NCBI RefSeq assembly: GCF_921293095.1
Contig: NC_060252.1
Location: forward strand, 8,246,001 to 8,310,000
From: Ischnura elegans
Lineage: Eukaryota > Arthropoda > Insecta > Odonata > Coenagrionidae
DNA length: 64,000 nt
Direction of reading: 5' to 3'
The notes under the pieces were generated by a model. It saw only the letters and a program-made list of their open reading frames with translations. It was not told the origin of the DNA and did not search any database. The translations under genes and the position numbers were made by a program. Below, piece after piece: positions 1-64,000 of this stretch; the first letter of the stretch is position 1, and each line of letters opens with the position of its first letter.

Positions 1-861
1 GTATGAGGTTCATAACTTACACTTTTTTTATGTGTATGTTCGTATCAGAAGTGATATCCCACACAGCACACCAACATTTTTAGAACATCCTGTGACTGTC
101 CGCCATGTGGCCTACGGATATCTGTAGGCCATCTGCATTTATGCCAAAGGATGTCTGCATGTCAGTAAAAAAAGGTTGCCTACGGACATTCTGAAAGTGT
201 CCGCTCCGGACACCTTCAGGACACTCAAAGGACACATTTAGCTTAGGACTGAATTTTGTTCGTTACCAATAAATACTAGGTCCAGACAAGAATTTAAATA
301 AATAAGGCATCAATTTCATGTACAATATTTATTAGACTTCTTTGGTACTACAAGAATCTAACACAAGAAATTAAATATCACGTATTTTTCTTCTCCCCCA
401 CTGCAAGCGCTTCTTGGCGTGCCTAATCTAATTTCTCAGTCACCTCTACATATTTTCCAGGGGCAGGCATGCTCTCCTGCACTGCTCCTGTAAAGATGAA
501 TGATATAATTATGGCATTGTTGCAGGGCATCGTCTCTTGTAGATAAAGGGCTGATAACATTTAAGACAAGGAAGCTACAGCCTCATTAATCTTGGGCTTA
601 ACATACTTAAAGTCTTAAAATCATAAAGTTAAAATTGTGAAACTTGTCCACAGTAGGCACTAGTAATATCGGCAATTTTCTCTTCTAACCCACATCTAAT
701 TTGGTGAAACAAATATGTACTCTTATTCTCTTTCAAAGAAAAATTATTTAAAAGAGGACTGGCAGAAGCCATAGTACGTAACTATCTTCAATAGTTTTCC
801 GATGAATGTCCACTTTCACAACATTCACTTACAAAAAAACAAATCCACATCCACCATAGAT

Positions 862-1023
862 CTAAAAGTCACTTCTACTGCTGTCTTCTATATGATAGAT
901 AGTAATGGCACCCTCCTCCAATCTGGGCACCTTCAATTCTACATTAATTGTCTTCTCCGTCTTCTCGTCTAAGGCCACAGACTATTTTCTGATATCACAA
1001 GGCGTGAAGTGAAGCTGACACAC
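862..1023 (-). pseudogene. THAP domain, second exon (decayed)
   Basis: The - strand reads VCQLHFTPCDI, which supplies the missing C and H ligands of the THAP fold directly after the KNIK end of the first exon. It continues with ALDEKTEKTINVELKVPRL, the stretch that usually follows THAP domains of this class in insects. One in-frame TAG lies between the two parts, and the acceptor in front of VCQLHF is not a clean AG. The reading frame is therefore probably dead, although the domain is recognisable. A possible last exon ending GKYVEVTEKLD lies near 440-505. Confidence 0.5.
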
Positions 1024-1458
1024 CGAAACTTAATAAATACGAAAATACCCTTAAAATTACTTGGTCATTTCATTTACAATTTATGGCATTTCTGCATGAG
1101 ACTAGGCTAATAAACATAGGAGGTAATTGTATACCTCAATAATTTTATATTTAAAACTATAGCATAAGATAATTTTAAATCACGAAAGCCGATGCATAAC
1201 ACATCAAAGGGCAAGCAAGCTAAGAAAGAATATTCGATTCTATAAACTTAGCTGCTAATTCCTAGTAACTCCTTCAACCACACATTAACCAAATGACAAA
1301 ACACAAAAAAGACAACTAAAATGCAAGACTTTTCAAATGAATTGCTGCTACAATATTTTAAATCACCACTTTTAGTCCTGGAGTCGTTCATCAACATCCC
1401 GAAGCCACTTCTAACTAGAAATTACATCCGAATAATTTCAGGGAGAAAGGGTACATAC

Positions 1459-1611
1459 CTTAATGTTTTTCGTAGGGGTGAAATTGTCTCTTCTTATCGC
1501 CCAAATACAGTTCTTCTTCAACTCACGATCTATAGGAAAGCTAAAAACTTGAACTTTGGGTCTAGTCCAGGAGTTTCCTTCGCATCCCGGCACCACACAT
1601 GTGAAAGGCAT
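1459..1611 (-). CDS. THAP zinc-finger domain, first exon
   Basis: Fifty-one codons from an ATG at 1609-1611 read MPFTCVVPGC, then FSFP, W and the basic stretch IRRDNF. This is the N-terminal half of a C2CH THAP DNA-binding domain (CxxxxC, conserved FxFP and W). It ends KNIK followed by a GTATGT donor. THAP domains bind DNA in P-element transposases and in many host regulators. The second half is at 862-1023. The gene sits inside the element at 56-2174, so it is either its own DNA-binding protein or captured cargo. Confidence 0.65.
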
Positions 1612-2178
1612 TTTTAACAAAAATACCTCTCAAACAAGTTTTTGAAGCCCACCGAGTGAAATTAAAGAATAACGGAAACTTCACTATTCACAGAAACTCT
1701 AATTTTCACCAACCTAACCACAAAAATCCCTGAAATGTGGTGAGATGTAACGTTAACAACGTAATCTCCAACCTCAGCTGTCGCTTGCGATCCTTCCGTG
1801 GGCCTTCTTTCTTGGTGGGTATGGCACCATTGGAGAAAGAAAATAGTCCCACACTGGACACGAATCTTAGTATCCAGATATGAACTGGATACTAATGTGT
1901 CATACGTTAATTCACGAGTTTTTAGGAAATTTGGTCATATATGTATGATACAATTTTATCGCTGCATATGAATTTGCCAGTGTACTGTTCAAAACCTTTG
2001 TATAAACGGAACACTAGTTGGACGTCTGCTGGACGTCCAAGATAGGACAGTGTGTGGACGGATGACAAGGAAGGCAGCCGGTGGTCCTCTGGCTGTCCTG
2101 AAAATCTGTGGACAGTGAGAGGACGCACTGGACGTGCAGCGGACGTCCTTTGGCAACAATGTGCTGTGTGAGATGTGA

Positions 2179-2439
2179 CAGTGGCGTAGCCAGGGGGGAG
2201 GTCCGGGAGGTCAGGCCCCCCAAAAAAATTAATTAGGTATTTTACTCTGGAAAATATAACATAATATTGAAAAATAGTGAATTTACAAAATATTTCATTG
2301 AAAGATGAAGTTTTTTCGATTATGAAAAGTGTTTAAAATTAGTTTTAAACCCACTACTTAGTACCCTGTTTTTCAAAAATTTTCCCCACGTTTTGGACCC
2401 CCCACCTCTCCCCTAAAAAAATTCCTTGCTACCCCACTG
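2179..2439. mobile_element. hAT-like MITE, 261 bp
   Basis: The left end reads CAGTGGCGTAGCCAGGGGG and the right end, reverse-complemented, CAGTGGGGTAGCAAGG. These are the imperfect inverted ends typical of short hAT-derived MITEs. It has no coding capacity. It abuts the right end of the THAP-bearing element. The 8-bp target duplication is eroded (AGATGTGA versus ATATGTTG). Confidence 0.6.
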
Positions 2440-3600
2440 ATATGTTGGAACAGTAATTTGAAACCATAATGTGTCACTACCTCCAAGTTTTCGATTTAGT
2501 AATAGATCGTAGTAATTTAGTAATAATTTTTAATCCTAGTTAACCCAGAGGAGTATTAAAATGCTGTACAAACCAAAGGAATAAACTGAATTGTAATGTT
2601 TTTTTATCATCTTTAGGTAATAGTTTGTTATTTCTATGGAATGTGTTGGGTACTTACTCATGCTGTGGGATGTATTCAGATGTATGTGAAGACCTTTCCT
2701 CAGAGGTAGAGCTGCATAACTCATGTCTGTTGATATTTTTTGTTTATTTTATAGGCATTACTGTGTGATATTACTGAAAAAATGTGTTCTAGATATAGTG
2801 TAATTAACTATAGGATAACCTATTAAAGTAAATTTGAAGCCAGATTTATGTTGGAATCCAGTGTACCAATTATATGATTAGTTTATGCTGCATATAGAGT
2901 GGTGAGTCGTGAATGCCACTTTTTCTGGTTCAACGATGTAAGGCTAACTTATTATCTCTCTGTGTTCCGTGATAGCAAAAGATTGAAGCTGCTCTTGCGA
3001 GCAGTTTATTAAGTTATTTTTATTAGCTAGCATATTTTACTAGCGTCATCATCTTTCTACCTCTTCAATCATGAGGCCATGTAGAACTTAGTGAATAAAA
3101 ATTAAATGTTTGCAGATCTACGTACTTGCACAAAAAGGACTGACTACAGGTGGAATGAATGGTGAAAGTTGAATTATTTAGAAAAAATTTGAGGGGAATG
3201 CAAATTTTTATCAAGAAATATTTACTAAATGAAAAAATTTCTATTTCATACACTATGTTTGTAAGATATCCAGTGAGGGGGTTACAAATGAAAAATGTAA
3301 TACTCGTCCATTCCGCTCCTTTGCCGGCATGCAAATGCTGCCTTGTTGCACACCCAACATTTATTATATTGTGCCATTTCTTGGTTGTGCGAATAAATAT
3401 GTTAATATACTGCACTACCCTACCCTTTAAATTCTTAGCTATTAAGTGTGACTTGAAAAAAATAAGAAAAAAAATTTAGTAAACGCTCAAACAAGAAATA
3501 ATTCTAGTCTTTCAAATGATAAGTTTTAAGTGAACTCTAATTCTTAACAAATGTCTTCATGAGGGAGATATGGAAAATTAACCTGTTTCACTGTCATATT
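2440..3600. other. AT-rich stretch without recognised features
   Basis: I see no domain-bearing frame, no inverted ends and no tandem repeat. Two overlapping open frames on opposite strands at 3065-3479 look like chance frames in low-complexity DNA. Confidence 0.4.
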
Positions 3601-4470
3601 AAAATTAAAGAGGGTGGGTGCATCTTGATTCATGAAATGTCACATAGAGTCACCTAGAAAGGGTGCTCATGAGCTGAGCCTCTTGTCTTCATTGGGAGTG
3701 GGCTTTCTTTCCTGGAAATGGAGCTCTCACCAAGTGGAGGAGTTTGCACATTTGGCACCAAGACATTTGGTTACTGGCCTTGTGGTTCGTCATTGGGAGG
3801 TTGGGATGGCAAGTGTGTTGGTTTCGCAAGGGATGTGTTGCGCATGACATGCTTCCCTTTAGGACTCTTCACAACTGCATTCCCATATATTAACAGCACC
3901 TTTAAAGAACTTGGCGAAAAATTGGTGGAAAACTTGTTTCCCTGCTCCTGCCTCACAAGTACCCCATCCATCCCCTGATTCAAGTGTTCTTTTTGATGCT
4001 CTCCTTGCTCCATCAGCATAGGCTTTCATCTTTGCCGTCTGTTGCTCCTTGGTTTTCACTCTCCCAGGGCGTCCCCTTCATCAGCTGGAGCAGGGAGCCC
4101 GTCGGTCAATACCCTACTAGCATGTTTGATGATATGCATTTTGCCTTGCTGCCGCTGCAATAGTACTGTTCCTTCAGCACATCGATGCATCACAGCATCG
4201 GTGACGATAAAAGTAGGATTTCCCAAACTAAAGTACAAATGCTAACACGGGATAGTTTGTGATAAAGTTCTTTTTCTTGTCCACGGCTCCCTGATTTTCC
4301 TGCTCCACTCAAAATCTGTCTCACCTTTCAGCGTAACCCTCAATGGATGGGTGATTGCTGAGTACGTAGGAATGAACTTTGCACTGTACCCAATCAGTAC
4401 TAACAGACTCACTAATTTTGTTTTTGCAGTCGGAGCCTTTATCCTGCGACAGCTTCAATACGACTGTCCA
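3600..4470 (-). mobile_element. Ty3/gypsy LTR retrotransposon fossil, RT end to RNase H part
   Basis: The - strand carries recognisable pol pieces of a Ty3/gypsy element: the post-RT stretch FIPTYSAITHPLR near 4330-4400 and an RNase H stretch with VLLQRQQGKMH and ASRVLTD near 4060-4240. It is broken in many places and looks old. No LTR was found, so the lower edge is approximate. The 7.7-kb element at 4471-12207 was inserted into it: the upstream part of the same pol gene resumes at 12208 in the same orientation. Confidence 0.7.
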
Positions 4471-5113
4471 GTAGGGCGGATCGCAAAAATCGATTTTTTT
4501 CAAATCCATCTGGCCCAATGAAAAAAAGTTGTGGGACCGATCAAAAATAAGGCCTGAAAATTTTGAGACCTGTACGTGAACCCCTGACCCTCGCTCAAAT
4601 GCAATTTAGGGGGGCAAGGTCAAAATTCGAAAAATATAATATTTTATGGTCATTCCCTATAGATTCTGCCGAGTTACTGCCCTTCTAGGCTTCTAGGGCA
4701 AAAATTTCGTGCATTTTGACGTATCTGCCACCGTTTAGCCACAAAATACCTAATTTGAGTCCGCGTCCGCGAAGAAAATATTCCAACGCCCACGCAGCGT
4801 CGCGGATACCAAAGCCGCAGGCCGATCCCTTCCCCTCTACGCTCGCTTCTCCCCCTCCCACGCCTCTAACACAGCAAAATTCATCCCGCGCATGCTGCTA
4901 GGAGGTCGTTTATCTTTCATAATATAAATCAGAAGATGGTAGAAGGTAAAAAACGATGCGTAGTGAGACGACTTATCCCTTCTTTGGCGCCTCGTCGGCG
5001 TTAAACAAATCGATGTTACCAACTTTTAGAGAAGTGATGAAATAATTTTAGACCTGCGCGCGCAGGAAAGGAGACTACGGTCTTGAAGACGCCTCTCGAG
5101 TGGCTATGAAGGT
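4471..5113 (+). repeat. Left terminal inverted repeat of the 7.7-kb element
   Basis: It matches the reverse complement of 11571-12207 with only scattered differences, including shared landmarks such as GGCGCCTCGTCGGCG and GACGCCTCTCGAGTGGC. Open frames inside it are mirrored in the other copy and are not genes. Confidence 0.85.
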
Positions 5114-6622
5114 TTGGGAACTTACGTTATGCACTTCTATTCCGGTATTGTCCGACAGCTGTGACTAAATGGATGAATAAGGGTGAAGGCCGCCGGCGTA
5201 CCCTCCCCGCTCCCCTCTCGAACGCCCCAGATGCAACAAAATTCACACCAAGTGCGTCTTTCTTCATAAGTCTTACTAATATTTGATTTATCAGCATCGT
5301 CCAGTGAGGAGCAATCACGAAGGAATTATTCAATTACCTGCTTTCCAGTCTGTATTTCTTATGTTATTGTCATTCCTTGTCTTTTGCTGCTGTCAACAAA
5401 GTTTTGGTAAATTCTTTCGCGAATCTCTCGTCCGTATGTATAATAAAAGGAATATTGAAATTTAAATTTGAACTTTCATCAATAGATTTTTAAATTCCAC
5501 AGCGCTATGCTCGGATATAGCCGAAGGAACCGGAGTCTCTCTCCAATATATCATCAGCGGGTAGTACTTTACGTCGATATTAAAATCCAGCAATTAAAAA
5601 ATATCTCGGATTAGTCGCCAAACGCATCCTTGCGGAAACGCATATTGGGTCCCTAGATTACCCTCCCAACGTTTATGTCGCAAATCCAAGTCAACATAGT
5701 GCAATTAGCAAATAGACCACTGTAAGGGATGAAATACGATTTGATGCTTTCCCGGCGAATGATGTGGGTAAACTCTTTTTGGAGTTCAACAAAATTTATC
5801 TCTTAGGATGAGCCCCCAGTCGGAGCTTGAAATGTTGGCCATTACGGAAAAATTAACCCGGTGGGAATCCCGAGAAGAGTCTACCCACACTGCAAGGGAT
5901 GTTGGAATTATGCTTATAGCAAAGGGATGATGCCTCCTTTTTGGGCGGTATTCGCTTGGTACCATCATAATCAAATCCTTTTTAATTCTGTGTACCTAAT
6001 TTTCACTCGGAAATGAATCGATAATCGCAGATTTTATAACTTTTGCTAATCCTCCGACGGGGGAGGCAAACCTCCAAAAGTGGGACCCTGTTTCTTCAAC
6101 TAACACCACACATTCCCCTATAAACTTGTATTGATAAGTCCTCTTCCCTTTTTTCATCAGACAAGAGTATAGTCTTTCATTCCAATAAAATGAGACCCTT
6201 TGATGACACCTCTCTTTTCTTATTCACAGTAATTAGCATCTTTTTCTGGCTACGTAAGTAATTCCGGTACACTAGCTTTGATATATCTTACGAAGTTATG
6301 ACTTTTGCGTCAGCTAAAGTTGCGGGAACGATCATTGCTGTTGCTTGGTTCTTGGATTTACCTCTATCACAGTTGGCAGACGCATTTTCCCCGAAGAATT
6401 TCCAATTTGAGGTTATAGTCCTTAATGTTTATTTCATGAGGAAAGTAGAGATACAAATCGGCTAATTTCTCGCCATTTTAATTTTCTTCGGATGAATTGA
6501 TGAAGAAAACTTTTGATACTATTTTCCCGTGCAAGAATTGACGATGATGACTCAACGCTCGCCTACGATTCCCTTTTTTCCCAAGTTGTCGAGTTTCTTT
6601 AGGGTTCAATCCAGCAGCCATC
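5114..6622. other. Interior of the 7.7-kb element, left part
   Basis: This is unique-looking sequence between the left inverted repeat and the nested GGATATCC element. No domain was recognised on either strand. A short - strand frame near 6478-6620 is cut by the nested element. Confidence 0.4.
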
Positions 6623-6639
6623 ATCCCACACAGCACAAA

Positions 6640-7210
6640 TATATCCATTGGATATCCAATGGATATCCATGTTGGTTGCCATGACATCCATTGGATATCC
6701 ATAGATTTATCCAATGGATATCCAGTGGATATCCAAATGTCCTCTATCTGGATACGCCATGGATATACATTAGACATCCATTGGATATCCAGTGGATATC
6801 CATTGAGAATGCTCTGGATTTGTAGTGGATTTTCAGTGGATATCCAGTGGATATCCAAATGTTCTCTATCTGGATAGGCCATGGATATACATTAGACATC
6901 CATTGGATATCCAGTGGATATCCATTGAGAATGCTCTGGATTTGTAGTGGATTTTCAGTGGATATCCAGTGGATATCCAAATGTTCTCTATCTGGATAGG
7001 CCATAGACATACATTAGACATCCATTGGATATCCAGTGGATATCCATTGAGAATGCTCTGGATTTGTAGTGGATTTTCAGTGGATATCCAGTGGATATCC
7101 AAATGTTCTCTATCTGGATAGGCCATAGACATATATTAGACATCTAGTGGATACTCATCGAGGATCCTGTGGACATTCATTTGATAACCAGTGGATATCC
7201 ACGATACTTA
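6640..7210. repeat. GGATATCC minisatellite with 122-bp period
   Basis: The phrase CCAAATGTYCTCTATCTGG recurs at 6733, 6855, 6977 and 7099, exactly 122 bp apart. Each unit holds several GGATATCC palindromes separated by AGT or ATT. The array is the left subterminal region of the 4.7-kb element and creates long spurious open frames rich in DIHWISNGYP on both strands. Confidence 0.95.
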
Positions 7211-8029
7211 GGTATTCAATGGATATTCATTACAAATCGTCTTGAATTCTAAGGGATATACAGAGTCTAGGGAAAATCTTGGAGATCCCCAAAAATTGGC
7301 ATGCTACCAACAGGATATTGAGTGGATCCACCAAATATCCACAACTACACTGTAAAATAGAAATTATACTTGAGTTAATGCCTTAAAATTTTCTTTGTTT
7401 GGCTACATAAATTTAATGCATTCTTTTGCAATGAATAAGTAAACACACCAATGATTGAGAACCTTGTATTAATTTAACAGACTAAGATTTTGGATATCAC
7501 CAGAGGTATAAATGATGGATGAAAGAGCAATAACATTCTGAAATGAAATTTATTTAACTTATGACTTTTACAATACAATGCTATTTTGTTTTAATTAGAA
7601 CATATATGAATTTCATTATTTAAACTCAATTATTATTAACATTATTATTATTATGTGCACCAGGTTCCTGGATATTCCTGAAATAAATAATAGAGCTTGT
7701 AAGTAACTAAGGTTAGTGCTCTAACAATTTAAAATTATTCCTTTACAGTAAGCTCAGAAGTATAAATCCAATGTCACGTAGCTGAAAATTGTGTTTTTGT
7801 TTCAATGAAAAGGAACTCCATAGTAGGAACAATAATGCAAAAGTCTAAATAATTTAAAGATCATAGGCCAATTTAAAGACCTAGGCCACCATCATAATTA
7901 ATGACAGACTAAAATAGGAATAATGATATGCTCTCTGTATAGATATTTCTGTGAGTTGTAATATTAAATAAATAAGCCAAATATTAATAATGAACATAGT
8001 AATTTCAGGACTCTACCAGAATTGTTTAC
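7211..8029. other. Element interior, probable 3' end of the DUF4806 gene
   Basis: This is AT-rich sequence inside the 4.7-kb element, after the last recognised DUF4806 exon on the - strand. An AATAAA-type signal in the - strand near 7550 could end the transcript. No further exon was identified. Confidence 0.35.
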
Positions 8030-8138
8030 CTGGCTTCATTGATGGCCCTCGCCTTTCCGTGTCGCAACCAGTTTTTCACAGAATCAATTATTACTTTGTC
8101 CGTAATTTTTTCATTAGGGAAATTACCTCTAACACCGC
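8030..8138 (-). CDS. DUF4806 domain, second visible exon
   Basis: The acceptor TATAG precedes the exon and the donor AG/GTAAAC follows it. It reads GVRGNFPNEKITDK, then SVKNWLRHGKAR, the C-terminal half of DUF4806 (TDK followed by a WL helix and basic end). It is in phase with the exon at 8369-8528. DUF4806 is a domain of unknown function seen in insect and cnidarian proteins; I infer no activity. Confidence 0.6.
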
Positions 8139-8368
8139 CTATAGCAAAGAGATAAAAGTAAATAATCATAGCATCCAAAAAAAGGGGCAAGTACATGATA
8201 GTTAATCTTTCAAAAAGACAAGGTCCACTATGTGCACTTAGCACAAATTATAATAATAGTTGCTAAGCTTATTAATTTAGATGCAATCTTTTTCTAGTAC
8301 TGCAAATAAAAGTTGGTCACATTTTGACTGGTAAAACTATTAAATGATGATCAAGAAGACATAATTAC

Positions 8369-8528
8369 ATAAAATCACTTCAGCGAGGTTAAGTTTTGAA
8401 AATATTTCTTTTTTCTTTCCCCCTGACCAGCTATAGTTGGCTGCAGCCTCATTGGTTAGAATTTTCTTAAGAATCGCCTTCACCACAGCATCAATGGAAT
8501 TTCCTCCAATGAGAGTAAAGTAATGAGC
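8369..8528 (-). CDS. DUF4806 domain, first visible exon
   Basis: The acceptor TTCTAG is followed by AHYFTLIGGNSIDAVVKAIL, then a run through NYSWSGGKKKEIF to LNLAEVIL, the core of DUF4806 (LIGG, a helical leader, a W-x-G centre and an EVI end). A donor T/GTAATT gives phase 1, which joins cleanly to the exon at 8030-8138. No stop interrupts either exon. Upstream exons were not found, so the N-terminal architecture is unknown. It lies inside the 4.7-kb transposon. Confidence 0.65.
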
Positions 8529-10428
8529 CTAGAAAAGAAGAGTAGTTGGCTTTATCTAGGTAATGAGCCTAAAGATGAAGTAATGTCAAGGCAACCAATT
8601 GTACATAAGAAGATAGCATTTATGGCTTAATTAATTCTAAGATGTGGCAACCAAATGATAAAATGCAAAATATCGTTTTCATTTTTGAGTGATTTCTGAA
8701 AAGTTTAACCTTTATGGTTAAATAAAATGACATTGAAGGTAAACTAATTTCCTAACAGGCAAGAACCGATTAGTTTAAAATGAGTCAGGAGAAAGTAAGC
8801 CTTTTATCCTTTTTAGGTGGCAACTATGAAGAGGCTTCAAAATTGAATATAACTGGTACCTACTATTTCCAGAAACAATAAAATAAATGATAAGTTATAG
8901 TATACCAGGACCAGCCACATTGAAAAATTTATGGAGCCACCTGCAGTACACAAATTATGAGAAAGTTCCGCAGAGAAAAATCATTCGCTTTGCCAAGAAT
9001 TTGAACCCAGATATGTACCTACATCAATTTCCAGTTGAGTGCCGGTAAAGCTATGGAGAGGTGTTTCCCGTATATTGAAGTTGTTGGACTCTACTACTAT
9101 ATACTATTGGACTCTGTATTTACTATATTTTGGGCTACATATAAATAGTCCAGAAATTCCCATGGAGGGGAAAGATGCCTTGGTTGATGCGTTCCCTGAC
9201 TATGCATTAATTTACAGGTAGCTTAGCTGGCTAAAGCACTCAACCAGAAATCTGAAGATCCGGGTTGTTCATGGCATAACTTACTTATTGTTTTGATCGA
9301 TCGATCCATTAACACATTTTCACAATGAGATGCCCGTATTTAAGATTTAACGTACCTATTCCCATCTCTTACATTTGTTTTGTTGTTTTTTTGCTCTTAA
9401 ATTAGGGCATCGAAAACGTTATTAGAATATAAAAAATTTCGTAGCATAAAAAGCGTGGTTAGGGCCGAAAAAACGTAATTGAAACTGCATGAAAACGTTC
9501 TGATGCCACATGAAAAGGCATTTAAAGGCCTACGTCTTTAAACACGTGTTTACGGTCGAGAAAAAAATGTTTTCGGGCGGACTTAATTACTTACTGTTTC
9601 AGTACTTTTTTTAGCTGTTTTTGAAACGCTTTCATGAGATTTTTGTGCTCTCTGGTATGTTAACGAATATGGTCAGCTATTAATAGTACGCGTACACTTA
9701 CCTTTAAAAACTTCCGTCGAAATCTGGCGGAGGAGTCCAGCAAATGCGTCACACAGAATGAACTAGTGACAGCAGTTTAAAATTCACTCGCGAAAAACGA
9801 AGTGATGAATATAGTTTTGTCGCACTAGCCTCAATAACTGACACTCGCAAAGACACTAGTTTCGAAAAACGTGGTCACTCGGATGTCAAGTCAAAAGTAA
9901 AACCAGTAAAACTGCGAAAAAACGTTTCCCAGCTTTCCCCCTTTCATGACGGTCGCGGGTGTACGACGTCTTTGCTTCGGGACCCAATACTGCGGGGTTA
10001 GGCTTTACCCTCGGAGTCCGGGAGCAACTACCCTGACCCTTCGCCTTTATTACCCCTCTTAGGTCATGCAATTGTTTATCCAGTCAGTTTTCTAAATAAA
10101 TATTTGTTCTTTTCTCAATAAATATAAACTAAGAATTGAATTCTTTGTCTTTTGAGCAGCGTTTACAATTTTTAAACGAAATTTTACGATAAATATTAAC
10201 TTATATTTCGAGTTCTTTATAAAAATCAACATGGAAATTGATGCTGCATTAAATGCGTTAATATTGACCTTAGAACTTCGTTTAAAATTTGACAAGGCTC
10301 AGAAGAAAACGAGGAATTCAATTCAAAGTCTGCAATTTACGTGCAAGAAACAATTGTCCATGTGCCAAACACATATAAGCAACCCATGAGTTGACCTCGA
10401 ACCGATGACACTGGTAGGGTCGTAAATC
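8529..10428. other. Element interior without recognised exons
   Basis: This lies upstream of the DUF4806 exons in - strand terms and should hold any 5' exons. I recognise none. The only other item is a short tRNA-like stretch near 9218-9280. Confidence 0.35.
9218..9280 (+). repeat. Possible tRNA-derived SINE head
   Basis: TAGCTTAGCTGG fits the RNA polymerase III A box, and GGGTTGTTCATGG about 35 bases on is a weak B box. No intact tRNA cloverleaf is evident. Confidence 0.35.
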
Positions 10429-10534
10429 CGGAGAGGAGGGAGCACATGTGCTCCGTCCTCTCCGGGGAGAAGGGAGCACATGTGCTCCCTCCTCTCCAAG
10501 GGAGGAGGGAGCACATGTGCTCCCCCCTCCCGTG
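10429..10534. repeat. Three-copy palindromic tandem repeat
   Basis: The 16-bp palindrome GGAGCACATGTGCTCC occurs at 10439, 10473 and 10508, each copy flanked by GGAGGAGG/CCTCCTCTCC so that units of 34-35 bp repeat. It lies inside the 4.7-kb transposon. Confidence 0.85.
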
Positions 10535-10586
10535 TGATTATCGGCGAGACACTTTTTAACGAATGTCCTCCAAAAATGCTCCGTAC

Positions 10587-10918
10587 CAATGGCGCAGCGA
10601 GGGGGAGGTTTTGGGGGGATAAACTCCCCCCCCCCCCCCCCCGCGCAGAACTCAGAGAAATTTATAAGTTTAATCCATTTTAATTAATTGGATTGATATT
10701 ACTAATAGAATAGGTAGCGTAAGGATTAATAAAATATCCCTCCTAAAGCTGTAAAACTCACAATTTTGAGCCATTTATTTTAAAATTCTGCAATTTATTA
10801 ATCTCGCACCTACCGCTTATCCTGGCGTGTATTCCATATCCCCACACACCCCGGTACATATTAGTTGCACCTAAACCCTCCCCCCCACCCAGCCTTAATT
10901 CCTATAGCTGCGCCCCTG
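10587..10918. mobile_element. hAT-type MITE, 332 bp
   Basis: The ends CAATGGCGCAGCGAGGGGG and, reverse-complemented, CAGGGGCGCAGCTATAGG form inverted ends. Perfect 8-bp direct repeats CTCCGTAC (10579-10586 and 10919-10926) flank them, the hAT hallmark. A poly-C run lies inside. There is no coding capacity. It is nested in the 4.7-kb element and is the youngest layer of the stack. Confidence 0.85.
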
Positions 10919-11570
10919 CTCCGTACCAGTAGAAAGAAGAGTCACTTGGGGATCAGTACAGCAGTCATGCTAAGACGAAAACTCCGCCATCTCGAACGGG
11001 TTAAGTAGTTATTCTTATTATTTTGTAATATCATTTAGTAACCCCTGTCATAGAAAACATGTATAGATTGATTTTTACGTTCATACTGTAACTACTCATT
11101 ATAAATAATTATTATCCATGGGTGTCCTCTGATGAATATCCAATGGATATCCACTCTTGGATATCCATTGGATATTCATTGTTGTACTCTGATGGATATC
11201 CAGCCATGGATATCCATTGTATATACATAGGATATATCCCGTGGCGATGGATGTGTGGTGGACATTATGGATATCCAATGGATATACAGTGGATATTTTG
11301 TGCTGTGTGGGATCTTTCTTTTCGTCAGATTGTCTCTCAAAATACTTCTCATTGGGGGAACCTTATGCTCCTCCATGCACTTACACGCAAAAATATAGCA
11401 TAATTTAAAATGTTCCTTTAAAATTGTTTGAGTCTTATACTTCAATAAAACCCTACTTTTGGCCTATTAGTAGTATTAGATTTTCCGTAAGTCTTAGTAC
11501 TTCCTGTGGTACCGCAAAATCTATTTAGTCACATTCATAATGGAAGAGAAGCGCGTCACCATAGTTCGCA

Positions 11571-12207
11571 CACCTTCATAGCCACTCGAGAGGCGTCTTC
11601 ATAGACCGTAGTCTCCATTCCTGCGTGCGCAGGTCTAAAAGTATTTCATCACTTCTCTAAAAGTTGGTAACATCGATTTGTTTAACGCCGACGAGGCGCC
11701 AAATAAGGGACAAGTCGTCTCACTACGCATCGTTTTTTACCGTCTACCATCTTCTGATTTATATTATGAAAGATAAACGACCTCCTAGCAGCATGCGCGG
11801 GATGAATTTTGCTGTGTTAGAGGCGTGGGAGGGGGAGAAGCGAGCGTGGAGGGGAAGGGATCGGCCTGCGGCTCTGGTATCCGCGACGCTGCGTGGGCGT
11901 TGGAATATTTTCTTCGCGGACGCGGACTCAAATTAGGTATTTTGTGGCTAAACGGTGGCAGATACGTCAAAATGCACGAAATTTTCGCCCTAAAAGGGCA
12001 GTAACTCGGCAGAATCTATAGGGAATGACCATAAAATATTATATTTTTCGAATTTTGACCTTGCCCCCCTAAATTGCATTTGAGCGAGGGTCAGGGGTTC
12101 ACGTACAGGTCTCAAAATTTTCAGGCCTTATTTTTGATCGGTCCCACAACTTTTTTTCATTGGGCCAGATGGATTTGAAAAAAATCGATTTTTGCGATCC
12201 GCCCTAC
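11571..12207 (-). repeat. Right terminal inverted repeat of the 7.7-kb element
   Basis: It is the reverse complement of 4471-5113, followed by the TGTCCA target duplication at 12208-12213. Confidence 0.85.
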
Positions 12208-13400
12208 TGTCCAGTGGTTGAACCCCATCCTTCTAAAATAAATGTCCCCTGAATTCAACCTTAGGTTCGGATATGGTACATTTACACCAGTTCTCAGTAA
12301 CCCCATTCTACTCCAAAACTTTAGGAGTTCATAAAGTCACCGATCATGTTCTCTTTGGTTTCCACCCCATACTGGGAAATTTTTGAAGTATTTAATTACT
12401 CCCTCGCAGGGTGAAATCACTCTCTTAATCTCTCTCTTTGGAAACCCTCACATTCAGCCCAACTCATCCCAAATAGCAGCGGCATAAACCTCATCCAACC
12501 CTGGTGGGTGATGAGGGTCAGCATCCTTTGACATTGTTTGTCAATTTCTATTTGGTTAAACTTATCGCGTTCATGTCTAAAACTGAAAACACAGTAGCTC
12601 CCAGCAATTTGGCTAATAACTGATCAATTCTCGGCAATGGATGAACCTCCTGCTCAATAGCATTGTTCACTTGCCTTACGTCCAAACACTCCCTGAGTTC
12701 ACCTGATTTTTCGATCACTCACCAGAGGAGATACCCACTCTGTTGGCTTGTCAATATGTACTTTCGATTACACCTCAGTCCTTCATCTCTCTCAGTTTGT
12801 TCTTCAACAATGGCTGAACATGTATCGGCACTTTTCTTGAGTTCTGCTTAACTGGTTTCACTTCAGGTTTCGCAGTCAGTCGAAGTTGAAAACCCTTTAA
12901 TTTTCTCAGCCCCTTGAAAACTAATGGGAAATCGTCTTTAATTCTATCCATCAGCGGGCTCACTTTCCACTGCTGTGCCTCCCCTCTCTTTACCATGTGT
13001 AATGAATTTCTTAGCAAAAGAATGCCCAGTTCTCACTATGTTTTCCTGCCTTATAGCGGTACTCTGCTACAATTTATCACATGAAATGTTGTATTTATTG
13101 CCTTACCCAGAATGCCAAGCTCAGCATCAAACCTACCCAATAATGCAAAGTGCTGTTTCAGCTCACTCTCTCTTTTCAGATTTCAGTTTTGCAAAGGAAA
13201 TCATTTTTGTGTATTGGACAATTGTGATGATAAATGAATTCTTATCGTCAATTTTCATTTTATAAACAGGGCCCTCTAATAGGAGACTCAAAAAATTGAC
13301 TTGTTCACCATTTCTTCCTGTCAAATTGTGATAAGAATTTAAAAAGGAAGAGACCTGCATTTTCTGTTTCTCGATGTCACCTACTTCTTTAAGCTATTTT
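12208..13400 (-). mobile_element. Ty3/gypsy LTR retrotransposon fossil, reverse transcriptase part
   Basis: The - strand carries the start of a gypsy-type reverse transcriptase: FPLVFKGLRKLKGFQ near 12890-12930, then a PTEWVSP-type stretch near 12740 and an FSVLDMN-like stretch near 12590. It is broken many times and old. It continues across the inserted 7.7-kb element into 3600-4470. The upper edge is uncertain, and no LTR, gag or protease was identified. Confidence 0.7.
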
Positions 13401-14439
13401 CAGCAAAAAGTTGATCACCTTAACCTTAACATTCATCAATTTTTTAACTGCACATTGATGATGCAAAACTATCCTAATTTCTCTTGATACAACCATTCTG
13501 ATAAATGCTAAAACCTGCTTTGAGCTGCAACAGAACTCAGTGACATCATGTCTGCAAATTTGGTTTCAAATGAAACCTATTGTCAATAAATGTACAAAAT
13601 ACCATCAGCATAAATTTTGGTGGAGACCCACCTTTGCCTGTCGTACGCCATATGACGGCCAATAATTTTTCTGACCAAGTCTATTGCTTGGGTATTCATA
13701 CTGAATTTTATTTAAAGGTGGACGTATTAATTACACAGCTTGCTGTCAAAACTGTATAAAATGCTCCTTCAGCTTTGATACTTGTGTTGTAGCTTGAGCA
13801 GAAGTCTTAAATGCTGATACTTCTATAATTTTCACTACCACTTGACGCATCAAGCCTTATCCACAAAATTTTCCCTATACTGAAGCAGGCCACTATAGTC
13901 ATTCTGAACTTTTGAGGAATCCTGCTGGCCTCACTTATATTAACTCAAAATCAAAATAATGCCGATAACTGCACTATCTGTTTACACTGTTCTCAAATTT
14001 GTTTGAGAAAATATAAATATGTGTGAGTAGAATCTAGATGTTCATCAGCACAGCACATGCTATAAATGTGATATTCATTCAGTACCTAAGTCCTTGACAT
14101 ACAAACGAGATGCTTTCCGAAACCTTGTTCGTAAGTTGAAAAACCTAACCAAGGATCCAAAAACTGTGATTATCCTGCAGAATGCAGCTCTGCATTGCAA
14201 TTTTGTGTTAACTCCCTGATCTAGCTGCGCGTGTGGTGCGGCTAGAGTAGAAAATATTTTGCTACCCTCAGGAAGGAAGAACGAGCAAAACCATTGCCTC
14301 CTTAAATACCGCATATTTAAGAGTGCTGCATAGTATTAAAGGAGGCCATGGTTAAGCCCATGGTGGTAGTTCCTCTACACCACAATGTGTCGCATAGGCG
14401 AGATCCAAAGGTGCCAAATTTGAAATTTCATATATTTAT
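13401..14439. other. Unassigned sequence above the gypsy fossil
   Basis: It may include decayed upstream parts of the fossil. I recognise no domain, and a - strand frame at 14075-14314 has no familiar motif. Confidence 0.3.
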
Positions 14440-14598
14440 TGTTTGCATCATATTGCTTGCAGCGATTCCTTCCCTCAGTGAGCGGTTCTCTCTGAATGAG
14501 TTTATGGTTTGAAACTCTGAGGCTATCATTATTTGATAAATGAAAGACATTGGTGTTGAAGGGTTATGTAGTGTGTCATGCTTTATGATGTGGAAATG
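14440..14598 (+). repeat. Direct repeat copy 1 (~160 bp)
   Basis: The stretch from TTTGCATCATATT through CAGCGATTCCTTC to CATGCTTTATGATGTGGAAA recurs at 15662-15822 with many small differences. Its end runs into the LINE fragment that starts near 14570. Confidence 0.7.
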
Positions 14599-14880
14599 TG
14601 GATACTGAGGAAGGGAGACGAGAAAAGACTGTCGGAATTCAAGATTTGGCTTTGGAGGAGAATGGAGGGAGTGAATAAGATGGAGAGGAAGAGGATTGAC
14701 ATGGTGAGTGAGGAGCGGAAACTTCTAGATGAGACGTACGGAGGAAACAGAGGATTTAGATGGACCTAGTATTGTGTGGGTAGGGGATGCCGAGAGCTGT
14801 GCTGTCTTTATAGTGGAGGACTTACTGTGAGGTTGAGGTTGGAGTATCAAAGTTGTGTAGTGAGACACCATACTACCAGA
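14560..14880 (+). mobile_element. LINE fragment (RTE-like), C-terminal RT region
   Basis: The + frame from 14578 reads MLYDVEMWILRKGDEKRL, then FKIWLWRRMEGV, the conserved C-terminal tail of reverse transcriptase in RTE/CR1-like LINEs (LYG-ETW-L-RR). It is a short dead piece. The two other LINE pieces in the window, at 25390-26470 and 31900-32400, cover the endonuclease end. Confidence 0.7.
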
Positions 14881-15240
14881 GTCCCGAATTTTTTAACATG
14901 TTCCCCCTATACCTTAAAGTTACCTTACCTGATTTGTTCCAAGATAGCCTGAAAGTATTTCAACTCCTAGTGAAACCTGGATGAATTTTGTGCTCTATGT
15001 CAGGAAGAGTCCAAAACTCACCATACCATTCTAATTGTTTTTTATGTCAATGTCTCTCAAGTATGTACCTGTTTTTGTTACTTTTTCTCTTCAAATGTGA
15101 CCTCTAAATTTTTGTAATTTTGGAAAATTGTCTTTTTTGCATCTCCTGTGATGAAACCAGGCATTAATTCTGTTAACAGTGAATAAAGAATTATTATTGT
15201 TAACACAGATAATTTTATGTCATTAACAACTCCTATGAAG

Positions 15241-15633
15241 CAGGCATGTGCCCATGGGTGTTTTTGGGGGCTTGAGCCCTACCCCTTCCCAATGAAACTT
15301 TTATTCTGGTGGTGAATAACCTGTGATGGCGGAGACCACTCTAACACTCTAATTTACGTTTTATAATCAATAGCTTAAGATGTCACTTGGTGAAATTGAT
15401 CCTTTTTTATTATTTATAACTTATTAAATTTCACATGTATAATTTTGGAGTACCAGTTTGGTTGTGATCATAATTTGTGCCAGTAGTCAATAATTAATTT
15501 AACTTTCAGCATTTTACAAGTGTAATACATAACTGATTTAATGAAAAGTGCTGGAATTGAAGTCAAAGCAACAGTGTAGGCAACCTGCGCTCCATCTAAT
15601 CTCCCCTAAAGAAAATTTCTGGCTTCGTGCTTG
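15241..15633. mobile_element. hAT-like MITE, 393 bp
   Basis: The ends CAGGCATGTGCCC and, reverse-complemented, CAAGCACGAAGCC are imperfect inverses. They are flanked by CTATGAAG (15233-15240) and CTATCAAG (15634-15641), an 8-bp target duplication with one mismatch. Confidence 0.6.
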
Positions 15634-15661
15634 CTATCAAGTGGGTAGACCGCACGGTGTT

Positions 15662-15822
15662 CATTATTGTTTGCACCATATTACCTACAGCGATTCCTTC
15701 TCTCTTTGAGCGATACTGTATGAGTTTGAGGGTTAAAACTCTTATAATATCATTATGTGATTAATGAAAGAAATGGATAGTGAAGAGTATGTAGAGTGTC
15801 ATGCTTTACGATGTGGAAAGTT
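15662..15822 (+). repeat. Direct repeat copy 2 (~160 bp)
   Basis: It matches 14440-14598 and ends CATGCTTTACGATGTGGAAA, then diverges. Unlike copy 1 it does not continue into LINE coding sequence. Confidence 0.65.
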
Positions 15823-18036
15823 CTTTCTCTTTAGATACAAGTTAAGTATGAAAAACTGAATAAAGATCCGAATGCTGTAACTGAGAACAAAGTGAGGATA
15901 TCATCTTCTATTCCTAAAAAAGATCATTGAAATGTCATTTCATGGGGTCTAGAGATCTATGTAAGGGCTGTCAAAAATCACCGCTGACTGGGAAGGTACA
16001 CCTTTGAGACTGATTGTGAACATTCATCCCCAATCACGACCCTCTCAGCAACAAATCGACCCAGTATGCATCAAATTGCCAAGTTTTCTTTGCCAGCATG
16101 GTTTCTTTCATCAAAAATATGTGACATTATAAAGGATTCCTAAAATATCTACATGTGAAGAACTGAGACCTGTTAGCTTGAATGTGGTGTTACTATTCAC
16201 TTCAGATCCTGTTCCTGATATGGCTAAAAATGTAGAAGATCTTAAGCATGGTGGGCTTCCGGAGGACTACCCAAAATAGGCTGAATTCTGTCTTTCAGAC
16301 TACATAGTTCTTCTTCTTAGCAAGATTGCATACCAACAGAGAGTGGGGTAGCCATGGGTTTTCCCGTATCGCCATCATAACCATTTAATACATGTGTTAT
16401 TTTCAGAGTTGTGGCATATCAGAGTTTCCAGTAGTGGCTATATTTAATTTACTTTTTACTTGTATACATTAAATTTCAATAATATATTTAGTAAGGAAAG
16501 TAATCATTGCTTATCAGCACATACCCTACCAGGGAACTTTAGTTCGAGCCTATGTCATAAGAGGAAATGAACTGGAACTGTAATCATAGGATCTGTTCCT
16601 GTGTTACGTTAGATGATTCATACCATTTTCAACTCCGTCCTCACGCTATATGAGATAATGCAAGATTTTTCTCCACTCTTCATTTAATGCTGTGAATTAT
16701 AAATAAAATGCATAACTAATTAATACAAATTAAATAGTTTTTGTTTTGAAAAAACTCATGCAGTTGTGGTGTGAAGACCTCGTGTGGCGTTTTAAAATTT
16801 TTCTGAAAACTAACGGTAGCTATACTTGTAACTATAGCTTCATAGAGGTACTTTCTAAAATTGTGACATGTATTCGTAACCGATTACAAATTTTTAAAAG
16901 TAACTGTAATGGAACCCCATGATGGAAATATTGTGCACCATTCAAAAATTTTTGAGAGATGTGATGTCTTACAATTGTTTTTATGTATTACATTGCTTAT
17001 GCTGTTTGCTTTTCGATGTTTCTTTGTCTCGTGTGTGTTGTATCCTATTTACAAGGCCACTCTATTACTCGTGTAGTATTCATACTTGTTTAATTGCTCA
17101 TCCCAGTATGTTCATACAAGGCAAAATAAACATTACTGCCAATTGATCTCTTTCTACTAAACTCTCCTTCATTTTTTTTATTTAAACAAAAATATTACTT
17201 ATACACTTTATATATACTCCTTTTTTCCGTTTGTGTACAATCTTGCTGCAAATGGACTCAAGATATATTCATAAAAGCCTTATGATCTCCTGCAAGTGCA
17301 TGAAACACATCATCAGAATGGAAAAGAAAAGGAACTAATGAAAGTAACCTGAGACATTAGTGGGCATCTTTGCCAGGTTTAAGTTCCAAAAATCCTTTTT
17401 TCAAATAGGAGAGAGATGACCGATAATTCATCACGTAAATATATGTACTACAGTGTTTCAAATATTATCTGATCCATAATTTGCTTATCTCATCATTACA
17501 TTATGAGCTAAAGTTCTGGATTGAGATCATTGTTTGAGGGGAAGGGGGGGTTCAGTACTAAATGATAGCACTGTGTATTATGCATAACCTCACTTCGCTA
17601 ATGTGTCTAAGGTCTGATATGCCTAGACAAGTGGCATTCATCCATTATTTTTAAAGATTGTTTGTTAAGCTAGTGAAATAACTTGCATAAGAGCCATCAT
17701 AAAGATTACCATCTTTTCAATTTTTCCCAAAATTACATGGAGAAGGCCACTCTCGTTGCTCCTAATCTGCGCCTGAAGAGCTGAGAAAAATAGGAACTGT
17801 CTTGTGAGGGGAAAACTGTTAATGACATAATTTGCTGCTTATCCCAGGATAATTCTGAAATAACACTTAATTCTTACCAGTGAGGCTTCTCTTCATAGTA
17901 TCATTGATGTGGAGAAATGTAATGATGTGATGCTATAGAGGGGGATGTTTGAAGGCTGGAAGTTTGAAGATCGAGGTGCAATGTAATATTTTTAATTTTG
18001 TACAAAACTCTTATAGCCCTGGCCAGAAGCCCATGA
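15823..18036. other. Unassigned intergenic sequence
   Basis: No recognised protein domain, terminal repeats or tandem array was seen in this 2.2-kb stretch. Confidence 0.35.
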
Positions 18037-18039
18037 AAC

Positions 18040-18290
18040 ATCCCACGTAGCACAAAACATCTAAAAATGTCTGTAAAATATCTAATACGTCTTTTGCTAA
18101 TTTTTAGAAAACATCTTGTAATAACTTCTAGACATCTTTTAGCCTTTCCCTGCCAGCGCCTATGGAAGGGAAATGTTTTCCATGCTATTATAGTAGCATA
18201 AGAAAATTTTAAACCTCTCTGCATGGAGTTCTTTTTTGGGGAGAAGTTGCCCTGGTATTCATATCCCTCCAATATGGGACCCGACATGTG
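18040..18290 (+). mobile_element. One end of a third ATCCCAC-GCACA-tipped element
   Basis: ATCCCACGTAGCACAAAACATCT resembles the tips at 56 and 6623. It is followed by repeated AAACATCT, AGACATCT and AAATGTCT motifs rather than GGATATCC or GGACGTCC. No matching right tip was found, so this is a fragment of uncertain length and a third subfamily of the same group. Confidence 0.45.
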
Positions 18291-18873
18291 GTGGAGGGCA
18301 CCCAGCCGTTGCCCCGGTCACTGGAGCAGACCCTCTAACATTATCTTAGCATGAGTCCACGGTCAATTTTTTACTTTTCCAGTGTTTGTTAGACCAACTA
18401 TGCATGTCTTTTGATTTTCAATAATTTACTCTTCTACAAGAATAAGTAGCATTTTTAAGCAGGGTGGAATTTTAAATGCAATGTGAAAATTCAAAGCATG
18501 TGGAATTTCTAGCATTAATAATTATAAAGTTAGTTGACGCTAGGTCTTGTGTGTATGAAAATTCTAGTCACCTCCAGCCAATGTTCAGCACAAAAGGGGT
18601 AGACATGTGCAAATGTGAATGTCTGCTTTTCCTATATGTATACAAGATATCTTGAGCAGATATTTTCTAAACATTTACATATATTCAAAATTGGACCAAC
18701 TATGGAAATTCAGGGTAAATATGACTTGGTTATAAAATGTTTCAGTGTAACAAGAGATTATTTTTCAACTGAAACCCTGCATGAGACATGAGGATTGGAT
18801 GTCTTCTGGGAATTCTTTGCTGAATATGGGAACCTCTCTGGCTTTCGCTTCTTATCTTATGGGGCTTCCAATA

Positions 18874-19412
18874 GTGTAGTTTCCTTCATCAAAGAAAACG
18901 AAAGGCATTGATTGCCATTCGTTACCCACTATTAGTGTATTCTAATCTAGAAATTATTTGGTTTTAGAAATACCGGTTTAGATAAATAGCAATGGTCAAT
19001 TTTATCCTCATTTGAAAAAGGCCAGATAGGCGCCCATGCGATGCTACTCCATGTGGCGTCACAGGGACCTAGTTTCTATACGAGTAGATAGGAGTTTTAC
19101 ATCATGATACATAAGATTACCAATGCATGCATGAGGCACAGAGCTCAGGGAAACATCTTTTAATAATCACGTATTAAAACTGGCTAAGGTGGGAAAGTTT
19201 TCTTCGTTTGATAAGGTATTAATAATCATTATTTAAGCCAAGCGCTACCAGCTAGCAGGGTATTCTGCTACCTGCTAGCATCCTGCATCATATCAGCGCT
19301 CAAAGCCTCGCCCAAAGGTCACCTCACTTGCGGCAGTGGGAACCAGAACGAGGTCACATGGAGTTTTCCCATCATTCATACCAAAGCCGTCGCATTTTTG
19401 TGTGCATGAAAA
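18874..19412 (+). mobile_element. TA-target MITE (Tc1/mariner-type family), 3'-truncated copy
   Basis: It begins GTGTAGTTTCCTTCATC after TA and follows the same sequence as the complete copies at 52588, 59153 and 61631, including CAAGCGCTACCAGCTAGC. Similarity stops shortly after the GCCGTCGCATTTT stretch, so the right end is missing. Confidence 0.7.
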
Positions 19413-19566
19413 TTTTAGGTTATGACAATGTATTTTACAATAATAAAATGTTGAAAAAATAAAATGCTAAAAATGTACAAAAATAAAGTGTTGTTGATGT
19501 TGTGAAGTATTTAATCAGAGGAGACTAAAATTTTAACATGGCTTTATAACTAAGTTAATATACAGT

Positions 19567-19812
19567 CAAAAACGGATCCAGATTTTTTTTGTGGGTACAC
19601 AATAACGGTCTGACAGGCAAACGTTCTCATATTTGAGATTAACTCACAACAATTAGTGTTTGAAATATTCTCTTAATTTTTATATGAAATTAAACGCTCG
19701 AGGGTATTAAACACTTAATAAAACAAAACGAACGAAATGGTTACCATGATATTAAAAATCTTTTTGATGTTTTAAGGGTCTTGGTTGGGGGCACGTGCCC
19801 CTCCCCTAAATC
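19567..19812. mobile_element. Diverged copy of the GGATCCAGG hAT-like MITE
   Basis: It starts near ACGGATCCAGATTTTTTT and ends GGGGGCACGTGCCCCTCCCCTAAATCC, with an internal AAAACAAAACGAACG stretch. This is the plan of the copies at 29261 and 31651, but longer and more decayed. No clear target duplication is seen. Confidence 0.5.
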
Positions 19813-20354
19813 CATTTGATTTTGATTCATGAATTAATAATAAATTTCTTAGCGTTAGGGATTCTGCTGTGATTAAATTGATAAATGCTTTTCGCGTTAA
19901 TGCCGCGTTGACTTATTTTTGGTGGACGACAGTTTCAGGCGCATCCAGCTCCCGTAGATTCGGGTATTTTTTTGGACCCGAAGACGCATAATTATACACT
20001 GTATTTCACCCCTTCTCATTTTTAGCTTTTCTCAATTTAACTGGAATTATTTTACGGTTGTATGTTGGGTCATAGCTATGCCCATGACACTAACCAAGAA
20101 CACACTAACTTTGGAGCTTTGGAAAGAGCGGGCCAGAAACTCATAAATGAAACACATGAGGGCAGCACCTCGCAGAAATCGCGTGGCCGTTGTTTACAGC
20201 GGGTTGGACGGTTTTGATTTGAATAATGCAGTGACGGCAAAGTGACTGAACTTGGATACTAATCGCGAGTTTTGGCATTTGACGGTTACAGATTGTTTGA
20301 GTTGTATTTTAATGTTTTAGGAATAGTGTGGAAGAACCTTCACTTGCCTTCTGA
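19813..20354 (+). other. GCNA upstream region
   Basis: This stretch holds the probable promoter and 5' UTR of GCNA. No TATA box at a convincing distance is visible. A short upstream ATG-CAG-TGA frame lies near 20228. The chosen start at 20355 has the first in-frame ATG, and its exon ends AAGG/GTACTG in the phase needed by exon 2. Confidence 0.4.
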
Positions 20355-23300
20355 ATGGATTTTCGCCTTCCTCAGCCATTAAAATACTCCTTGAAAAAAA
20401 AGAAAGGACGACGGAAAATGCAACGGAAGGGTACTGTATTCTTAGCTATTATTGTAAATTTCGGGCTGATTTATCGTTATGACATAAATCATTTTATGTT
20501 TATATCTAAATTAGCTAGTGACCGTGGGTATATTGATGCCGATCTACGCTTGCCGTTTGCCTTATCTTGCGTCTCCCGTTGAAAGTAGTTATAATCTAGC
20601 ATCGAAAGATATTTCTACGATATAGAAAGTTAAATTCTTGCAAAAAAAAGTGTTTTTTCCTAAATTTTTATGTGTTTAAAGTTAATTTTCTCATTTATTT
20701 TTCAGAAACTGGGAAATTATCTTTGAAAAACCACAATAAGAATGTCTCTTGCCAAACTGATTCCAGTGAGTCATCTGAGCCTTCGAGTGGCTCAAAAAGA
20801 ATTGCGATCCATCGTAAAGTTAGAAAATCCGATCATAAAAATTCCGGGTGCGATAGTGATATTCCTTTGCGTCCTGAAGAACTTCCACGAAAGCCAAACG
20901 TGTATCCAAGTTCTATTTATCATTATTGTACCCCGTGTAGAAGAAAAGATGTGGACGGTCATCCTTTGCATATCTGCGAGATTGAGGAAACAGAAAGTAA
21001 TGAAGGTCCAACTTTAGCTTCAGTGGGTCTCGATGTAAGGAAATCTTTTAATCCTTTGAAAGTGTCGGGGAAGAATCCTCCGTCTCCTTCCTCCTCGGAA
21101 AGCGATTTAGACTCTGCTTCGGACTGCGGAGATTCACATCGTGATAATCATAGTAAAAATGGAAGAATTTCAGAATCGCCTAGTTTTCAGAGTGAGAGTA
21201 GCAAAGTGCTCTTCGAATCCTCATTGAATTCTCAAGGTTCTTCAGATTTTCCCACAGGTTCTGCCAAAGTTAACCTTGTTAATTCATCATGTTATGATAA
21301 AGAAAGTGATCTGAACAATTTACCTCTTGCCAGAAGCAGTGTGCTGTATAAAAAATTTAATAAAGCAGTGGAGAATGACTTAGCCACTGCATGCAGTTCT
21401 AGTGACTTTTACATTAGGGTAAAAAATAGAGTTTTAGGTTTACACCATAGCAAAAGCATAGTAATCAATCGAGAGGTGAACCAAAATTCGCCAAAAAATG
21501 TTGACGGAGAACATAAGGGTATGTTTTCAGAAATGGACGAGTTTTTCGAAGATGATAAGGAAAATGTTAACGAAAACAATCTCAGACAATGTACAATTCT
21601 TGGTGAAACACTGATACGAAGGACGATGATTGTCCCAGATTCAGATGATGGTAGCTTGGATTCGCGACCGCCTAGTTCGACGACTAATGTCAGAGAGCTA
21701 AACCTCTCAAAATTATCAGAGATTTCGATTCAGGATAGCAAAAGCAAATCAGTGGTGATACTAGAGAGTAGCAATTCAACTTTGCAGGATTCTGGTGTTA
21801 AAAATTTAGATATTGCGGATAAGGAAGATGACATTAGTGACGGGAGTGATGTGGTGAGGCTGCCAAAGATTAAGAAAAAATGTGTGATCCCTGACAGTGA
21901 TGACTGTAGTGTTAATGAATCGTCCGTAAGAAAAGAACCTCATACTTTAAATAATTCTGGTAGTGATTCGTCTGTAATTGAATTGAATTATGAATTGTCT
22001 GAAGTGGAGGACAACAGATGTGATGAGGATAACAATATTGATGAAAAAAGAAGTCGTTCAGAAGGAAGGTGCCATTCTAGAAAAGCTTTGTGGACTTCAG
22101 ATAATAGCGATCACAAAAGTGAATCTAATGACGTCTTCCAGAGGTTGAAAAAGGAGCCTACAATCCTTGAGAGTGCTAGATCCTGTGATGTTGGCGACAA
22201 GGCTTGTGACATGCAGAAGATAAGTCAAGTAAATCTACAGTTCAAACCTGGTTTTTCAACCCTTTCACAGTCTAAACATGAGGACATTAAAAAATGGTTG
22301 AATGCCATTCCATGTCACCCGGATATGGAGGGGCCTAATTCTGTCGCTGACGTGCAGAGTAAATCAGTGATTTGTTCAAAAGATGATGATGATGGTAAAG
22401 TATCACTGACAGAAATGGAAAAGGTTTTGGATGAATTATATGGAAATGACTGGGGTGAAAAAGGCAAACCTCTTGTTATTAAGGGCCCTAGAAAAAAAGA
22501 ATCACAGATAATATTTCAAAGGTAAGTTCAAAACAACAGAATCATTGGTCATGTTCAGCCGATATTTCCACTGAGTGACTGGTCACTCACAGATTCATAG
22601 ATCCCATAAGCAGCTATGGTGCAACATACTGTAACATGTTGACTGACTGGAGAGCAACTGTTGAGGGCTCTGTGAAAAATTTGCAGTGGTTATTTTCAGC
22701 TGAGCGTGATTATCACTTTTTGTGAACAAATGATGGTTATGAATTTTCATTTATCTATTATCATCATTAGGTGTTCATAAGTTACAGTTCTATATTTATT
22801 TGCAGATTGACTGACTCTGATGACTCATCCACGCCACCATTGCCAGCCAGCACTCCAAAAAAGAAACTTTATAATCATAACATTAACTTGTTAACTCCTC
22901 AAGAAATCAGTAGTGAAACTCCTAGTAGACGAAGAAACATTTTTACACCACTTTCCACCGGTGTCAAAAAAGGTATAATTTGAAGTTAGTATGAATTTAG
23001 CAACACGTTTGTATAATTCTTGCTCAAGTTTATTTCAATTAAAATTCACTCCATTTCAGGAGGGAATAAACCTAGTACTGGTGGTCGAAAATATAGGAGA
23101 TACCAAGATTGCCTTAACTCTGGATCTATTTCATCACCCATTTTAAAGTTTCTTTCATCTTTATCTGGTATTTATTGCATTTTAAATGTTTTACACATCT
23201 TATCTGTTGAAATTGTTTCTATTTTTGCTTATTATTCATTCAAATTGGTTTTGGGGATAGTTGTCTTTTGAGTGTGTTTTTACATTCCTTGATTCTATGA

Positions 23301-26300
23301 TTTGGCTTTGTCTATGACTGGGATACCAAAAGAATTGAGGAAAAGCATAAACTCCTGAGAATGTTCTAATTAACCACACTTTGGGAGCATTCAAATATTA
23401 AAATTACAGTATTTTTGGCCATTTCTGATCCCATTTCCCCATTGTATGCATAAATTTGATTTTGTTGTACCCAAAAAGTAAGCAAAATCACTACCCCTCC
23501 TCTCCTCAATGTGTGCATATGCATTACTTGAATGTCTCCGAGTGTGAATGGTTCTTTATTTTATACTTATATGAAAAAATGTAAATGCAATATAATCTTC
23601 AGATTAAATTCATGAAATCGCTTGATAGATCTTAGAACATCTATCATCAGTTCATTGCGGCTTCATTAGCTCTGAAATTTAGTATTGCTTTGGTGCAAGC
23701 AAGTTGAGAAAATTTTATGATCAATTTGATAAGGGCTTCTTCAGAGGGAGGGAAGGGATAAATGGCAGTAAGTTTATATCTCCTGATTTTTTTATGCCTC
23801 AGTAGTTATTTTATTAATTTATACTTTTTAGTTGATCATCAGTCTGCAAGATGCCATCCGGAAGCCAAATACTTTGTTAAAAATTTTAAAAGTAAGAAAA
23901 CTGAATTGGCACAGAAGCTGTTTAGTATGTTTAACAAGGATGTTTTTGACTCAAAGGTATATAAATTATTGGTATTATAAATTATTTTTGGTTTTATGGA
24001 CCACTTCTGTATTCATCTTCCATTTGTGTAGTTTGGTTCCACCAAAACCTCAAAAAAAAATACTGAAAAAAAAAATTTTTGCCTGATGTTTCACTGGGAC
24101 AGGCCACTATTCTCAATGAAAGAAGGGATAGTGGGTCATCCCACTGAAATGTCTGGTAAAACATTTTGTTAGTGTCCTTATCCTGTGCCTCTGTGTTATA
24201 AAATCTATTTATTTATTTGTCATCACCAGAAGCGTTTTCATCAGAAATGTAGCTTTATTAACAACTACTATATTTATGTTTGTAATTCTTGTTAGGAATT
24301 AATAATCACTTTTTTTATTTTTTCATAAGCTTCCTCGTGACTTGCCTATAATATGGAATAACAGGCTAAGAAAAACTGCAGGATATTGCTACAATCGCAG
24401 GGTAAAAAATTCTCAAGGAGGATTTACTCGGACATCGCGCGTGGAGTTATCATCAAAGGTATATTAAGCCACCTTGTACATTTTTTTTGGGAGAGTAAAC
24501 TTTGACTTGGGTGCAGAATAGTCAGCTGTGACTCTTATCATAAGTCACTTGTTAACACCCTCAAATTATAAAAGTCATTTGCCTTTATTTAGACGTGAAC
24601 ACAGGAGGTTGTGCTGAACATTTTTAATGAATGCGACTTAGTGGTGAGGTACTGATTTTAAGCTGTGTTTACATGATGCATTACCGGTGCAAGTACCTGG
24701 CTGGACAAACGCTAAGATAGATGTGAGAAATTAGAACTGGGCCTGGACATGCATTCTTGCATTTCCACAACTTAGGTATTAGCACAGAGTAATTTTGATG
24801 GTGAACGTGTTACGCGTCTAACAGTGCTGGTGTATTGTGTAGATGCCCATAATGATTTGGAGTCAAACACGCTATTTTCTCTGCTCATGCTCCATGAATT
24901 TTAATGCCTATGTGGAGCAACTTAGATTCCTCAATTCTCCAAATTCATTGAAATGATTCATTTAGATGATAGTAAATTTGTATGTTTGTCTTGTCTTAAT
25001 TGTGTAGCTTACAGAAAAGTTAAGAATCTCTAGTCTATTAGACTTGCCGTGACTCATTGTCCTTCAGGGACAGATTAAGGGCATTGCATTTCAAGGTGGA
25101 AGGGGTTAATTACTTTCTGCTGCACCTTGGTGGTATGCTAAACCTCTCAGCAATAATGCATGTTAGGTCTGATATGCGTTGAAAAGTCACTTAGATTTTC
25201 ATCAATAATTTTTAAACATTGAGCCAGCTTCTCAATCCATTATTTTAAAGATATTATAGAATTCTCTCATATCAAATATTCCAGAGCTAACCTAACCCCC
25301 CCTTTCCCTTGGGCTACAACCTTGTCGCAGTGGAAAGGCTTGCACGTTCCTATGACCCCTAGAGCTGCTTTGGCGGGATTAATTCTAAATTATTCCCGCC
25401 CACCAACCTTGTGGTGGTCCAAGTTTACATGCCCACTAGCAATCATAGGGAGGAAGAAGTAGATGAGGTGTATGAACAGCTCGAGGAAATAATTAGAGAC
25501 ACACCGGGTAAGAAAAATCTGGTAGTGATGGGGGACTGGAACGCTTCAGTCGGGGAAGGGAGGGATGGAAACGAAATAGGAGAATTTGGATTAGGAATTT
25601 GGAACGACAGGGGTGAGAAAGTAGCAGAATTTTGTGGGAGAAACAAATTATTCATCACAAACACGTGGTTCAATCATCATAAAGGGCAAAGGTACACATG
25701 GAAAAGTCCAGGGGATGTGGGGAGATATCAAATAGACTACATTATGGTAAGACAGAGGTTTAGGAATAGTGTGAAAAACTTGCACAGCTTCCCTGCAGCG
25801 GGTATGGATTCAGACCACAACCTAGTACTTATGAAATGCAACGTAAGATTCAAAAGACTCATGAAAGCCGGAAGGGTGAGGAAATGGAATGTAGTAGCAC
25901 TGAAGGGGAGTATGAAGAGAGAATATCAGGAACTAGTGGACATTAGTACACGGGAGATTGAAAGTACAAAGACTGTTCAGGAAATATGGGATAATATGAA
26001 AACTGGAATAGCCAATGTGGTGGAGAAGTCAATTGGCTAAGTTGACAGCAGAAGGATAAAGAAGCCTTGGGTTACGGAGGCAATGGTAAAAGAAATTGAG
26101 GAGAGAAGGAAGTGGAAGAACGTGGACAAAGAGCAGGGCAAAAGAATGTATAGGGAACTAAATAATTGATTACGACATGAAACTAAGAGGGCAAGGGAGG
26201 CTTGGTGGAAAAGACTGTGAGGAAATGGAATAGTTCCAGAAGGATGGAGAAGTAGGCGGGTTGTACGCCAAAGTTAAGTCGCTATCAGGCGGCAAAAGAG

Positions 26301-28650
26301 GACAAGCCATGTCTAAAATTTAGGCTAAAGATGAGAGTATGCTAACCGAGTGAGAAGAGGTACAGAGTAGATGGAAGGAATACGTGGAGGATCTGTATGA
26401 CGGAAGAAACAGGCCGGAGAGATTGATTGTAGAGTAGGAAAGTGCAGTGGAGGAGGATAATCTTGGGCCATGGAGCATGTCAGTCTGATAGTTCACATGG
26501 CCTGGTAGTATTTTTATTATGGTGCCAAAGTTGAAATTCTGGCACCAATTCCCATTTTTTTGTTCATATTATTTATGTTCTTGAATTTGAAAGTTTTTAA
26601 AGTAAGTGTTCTTTAGTTGAAGACTAAGTTTTCTGCAGTCAATTACTCTGTGAAGGCATACATTCCTAGTTGATCCCATTAAAGTCATGTTAGAAAATGT
26701 TGAAAAAAAGTCACAGAGATTGGTATGTGTTTATCGCTAAATTTTTTCTTGTTATTCAGGACGAAATACCTACAATATTTTTATTGACTTCCTTTGATAA
26801 GTTATTTGCCATACCTTCTATTGCATTGGGGTAATAAAATGGGGTGGATGTTCTTCTTGCAGATTGTGGACAATGCAGCTCGTCTTAGGGACACACTTAT
26901 ACATGAGCTTTGCCATGCTGCAACTTGGATTATTTCAGAAGTAACTGGTGGACATGGTCCCTCCTGGAAGCGATGGTAATTAGAGTTTGTCATTCTTCCC
27001 ATCACATTTTTTTATAGTTAAATAATTCCAAGTAGGCAACACCTTGCTTTAGGATTTAAATTTTTTCATTTTGCTTTTTCTGCTCTTCCTTCACTTATAA
27101 CCTTTTTTGCTTTCGGCAAATGTACAGTATCTCTATATCTATATTTCAAACATTGATAGAAAAAGAGGCTCATATGTCTTGGTCAAAACAAAAAAACCGA
27201 TAAATCACAGCCAAAATTTCTATTATTGTTCTTGGAATTAATGGAATTATATTCTTTGACACTTGCATACACAGTCACCTCCTGCATCTCCACAAATAGC
27301 TAATGCCAATGCCAAGTTTCTCTCCATCCTTCCTTTTGTACTTTTCCCTCATGGCACAAGTAACCTTAGCCGTCAGTCAACTACTCCAAATAACATATGT
27401 ATCAAATAGACTAATGTCAAGGCATTCTTACTGTGTATTATCTATTTGGCATTATGTTGTTGCATTTGTTTTGACAATAATCTTAGAATTACTGCCCGTG
27501 ACTAGTTTGATTCTGTTGAATATTATTAGTGCTTCATTTTGAATGGATCTATTATGTAGTACCTATGAGATATTATATCTCCGACAGATGTTGCTTTTCC
27601 TCTAAAATGTTGAATGAGTGGTGATTACATGAAATCCACATTGCTACAAGTGTAATGATAATATGGATTTTTGTGGGTAAATACTAATGTAAAAGTGTAA
27701 GTATACCCTCAGACTATTTTTAGATAAAATTTATGTTAAAATAGTTCTTGGAGTGTAGGTCAACGTATGTTATGCAAAAAAGTTATAGCCGACGTTTGTT
27801 TATTTAAAACTATCATCAGGGCTTAACTTAGTAGATATTTATTGATATTATTAGAACTTATTTATAATTATAAGAACTATTTTAACATGAATTAACGAGG
27901 TCAAGATAAGGAAAAAAAATGTTAATTTTATGTCTAATAGTTGCTGATGTACTTGTTAGCCACTGATGGCAAAGAGCTGAGTGCGAAAAATAAGCAAATT
28001 CTTTTTTAGGAAATGTAGCTTTTGGTAAGGTTGCTTGCCTATGGCTAACGAAAGTTGGCTAATTTTAGATGTACGTAACTATTTCATTTGGAAGAGATAA
28101 TTGATAGTTATACTTTGCTATTTTCAGGACCAATAAAGCTATGTTAGTATTTCCAGAGCTTCCTCCTATTTCGCGTTGCCATAACTATGACATTGTGACA
28201 AAATATAGATACCAGTGCACTGTCTGTAACTACAGGTGGGTTTTCTACGTTGATTTCATCAGCACAAATGTACTTTTTCTTGATGATGATTTGAATAATT
28301 ATAATTTTTCTCTTGGTATCAATTTTCAAATCTTATTTTACTTGCATATCCTAATTAATTTTTTTTCTTCATTTTGTAGCATTGGGCGGCATTCCAAATC
28401 TTTAGATGTCCAGAGGAAATGTTGTGGCATTTGTGGTGGGACTTTTGAACTTTTTGTAAATACTAAGGATGAGGGTGGAAAATCAGTACCAAGAACGCCA
28501 CGAACGCCTAATGCTTTTGCCTTGTTTGTCAAAGAAAATTACAAGGTGATAAAAAGCACTCAAGATAAACTCCAGCATAAGGATGTTATGAAACTTTTAA
28601 GTGAAAAATTTGCTGAAGCTAAAATATCCTCAGGACCAGTTGAAAAATAA
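20355..28650 (+). CDS. GCNA: GCNA/ACRC, SprT-like germ cell nuclear acidic protein, nine coding exons
   Basis: Coding exons: 20355-20430, 20706-22521, 22806-22972, 23060-23167, 23832-23956, 24330-24458, 26863-26975, 28128-28235 and 28380-28650. All junctions are GT-AG and in phase, giving 970 codons. Residues ~26-720 are Ser/Asp/Glu-rich and probably disordered, with SUMO-interaction-like cores (MIVPDSDD 333-340, CVIPDSDD 418-425, SVVILESS, SVIELNYEL). Residues ~740-880 form a SprT-like zinc protease domain: LPRDLPIIWNNRLRKTAGYC, then HELCH at 821-825 with Glu822 catalytic and His838 as the likely third ligand. A zinc ribbon follows (C875xxC878, C896xxC899). Residues 918-970 resemble an HMG box (PRTPNAFALFVKENY). 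The family repairs DNA-protein crosslinks and protects germline genomes in the nucleus. Intron 6 holds a LINE fragment. All catalytic residues are present, so it looks functional. Confidence 0.93.
22522..22805 (+). other. GCNA intron 2
   Basis: The donor is GTAAGT at 22522 and the acceptor TTTGCAG ends at 22805. A stretch near 22590-22650 (GATTCATAGATCCCATAAGCA) resembles one near 36257 in a ubinuclein intron, probably an old shared repeat. Confidence 0.5.
25390..26470 (+). mobile_element. RTE-type LINE fragment, endonuclease region
   Basis: A 209-codon frame (25411-26040) reads as an AP-like endonuclease of the type annotated in hosts as craniofacial development protein 2-like: VVMGDWNASVG, then NTWFNHHKGQRYTWKSPG, IDYIMVRQR and a SDHNLV end, covering the D, N, D and H active-site motifs. 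Sequence to 26470 continues the linker (KKPWVTEAM, ERRKWKNV) with stops. No reverse transcriptase follows, so the copy is truncated. It lies in GCNA intron 6 in the sense orientation. Confidence 0.85.
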
Positions 28651-28906
28651 ATCGTTGCATTGATTTTGGAAGAAGCCTTCCTGACTTTGCTTGGGTGTGA
28701 TGTTATTCAGTTATAACAGTATTTTTATTGTGATAATGTATTGACTTTCATTGTTATTTGTGAGAGATTATTTATTTTTATATGGGGGGTATTTCCAATT
28801 CAGTAATTACCTGTTATGTAATATTATTATTGTATAAACTATTTTGTGTACTCAGAAAAGCATAATAGTTCATGATAGAAATTCACACAAATGATGATAA
28901 CTAAAC

Positions 28907-28912
28907 AATAAA
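28907..28912 (+). terminator. GCNA polyadenylation signal
   Basis: AATAAA lies 257 bases after the GCNA stop codon. It is the best-placed canonical signal before the intergenic repeats. Confidence 0.6.
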
Positions 28913-29260
28913 ATTAATGGGCGTAGACATTTGTTTCTTTTAGTCTTTCCTTCAAATTCACCTCCCCTTGCTATAATAATTTTTTCTATTAGATATTAAA
29001 CAAAAAGTGGAATTCCTCTTAAAATGATGTCTAATTTAATGTTTGTAAGCAGTTTTATGATAAGACAAATCTGTACCCTTAACTTGAATGTGGTTGAAAG
29101 CTACAGTATAGCTAAACGTTATCAAACTGGCCATAAATAGAAATGTGCTATCCAGCACTGAGATATCTTCAATTACCCACTCAAGGACAATGACAGATAG
29201 CAGTGGATAAGTTCAGGAGGCAGCCAAAATGTCTATGTGATTGTTTCACATAGACTACAC

Positions 29261-29446
29261 ACGGGTGGATCCAGGATTTTTTTCTGGGAGGGGCACAAGC
29301 AAGGCCGTATCCAGGATTTTGTTCTGGGTGGGGCACAAGGATACCTCGTAATACAAAACGAACGCAATGATAATGGGACCGTATTAAAAATATTGCATAT
29401 TATTGAGGGTCTGGGGGGGCACGTGCCCCCCCCTGGATCCGCCTAT
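29261..29446. mobile_element. GGATCCAGG hAT-like MITE, copy 1
   Basis: The ends ACGGGTGGATCCAGG and, reverse-complemented, CATAGGCGGATCCAGG are inverses. Perfect 8-bp direct repeats GACTACAC (29253-29260 and 29447-29454) flank it. The left end is partly duplicated (GGATCCAGGATTTT, then GTATCCAGGATTTT about 40 bases later). It shares CAAAACGAACGCAATGATAA with the copy at 31651. Inserted between GCNA and ubinuclein. Confidence 0.85.
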
Positions 29447-31299
29447 GACTACACATGTATACATCTATACCTTTCCCAAAAACATGGAGCAGAATTAAAC
29501 GAGTCTAAGGAACTGATTGCATATAGTGGCATTGGCGATGTCTTTTTTATGCAAAATCCTTACAAGTATGGATCAACATCAAAGCAGAAGAAGATGATGG
29601 AAACAAGCGTAGGCAAGGGGGCGACATACCCATAACGATAATGCGTATAGGTTTTGATACATCAGTGCCATCTATGCCAGTGGTCCAATGCTGCCGCGAA
29701 GTTTGAATGCACATCTCGGCGCGTGTTTCAATTTTTTTACGCGTCACGATAGAGCGTGCTATTCAGGCCTAATAATGATACTGCAATTACGAGAAACTTA
29801 AAAGCAGTGAATGTAGGAAAATCTTCCTGAAGAACTTCCCCAGGTTACTAAAGCAGTAACCATAATAAAAGATTAATGTACAAAGTCAACTGGTGATCTG
29901 GTGGTTGGTAAGAATAATGATCTCGGAAACTTACTTCAGTGGACATTAGTATTTATTGATACAATAACTGGCAAAAGAAATACAACAATAACAATTTCAA
30001 TATGACATACTAGAGATGAAATCTGAGGAAGTTAACCATTCTACAAGCACATGAGATGCACAAGCAACAAATATCAATGACAACATGAGATGAGCAGCCT
30101 TTGCGTAATAGGAGAAAGATTCCATTACTAAAGTAAACACTCCACAGACAAAGAGGGTGACCCAATTTTCCTTGAGGTAGATGTATCTTGCAATAGCTCT
30201 GGTACAGGGAAAATAATGCTAATCCTGAAACCATAGACAATAACAATACTTCACTAGAAATAAGCATGCAAGTTTGGATATCATTTCATGGAAGATAATT
30301 ATTTAATTATGAAAGGAGGACATTATTTCGTAGGAAGTTGTTCATGATGAGTACCTGTTAAGATATACAACATATCTTGGCAGAGGAGTCTTAAAATGAA
30401 AGGTTCTTATAAGTTAATATCCATCACTTATACGAAAGAAAGTATTCCAAAAGTAGAAAACGAGAAAAGTGAAGAATATTTTATACCAATGTAGTAGAAA
30501 TTAAGTTCTTACTTCAAAATGAAAGAGATTAAAGTTTTAAGAAATGTAAACATCGTAGAACACTTAATGAATAATGCTCAATTAATGACAATTAAACAGT
30601 TGAAAGGACAGAGTTGAAATAGCAAATTACATACATAACCAACAAAATGATTAGCATTAAACAAACGAAAGCATAACACTAGCGATAAATGAGTAGTTTG
30701 AACACTAGAAAAACTGCAAGTACCATGAAAAACATATTGAAATATAAGGAATACAAGACACCATAAAATTTTGAAAACATGAGAAAAGGTTAGCTAATCA
30801 CAGGTTGAAATCAAAATGGAATAATGAAGGAAACAGAATTACTCACATTTTCATCACCAAATACATTTCATACCCACGCAATTTAGCAATAACCAAGATC
30901 ATTGAGACTCGTATCCTTCATCGAGCACATTCCAAAATCGTAAGGGACACTGTAAGCAATAAAAAAAAGTCTGCAGTTAACACTAATGACTATCAATAAG
31001 CCTCAATATCACGTTTGTTTACATCGAGATTCAATATGGCAGCCCCCAGTTCATTACTGCTCAGAAAAACAGGCTACACCAGCGCCTCTATGTTGGGTAG
31101 GCCGTTGGACCACTGGGGCTCCGGAAAAATCGAATCGAAAGAGGTTTTCTATACGATATATCGCAGTTTTGTCGCCCCCTTGGCGTAGGGACATAAAATG
31201 TTATAATAGTGGGAACGTTAGAAAATATCTTACAAGAAATTGGGATTGCATAAGTTATTGTTATTTTCATCCTTTTTATTACGAGTAAATTTAATACTA
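29447..31299. other. Intergenic sequence between GCNA and ubinuclein
   Basis: No confident gene was found. It contains the tentative membrane-protein exon at 29997-30218, and a CpG-bearing stretch near 31000-31130 that could be a promoter for a - strand transcript. Confidence 0.35.
29997..30218 (-). CDS. Possible terminal exon of an unrecognised membrane protein
   Basis: On the - strand a 73-codon frame follows an acceptor-like GGATTAG and ends in TGA, with AATAAA about 40 bases beyond (29952-29957). It reads hydrophobic segments such as NWVTLFVCGVFTLV and AAHLMLSLIFVACASHVL, which look like two membrane helices. It has no start codon of its own. No upstream exon in matching phase was found, and another frame is also open here. 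I do not recognise the protein, and chance is a real alternative. Confidence 0.22.
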   Translation of the reverse strand, partial: HYFPCTRAIARYIYLKENWVTLFVCGVFTLVMESFSYYAKAAHLMLSLIFVACASHVLVEWLTSSDFISSMSY

Positions 31300-31369
31300 G
31301 ATGGTCCTCTCGTACAATTAACATGTCTAACAATCAAATATATCCATGTCCTGGATGGTGGAAAATCCA

Positions 31370-31440
31370 CATAGGTAAGATTCAAACCCACAACCTCTAC
31401 GTTGGAAGTTGGGAATGTTACCAATGCCACCCGGCTGAAG
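31370..31440 (-). repeat. tRNA-derived SINE-like fragment
   Basis: On the - strand, TGGCATTGGTAAC (A box) is followed about 25 bases later by GGGTTTGAATCTT (B box), the layout of an RNA polymerase III promoter in a tRNA-derived SINE. Confidence 0.45.
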
Positions 31441-31650
31441 TTGATAATGTTTTGGGTGAGATGGAAGGGTAAAGAGGATTACTGGAGTGATGAGTACAAG
31501 GAAAGGGATAAGGCAAGGAAAGTCAACAAGAGGAAGTATTAAATGGGAAGTTGGTAGAGAGTGTGGCAGGTAAAGAGCAGATTAGATGAATTGGGACTGG
31601 AATTCTGGCGCTGAAACTGAGGCAAGCCTACCTCGTTATGGTGGTATTCA

Positions 31651-31847
31651 CCGGGGGCGGATCCAGGATTTCTTTCTGGGGGGGGCACAAGCAAGGCTGT
31701 ATCCAGGATTTTGTTCTGATTCTGGGGGGGGACAGGGATACCCCGTAATACAAAACGAACGCAATGATAATGGGACTGTATTAAAAATCTTGCATATATT
31801 TTAAGGATCTAGTGGGGGGCACTTACCCTCCCCCTAGATCCGCCTAT
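31651..31847. mobile_element. GGATCCAGG hAT-like MITE, copy 2
   Basis: The left end CCGGGGGCGGATCCAGG and right end CTAGATCCGCCTAT are flanked by perfect GGTATTCA repeats (31643-31650 and 31848-31855). The internal sequence matches the 29261 copy closely, including the duplicated left end. Confidence 0.85.
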
Positions 31848-31899
31848 GGTATTCACACCAATTATTAGTCATAAGGGGTTTATATACACCCCCGAGAAA

Positions 31900-32400
31900 A
31901 TTTAGGGAATATCATTGTGATGGGGGAATGGAATACTTCAGTATGGGAGGTGACGGGTGAAAATGAACTTGGGTTCTGAATGAGAAGTGACAGCAGAACA
32001 ATTCATAAAAAAAACTCATGATTCGAACTCTGTTACGGGCGGAGGTACAAATGGAGGAGTTCAGGGGATATATTAGTTATATCGTGGAAAGACAGGTTTA
32101 AGAATAATGAGGAAATTGGTGCATCGGATGCGGATTCAGATCACAACCTAGTACTCATGAAAGAAAGTGGAAGATTCAAAAGACTTATGAAAATTATAGG
32201 GAGAGGAAAGTGAACGTTTGATCTCTGAAGGATACTATGAGGAGGAATATCAGGAACTGGTGGAAAGTAATATCCGAGGAATTGAAGATAAACATACTGT
32301 GGAGGAAGGGTGGGATAATGTTAAAACGAATAGACAAAGTGGCCGAGAAGACATTAGAAGGATAAAGAGGTCTAGGAATATTGAAAAAATCTTGCGTAAT
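31900..32400 (+). mobile_element. Decayed LINE fragment, endonuclease end
   Basis: Nucleotide stretches such as GATTCAGATCACAACCTAGT and GAGGAATATCAGGAACT match the LINE at 25390-26470 (its SDHNLV and EYQELV parts). Frames are broken throughout. It is an older relative, with the hAT-like MITE at 31651 just upstream. Confidence 0.7.
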
Positions 32401-33099
32401 ACCGTGTGGCGCACATTTGAAACTGCACAGCGCCACGAATATTACTACTAATTATCAACATAATATCATGATAATGAGCCACAGCATTAATTAATTTGAA
32501 CACAAAAGGACGCCCAAAAATATGAGAAATCGTTCCATTTAAAGTCCCCTTGAAGGGAATATTCTTAGAAATTGTTTTATCCAATGATTTGCCTAGGATA
32601 ACATAGCTTTATTAGCAAGCCAAAACTTTAACTACCTTAATTGCGAAATGAAAATCAAGACTTCACAATCAAAGCTACAAATATTCTCCATTATGATTTA
32701 CTTATTAATAAGAATAGAGGGCTAGAGAGTTGTGATGGGGGACTGGGTTAATTTTACACTCCTAGGTTACCTTCTAAATCCATTTTCTATGCACGAAATA
32801 GGGTTCAAACACTGATAACACAACACATCCAGCAGACGACACTTTCGCTTGGTGACTGGAAGAAAATTACCACACCTTCAATATCCATTTTTAAGTAATA
32901 TGTGTCTTAAATAATGAAAATAACTTCAAAAAATTAAGTTTTCTCCATCCCCTACGAGATATGTACGTAGTTATAGTGGCATGTAATGTAAAATGATGTA
33001 AAATTGAATGTAAACACAACAACAGTACGCAATTTCGTACTTCATATCTAATATTACCGACCGGGAAAATCTGCAACCACAATTCCTTTTGTGTATTTG
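32401..33099. other. Intergenic sequence before the ubinuclein promoter
   Basis: AT-rich with no recognised feature. Confidence 0.35.
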
Positions 33100-33110
33100 T
33101 GCGCATGCGC
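33100..33110. promoter_or_regulatory. NRF-1-type palindrome in the ubinuclein promoter
   Basis: TGCGCATGCGC is an exact match to the palindromic site bound by NRF-1 (Ewg in insects). It lies 112 bases before the ubinuclein start codon in a locally GC-rich patch, as expected for a broadly expressed TATA-less promoter. Confidence 0.55.
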
Positions 33111-33134
33111 TTGAGCGCGGGTTAACAGTTGAAG

Positions 33135-33161
33135 ATGGCGACGTGTTACCAGGTTGTTTAA
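33135..33161 (+). promoter_or_regulatory. Upstream open reading frame and YY1-like site before ubinuclein
   Basis: AAGATGGCGAC matches the YY1/Pho-type core, and its ATG opens an eight-codon frame (MATCYQVV, stop at 33159). A second upstream ATG at 33164 is out of frame and overlaps the ubinuclein start. If transcription starts upstream, both could damp translation. Confidence 0.4.
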
Positions 33162-33221
33162 ATATGTTCCTTCGGTGTTGTCTCATTACCTTTGGTGTAT
33201 GTGGCAGAATTAGTTTAAAGA

Positions 33222-36200
33222 ATGTCCGATCAAAAGAGAGCATCACTAACAACGTTAAGTTCAAATAAGAAAGACAAGAAAGTGAAAGAAGCTCGTAGAA
33301 CAGTGCGTTTAAAAGTGAATCTCTCCGAGTCGAACGAGAAGACGTGCCCCGAGTACAACTACGTCGACCTACTCAACTCTGTAGAGGTAAGTTCACATAA
33401 AACATCCCCCTCGCCTTTCCCTTGGTTGATTCCTCTATGAGTTTTGCGGTTGTCACGCCTGTGGAGTTGAGAATTGGCTGATATGGTGAACGAAATATTG
33501 TTTTGCTTCTCTTAAGGAGTTCACCTACTTAGAAGTGGGAAACTCTCTTTACGACGAAAGCAATCGCTTCTTTGCAAGACCTACTGTATTTTGGTTGCAT
33601 TTATTTAGTGGGAGGAATCGGGTCGCCATGTTTGAAGTTAGTGTAGGGTTTCTATTGACGTAGCGTGAAAGCCGTATTAACATCAACAATCATTCACACA
33701 TACTGCTTGCTTAATCTTGGTTTTTATTGATTTTCAGCTTGTCAAATTTTATGTCAGGCCGTAAAATCTATTTTTCTTGGACTGTCATCTTATCTTTTTC
33801 ATGGAGAAGGAGCTGTTACCCTTCATGTCCCATTCGGACCATGTATACTGCTTTGCCCAAGATTCTTAAGTAATGTTGTTAAGATATCTTAACCATTAAT
33901 TTATTTGGCTACACTAGCTCACTGATGTGCAATGCACTATAGCTCTCGTGAAATCAATGTCCTGTAGGTTATAAATCTCACACCTGAGGTGAAGGGGTCC
34001 TTACGGTACTACCCGCAATCGGGCGTTCCGCTCCAGTGCGAATCTTCATTTTTAGGGCAGTTGATGCCGCAAAAGAATATTTAATAACCCTAGTTTTTTT
34101 TGTTATTCATGTATTATTTTGCATAATATTTGTATTTGACCGAATGGTAAGTTCAAAAGCTTACTCCTTTGGTGTCCTTCCGAATATCGTTCGCAGAAGA
34201 AGTGAAATGTGTTTGTTATGGCCAGAGAATGATGCACGGCCTTCGAGTGGAAGTCTCTAATTAGTCAGCGGTGTAATTTCGTTAATTCTTCAATTGGCCC
34301 TCGATACGGACGCTCCCGTACGCGTATCCCGCGCATTGTCCGTGTGTGCGGTGCCTGTTATGTATCTAATATTACTTCGCATTTGGGATGCGAGGGCGTA
34401 CAACTCAATTCAGTGGATTCATGATAGATAACTTTTCTACGAGGTAACTATTTCCATTTTTAAATAGAAATGGCGGACTGTTATTGTTTTCATTACGTGT
34501 TTAATTGGATCGCGCGATTGAAAGGGGGTGTGGTTTTCTTTGATTTTCTTGCATTATGTTTATTTTTAAGATAGTTTACCGCTTGGCACGAAGAATAACG
34601 AGGAAGCTTTCGGAGTGTGAGTCCATTCTGGGATGAGGGAAGCGTTATGGTTTTTGTTGGGAATAGCAATTGGAGAGTGCAGTCACCTTTGGAACGAGCG
34701 ACGATGTGGGGAGTTACTCGTCGTGTGAAGCGTTTGGTTTAAGTATTACGGGACGCCATAGTGAATCAATTTCTTTGGAGGGAGGGTGATGATAGGTCTT
34801 TTTGGAGATGTTGATCCCTGGGTATTTACCCACGACTCGGAAAGCGAGAGTTTAGTTGAGAGTTGCGTAGCCATACTGGAACAGTAGTGGTGGTCTCGCA
34901 AATGATGAGGATGATTTATCAGTATGTAATTCAAGTTAAATGCAAATGGGTATATCGACTAGGAAAGTGTGTATCGTTAAGAAACTTGAAGCGTAATATC
35001 TTTTTAGGATTATTAAAGATATAATGTCTTAAAATTAATGCTGTTATAATTTTTCTTCGTTGTAAGTTTTCTTGTATGTATGTTTTCGGGAATTTTCACA
35101 TGACAAAAGGGATAATTTGGCATCGGGTTGAGAATAAGTTACTATTATTGAGATAATATATGGCTATTGTTTTTTTTACGCGTTGCCTGGAAATTATATT
35201 GTTAAGTACATATTGTTGGTATCAGTGGATTACCAAGAAATGATTTAGGTTCCTTAATGTAGAATAAATGGATTATTAGCCCGTATTTATTTCTCGTGAT
35301 TTTATCCCCTCGTGAATAAGTAAGACGTGTAAATGCATGTATAAAGAGATTGATGTTTCTAATCTCGTCTTTTGCCTATTTTAAGTAATGTTTCCGATGC
35401 CCATTCATCTACAAGTTTTTATAGTTATAGACTATCCTGTTGTGATAATTGATACAATTAAGAGTTTTACTATTCATGGGAGTAAATGGTACGAATATTT
35501 TGGTTGTATTCCTTCGAAGGATCATTGATTGAATGTATTGTTCGCACCAAAGTCTTTAATTTTGCTTGGTGACAACTTTTATGAGTGATTATTCTAGCTT
35601 TTTTTGTGAACTCGGAGTAGTCGTGTAGCTGTCATGGAACCCGGAGGCTGCATGCGGTGAAACCCCCGTTACATGAGTTATGGTTTATTACATACCTAAA
35701 CCGTCTTTGGTACTTCGTTGAAATCGAGGGTAAAAATCCTTCGTGGTTTTATCATTTCATGTAACAGAGGTGGAGCAATTAGATTCTGACCTCCGTATTG
35801 CATCTTCCTTATGATGCATCGTGAAGGAATGGGTAACTTTAAAGTGGATTGCCAGTTTTTAGTTTGTCCTATCACTCCGCACATGTCGCTCAAAGCAATA
35901 TCTTTCTCAGTTTTTTTCTGCACATTTTCGTATGTTCAAGTTTTATTGTACATTAATCATACTTCTTTTCATTTTATTCTCTTATGACTACACCACCGAA
36001 CTTCGGTCTTGTTGCGTAATATTAATCATTAATGATTCGTAGATTGCCGTTGCCACAAATCTGATTTGCTTGCCAATTGTTCTTTAGTGATTAATTAGTA
36101 ATTTATTGCCTTTTTTGTTTCCCTTGTCCCGTAATTTCATGATTAATACATTTATTAATTTAGTTTTTTCCAAGTACTTTAAATTTTAATGGGCATTAAA

Positions 36201-39200
36201 TGTGTCGTCTTTTAAAAATATGTAGCATGTCTATCCAATAATTGTATGCCGAAATGATTCATGGATCCCATCAGCACCTATAACTATTATAATATATGCC
36301 TCCAAATATGGAAGGCACTTCTGAAGTAGGACGGCCAGTAAAACCTTGAGATTGAAATAGTGGGAATCTACAGCGATATTAGCCTTGTTAAACGCTCGAA
36401 TGTCGGAATTGTTACCAGTTGAAAAAAAATCAAAAATCGAGGCAATTTCGACTCAGCATAAATTTGGAAAGGGGTTGCAATGTATTTGTGTATGCCTTAA
36501 AAAATAATACCGGGAATTAAACAGGAGTGATATGTCCTGAGGATCCTCCTATAGTGGATGCCTACAAACGGTATTAGTTTCCAAATCAATATAAGCACAG
36601 CTCTTCGAAGTCGAGCACTTGCTGTCTGCAGGTGACGTGCTCATTAGATTCACATTCCGCGTCGGAATCGCCAAATTAGTGAGTCTTTTATTCGAAGGTC
36701 TTCAGTAATTATCTCAACCTTATTGTACGGCAGAACTCATTTCCTCGTGATTAAATGCGCCAATATCCTCGCCTATATAGTACTTAATTCGATGGGTATG
36801 CAGATCTAAAAGAATAGACTACTTACTCCACACAAAGATAAGGTATTTAATTTAATTGGACCCAATTGTTATCCAACGTCAATTCTTGCCCTATTAACTG
36901 GATTAAAAGTAATTCTGTAGCGGTTCCTCATCAAAGCTGCCTTGACTTATCCTTAATGCGGAAGGTTAGTCTACGTTTTACGTGTATGTACTCATATGAA
37001 TAACGTAGGCTACTGCATCAGCGTGGTGGCCTAGTGGAGTGCGGGTCCCGGTTTCAAACATGTGTGAAGCCAGACCGCCCTATGAGGGGGCATCCATTAA
37101 TTGCGTGAGGTGTTTAGGGTGGGGGAGGGGTCAAGCTGATTCTCACCTAATCTCACGTGGGGAGAGTGGAGTCATGGCTAGAAGCACATAATTTTTTCCG
37201 CAAGAATAGTGTCAAATGTGATTCTAAACTACGATCTTAGTAATCTTAATTAGTAGTACATATTAGCTAAACTTCAAGAAAGATAATTTTAAAAATGTGT
37301 TTTTGTTAAACCCAATGTATCGAAGAATGTTTAACGTATTAATACTGAAAATACGCCTTTTGAAAAATCTCGTGTGAGATTGGAGGGAGTGGGGGGGGGG
37401 GGGGGTCGCGCCAAATCTCGCGATATCTCACGAAGGGGGCCGGAGGAGGGTTCCAAAAATCTTCTCACGTAATTAATGGACGCCCCGTGATGAAAATCCT
37501 CGTAGCGCGAGGTGGCTCAAGAGTGAAGGCCCCACCGGCGTGATGCGTATAGTTACAGTGCGCTAGGTACTTGAGATTCGCACGCCTGACCAGTGGTTTA
37601 AATAGGGTTAAGCTCTACCCGTCCTGACCAACACAAGCCACGACGAAATTGGAATCGCTGAATCGAGTTTGGTGGTGAGTTCATCACAGTCTGTCTCTGT
37701 CAGACGGGTAGGACCCATGTAGTACTTTTTCACTTCTTGATCGATAGGAATGTTGCTCGGGATTTTCGATGTATAAGATGAATTTCACGTATGAAACCGT
37801 TTACCTGGATTCAATGCACGGGCTTATTTATTTGGAACAACACGTTTCGACGTGATCGTCAGGTACAAATATTAAAAATTGGTTAAAAATACAGTTCTGT
37901 ATGCATATTTTAGCGTACACACTTCCGCAATTTTTTCTTTTCAAATTGCGTATATGTGGAATTTGCTGTTATATTTATAAGCCATGATGGCTAAAATGCA
38001 CTGAAATAAATTTCGGCAGTACGTACTCGGGGAAGTAGGTGCATATATAGAAGCGATGCGTGATTTTAGATACAGCATCGGATACTACGTGTCACGTCGG
38101 GTGCTTCGATCGTGCCTTCGGTCGTGTTAGCAATAGATACGTTGGTAGCGCAAAATAATGGTCCCAGTATCAAAACTTTCTCTTGAGACATCACAAGGAG
38201 TTAGTTCTGGGCCACTCTTGCTGAGGATTCTGGACCTACAATGGTGAAGTATCTAGAGAGGAATCACTGTTCGTGAATATGATCGAGGGTTATTTTTTGA
38301 TAAATATGAATATTCATTTTATGTTTGTAGCATTTTGCTTATCTCATACTGCAGTATGACCAAGATCGAATAGCCGTTAAAAGGTCAGCCAATTGTTTGC
38401 CTTTTTGAAGACCTTAGTTGCCGGTTGGGAGAAAATGGGATAAGGTACCGGAGGGACCCTAACGAAACAAATGTAAAACCTTTTGTTAACATCAGGTGAT
38501 TGCGTTATCCTTAAGTTTTCATTGAGTTATTGAGAATGCGTGAAGATTTCTTCAAAATTTTGTTGATACTCACATTAAATTGTAGAGGAAAAGAACTTAT
38601 GCTACCTTTACATGACCGCCTTACATTCCGTTTAACGTCTACTTCAGGCACCTGCCTTTGAAATAGGATTTCTATTCTCTTTTACAATGATGTAAGGTAA
38701 TTTGTTTTGATATTATGTACTGTAGTTTCTCCTTCAATACAATTCATATTCATTGGTTTAGTGCAGCGTTTCCCGAACTTTTTCTTTCCACGACCCATTT
38801 TAGCCCATACGTTTTAGCCGCGACCCCTTAAAAATGGTTGTCTAAGTTTAAGTACATAGTTCACCATATTATTTGTATACATCTCGCGACCCCTTTCCGA
38901 ACGGCCCGCGACCCCGCTGGGGGTCGCGACCCCCAGTTTGGGAACCGCTGGTTTAGTGTGAACTGTATCCTGTACACGGATTTTCCCCACCATTTAGTCG
39001 AATTTACGATTTACCTACTCACTGCCGATGGAACGGACATCATTTTAAGTACTCTCAAGGATTCGTATTAAATCTCCAATGTTATATTTTTCGGAATCGT
39101 ACTATTTGGAATGTAAAAACCAGGGGCGGTTGGAGTGTCAGTGGCCCCACGATTGGGGCTCATGATGAGCTTTTTCGAAAGTCCTCCCTCAGAAAATTTT

Positions 39201-42200
39201 AGGAAATATATTTGGACGCTAATTTGTCTCTTCAAAACTGGATAAAAGTTAATAAAAAGTAGCGATTTAAGAAGAAAAAATTCTATGAAAAGTGAGAATT
39301 TCACAGCCTATAAAATTTAATAATTATGTATTATGGTTAAATGTCTATAGTGATTTGAAGCTTCACTGAAATCTTAGAAAAAAAACTCTAATAATCTTTT
39401 CGAATGAAAACGTATAATTTCATAATTGCAAAAACATTTGGTTCAAGATATGTGAGTTTCTTTATTACACCATATTATACCCTTAACCAGGAGCCTCTAA
39501 TTTACTAGGCCACGAGGGCCACATTTCAAGTTCCGAATCGCCCCGCGGGCCGGATAGCAAATTTGCCGATTACTTATTACGATTGATAAAAATTGTTGGA
39601 TTGCGATAGAGCCGGGATATGAGGAAATTGAGGAGTTGAACGTTGACCAATTAAGACTTAACCGAAAGGCTATCTCAGCATACGATATTCGATACTTGAA
39701 ACGAGTGCGCGGGCCGGATGAAAGCCCTCCGCGGGCCGTATTTTGGAGTTTTGGAGTATTTTTCAGCGGTTGCAAACCGGCCTACCTAACCAGACCGCCC
39801 GAATAAAAAAAACAGCCTGTTTATACCTACATGGCGTCATTGTGCAACCATTGCGACAAAACGTATGAAATGTATATTATTGAAACGGAAATAGTGCTAG
39901 ATAGAGGCGATTTACGTTGATATAAAACATGAGCTACTTAGCTAATGGGTATTTCATCTCCTAGAAAATTTTAGTGAATTTTTAATTTAATTTCATAAAG
40001 GAAGATCTTCAAACTAACAAAATCGTCTACAGGAAATAACCACTCTTCAGAATCCATAGGTTGGGACAGCTGCGTAAGCCGTAGATGATAGCCATTATTT
40101 AAAGATAACTGCATACTTCCCGACCAAATTTTAAGCATTTTCAGTTAACTATGTTGCAGTAATTTATTGTATTGTATCTGTTTGCAGTTACAATTTCTTC
40201 CTTAACAACACCAGGAGCGCACATCACAGAACTTGAGCTTTCGTTGGCGACAGTAATCAATATGTTGCTTTAAATTATACATTAAAGGGGGATAAAGTGA
40301 TTCTCAGTACCTTGTTAAGTAAATTCTGCAAAACTATGCCTGATGGTAACTATTTGCTGGCTGATTTGAGTGACGATGACTGCGAAGAACGATAAAACGT
40401 AGACGAAGGAATACCTCGAAATACTGATGAAATACTTCGCGATATGTTCACTACGTCGCTGAGAATTTAACTGTTGCTGTAACATAACAAGAGCGTCATT
40501 TATTTGTACATAAATACTTTACAATAAAAACTCTATGGATATGCAGCTGAACATAAGCATTTTCATGAACTTCGTCCATAATCGTATATCGTGCGTCAAT
40601 TGTTTTCAATACGTTCGAAAATGAATTTCTTCTTCGTTACGCAGTTAAAATTAAAAACTTGAAAGCGTGTAATTTTTAATTTTAACATAGTTGTTTATAA
40701 AAATAGAACATTATTGTGAAAGAAAAAAATCTCCTTAGAGCTACCTATCCCTCTGTGCCTCAACCAAAAGGGCTCATGAACGAGCGCTTCCCATGGATCT
40801 TAGGTTTATATAATTATATATATACTGTCGATATAAAAAAAACAAGACACCCGAGTTTAAAGGGGCTCCAGCGTCTAAACGAAGCTATCAATTTCAATGC
40901 AGCAAAAAGCGTGCAAAAGAGAAGTTATTTCTACGTTGGATCATAGGCTTTTAAAACTCTTCGGCTATATATATTGTATTTCCTGGACTTTAATTTTTTC
41001 TCAGAAAAGTACCCGCTTTTTGCGCGTAAGATCAAGTTGTATAACTTTAAGCGCTTGGTATTCCCGAGGGTTTCTTTCCAGTAACTTGCACTTTTTATGT
41101 AAGAAAGGCGTATCAAGTATTAACAGTTTTCAGAAAGCAAATTATTCATGCCACTAAATAATTGATTTGTTGTAAACAACGCAAATCTCTGCTAACTTCG
41201 GAACCAATGGGTCAATTGACTCTTGATTGGTACTGATGTATGCTGAATAATGAATGCAATGCTGGTACGTATAAAATTTACATTAGCTATCTCTAATAAC
41301 GTCAATATCGCTTATCTAAATGCATATTTCTTTACGAGTACTGGCAGCTCCGTATTGGAAGAGGCAGAAGAAGAGAGACGCGTGGTTGCCGCCTTCTCGG
41401 CTGTCGCCGCGCTTCCTTTTAATGACCGGCACTGTACTGTGCGTCTTGTTGCAAGATATGGCAACAGCGCACGGCGTCGAGAGACTTTTCTGCTGCTCAG
41501 TTTCAGTCTGCCTCGCTAGGCTGATAAAAAGCGACAACCGGAGCTCAAAACAATAATTAATATCAAAATAAATTGAATATACTGCTGACATTAAACGTGT
41601 ATGATCTACGTACCAGCATTTCTAATATTCTGCGGCTCACAACAGTACCAATTAATTTTCAATTGACCCATTGGTTTCGAAGTTAGCAGAGATTTGCGTT
41701 GTTTACAACAAATCGATAAATTTTAGCTGTATGAACCTGTATGAACAATTTGTTTTCTGAAAACTGTTAATACTAGATCTGGCTTTCTTATTAAAAATTG
41801 CAAGTTACTGGAACGAAAAATGGGAGAATACCAAGCGTTCAAAGTTGGGCAGCTTGATTTTACATGCAAAAAAAGGTACTATTTTGAGAAAAAATAAATT
41901 ACAGGAAATGCTACAGAGACGAAGATTTTTTAAGATAAATGATCCAAAATAGAAATAAATTTCTATCTATGCTTTTTGCTGTTCAGGAAGGTGATCCTAC
42001 AAGAACTTTTAAAAGTAATAGTAATTATGACGACTTTTCGTCGGGAGTGCAATTTTTGTGGTCCTTTCAGAAACGTACTAAACAAGTAGTACTGTATATC
42101 CTCATGAAGGTATGGATACACTTATACTTATTATCTTACAGTAAATGTCAAAAATCCCCCTCGCGGAGACAGATAAAAAATTAAAACCTGAAATACTGAT

Positions 42201-45200
42201 AGTAGCAGTCAAAACACCACCATTTTTATTTCACAGTATGTTGCAGCACATATTAACCTCCAATTAAAAAAAAATGGGTTAGTAAAAAAAAGACTGCCTT
42301 TAGGTGATAATTCTGAAAATATGCAGCGAAGTTTTTGAGATCAAAAATTGGTTAATTAACAACTATTAACATCCTTTTGGCTAAAATATCAATGCAAGGG
42401 GAATAAAAGACATTACTATGGAAGCTATGTGCTTGGTTAGACAAGGGGTCAACATTTCATTCAAATATATTTTGTAGTTTCTGAGCTATGAATTTTGTGT
42501 GTCCTTGTGCCCTACACTCTGGAATTTGACTCCCACTAGCACCACTTCTGAGCCAATATCTCAAACTTCGACTCCTCATATCTTGCAAACTATGAGATTG
42601 AGAGAGGAAATATTTTACATGGGTCATTAAATAGGAAGCAGTAGCTTGTGACAAAAATTTCATTAAAATCAGTGTCAGTGGGTGCCATGGCAGGGTGAAC
42701 TGACATGGAGTGACCCTAGTGGGACATTGAAGAAGGGTAGCCTCCTGCTGCTTTCTTCCTTTCTCATAAATTGGATTTTTTTTTTCGATAGCATGTAGGT
42801 ACAGTTGAGGACTTAAATCTGGAATCCGGAAAACTAGAAATCCAGAATATATGAAAATTCCTCTGCATAGTGTTTCAACTTGCCACATCTTGGCACCACT
42901 CTTCAAGCCTTGTTCTGGGACAAGTGGGAAGTTAGCACACGCTATGAACATAAGCTAACAACCTATGCAGGTACACGTAGGGGTCTTAAATGTCGAGCAC
43001 AAGAGTCTGAATGCATTTATAAATTAATTAATTAACAAAATATATCTGCCACATTGCAGAAAAAAATTTCCACGCAGAAAATATCAGAGAAAATCATGGA
43101 AGTAATGATGAATAGCAGGCATCTGTAAAGAGAAAAGCAAAAAGAAATTATGAAAAAAAAGTGTCAACTTTGAGGATTGAACCTGGGACCTCCAGCCAGA
43201 AGTCATTCGCGGTACACACCGGGCTGCATTTCATTCTTGATAGGAAATGTATTAGGCCTGTAAATGTTTAACAGTATTTTTTGTTTAAACTATTGGTTAT
43301 ATAATCCCATTTTGGGGGTGATTCGTGGAGAGATCCAATGGACTACAACACTATGAAATTTGATTGAAATCTGAGACTCAGTTTTGTGACACTCCCTTTG
43401 TAAGATCCTCTCCTCCTCTCTGGTTCCTTGCTATCTTCCCTCTGCACCATTTATTAATGTTGAACTTCGTTCGCTTGTTTGCTGTCCATGATGTCCAGCG
43501 ATCCTCTGTTGGAAAACACGCATCACAATTTAAAAATATGCGACAGCAGTTTCGTCTCTGCTGCTGTAGAACATTCTTCAAGTGATGACTCTAGTTAATT
43601 GTACGTCAATGATTTATGCCATCTAGTAATCGGTATGAGCGTTATCTTTAAATTACTTTTAGTGTAGAGTATATGCGACAAAGATGTTTGGCAGAAAAAG
43701 GGAAAAGCAGGTGTTGGAAGCCCCTGGTTGGTTGATTCCTCTCCCAACTCTAATAATAATTGTATTGAAAGATGTGAATCCAAGCTCTGTATTTGTTTCC
43801 CCATAAAGTTGAGTTGATTGTTTTGGGCCTCAACCTTTTTTATTTCAGTTCTTATTTCTTAATCAGTCACTCTGGCATACATAAGTGATTGGAGAAATGC
43901 CAGTCATGATGGTTTAAATATAATGGACTGAATTTTTCTTGCAGAAGAGGAGGAAAAAGAAGTTGGAAATTGGCCTTTCTATTCCATCTGCAAATGGGCT
44001 TGGGGATTTGGATCCTTTTGCTGAAGATGATGAAGATAAACTTAAGGAAATTGCTAGAAGTTTTGAGGAAAGATACGTGAGTTATTTTTATTTTTTTATG
44101 AGGTGTAATGTGTTTATTGTAATATACATATACACATATATATCTATTTTATTTCATAGGGACCCCCCCTAAATAAAAAGAAGTGTAAGAAACGTGAAGA
44201 TTATTTGGATATTGGTGCTGGATACGATGAAACAGATCCATTTATTGATAACACTGATGCTGTAAGTAACCCTGTTTTTGGGCATCCGCCTTTGAACCAT
44301 TATCACTTTAATGAGCCTTTTTTCATATTTCTCTGCAGTATGATGAGATTGTCCCGGAAGAAATGACTACTGCTCATGGTGGGTTCTATATCAATTCTGG
44401 TGCTTTAGAGTATAAAAGGGTGGAGCATAATTCTGATATCTCTGATGGTGAAGAGATAAAAAATACTGCTAAGAAAAAGTTCAAGGTTTGTGTCATTTAA
44501 GTATTTTTAATTTTTATGTTGGTAATTATTGCTATTATTGGCATTAGTTAGTGTACAGTATTTAGTATCATATTGGCTTACCTATATTCTCTATCCGTTA
44601 TATAAGGAAATTTTTATAAATATAGAATGGAGTAAAATTTAGGCTGTGGTCCATGCTCTGGGAATAGGGTTTTTGCTCTGTTAGTTTCTTATGTATTGTA
44701 TTTAGACTAATACTTTTAATGGAAAACTGTAATTAATTGTATAATTGCCATAATCTCATCCAAGAAACATGGAAACATTTTATTGAATACTTGATAGATA
44801 TGAAATCACAATCTCAATTTACTCCATGTTCATTGAGGAATTTAAGATGTGTCGATCATCATATAGTTGTATTGTAATGCGATATGTAGTATTCATTTCA
44901 TCTTTCCATTTTGTCATCAATAATGTTCTTTCACTGTTATTCCAGAAAATATTGGTCTCTGATGAAGAAGAGGAGGAGGAAGAAGATGACGAAGAGGAAG
45001 AAGAAGAGGAAGATAAAGATCTCAAAGAAAAACCAGAAATTGAAAGAAAGGTATGCATTGCTTTCCATTAGGTAGATTATAGAAATAAATATGAGTGAAC
45101 ATTTTAAATGTTAAACATGGGAAGTTATTCATAAAATAAATAAAATACTAATAAATACATACTCCCAACATCTCGAACAACAGGTAAATTATAATATATT

Positions 45201-48200
45201 TATATAATATATTTATAAAATTCTTACTTACTTTACTTTTACAAGTAGTCATTATAGGCCACTAGCTATAAATCACGGTGATTGGGACGTGACACTTCCA
45301 TTACGTCTTCTAGCATCTGCCTCGATTACGTCTAAGAAAGTCATGTAGTCTGAGAAAACATGTTGAAAAAATGAGAGCTCACAAAATGCTCATTAAAACT
45401 TAATGAGTGATGAAATACAGTGTGCAACTCAGTGGAAAACCTTAACGGAATCCCTTTGCATTCTTTGGGTAGCCTCAGATCAGACATCTTTGACTTAATT
45501 TTAATAGTCTGTGATTAAGGTCGATTTTGTGTATACAGCAGACTCCCGATCATCCGGCTATGGTATAACCGAGTTGTGGATTATCCGTGCATGATTTGCA
45601 CTCTCGCTCTATATTTTCCTTGAGCTTTATAAAAAATAAAATCAGAAGCTAAATCATCGGAATTACTGCATTAATGAAAGGATACACCAGGCTTATTATT
45701 TCCGTTAGAATCCCCAAACGTAAAACGGAAGTGATCACGCTCTAGCTGCATTCACAGGAACACTGCGTTCCTGTTTTCCAAGCTTTGCAGTGCACGACCA
45801 CACTCCGTGATCACGGGTACACATCCCACAGCTGTTGTAACCCAGGCAACTTGTGCGAGGCGTGACTACGTGGCATGGTGCGCGACAGTGTAGTTTTTGA
45901 CGTCTAGCAGTGTTTTTGAAACATTCATGCAAACCACTTTTCTGTATCGGTGATCACACAGCCACGGATGTGTGGTTTTCAAAACCAGGTCTTAATGGAG
46001 CAGTAATATTAGGTGCGCAACTATGTTCCTGCTGTTTTTTGAATGAAAATACAACTTTATCATGAAAAAATAGTTATAAATGAATCATTCAAAGTATTGT
46101 CCATTGCTAGCGACAACTTTTCCCCATCAATGTGGCAGAGGCCAATACCGTAACAGTAAAAGTGTTCATTTTTTGAGGTTACCCACGATTCATGCCATTT
46201 TTTTGGTGTCTTTATATGAGCGCAACTGCAGATCAGCCAGACCATATAACAGAACAAATGATAAATCGGACGGTGACAGAATACAGCAGGGGGTTCAGGA
46301 CTTCCCATTTGAGCGTTTACAGGTAGATTTTAACGGGTTTTGCAATGCGGGGTCGAGGGTTGTCATGCTGTAGACTCCCTTCGAATCATAAGGAATCCAA
46401 CTTCCTTGCTTTTGCACATACCGTATTTCTCCGAATGAAGTCCCCCCCCCCCCCCCCTAATTTTTGAGGCTTTAGTTTCGGGAAAAGTTAAAAAAATGTG
46501 TTTGAATATTGTCACCCCCTTTACTTTTACCACGGGCATTTTTGGAAAAAAAAGGGGGGGCTTTATTCAGACACATACGGTAAATCCCAAAGCATCCAGT
46601 CGCTTGGAAATGGATTGGTGGGTAACTCCTAATGCATAAGCAAGCTCGTCTTGAGTTTGGTACTGATCTTCATCGAGCAATGCCTCCAATTCAGCGTCTT
46701 CGAAGGTTTTTGGTCTTCCTTCACAGCAGCATTCGAATGACTGTCTTTGAAGCGATGGAAGCAATCACGGCACCTTGTTTCACTTTGAGCAGCATCTGCG
46801 TAAACTTTTTGGAGCTCTCGATGCACTTCAGCCTCCGTTCTTTTTTAATGAAAGAAGAAAATAAACACTCCCCACGAATGGTGCTCACTTGGCACAAACT
46901 CTGACATTTTCACATAACAATAAGGATATGATGCTAAAAAAACTCGTCATTGTTGTCAAGCAGTTTGTTCACCAAATTTCTAAGTTTGATTCGTTTCGGA
47001 TACGTCAAAATCGACGAGTGGTAACAGTGGGAAGTTAGTTGCGCACCTAATAATATGAGTGCAACCATGTTATTGCCGCTAAAAAGATCATAGATGTGCA
47101 AAGGAAGCTCTCAATGAATCCAGAAAGTACTCTAAAACAGAAGAATAAGTGCATAAATAATAATACATTGTTTGTTTTACGTTGATTATGAATATTACAA
47201 GACATTAAAGTGAAAACTTAGGTTATCCGTTGCCACGACGCAATCCCTTCGGGATTACCTACCATTGCCACGGCTGCACGGCAGACTCAGGGGGTGGGTG
47301 CTCATTCACGGGGAATTTTTATAGGGCGCCAGACAACCTCGCGATTGTCGTCCCATGAACTCGCACCGAAGTAGCCGGGTTGCGTGAGAAGAAAAATAAG
47401 CTCCATACAATATACGACAAGTTTATTACAATTCTTGAACAAATGAAGATCAAAATAAATGAATCAGTGAAAGTAATAATTAACAAATATTCAGCAAAAG
47501 AATAGTTACGTAACATATATATCATTAACAGCGTAGCAAAACTTGGCGTACTAATAATTCGTACTCTCTAATTATACTTAACAAATAAGGTCACTTATGT
47601 GATCTACACACACATGTAAAACAATAGACAACTGTGCCAACATGGCCTTGGTAACGTTCAAGCAAATGAACGCTTGCAAATCTCCACAGTATGCTCCGAT
47701 TGAGCATAACCTTAATGAACATATGAATGTTCAATCTGAAAGTCACCACACATTAGAAGAACTCATAAGTAAGTCTTGAAAACTTAGAGTAACACATACG
47801 CATGCCTCGCACATTTAAACCACTGAATGGCAGTACCGCTTTCTTTAGCGTTCGTCTGCAGAACGCAGTCTGGTCCCAATAGAACACTCCAGCGGAGCGT
47901 GACTTTGGTGAGCATAAGCATGCTCGTCCAACTGGCACAGGAGAGGATTCGTGTGCCACTTATGCAAGATCCGGGGAATCAGGGAATTTAAACTAAAACC
48001 CCAGAACAAAAACCCTGGAATCAAATCAGAGAAACCCGTCTCAGTCCAGTGCTCAACCCGGGAATGTGAAAATCAGTAGATAGAGGGAGGCGAGGGTATG
48101 TTCTCTTACCGTAATTGAGATCGGCATGCTGCCTATACGGGTGAACTTCCTGCAGTGCAATTACCGGCGGAGCGTGGTTGGACCTCACAGTACCCAACCT

Positions 48201-51200
48201 GCCTCGTTCATTGCCGGTGCCGAAGTCCTCCACGCCTACCTACACGCAGGGAACAGCTGTTCCCTGTATACTCGCCTCTGGCCTGGGTGGAGCTCCTACC
48301 CAGCACTTACGGCTGGCCGGCGGGCCTCCTTCCTGCACGTACTCAGTTCGCTCTCTTACATAAGAGAAAGGGAGGGGGAGGAATCGTTGTCAGAGTAGGA
48401 CTACTGTGGCCTCAGTAGTCCTGGGGCGGTGGAATGGGTCAACGGCTGGTCAAGGCAATAGAGTCAGGCCCCAGTGGATAAGCCACTCACAATCAGCTGA
48501 TCCAGATGGCATGTTACACCGTGTTTTCCCACTATTTGTGCCGTCTCTCCATCATTGTCCCGGATAATTGCGAGTGTGCTGTATTTTCATGTACAGTGTG
48601 CCCTCATAAATGACACATGCCTTATTGCGGTGCGATTTGTGCAGTGAATTTGAGAAAATGATAAATATGAAAACATCTACTCAAGATATTGTGTATCATA
48701 AAATGGAAAATCGGCAGTATGTATTTATAATGGAATAATCTTTACTGTTTTTGTTTGAAAGTAGTAGAAAAAATTACTTATAAAATTAAATACTTATTTT
48801 GCTTCATCCCTCTAATCGTTTTACTGTTGCCAGCGCCAGTGTGGTAACAATGCATTGTCTCATGTTTTAGTGTTTTGTGAAGGATAATTTTTTTTATCTC
48901 TGGTTTACACTTTGTTTTGCTCACTTCTCACTTTTAAAGCAATGCATTCGTGTAACCGACAGGGAAAGATAGGAAATACGTTGATAAAATGACATGAACC
49001 TATTGCTAGGCCTTAGTATTTCTCTCCTATCGTTGTCATTTAATATGTAAACACTTTGGTGACCTACGCACCCTTATACATGATGCATATCGCATTTTTT
49101 ACCTCATTAAAACGGAAAAATAGGTGTTAGTGGTACCTGAGAAATTACACTTTTAAAACACCTTATTTACATTTTTATCTTTTAGAATGTTCACTCCTGT
49201 TATTGGCTATGAGATATATAGTTATGTTTGCTTGTGGTCGCTATCATTTATGAAAGATTTCATTTCAATTTGAAATAATAAACTTCAGATGATCTATCAA
49301 CTGGAACTATTATTTCTCGGCAAGTCATTTTTACCTGTGAAAACTGATATCAAAAAATACAATTTTTCTATTTCAAGCAACTTGTATTTTACTCATTCAA
49401 TTGTTATAATGGTACTTTGAATAGTTGCTCTAACTGTATAAGCTGGAATTAGTTGAGCAGAGGAGCTGGTGTTATTATTTTTGTGCTCATTTTTCAACTG
49501 TTGGATAAACTGTTTTAGTATCATTATGTGGCATTTGACATCCTTTGATTAATGTGTGACCCTAGGGTGCAATTGTTACTACTGAAAACATTTTTTCTTT
49601 AGGACATAAAATTGAAGGAAGTCCATGAAGAAGTTGTTGCTGCTACAAAACGGAAAGTTGTCGATAGGGATCCTTGTGTGCCAACCATTAAGAAAAGAAA
49701 GAAAAATGTTGATGGGATTATTAAGAAGAAGTCATTAACAGTGAAAGATTTGTTAAAGGAAAAGAGGGAGACAGAGAAACCTGAAACAAAAGCTACACCA
49801 GGTATAGAGAATTTTGTGTGACTTGATTTCTGTAAATTCATATAATAACTTATGACTAGAGTAAAGAAGTATAGTACCATATTTATTTGTGTAAGCTGTG
49901 CACTGTGTAATAAAGGAAACAAATTATTTTGATCAAAAATAAAATTTTCGCCCTTGGGCGTGCTCAAGGTTGTCATGAGATGAATGCACAATTTTTAAAG
50001 AAAGATTCTATGCCTAAGTTGAGTCTGATATACGTCTTTCCCATTAACTTAATGTGTTCCTCGCTAATGTCATCACAATGCACTGCCTGTTTTGCTGCGC
50101 ATATTTTTCACCTAACATCACGCATTCATCACAGTTATATACAATCATATATATTAATAGCAAGTGCTGATATCTCAGGAAAATAGTGGCAGAATTATGC
50201 ACAATAAACTTAAACATGTGGTGAATAAACAAATGAAGGCAAATAGACAAGGAAAATTTAGTCTGTACCTGATAGATGTCTGATGCCAGTCGCAGCAATG
50301 ATCTTGGGTGTCATTGTCTGCTTTCTGTGCTGTAGCTGTGGGTTGGGATGGTGTGACAACAGTGGGAATACACAATAAATAAACTCACTATAAAAGAAAT
50401 TATTAATCTTTACTAAAGACTTAAAATTTCTGGGATATCATTTGTATGTACCATGTTATTTTTTTGTAAAGATGACGATAATGTTATTAGGCCTGTGCTA
50501 TTTTTTCCTCGTGTATTAATATGGGAGCTGAAGTTTTATGGAATGATTAGACAGTTTGTGGAACCCCATCTAATTTGAGTAACTTGCTTGTGTAGATTAG
50601 TTCCCTTTATCTCAAAATGTTACACAAAACTTTAATTTGACTTAAAAAGTAGCAATTCCTGTAGCCAGTAATTCTACCCAGACATGCAATTTACACAAAA
50701 AATGCTACCATTTAATGCTTGATAGTATCCAGGGAAAGAAGCATTCCCCTGGAAATCTTAGGGAATGTTTAAATCTTTAAGCAGTGGTCACTCAGTGTAC
50801 CTCATTTTTTTCATTGTGTGCTAATCTAGACTTTTTACATGGACCTGTTTGCATAAGTTCAAGTTTTCCTCTGATTTAATGTTGGTGGTTACCCATTTTC
50901 TCCATGATACTGAAGATATACTTTTTTTCAGTGCCTTCCTCTGTGGTTTCTACTCCTGCTTCAGTTACCCAATCTCCTGCCCCTGGAAATACTAATATTC
51001 TGGAAAACAAGACAACTCCAGTTGTAGAACCTAAGAAGTCCCCTACAACCTCCATAACAGATGTTATAGAGTCTGTGATAAGTGCTGCATGTGCCCAAGA
51101 AGATTCGAGTAGTAGCAGTTCTAGTTCCATCTCTAAGTCACATTCAGGTATATAACCTTGTTCTTCCTTTCAATCAATTTAATAATTTTTGTAATTATTC

Positions 51201-54200
51201 CATTGCGTAAGGGACTGTCAAATATGATTTCTTAATTAACTGATCTGATTATAGTAAAAAGCACTGCATGAAATAAGTGACTTTGTTTGCAACCATCCAT
51301 ATATGTGCAAAGTTATGTACTGAATGGATGAAATATGCCTTGAAAAATGTTTGGCTTAGCAGGGATACGAACCCAGATCACTCTAAGTACTAAGTGCATT
51401 TACGTGATCAATATGTTATTTTTCTGCTGAAATTCTAACAAATATTGATAAAACAGTATCGCCGCTATTTAATGCCTCCTATGCTTCCATCAGAGTATGT
51501 TTATTGTTCCTGTACGTTTCGCAGAAGTTATGTGGAATAACATATCACATTTGTTTCTGCAGACGCAAACTGTGGGAGGTGGTAAACCGATCCTGTCTTG
51601 GAACACTTTTTATATCGTTTAATGTAATATCTTCATTATCTTTTATAAAAAGTTTGCGAAGCATGCATAATGAAAAAAGTTCCATTTTGAGTGTTACGCC
51701 TGCGACCCTTATAATGCATTGGGAGTATCCACGGCTCTGCAATAAAAACAATTTGAATTAAAATTTGTAATATAAGAAAAGATATTAACTTGATATTATC
51801 TCACGAAAAATATAATGCAGATATATACTGATGTCACTAAAGTAAAACAAAAGCAGGCTGCAAGAAACTGCACGTAATATGACACCCATGGCTAATATAC
51901 AACCAAGAAACTAAAAAGCGTACCTATCTGATGCACTCTAAGGCGAGCAAAACTTACGGGTATGAATTTATTGTTTTAATATTCTCAGTAATGATTATGA
52001 AGTTTGAAAAAGAATGCAATTATTTTTAATTAAATGAACTAAAAGTGCAGCACCAGCTTTTCACAGATGATATCGTTAACAGCACATAACCTACCTCAGG
52101 AAGCATCATTGGAGGAAACATTCCGTACTGAAATGGCATTGTTAGGAAGTAGGTTGTTAAAGAGTTGCGTTTCATTGACACTATATCACGCGGGGAATAC
52201 TTCTCAAGATATTCCGTTAGGGTCGGAGTCCTTTCTTCCACGGCTTCAGGTTTACACCGCAGGCATCACCAGCAATTATGATGGGAGATAAGGCTTTCGT
52301 GCTTTAAAGTAGTGTAACCTACCTTCCGAGCACTTGAGTTCTTGATTCTCAATCTATCACTAAAATAGCATAGCTTTAGCCTTAAGCATAGCCCCTTTTG
52401 CCGGAGTTCTCGTAGGTTGAAGTGGGCATAACCACCTGAACAAAGCTGCATCTAACTCTTCATGTTCTGCATTTCTCTGGTGCTTTTGCTATGATGGTTG
52501 CCCTCCTGCACCACGGCAGGCTTAATCTTCTCTTTGTTTTCTTAAATTGCCAAGAGAAAGTTAAATTAATTACGCCACTCTTGTATAGGTTAGTTTCCTT
52601 CGTCAAAGAAAACGAAAGGCATTGATTACGATTCGTTACCCACCATTAGTGTATTCATAATAAACAAATTATTTGGTTTTAGAAATCCCTGTTTAGACGA
52701 ATGTTAATGGTCAATTTTAACCGCATTTGAAAAAGTCCAGATTGGCGCCCATGCGATGCCACTCCACGTGACGTCACAGGGACCTAGTTTCTACACGAGT
52801 AGATAGGAGTTTTACATCGTCTGAGATTACCAACGCATGCATGAGGCACAGAGCTCAAGGAAACATCTCTTAATAATCACTAATTAAAATTACCTATGGT
52901 CGGAAAGATTACTTTATTTGATAAGGTATTAATAATCCTTATTTAAACCAAGCGCTACCAGCTAGCAGGGTACTCTGCTACCTGGTAGAAACCTGCGTCG
53001 TAGCAGCGCTCAAAGCCTCGCCCCAAGGTCACCTCACTTGCGGCAGCGGGAACCAGAATGACAGCACATGGGCTTTTCCCAGCATTCATACTTAGCCGTC
53101 GCGTTTTTGGGCACTTGAAAATATTCACTTTTCATTTAATCGCAATAAATAGATATCGTCATTTAAAAATCTAAAAGCGTGAAATACGTACTCCAGGAGT
53201 AATAATCTTTCGATTTAGGCAGTAAAAAAATTATTGGAAACCACCCTATTGTTCTATTATTTTCAATTTCTCCTTTAGACGTGTTTCGCGTTTTTTGGTC
53301 ATTGTGTCCACCTTCTAATGCTCTCTATTCACGCAACTCACATACGTGCGGATATGCTGTCGACTGCTTTCTGCTGCCCGAGAAACAAAAGAGGATCGAA
53401 CATTCACAAATGTTAATCCCTTAATATTTTCACCAAAATGAACTACATACTTATTGAATAACAGTTTTGTCAAATGAATTTGAGACTCAGCACTTCATAT
53501 TAACTTCATTTCTAACAGATCGCCAGGAATTACAGGATTCTTGGTGAAGGTTTTCTGGCAATGGAAACTCTCGCTATGACGAGTGCCAACACCAAAAGGG
53601 CCTCGTAAAAATGAGTATTTTTATAGGCTAATCAAAGGTTCTATTGTCGGTGCACCTGCTCTCTCTCTTAATGTCGAGGTCTCGCAATAGCCCGTACTCA
53701 CTTTAACGCAGTTCCACTGTATCCTATTTGTTAATGGTTTGTCTGTAAAACTTGTTGCCTGATGCCAATCTTTGAATTCAATTTTTAGGTTCCTCTGCAT
53801 CATCTAATGAAGAAGATTCACAGAACAATAATGAAAAAGACAAGCTGCCTCAGAAGGAAGAGGTAAAATTACCTGAAAATTTGCCTGAAAATCTGAAGAG
53901 TGTTATTGCTCTTCTGAAAAATGCTGCTAAAACGTCTGCTGAAGGAAAATGCAAATTCTTTTCTCCTGAAGTGAATAATTTATTGTTCCAGTGAGTATGT
54001 TTTTTTGTATGTTGTTATATTTGTTTTATCATGTGATGTTACTTTTCAGTAATTAGAATTTGTCTTGTAAGTAGTCAATCCACATTTTATGCTTTTGTTG
54101 AACTTTTTTTTTAAATAATCAATTCAATGATGTGAAAAAAAATCAGACTTGTTCATTATTAATGTACATCTTGTTTTATTTGAAATCCAGCTAATAATCT

Positions 54201-57200
54201 CATGCTCTTACCATGTATGTGCCTCCAGAATTTGGATATTTCCATGGTCATATATGATCTCACCATGATAAGGCATGCTGAATTCCAAATCCAATTAGCA
54301 GTAGACCATAGGTTTTTGTGGCTTTTCTTATTAAGGATAAACTCCTGTCAGTCGTAAATGCGTCATTATCTCATCTCTTACATTTGGCTTGTCTTGAATA
54401 GTTATAATTCATATTTGATGAACGGTCTCAGAAACATTTTGACCAAGAAATGAAATTTACCAGTCATTTAGCAGCATTGATTAAAAAAGGCATGAGAAAC
54501 CAGAAAATAGCATGTCTTCTGCCACTCTAAAAAGTAGTGATAGATTGGCTGCCAGATTATGAAATGATGAAGATAAATATTGAAGGATAATCGGTCTACT
54601 TTGGAATCACATTTTACTTTAGTTGATACCCAAAATAATGTGAAGAATAAATACTAGCTGTAAGATTACCCCCTTCATGATTAATTAATTCTTGCTTTTA
54701 TTCTGTTAGTGAATGTGATCATTTCCTCCAGTATCACCTAAGGTCAAGCATTCACTTTCAATGATATGCATTTAATTTTTACTAATTGAATTTTGTTATT
54801 TATTTTTTATTACTGAAGGACCATATATTTCAAGCTGGGATAAGCTTGTATTGGACTTCTTTTAGAGTTGTTGTTAAAGTTGTTTTATGTATTGTTTTTT
54901 ATTCTGTAATAGGGTTGAGCAATCTTCTAAGTCAATTGGAGTTGTCAATCGAAACATTGTCTATGGGCATTTAGCATCTTATGTTCCCTGTACAAAGGAT
55001 ACCCTTATGAAAAGAGCCAAAAAGCTATTAATAGACTTTGAAGAGGATAAACTGAAGGAACCCATGAGGAGGCAAGTTGGATGTTTAATTTCTGACAGAT
55101 TCATGTCAAAAGGATTATGAGTGTTCATTCTGAGTATTACTTTTTGTGTTTCACTGTGTTCTCACCTTAAATTTTCACTTAAGCTTAATTATTATTTTAG
55201 TCCATTAAAAATAAAAACATAAAAATTTAAAAATATTCAGGTTTGTAATGATTAGTTCTTGAGTACTACAAATTGAGTGCTAAATACAGTAGTACTACTT
55301 GAGTACTACTGTATTTAGCAAAGCTTGTGAAAGGGAAATTATTTACCAAAATGGTTTATTGTATAGTTTATGCTAGACAAGGCACTTAAAAAGGGACAAT
55401 TTTTTTGTGGTACATATATATTGTTCCTATATTTTTTGTTACATCCTTAGATTGAGAAGATGCTCTGACAGATTCCATTAACTGTTGCGGATACACACAT
55501 TTTGGATAAAATAAAAGTTCACTACACCTCTATGTACATAATTAAAAAAGTCTCTTTGCCATCGGCTATCCTTTAGATGGTTTATTAGTTGAGAAATTCC
55601 TAATTTGTTGTGTAAGCATTTTTAACAGCAAAATTTAACAGCCATTTGTTTTTATTGAAATCATGTTTTCCTTATTGAAGTGCTTCATTTTGTGAATAAG
55701 GAATAAATAATCGATTACATTTCAAATAAAATGTATAAAAAATAATTAATGTTCATTAGTATTGGTTATATGTACATGTACTAGTGGCTCCTACAAAATC
55801 CGAAAGCAGCCATATTGCTCAGCCATGTCATTTTTTAGTGTCTCAGCCCCATTGCTCTGGTGCTAATGAAGGGGAATTGTGTAAAATTAGTATCCCAAAA
55901 AACTGACCAGGATGATATGGAATCCATGGAAATTAAATTTTAAATTATGCCCCCCCATTAAATTCTTTCAAGTTTTTCAGCTATTTACTTGTTCCCAATG
56001 TTTCCATTACCATAATGTGACCTTATTTATTGTAGATTGAAAGCAGCTATTGACAAAATGATGCCTGCTATCATAGAAAAGCACACAAAAGATTGTCAAG
56101 CAGTTGCTGAAGAAAAGTAAGTATAAAGTTTATTGCAACAGATTAAGCATCATGCGTAATTATATCTGGGGATGGACGGATCCAGGATTTTTTTTGACCC
56201 ATACCAAATCCTTTATTTTTGGTGCTGGGTCTTTGGATATTTACGGATCCTTTTGTATTTTCAAATTCCTGCTATAAAACGAAGTAATTATTCAAGTTTC
56301 TTCTGGTTACATACAATCAAAGGAATGCTTTTTAGATTTACATACACAATCCAATTTACATATACAATACACTTTCCAATTATTTTTTTTAAACTATAAA
56401 ATCTGTACATGCTCAGGATCTAAACTGTGACGTTTGCGCTTGAAAATAGGTTTCAATCTTCGGATGAACCATTGACTGATAATTAATATTCCTCACATAA
56501 GTTTCTCCCGAATTTTGTCACTTTCTCATCGAATACTGACTTGTGTTTCACCCGTGAATGCTTCAGTTGGGGTGAGGTGGATTTTGCACTTTCTCGCACT
56601 AGTTTCACGTCACAGTATAAGCACATGGTTCTCTTTATGTCCACACTATGAAAGACATTTTTATCAGTATATCATTAAATTAAACTGCAACTGCAATCTG
56701 CAAAGCAATTAAAATCTTAAGAACAATATTAGCATCACGTTTGACGAGTTGCAGGAACAGAACGAGACGATCACTCAGCTAGAGAAGTAGCGCGTAAAGG
56801 ATAGGTGGAGGGGAAGGAGCAGGCTCCTCCCGTCTTTCAAGCAATGAGGCTGCGAATTAGGGAGTCGAGGGTGAACATGTCAGATCTCTCTTTCGTAACA
56901 TCGTTGCCTTCAAAGCAAAGCCTGGCAACCTATGTGATACATACAGTTGGTGTTTCCAGGCTGTATCTTCTTGTTTGATGGTAGTGATGAAAATTGTGCT
57001 GTTTGGACAATGTTGAATATTGTTACAGTCTTGTTATACTAAAAAAACTTTGTTTCAATCAATTTGAGTTAAAAAAAAACCTGAATATGTTAGAAATGCA
57101 CCACATTTGCTCTCATTCTGTTTTGAATCTCGTGCACGTCGTCCAATTGCCGAAAACTATGGAGACATCTTCTGGTCCAGCAAGTCACTCGCGTAGCATT

Positions 57201-60200
57201 TGTTCTCCAAAAACAATTGGAGCAGGTTAGATGAAATAGGTCAGTGGGTGAGATGGGGTAGGGATGAAACACGCTTCCATTGTTCTCGTGTAACTTGACC
57301 TATAGCGTTGAGTATACCTCTTGATGGTTGTTCAATCTCATTGTTGGAGTCAGACTCTGTGCGTGTCGTGTTTTGCCGTAAAAATTTCCGCGGCTGAAGT
57401 TCTGTTGCATAACCCCTACAAGGGCTTTTAAACAAAATGATTTTTGAGTGGGACAAGCATTGCAGTGCTATGGTGCATGCTAAGGTAGAATTGAAACTCT
57501 TTCCACTCCCTCATATGGGATGCTGTATTTACTGAAGCATAAATTTTATATTCCGGATCCAGATACGATGCCTTCAGCGAATTTGGATCCGAAGTATCCG
57601 ATGAGGGGTGATATCCATGGATATTTGGATCTAAGGTACCCGATCCAGCCATCCCTAATTATATCCTATGTCTTCAATTGAAGATTCGCTAGTTATCGAT
57701 TTCCTTTGCTTTTATGATTTTAATTCGTCACAATCGTAGATACTTTTTTCTTTATATCTCAGATAATGTTTTAAAAGAATTTTTGTATTTTTATTGATAT
57801 TGATGTTATTCACTATGATTTAACGTTCTTCCAGGTAAGGTTATTTTAGAAAATGCATTGTTATTAAAATACAGTGGAAGATCTATAATCTGAAAGTCTA
57901 AGTAACAGAATGAACTAAACAGTTCAAGGTTTTTGGAGTTACTCAAAATTTCTATTTTCTTTAAAAGTTGCATCAAAATATAAAAAAATATGCCTACCTA
58001 AGTGATTCAATTGCCTTTTCATAGCCGACTGTCTTCACACTAATCTCAAGTACTCAAACTACTCAACTAATTTGCCATTTTCTTCTGAAAAATATTTCTT
58101 AACGTGACATGGGATACCTCGATGTGAAGATTAGCTCAACAGGATTCATAGCATCAACGTATGATGTTTATTCCCAAAAACTTTCTGGACTTAGGAGAGT
58201 AATGGAAATGGGTTGAAGTTAACTTAAAGGCTATCCTAGAAGATCTGCTGTTTTATGAAAAATGTGTGGCACATGAATGATAATTGTTTATTAACCATCA
58301 TGAAGAGGAATTCTACCAACGTCTTTTATCCACAAGCACTCATTTTGCACGAGTGACAATCTACATTCTGTTTAAAACATGTTTCTTCAGATGCCATTCT
58401 TTAAAGTGAAGGCACTCTTTTCTGAGTAGAAGTTTCTCTTTTATCATAAATTCACAAGTGAAATAGCCAGTTTCTTCAAGCGTAGGAGCCTTGCAGTAGT
58501 TTTTATATCAGGTATGTCAATCCCTTTTCAGAAGTATAGGTTCTGAGAACATTTGGTTTGGTTCGAGAACCCTCGATTGCGTCGTGCCACATTCTTCTGT
58601 TTAAGAAACTAAAACGAATTTTCCTGGTTATACATATTTCCGCGTAATATAATAGCGTTTATTATTCACTTTTTCCGGCGATTCCTTAATGAAACGTTCA
58701 TACGAAGTTCCAGTTTTTCGGTCCCGTGAACTTCATAATAACGAGAGTCTACTGTAGTAGTCAGCGTGGATGCCAAATACCTTTTTGTCAGCTGTGGCAG
58801 CCCATTGTCTTCCGATCCGGTGGTGTATTCGGAGTGGACCGGTGCATCCCTCATACTTTCTTATGCGACCAAACCAAACTCTCTTTACTCCAATGCCGAA
58901 GGAAGATGTAAGCAGTTATTAGATTTCTGAAAGACAGAAAAATATTTAACTTATGGTTTTAGCAGACAATGCCAGTTTTTCACTGTGCTTGACATCACAA
59001 TTGGTGCCACTTTAATGCCTTTTTGATTACTGCGTATGTCAGATGTTAATTTTCATTTATTCCTTTGTTGTGTTTAATTTCTTTCTTGCACTCAAAACAT
59101 ATTACATGGAGATTAATTTCGACATATTACTGGAGATGAATTCATTTCAATAGGGTAGTTTCCTTCATCAAAGAAAACGAAAGGCATTGATTGCGATTCG
59201 TTACCCACAATTAGTCTATTCATAATGTACAAATTATTTTGGTTTTAGAAATTCCAGTTTAGACGAATGTTAATGGTCAATTTTAACCTCATTTGAAAAA
59301 GGGTAGATTGGCGCCCATGCGATTCCACTCCACGTGACGTCACAGGGACCTAGATTCTATACGAGTAGATAGGAGTTTTACATCGTCTGAAGATTACCAA
59401 TGCATGCATGAGGCACAGAACTCAGGGAAGCTTGTCTTAATAATCACCTATTAAAACTGGCTAAGGTCAGAAAGTTTTCCTCGTTTGATAAGGCATAAAT
59501 AATCCTTATTTAAGCCAAGCGCTACCAGCTAGCATGGTACTCGGCTACCTGCTAGCATCCTGCGTCGTTTCAGCGCTCAAAGCCTCGCCCAAACGTCACC
59601 TCACTTGCGGCAGCGGGAACCAGAACGAGGTCACATGGAGTTTTCCCGGCATTCATACTTACCCATCGCATTTTCGCACGCTTGAAAATTTTCACTTTTC
59701 ATTTAAAATTGATTGTTTGAGGCGTAACTTGGTGAAAGCGATTCATAATTAAATTAAAAAAGAAGAACTTTTCATTTAATCGCGAAAAATAGGTATTTTA
59801 AATTTAAAAATCTAAAAGCGTGAAATATGTACTCCAGGAGAAATAATCTTTCGATTTAGGCAATAAAAAAATAATAGGAAACCACCCTATTGTGCCCATG
59901 GAACTGTTTATGACACATAAATGTTCATTTATCTCCTAATTCTGGCACAATTACCATCAACATTCCTCTTAATCTTTTCCTTTTTACATCAAGCTAAGCA
60001 TTTAGAATAGAGAATTCATAAAGGGATTGGAAAAATGAGAATATGTGGTAGCATACATTGTTGTATTGCCTGGTCCAGAAATTATCATACTCGACTGACT
60101 CGATACTTGACTTGAGATCAAAAGTGATTCTCGCACATCCCTAAAAATTCGCAATGTTATTGTTTAAGGTAACATAACTCCAATAGGAGGATTTTATAAT

Positions 60201-63200
60201 TAATTACCAATAATTTCATGTTAGTAGTCATGAGAATGACATTGAATTTGCCACCATTGAGCGTTGAAAATGTGAATGAGCAAAATGATGTTTGATATTT
60301 TTTATTCAGATTGGAAAAATGCTGTGCCAATTTTCCTTCCACTGGTGGTCTCATCAAGTAAACATTCACTACTTATCTACCTATGGGATTTACGCACAAA
60401 GAACTTTTTCCATTGTTTTGAAGTTTTAATCACTTTTAATTTAAAAATTTTAGAGATGTGCGAATAGTATCCGCGAATACTCGAATACCTCGAATAATAG
60501 AAAGTATTCGATATTCGAGATCTCGAATAGTTATGCCAAAGGTACCGTCTCGAATACCTCGAATACTTTGAATTTCGCGTCATACACTGTCGCTCGCACG
60601 TCGTTGGTAGTTGACTCGGAAAAATGAGAACTGAAGTCGTCTAGTGCATGCAGCGCCGTTTTAGGCAAGCTGACGAAATACATCAAATTCGCGGGTTCGA
60701 GCGGTGAAAAGAGTTCGACGTGGGGAACAGAAATTGATCAGATGAAAAAAATCCGAAAATCCCAGGTGTCCCCTATCAGGAGAACCTCAGTTCCGTGGGA
60801 TAGCAACATTGGCGCATTTCCCACGATCCGCTATCCCCATCCATTCAGCGTTCGCCCCACCCCCTCCGACGATTTTCTCTTCCCCGAAAACAAAAAAAAA
60901 GGTCCCGGCTCGTGCAGGGATCGTATTACGAAGACCTCAGCTTTGAAAAAAATATCAAGTTACCGGAAAATAATAGAATCGTGTTTCACCCTTCCCTCTT
61001 TCTCCCCACTGACCATTTTCCCGCATCCATCTTTTGATAAAATGAGAGGAGGTGTTTGCCGTGTGTCCTTTGTGGCTAATAATGACAGGCACTTATTTTG
61101 AATCTTCCCCAGGAGATGAAACTACCATAGGGAGGAATTCAGTGCCGTGGGATAGTGGCATTGGCGCATTTCCCACGATCTGCTATCCCCCTCCATTCAG
61201 CATTCGCCTCAACCACTCTTGACGATTTCCTCTTCTCCGAAATCAAACAAAAGATCCCAGCTCGCGCAGGGATTGTATTACAAAGACCTTAGCTTCAAAA
61301 AATATCAAGTTACGCGAGAAAAATAAAAACGTGTCTCGCGCCCACCCCCTTTTCTCACCCACTGACCTTTTTCTACCTACCTGCTTCGAATTTCCCCCTT
61401 TCTGGAGGTCAACTGCTGCATGAGTCATCTACTAGCCCGAAAGGTGTCTAACAATGACTTTCGGCAATTGTTATTACACCTTTATTGGATTGAAATATTA
61501 GTAATGTGCGCGTAATTTAAAAAAGAATAAGACCAAACACGACATATTTCTGACTTTATTTAAGCATTTTGCGCAGGAAAATAAATACCGGGAAGAAGAA
61601 GAAATACGACGGAGGCGTAATGCTCAAATAGGGTGGTTTTTTTTATTGCCTAAATCGAAATATTAATACTCCTGAAGTACGTATTTAACGCTTTTAGAGT
61701 TTTATAAGACTATATCTATTTTTCGCGATTAAATTAAAAGTGAAAATTTTCAAGCGCGCGAAAACGCGACGGTTAAGTATGAATGCCGGGAAAAACTCCG
61801 CGTGACGTCGTTCTGGTTCCCGCTGCCGCAAGTGAGGTGACCTTGGGGCGAGGCTCTGAGCGCTATTACGACGCAGGATGCTAGCAGGTAGCCGAGTACC
61901 ATGCTAGCTAGTAGCGCTTGGCTTAAATAAGGATTATTAATACCTTATCAAACAGACTGTGTGATTATTAAGACATGTTTCCCTGAGCTCTGTGCCTCAT
62001 GCATGCATTGGTAACCTCAGACGATGTAAAACTCCGATCCTCTCGTGTAGAAACTAGGTCCCTGTGATGTCACGTGGAGTGGCATCGCATAGGCGCCAAT
62101 CTGGCCTTTTTCAAATGAGGTAAAATTGAACATTGCCATTAGTCTAAACCGGTATTTCTAGAACGAAATAATTTGTATATTATGAATACACTAATGGTGG
62201 GTAACGAATCACAATCAATACCTTTCGTTTTCTTTAATGAAGGAAACTACCCTATTGTTTACATAAAATTAAAATATTCCATTAATCAGCTAAATTCCTG
62301 TTTGAATCCTTTAAAGGCAATCACAATTACTCGCCAAAATCTTTGGTTTCCTGCTGCATAGGCGACCTAGTCAAACATTTTCACATTCATCATTTAGTAT
62401 TCGAGGTATTCGAAATTCGAGGTATTCGAATATTCGAGCTATGATTTAATATTCGAATTCGATATTCGAATTCGAGAAATCTACTATTCGACCCATCCCT
62501 AAAAAATTTATGAATTTGAATGAGTTTTAAGGAAAAAATATTTTCTGTGTTAAAGTTTTGCCTACACCCAGCTAACTGATCTGTTCACTAGTAAAATCGC
62601 TAATCCGAAATGAGTCTGGTCTTAAGCATTCCAGATTATCGATCTTCTACTGTAATAATTTCTGCCTGGACAGGAAATGGTAAATTTTTCTGTTTGCTGT
62701 TATCATTCCCAAATTATATTTTGTGTTACCTTAAGAGGAAAAAAGTAGAAAATTTTATGTGATGATTCACCGGAAAAGTGATGCACTGTCATAAATCATG
62801 TCACTTTATTATATCCTCATATACACATATGCATAGTGAACTATTTATGTTTTTCATATCATTGCATTGAACCTTTCTTCCTGTTTTCTGTACTTTTACA
62901 TAACATATTGAAATAAACACTTGCAATTTTTGGTGGCTATTAAATTGATTTTCATGATTATTACATAACATTTATTACAAGTGTTTATTTCTGTATGGAA
63001 AAATTCCACTCCATCACATTTGGATTTTCAAATTTTATTACATGTCACAAAAGACTGTCATAACCACAGTTGCAAAGATATTAGCATGAAAGAAAGAAGT
63101 TTTTACCTGAAAAAATAATTTCACCTGATGCAATGAAGACTGTCCCTGGTTGTATTATTATCACTTGCCGTTTTTGGGAGCTTAAAGCTTTTAGTTTCAC

Positions 63201-64000
63201 AAGGTTTGTATCGATTGCAGACTGTGTCCTCCAGGGTAATGTAAGCAGATGAAATTGATTCATTTTTAGGTGTTCTCTTCGTATTTGCCGTGTTGTTTTA
63301 TCTTATTTCAACCTAGCACAGTAGAAATAAAGAAAACACTGTATTGAAGGAAAGGATTTCATCTGATTGACATTGTCCCTGATGATACAGTCTGCAGTGG
63401 ACGTGAAAGCTTGGAACACAGTAGTTCCGTAAAGTGGCAAAGTTGTTTGACTGGTATCTGAGCCTGAATTGAATAGTTGCTGATTGGTTATGCCATGAGT
63501 TACACCATTGAGCTATCTTCTGTCAAAAAAGTTTTTTGTTACGAAGTTCATCCTTTTAACCCTTTCGTACCAGGCTCCTTCACGGAAAGTTGGTTTTGGC
63601 TGCACGAAGGCTTTGAGTATTTCTTTTTCGCCCTGTACGGAGTTGTTTCTCGGCAAGGAATTGTCCAGGTAGTCGCTTCCTCCACTTAATGATCTTGCCT
63701 TTCGGGGTGCTGGACCATTTCCTCGGCATCTGGTCAAATATTTATAATCCTATTTATAATTTATTATAATCCTTAACACTTTTCCCGAAGGCAGCCCATC
63801 ACGGCGTACTTTTGCGGTCAGTTTATTGTTACTAGAGTGATTTTAATTTTTTTTAATTGTTACTACTGCAGCAAATGTTAGTTTATCAATGTATACCTTT
63901 CATTTTGCAATTCCTCTAGAACTTAAAAACAAAGTTTTACGGTTATTTTTAGGGTTTTCAGCAAAAGGGCATTACATATATCATAGACCAACAAATACTT
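33222..64000 (+). CDS. UBN1: Ubinuclein/yemanuclein, HIRA histone chaperone subunit (3' end outside the window)
   Basis: Coding exons: 33222-33386, 43945-44076, 44160-44261, 44339-44485, 44946-45050, 49603-49801, 50932-51147, 53789-53990, 54913-55071 and 56036-56116. All phases agree, giving 502 codons plus 2 bases before a GTAAGT donor; the rest lies beyond 64000. Residues ~20-50 ([22 protein letters not shown]) match the ubinuclein N terminus. Residues ~73-160 are the Hpc2-related/HUN domain: [49 protein letters not shown]. An acidic run follows (186-206), then a Lys-rich and Ser-rich linker. From ~390 the ubinuclein middle domain begins ([26 protein letters not shown]). In this family the HUN domain binds HIRA and H3/H4 for replication-independent H3.3 deposition. 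It starts 4.6 kb after GCNA on the same strand. Confidence 0.92.
33441..37086 (+). other. Ubinuclein intron 1, first part
   Basis: This is long intronic sequence with no recognised element or exon. Short GC-richer patches near 34290-34340 (GGACGCTCCCGTACGCG) may be promoter-proximal regulatory DNA. Confidence 0.4.
37020..37075 (+). repeat. tRNA-like SINE head
   Basis: TGGCCTAGTGG is a perfect A-box match, and CGGTTTCAAACAT about 20 bases on is a weak B box. It lies directly before the MITE at 37087, which may have interrupted it: a similar GTGGCTCAAGAG stretch follows that MITE. Confidence 0.35.
37087..37486. mobile_element. MITE with GGGGCRTCCATTAATTRCGTGAG ends, 400 bp
   Basis: The left end GGGGCATCCATTAATTGCG and the reverse complement of the right end GGGGCGTCCATTAATTACG match at nearly every base. 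It contains a G run of about 17 at 37390 and sub-repeats of TCTCACGT/ATCTCGCG. The superfamily is not assigned, and the target duplication is unclear. Confidence 0.75.
37487..38763 (+). other. Ubinuclein intron 1, second part
   Basis: Intronic sequence with no recognised feature. Confidence 0.35.
38764..38950. mobile_element. hAT-type MITE, 187 bp
   Basis: The ends CAGCGTTTCCCGAAC and, reverse-complemented, CAGCGGTTCCCAAAC are inverted. Perfect 8-bp repeats GTTTAGTG (38756-38763 and 38951-38958) flank it. CGCGACCCC motifs repeat inside. The target duplication is intact, so it is fairly young. Confidence 0.9.
39491..39786. mobile_element. hAT-like MITE with GCGGGCC motifs, 296 bp
   Basis: TTAACCAG before and CTAACCAG after the unit give an 8-bp target duplication with one mismatch. 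CGCGGGCCGGAT and GCGGGCCGTATTTT occur near the two ends. The right end has GGTTGCAAACCGG, as in known hAT-derived MITEs. Confidence 0.65.
39787..40894 (+). other. Ubinuclein intron 1, third part
   Basis: AT-rich intronic sequence with no recognised feature. Confidence 0.35.
40895..41985. repeat. Large inverted repeat (~1.1 kb) with ~380-bp arms
   Basis: The left arm 40895-41271 matches the reverse complement of 41607-41985: TTGTTGTAAACAACGCAAAT, CTCTGCTAACTTCG, AACCAATGGGTCAATTGA and GCTGGTACGTA occur in mirrored order. A spacer of about 335 bp separates the arms and includes a GC-richer patch. The arms have diverged by small changes. It could be a fold-back element or a long-TIR MITE; no target duplication was found. 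Confidence 0.85.
41986..43944 (+). other. Ubinuclein intron 1, last part
   Basis: A - strand frame of 164 codons (42457-42951) has no recognisable domain and is probably repeat-derived. A SINE-like piece lies at 43165-43235. The intron ends TTTTTCTTGCAG at 43944. Confidence 0.4.
43165..43235 (-). repeat. tRNA-like SINE fragment
   Basis: On the - strand CAGGTTCAATCCTC is a close B-box match, with CCCGGTGTGTACCGC about 35 bases before it as a weak A box. Confidence 0.4.
45051..45535 (+). other. Ubinuclein intron 5, before the pogo-like element
   Basis: AT-rich sequence with no recognised feature. Confidence 0.35.
46009..47050 (-). mobile_element. Mariner element with an internal deletion and a nested MITE
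   Basis: The ends TTAGGTGCGCAAC are exact inverses (46009 and 47050) flanked by TA. The - strand shows the N-terminal mariner transposase helix-turn-helix: [53 protein letters not shown]. The catalytic region is mostly missing: without the nested MITE only ~880 bp remain against the usual ~1.3 kb. Frameshifts separate the visible blocks. It sits inside the pogo-like element in ubinuclein intron 5. Confidence 0.9.
46421..46580. mobile_element. TA-target MITE, 160 bp, inside the mariner
   Basis: The left end CCGTATTTCTCCGAATGAAG and the right end CTTTATTCAGACACATACGG are inverted, each edged by TA. The middle carries a C run at the left and a G run at the right (CCCCCC ... GGGGGG), so the whole unit can fold back. 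It is the innermost layer of a three-level nest. Confidence 0.85.
47051..48581. other. Remaining interior of the pogo-like element
   Basis: The stretch 47240-48460 is more GC-rich than its surroundings (for example CTGGCCTGGGTGGAGC) and may be another insertion. I could not find its ends or any coding domain. Confidence 0.35.
48584..49602 (+). other. Ubinuclein intron 5, after the pogo-like element
   Basis: AT-rich sequence ending in TTTTTTCTTTAG before exon 6. No feature was recognised. Confidence 0.4.
49802..50931 (+). other. Ubinuclein intron 6
   Basis: Intronic sequence with a GTATAG donor and a CTTTTTTTCAG acceptor. No repeat or exon was recognised. Confidence 0.4.
51148..52587 (+). 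other. Ubinuclein intron 7, first part
   Basis: A possible SINE piece lies on the - strand near 51355-51420 (B-box-like GGGTTCGTATCCC). Several short frames have no recognisable domain. Confidence 0.35.
52588..53246 (+). mobile_element. TA-target MITE (Tc1/mariner-type), complete copy 1
   Basis: It begins GGTTAGTTTCCTTC and ends GGAAACCACCC, with TA on both sides. It shares the full body of the copies at 59153 and 61631, including GAAAACGAAAGGCATTGATT, CGCTACCAGCTAGCAGGG and GGAACCAGAAYGA. Length 659 bp and non-coding. Confidence 0.85.
53991..54912 (+). other. Ubinuclein intron 8
   Basis: Intronic, with a GTGAGT donor and a CTGTAATAG acceptor. No element was recognised. Confidence 0.45.
55072..56035 (+). 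other. Ubinuclein intron 9, a GC-AG intron
   Basis: The intron begins GCAAGT instead of GTRAGT and ends TTATTGTAG. The junction AG/GCAAGT...TAG/A joins EPMR to [11 protein letters not shown], which is exactly the continuous family sequence, so the rare GC donor is well supported. The intron holds the hairpin at 55279-55319. Confidence 0.8.
55279..55319. repeat. Perfect 18-bp hairpin in ubinuclein intron 9
   Basis: GCTAAATACAGTAGTACT is followed by a five-base loop ACTTG and its exact reverse complement. Related GAGTACTAC motifs lie just before it. It resembles the pol III or MITE-end hairpins left by small elements. A miRNA-like role is not supported by the short stem. Confidence 0.9.
56167..57657. 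mobile_element. Non-autonomous hAT element, 1.5 kb
   Basis: The ends TGGGGATGGACGGATCC and, reverse-complemented, TAGGGATGGCTGGATCGGG are flanked by perfect 8-bp repeats ATTATATC (56159-56166 and 57658-57665). TAGGGATGG is a common hAT tip. Both ends carry many GGATCC, GGATAT and GGATCT motifs. No transposase was recognised. It lies 50 bases after exon 10 of ubinuclein. Confidence 0.85.
59153..59887 (+). mobile_element. TA-target MITE (Tc1/mariner-type), complete copy 2
   Basis: The ends GGGTAGTTTCCT and, reverse-complemented, GGGTGGTTTCCT are flanked by TA at 59151-59152 and 59888-59889. At 735 bp it is the longest copy and seems nearest full length. It carries CACGTGACGTCA at 59331-59342. 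Non-coding. Confidence 0.9.
60451..62501. mobile_element. Non-autonomous hAT element with TATTCGA-rich ends, 2.05 kb
   Basis: The ends TAGAGATGTGCGAATAG and, reverse-complemented, TAGGGATGGGTCGAATAG are flanked by perfect AAAAATTT repeats (60443-60450 and 62502-62509). Both subterminal regions are packed with CGAATA and TATTCGA motifs. The interior has an imperfect tandem duplication of ~330 bp (about 60784-61100 and 61130-61450, landmark GGCGCATTTCCCACGATC) and a nested MITE at 61631. The 119-codon frame at 60742 lies in this repeat and looks like chance. Confidence 0.85.
61631..62252 (-). mobile_element. TA-target MITE (Tc1/mariner-type), complete copy 3, reversed
   Basis: The ends GGGTGGTTTT and GGAAACTACCC are flanked by TA (61629-61630 and 62253-62254). 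The body is the reverse complement of the copies at 52588 and 59153, shortened to 622 bp. It is nested in the hAT element at 60451-62501. Confidence 0.85.
62653..64000 (+). other. Ubinuclein intron continuing to the window end
   Basis: I looked for the next ubinuclein exon, which should encode the WNDEIR-type part of the middle domain, and did not find it. AT-rich, with no recognised element. Confidence 0.45.

Follow-up and report, generated by a model that had tools for sequence, protein, structure and literature searches.

The window, a 64,000-nucleotide stretch of Ischnura elegans DNA, contains two elements (W1 and W2) that share their outer tips and carry exons of a spliced companion gene on the minus strand, together with a single variant tip. 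W1 and W2 are probably non-autonomous copies, shortened by internal deletion, of DNA transposons of the animal TRC type (CACTA superfamily), a reading to which, jointly with the wider explanation given below, roughly 70% confidence is given.

Element W1
56..57 and 2173-2174: left and right copies of the target duplication AT, by the rule taken from nested copies and pairs
58..2172: W1, putatively non-autonomous, of the GGACGTCC lineage, with its companion gene on the minus strand
58..240: left end, made up of the tip (58-70) and a subterminal array built from GGAC/GTCC words
384..487, minus strand: frame-broken remnant of the last companion exon, with an AG acceptor before it and open relatives in the A copies
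1459..1611, minus strand: first companion exon, encoding the beginning of a THAP domain (Pfam THAP, E=2.4e-5), with ATG at 1611 and a GT donor directly after
2010..2172: right end with its subterminal array, in which GGACGTCC stands at 2031 and 2141
2160-2172: right tip, reading inward CTCACACAGCACA

Element W2
6623..6624 and 11312-11313: left and right copies of the target duplication AT, from the empty-site search
6625..11311: W2, putatively non-autonomous, of the GGATATCC lineage, with companion exons on the minus strand
6640..7200: left subterminal array, holding 18 exact copies of GGATATCC
8029..8142, minus strand: last companion exon, with a conserved W/L..A..R stretch
8370..8528, minus strand: companion exon, C-terminal half of DUF4806, under the Pfam cut-off alone
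11130..11298: right subterminal array, 5 exact GGATATCC

Single tip
18042..18054, plus strand: variant tip CCCACGTAGCACA, with AAACATCT-like words after it

The THAP match, scored on positions 1438-1629 of W1, lies above the Pfam cut-off, which upholds the spliced THAP gene of the original prediction. For the DUF4806 gene predicted for W2, the match (E = 7.8e-4 for the exon alone, 0.0017 when joined to the next exon; 19.1 bits) is under the cut-off, half of the domain being missing. The 384..487 remnant in W1 is a relative of the exon that comes after DUF4806. As predicted, no transposase was seen in either element, neither of which matched the three transposases of the complete relatives F, G and H described below. 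Part of the W2 left array has been amplified as a 122-bp tandem repeat at 6715-7153.

Tips and target sites

Exact copies of ATCYCACACAGCACA are present at 56-70 (+), 2160-2174 (-), 6623-6637 (+) and 11299-11313 (-), confirming the tips proposed to be shared by the two elements, and the related tip proposed at 18040, for which no partner was found in the window, differs from ATCYCACACAGCACA by two mismatches. With up to three mismatches allowed, the window holds 10 tip matches, against a shuffle mean of 2.7 and a largest shuffle value of 7. The outermost AT belongs to the target and not to the tip, the tip proper being CCCACACAGCACA, in which CTC stands in place of CCC at the W1 right end and at one end of L025.

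Genome-wide, ATCYCACACAGCACA occurs 58 times forward and 55 times reverse (control, 0 and 0), and the tip preceded by two A or T positions (WW) occurs 330 times forward and 328 times reverse (reversed control pattern, 1 and 5). The inverted pairing that the original prediction expected of the tips was found for half of the 100 ATCYCACACAGCACA places listed, which form 25 inverted pairs by eye (23 within 6 kb, two at 27-32 kb); the other 50 are unpaired. Five of the 12 unpaired places fetched (L039, L040, L045, L046 and L047) had neither a convincing partner tip nor a clear array, indicating that some tip matches are due to chance or decay.

Nested copies carry 2-bp duplications, TT and AA. The flanks agree at both ends, as TA, AA/TT or AT by eye, in all 19 inverted pairs on contigs C1-C2 with listed flank letters, where the pattern forces A or T and chance agreement is about 1/4 per pair. 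One copy departs from this rule, the A copy in L038, flanked by AT at one end and TA at the other end. Alignment to empty sites, as originally suggested, fixed the 2-bp target duplication: the flanks of W2, joined over one AT, matched at least 269 of 271 nt in all 40 places scored among 1116 genome-wide candidates, two of them at 100%. Apart from the CTC ends and L038, these elements thus have the terminal inverted repeats beginning with CCC and the 2-bp duplications that mark TRC elements of the CACTA superfamily (PMC1636069).

Complete relatives carry a transposase and a companion gene

Three complete relatives of 6.8-8.6 kb were identified: F (8.6 kb, tips CCCAGATAGCACA, duplication AA), G (L049; 7.0 kb, CCCACACAGCACA at both tips, duplication TT) and H (L050; 6.8 kb, tips CCCAGCCAGCACA / CCCAACTAGCACA, duplication TA). 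Each encodes a single-exon transposase and, downstream of it in the same orientation, a companion gene of several exons that ends in DUF4806 (Pfam PF16064), which is above the cut-off in F (1.5e-7) and G (1.4e-8) and just under it in H (5.3e-5; 23.9 against 25 bits). The middle of the companion resembles a coiled coil by eye, and its first exon in F, G and H is an unnamed module, here called PENW, in the position taken by THAP in the GGACGTCC lineage of the window. The original prediction treated THAP and DUF4806 as domain-protein cargo; they are instead parts of one kind of companion gene, the PENW form of which adjoins the transposase in complete copies.

This arrangement recurs across the genome, where there are about 820-860 candidate transposase places, 65-66 of them scored per query. 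An H-type PENW exon lies 81-472 bp downstream on the same strand in 25 of 64 transposase places scored and at 0.8-11.7 kb from 12 more; within 15 kb, none was found on the 5' side or in the opposite orientation. The H query found no PENW exon at the remaining 27 places, including F and G, which do carry one by direct reading.

The shared transposase class that the prediction had sought in full-length copies is present in F, G and H. Invariant in all three proteins are D192, D270, C289-x2-C292, H487-x3-H491 and E511, giving the C(2)C and H(3-4)H between the second D and the last E that characterise the CMC clade (CACTA-Mirage-Chapaev), as defined in PMC12730594. TRC transposases are described as having W-P-I/L/V after the first D, a spacing of about 80 residues between two D, CXXC and, in Eumetazoa, D-x-L/M-H-x3-L-G (PMC1636069). 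By eye, F, G and H have DG...WPIL, 78 residues from D192 to D270, CXXC as CPKC/CSKC/CGKC, and IDYMHLICLG / LDYMHLLCLG / YEYMHLVCLG, in which E replaces D in H; the F/Y position of motif I is S or A. Pfam Transposase_21 (PF02992) gave no match at E<=1 in any of the three, and of the neighbouring models at this threshold DUF4218 was found in all three and DUF1258 in one, both under the cut-off for the member shown. In the PDB, the companion and the transposase gave chance matches only, with no BEN chain found by sequence, and a Pfam DUF4806 search of the whole genome gave 0 matches, as it also did in control genomes, making it uninformative.

Subterminal arrays differ between lineages

Comparison of 22 close pairs (20 fetched, and the two of the window) revealed three motif lineages, GGACGTCC (10/22), GGATATCC (3/22) and ATAATATT (9/22), their words being dense at the element ends and forming short-motif arrays just inside the tips that differ by lineage, as had been proposed for a fixed tip with diverging arrays. 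The commonest palindromic word was reached by only 0 to 2 of 300 shuffles in eight of 10 sequences. The total number of palindromes was reached more often (W1 19, A 13, E 18, C_L016 36 and C_L013 112 of 300 shuffles), and in B_L019 palindromes are denser in the interior than at the ends. Some words are common to lineages, such as GTATTAC (11 in F, 5 in G) and GGACAT (1-4 times in 9 of 11 end sets); E has GGATAT 11 times and GGACG 3 times. The nine ATAATATT elements matched no companion or transposase query.

The prediction that each motif is paired with one protein class stands in part. Of 40 GGACGTCC-type right ends, 18 have a THAP exon at a distance of 538-580 bp, measured from the outer edge, and one more has it at 2869 bp (19/40 in total); none was found on the wrong strand within 5 kb of these 40 ends. 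F, G and H, however, have three different arrays and the same non-THAP first-exon module, PENW, so that the class of the first exon does not by itself determine the motif.

A complete THAP copy with a transposase was not found: of 1434 candidate THAP places 150 were scored, none of them lying within 60 kb of the 81 scored transposases (of about 820-860 candidates), and L051, a complete W1-like copy, matched none of the transposases of F, G and H. In W1, L025 and L051 the last companion exon is similar to its counterpart in the other lineages, and L025 has a DUF4806 match with two stops (E 8e-6 in a small database) that was absent in a longer-word search. By eye, L051 also holds a pogo-like insert. 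A THAP exon also lies between the two tips of a pair at C2:147362721 and C2:147369640. Companion exons are kept in many non-autonomous copies.

Relation to known transposons and proposed mechanism

CCC tips, a 2-bp duplication, CXXC and D-x-M-H-x3-L-G fit the TRC elements (transposons related to CACTA; DeMarco 2006), which include SmTRC1 of Schistosoma, relatives in Tribolium and Aedes, and Spongebob/EnSpm-4N1 of Hydra. Reported TRC tips are CCCTAGTAGCACC... in Tribolium, CCCAGTCAAC in Aedes and CCCAGCCAACATTGAC in Hydra, and TRC elements also have two tandem proteins with splicing and a transposase with D-x-L/M-H-x3-L-G and CXXC (PMC1636069; PMC4298943). The remaining protein portions of SmTRC1 were called 'not detectably conserved' (PMC1636069), whereas the second protein here is a DUF4806 protein whose first exon is PENW or THAP. 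For the SmTRC1 TIR, internal repetition of a single motif is mentioned; no report of lineage-specific subterminal arrays was found in that paper, 'subterminal' and 'palindrom' occurring 0 times in its main text (PMC1636069).

Plant En/Spm (CACTA) elements, with TnpA plus TnpD, likewise combine short fixed tips, diverging subterminal arrays and a DNA-binding protein separate from the transposase, although their tips are CACTA and a soybean element has a 3-bp duplication (PMC2613891). Their subterminal repeats are recognised by TNPA, and divergent repeats have been proposed to be matched by diverse TNPA-like proteins (PMC2613891). The original prediction, which knew of no description of such a set, was therefore right only in part, as the TRC tips and duplication (PMC1636069) and the plant array proposal (PMC2613891) were already in print. 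The P element resembles the present elements in that a THAP domain binds internal sites beside the tips (PMC7776569), but its THAP lies inside the transposase and its duplication is 8 bp, whereas here THAP belongs to a gene with DUF4806-type exons, in copies where no transposase was seen. The likeness to Mirage (DUF1258) of nematodes, compared by transposase alone, consists of a weak DUF1258 match, under the cut-off, in one of three transposases; DUF1258 groups with Transposase_21 (PMC3985635). Harbinger/ISL2EU, P, Kolobok and Helitron were dropped in view of the 2-bp duplication, inverted tips and CMC-pattern transposase, and membership of the P superfamily in particular does not agree with a 2-bp rather than 8-bp duplication and the CMC-type transposase of F, G and H.

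The reading that best accounts for the observed tips, duplication, arrays, gene order in three lineages and protein families is that of TRC-type elements in which a transposase acts at the tips and a TnpA-like companion acts on the arrays. Complete copies would encode a DDE transposase, acting at the near-invariant tip CCCANNNAGCACA and making the 2-bp target duplication, and a spliced companion protein consisting of a first-exon module (PENW or THAP), a coiled-coil-like stretch and a C-terminal DUF4806. The companion would be the functional counterpart of plant TnpA, binding the subterminal array of its own lineage, probably as a dimer on palindromes, bringing the two ends together and handing them to the transposase. 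Plant TnpA is not known to be a DUF4806 or THAP protein. Tip and transposase would change slowly while array and companion diversify and presumably co-evolve, so that non-autonomous copies may answer to helpers of their own lineage. DUF4806 has been named a BEN subtype (PMC11075544, citing Pan et al. 2023), and BEN-solo proteins bind palindromes as homodimers (PMC6911014). The THAP lineage would be mobilised by the same transposase class, against which stands the negative comparison of scored THAP with scored transposase places.

That comparison leaves some room for an alternative in which another transposase, not seen here, moves the THAP lineage, the tip and array design being all that this lineage has in common with the DUF4806 lineages; the absence of scored THAP places near scored transposases and the unmatched L051 both point to it. 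It is quite unlikely given that tip and duplication are the same, that W1, L025 and L051 have a last companion exon like that of the other lineages, and that only about one-tenth of candidates of either kind were scored. An unlikely but slightly stronger alternative is that the companion is the element's repressor or a chromatin factor, the arrays being regulatory rather than synapsis sites. BEN-solo proteins act as repressors or insulators (PMC6911014), maize TNPA doubles as a suppressor (PMC2613891), and retention of companion exons in many non-autonomous copies would also suit such a role; the arrays, however, lie inside both tips, also in ATAATATT copies without a recognised gene, as cis transposition sites would be.

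Independent capture of THAP and DUF4806 exons as host gene fragments is very improbable. It might be suspected from W1 and W2 alone, which show one domain each and no transposase, but it does not explain the constant gene order of F, G and H, with the companion next to the transposase, the companion exon within 472 bp at 25 of 64 genome places or the constant position of the THAP exon in 18 of 40 GGACGTCC right ends. It is hardly credible that the tips are a short sequence shared by chance or recombination among unrelated elements: the five fetched places lacking partner and array are set against 658 matches versus 6 in the control, agreement of the 2-bp flanks in all 19 inverted pairs with listed flanks, and transposases that are 43-47% identical while their arrays differ.

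The preferred reading, of a transposase at the tips and a TnpA-like companion on the arrays, can be extended to a tentative generalisation, given slightly less than an even chance, that the TnpA counterpart of animal CACTA-type transposons is modular, being a BEN-type protein (DUF4806) in which one first-exon domain (PENW, THAP) can replace another and which evolves in step with the palindromic arrays of the element ends. If so, the large expansions of DUF4806 genes that have been reported in some animals (e.g. Hydra) would be largely transposon helper genes. The pairing of a fixed tip with a diverging helper has long been noted in plants, and the helper of animal TRC elements was previously undescribed, as far as the account of these elements extends (PMC1636069). 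The passages on DUF4806 found in the open literature contain no link to a transposase. Naming the helper as DUF4806 proposes a testable role for this widespread domain of unknown function, and this one genome offers many lineages for direct comparison of helper and binding array.

Tips and target duplications

All four tips of the original prediction were found in the window where it placed them. Across the 1.72 Gb searched, the 15-mer tip (AT followed by a 13-nt tip) had 58 forward and 55 reverse occurrences, with none on either strand for the reversed control pattern, and WW+CCCACACAGCACA matched 330 and 328 times on the two strands versus 1 and 5 for the reversed pattern. Inverted pairing held for half of the listed tips: 25 inverted pairs, 23 under 6 kb and two at 27-32 kb (by eye), account for 50 of the 100 listed 15-mer matches, and the other 50 were unpaired. 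Seven of 12 fetched unpaired tips proved to have either a partner tip or an array belonging to one of the known lineages; the remaining five had neither a convincing partner nor a clear array. The comparison of close pairs covered 22, comprising 20 fetched loci and the window's two non-autonomous elements, W1 (58-2172) and W2 (6625-11311); the one close pair left over (L036) agrees with lineage A.

Tips of the array-motif lineages (consensus CCCANNNAGCACA)
CCCACACAGCACA: lineages A, B, C, E, G
CCCAGATAGCACA: F
CCCAGCCAGCACA and CCCAACTAGCACA: H
CCCACGTAGCACA: window 18042, lone variant tip with AAACATCT-like words beside it

CTC is present at one end of W1 and one end of its relative L025, and no partner for the 18042 tip was found in the window.

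The AT that the original prediction assigned to the tip is target sequence instead. The two bases flanking each side were equal in 19 of 19 inverted pairs with letters shown on two contigs (TA, AA/TT or AT), E (21 kb), nested inside a lineage A copy, has TT flanks, and F (8.6 kb), in a stretch interrupting another A copy, has AA flanks; an exception is the A copy in L038 (AT versus TA). When the W2 flanks were joined across a single AT, all 40 scored places of 1116 candidates agreed with them at 269 or more of the 271 nt, two at 100%, so W2 is inserted in a high-copy repeat with duplication of AT. This host repeat has long inverted arms (window 4460-5148 and 11537-12218; 394+230+65 nt, 83-98% complementary) and about 1116 candidate genome copies.

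Transposase and classification

The transposase frame of F is open for 716 codons, 684 from the first M, with further exons downstream. Genome searches with the transposases of the complete relatives F, H and G gave 862 (65 scored), 839 (66 scored) and 817 (66 scored) candidates, respectively; for F, three scored matches were identical and 48 of 65 stop-free. Common to the transposases are D, D, C(2)C, H(3)H and E, the pattern of the CACTA-Mirage-Chapaev clade (PMC12730594), and none of them matched PF02992. The CCC tips, 2-bp duplications and eumetazoan motif D-x-L/M-H-x3-L-G of transposons related to CACTA (TRC; PMC1636069; PMC4298943) are all present here, and AGCAC in the Tribolium TRC tip, CCCTAGTAGCACC, is in register with the present tip. 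The element class is already known, and the original prediction, which knew of no description, is wrong on that point. No account of the companion identity, first-exon exchange or many array lineages in one genome was found in the open literature searched.

The DUF4806 companion gene

In G and H the transposase is followed on the same strand by the exons of a companion gene.

Companion exons in G and H
Exon 1: PENW module
Exon 2: second exon
Exon 3: coiled-coil-like stretch and N-terminal half of DUF4806
Exon 4: C-terminal half of DUF4806
Exon 5: last exon

GT-AG boundaries were readable at corresponding places, one H acceptor being inferred. Joined exons matched DUF4806 with E = 1.5e-7 (F) and 1.4e-8 (G), and with E = 5.3e-5 in H (23.9 bits, under the 25-bit cut-off). 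Among 64 listed of about 840 candidate transposase places, the PENW exon lay at most 472 bp downstream in 25 and farther downstream, up to 11.7 kb, in 12 more; it was not found in 27, and was on the wrong side or strand in none. A listed transposase lay upstream in 38 of 79 PENW places.

Companion remnants in the window
1459-1611, minus strand: W1 THAP exon with GT donor
384-487: W1 last companion exon, frame-broken, 1 kb from the THAP exon
8029-8142 and 8370-8528: last two companion exons, kept in W2

Neither element matched any of the three transposases. The spliced genes proposed for them survive in part: W1 retains a THAP exon with its donor but a broken last exon, and W2 retains two exons that when joined cover half of DUF4806 below the cut-off (E = 0.0017), with no first exon recognised. 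L025 carries a broken DUF4806 exon (two stops, E 8e-6 in a small database), which was not recovered when the search used a longer word. Of 40 GGACGTCC-type right ends, 18 had a THAP exon 538-580 bp from the outer edge and one more had it at 2869 bp, never on the wrong strand. The W1 and L025 remnants and this placement indicate that the companion of the THAP lineage is probably of THAP-DUF4806 type. Between the 150 scored THAP places and the 81 scored transposase places, no pair came within 60 kb of each other. Near-identical THAP exon copies on two contigs sit roughly 950 bp away from a tip with TT outside, the second tip often absent nearby among the matches listed; their equal flanks suggest, by eye, spread within a larger repeat.

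W2 and L014 are 95-98% identical across their two longest aligned blocks, and copies in other lineages are up to 99% identical across the longest, which points to fairly recent activity of the group. By peptides, W2 (window 10092-10683) and F (1496-1985) share a foreign stretch, with a 34-bp tandem unit at 10427-10529 in W2.

Subterminal arrays and a possible mechanism

Lineage words are nearly private to their own lineage. The counts cover two ends, roughly 265 bp long, and are descriptive, since the words were picked from the same sequences.

Array words
GGACG: W1 8, A 12, E 3; other lineages 0
GGATAT: B 37 and 23, E 11; elsewhere at most 4
AATATTATG: C 5 and 8; other lineages 0
TTGTA: F 28; elsewhere at most 3
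TACATNATGTA: G 6; other lineages 0
GTATTAC: common to F (11) and G (5)
ATATCCC: common to E (7) and H (2)
GGACAT: 1-4 copies in 9 of 11 end sets

Against 300 dinucleotide-preserving shuffles, the count of the commonest interrupted palindrome (4+N0-3+4) was reached in no shuffle for A, both B copies, C_L016, E, F and G; 2 shuffles reached it for H, 8 for C_L013 and 21 for W1. For palindromes as a whole, enrichment was clear in B (0/300, two copies), G (0/300), F (1/300) and H (2/300) alone, marginal in W1 (19/300), A (13/300) and E (18/300), and absent in C_L013 (112/300) and C_L016 (36/300). In B_L019, a short copy, palindrome density was higher in the interior than at the ends.

The subterminal repeats of En/Spm are recognised by TNPA, both proteins being required (PMC2613891), and P-element transposase is tethered to internal sites by THAP (PMC7776569). 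DUF4806 is reported as a BEN subtype (PMC11075544, citing Pan et al. 2023), and BEN-solo proteins, Insensitive among them, form homodimers on TCCAATTGGA-like palindromes (PMC6911014), palindromic BEN targets also appearing in crystal work (PMC11472053). The simplest reading is that a companion dimer would sit on the palindromic arrays. The predicted pairing of one motif with one protein class fits the THAP exon at 19 of 40 GGACGTCC-type right ends but not the PENW class, whose companions occur alongside at least three arrays; array choice would thus be set by finer residues or DUF4806, and not by first-exon class alone. A domain table gives DUF4806 counts of 69 and 54 for Hydra genomes in its first two columns, column order presumed, versus 0-6 in the other columns (PMC7642931), which is consistent with, and no test of, the bolder reading that animal DUF4806 expansions are largely helper genes of such transposons.

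Lineage A and element E

E (L029-L031) is a very large TRC-type element whose tips still match; no transposase match was found in it, and its size comes, by eye, from nested insertions including a Gypsy-like element. In lineage A, as in L027 (about 1029-3669), copies carry two last companion exons that differ from each other, one close to the left end and the other at about 1.8 kb. Their inner 2.7 kb is 92% like part of E, so lineage A may have arisen by fusion or nesting.
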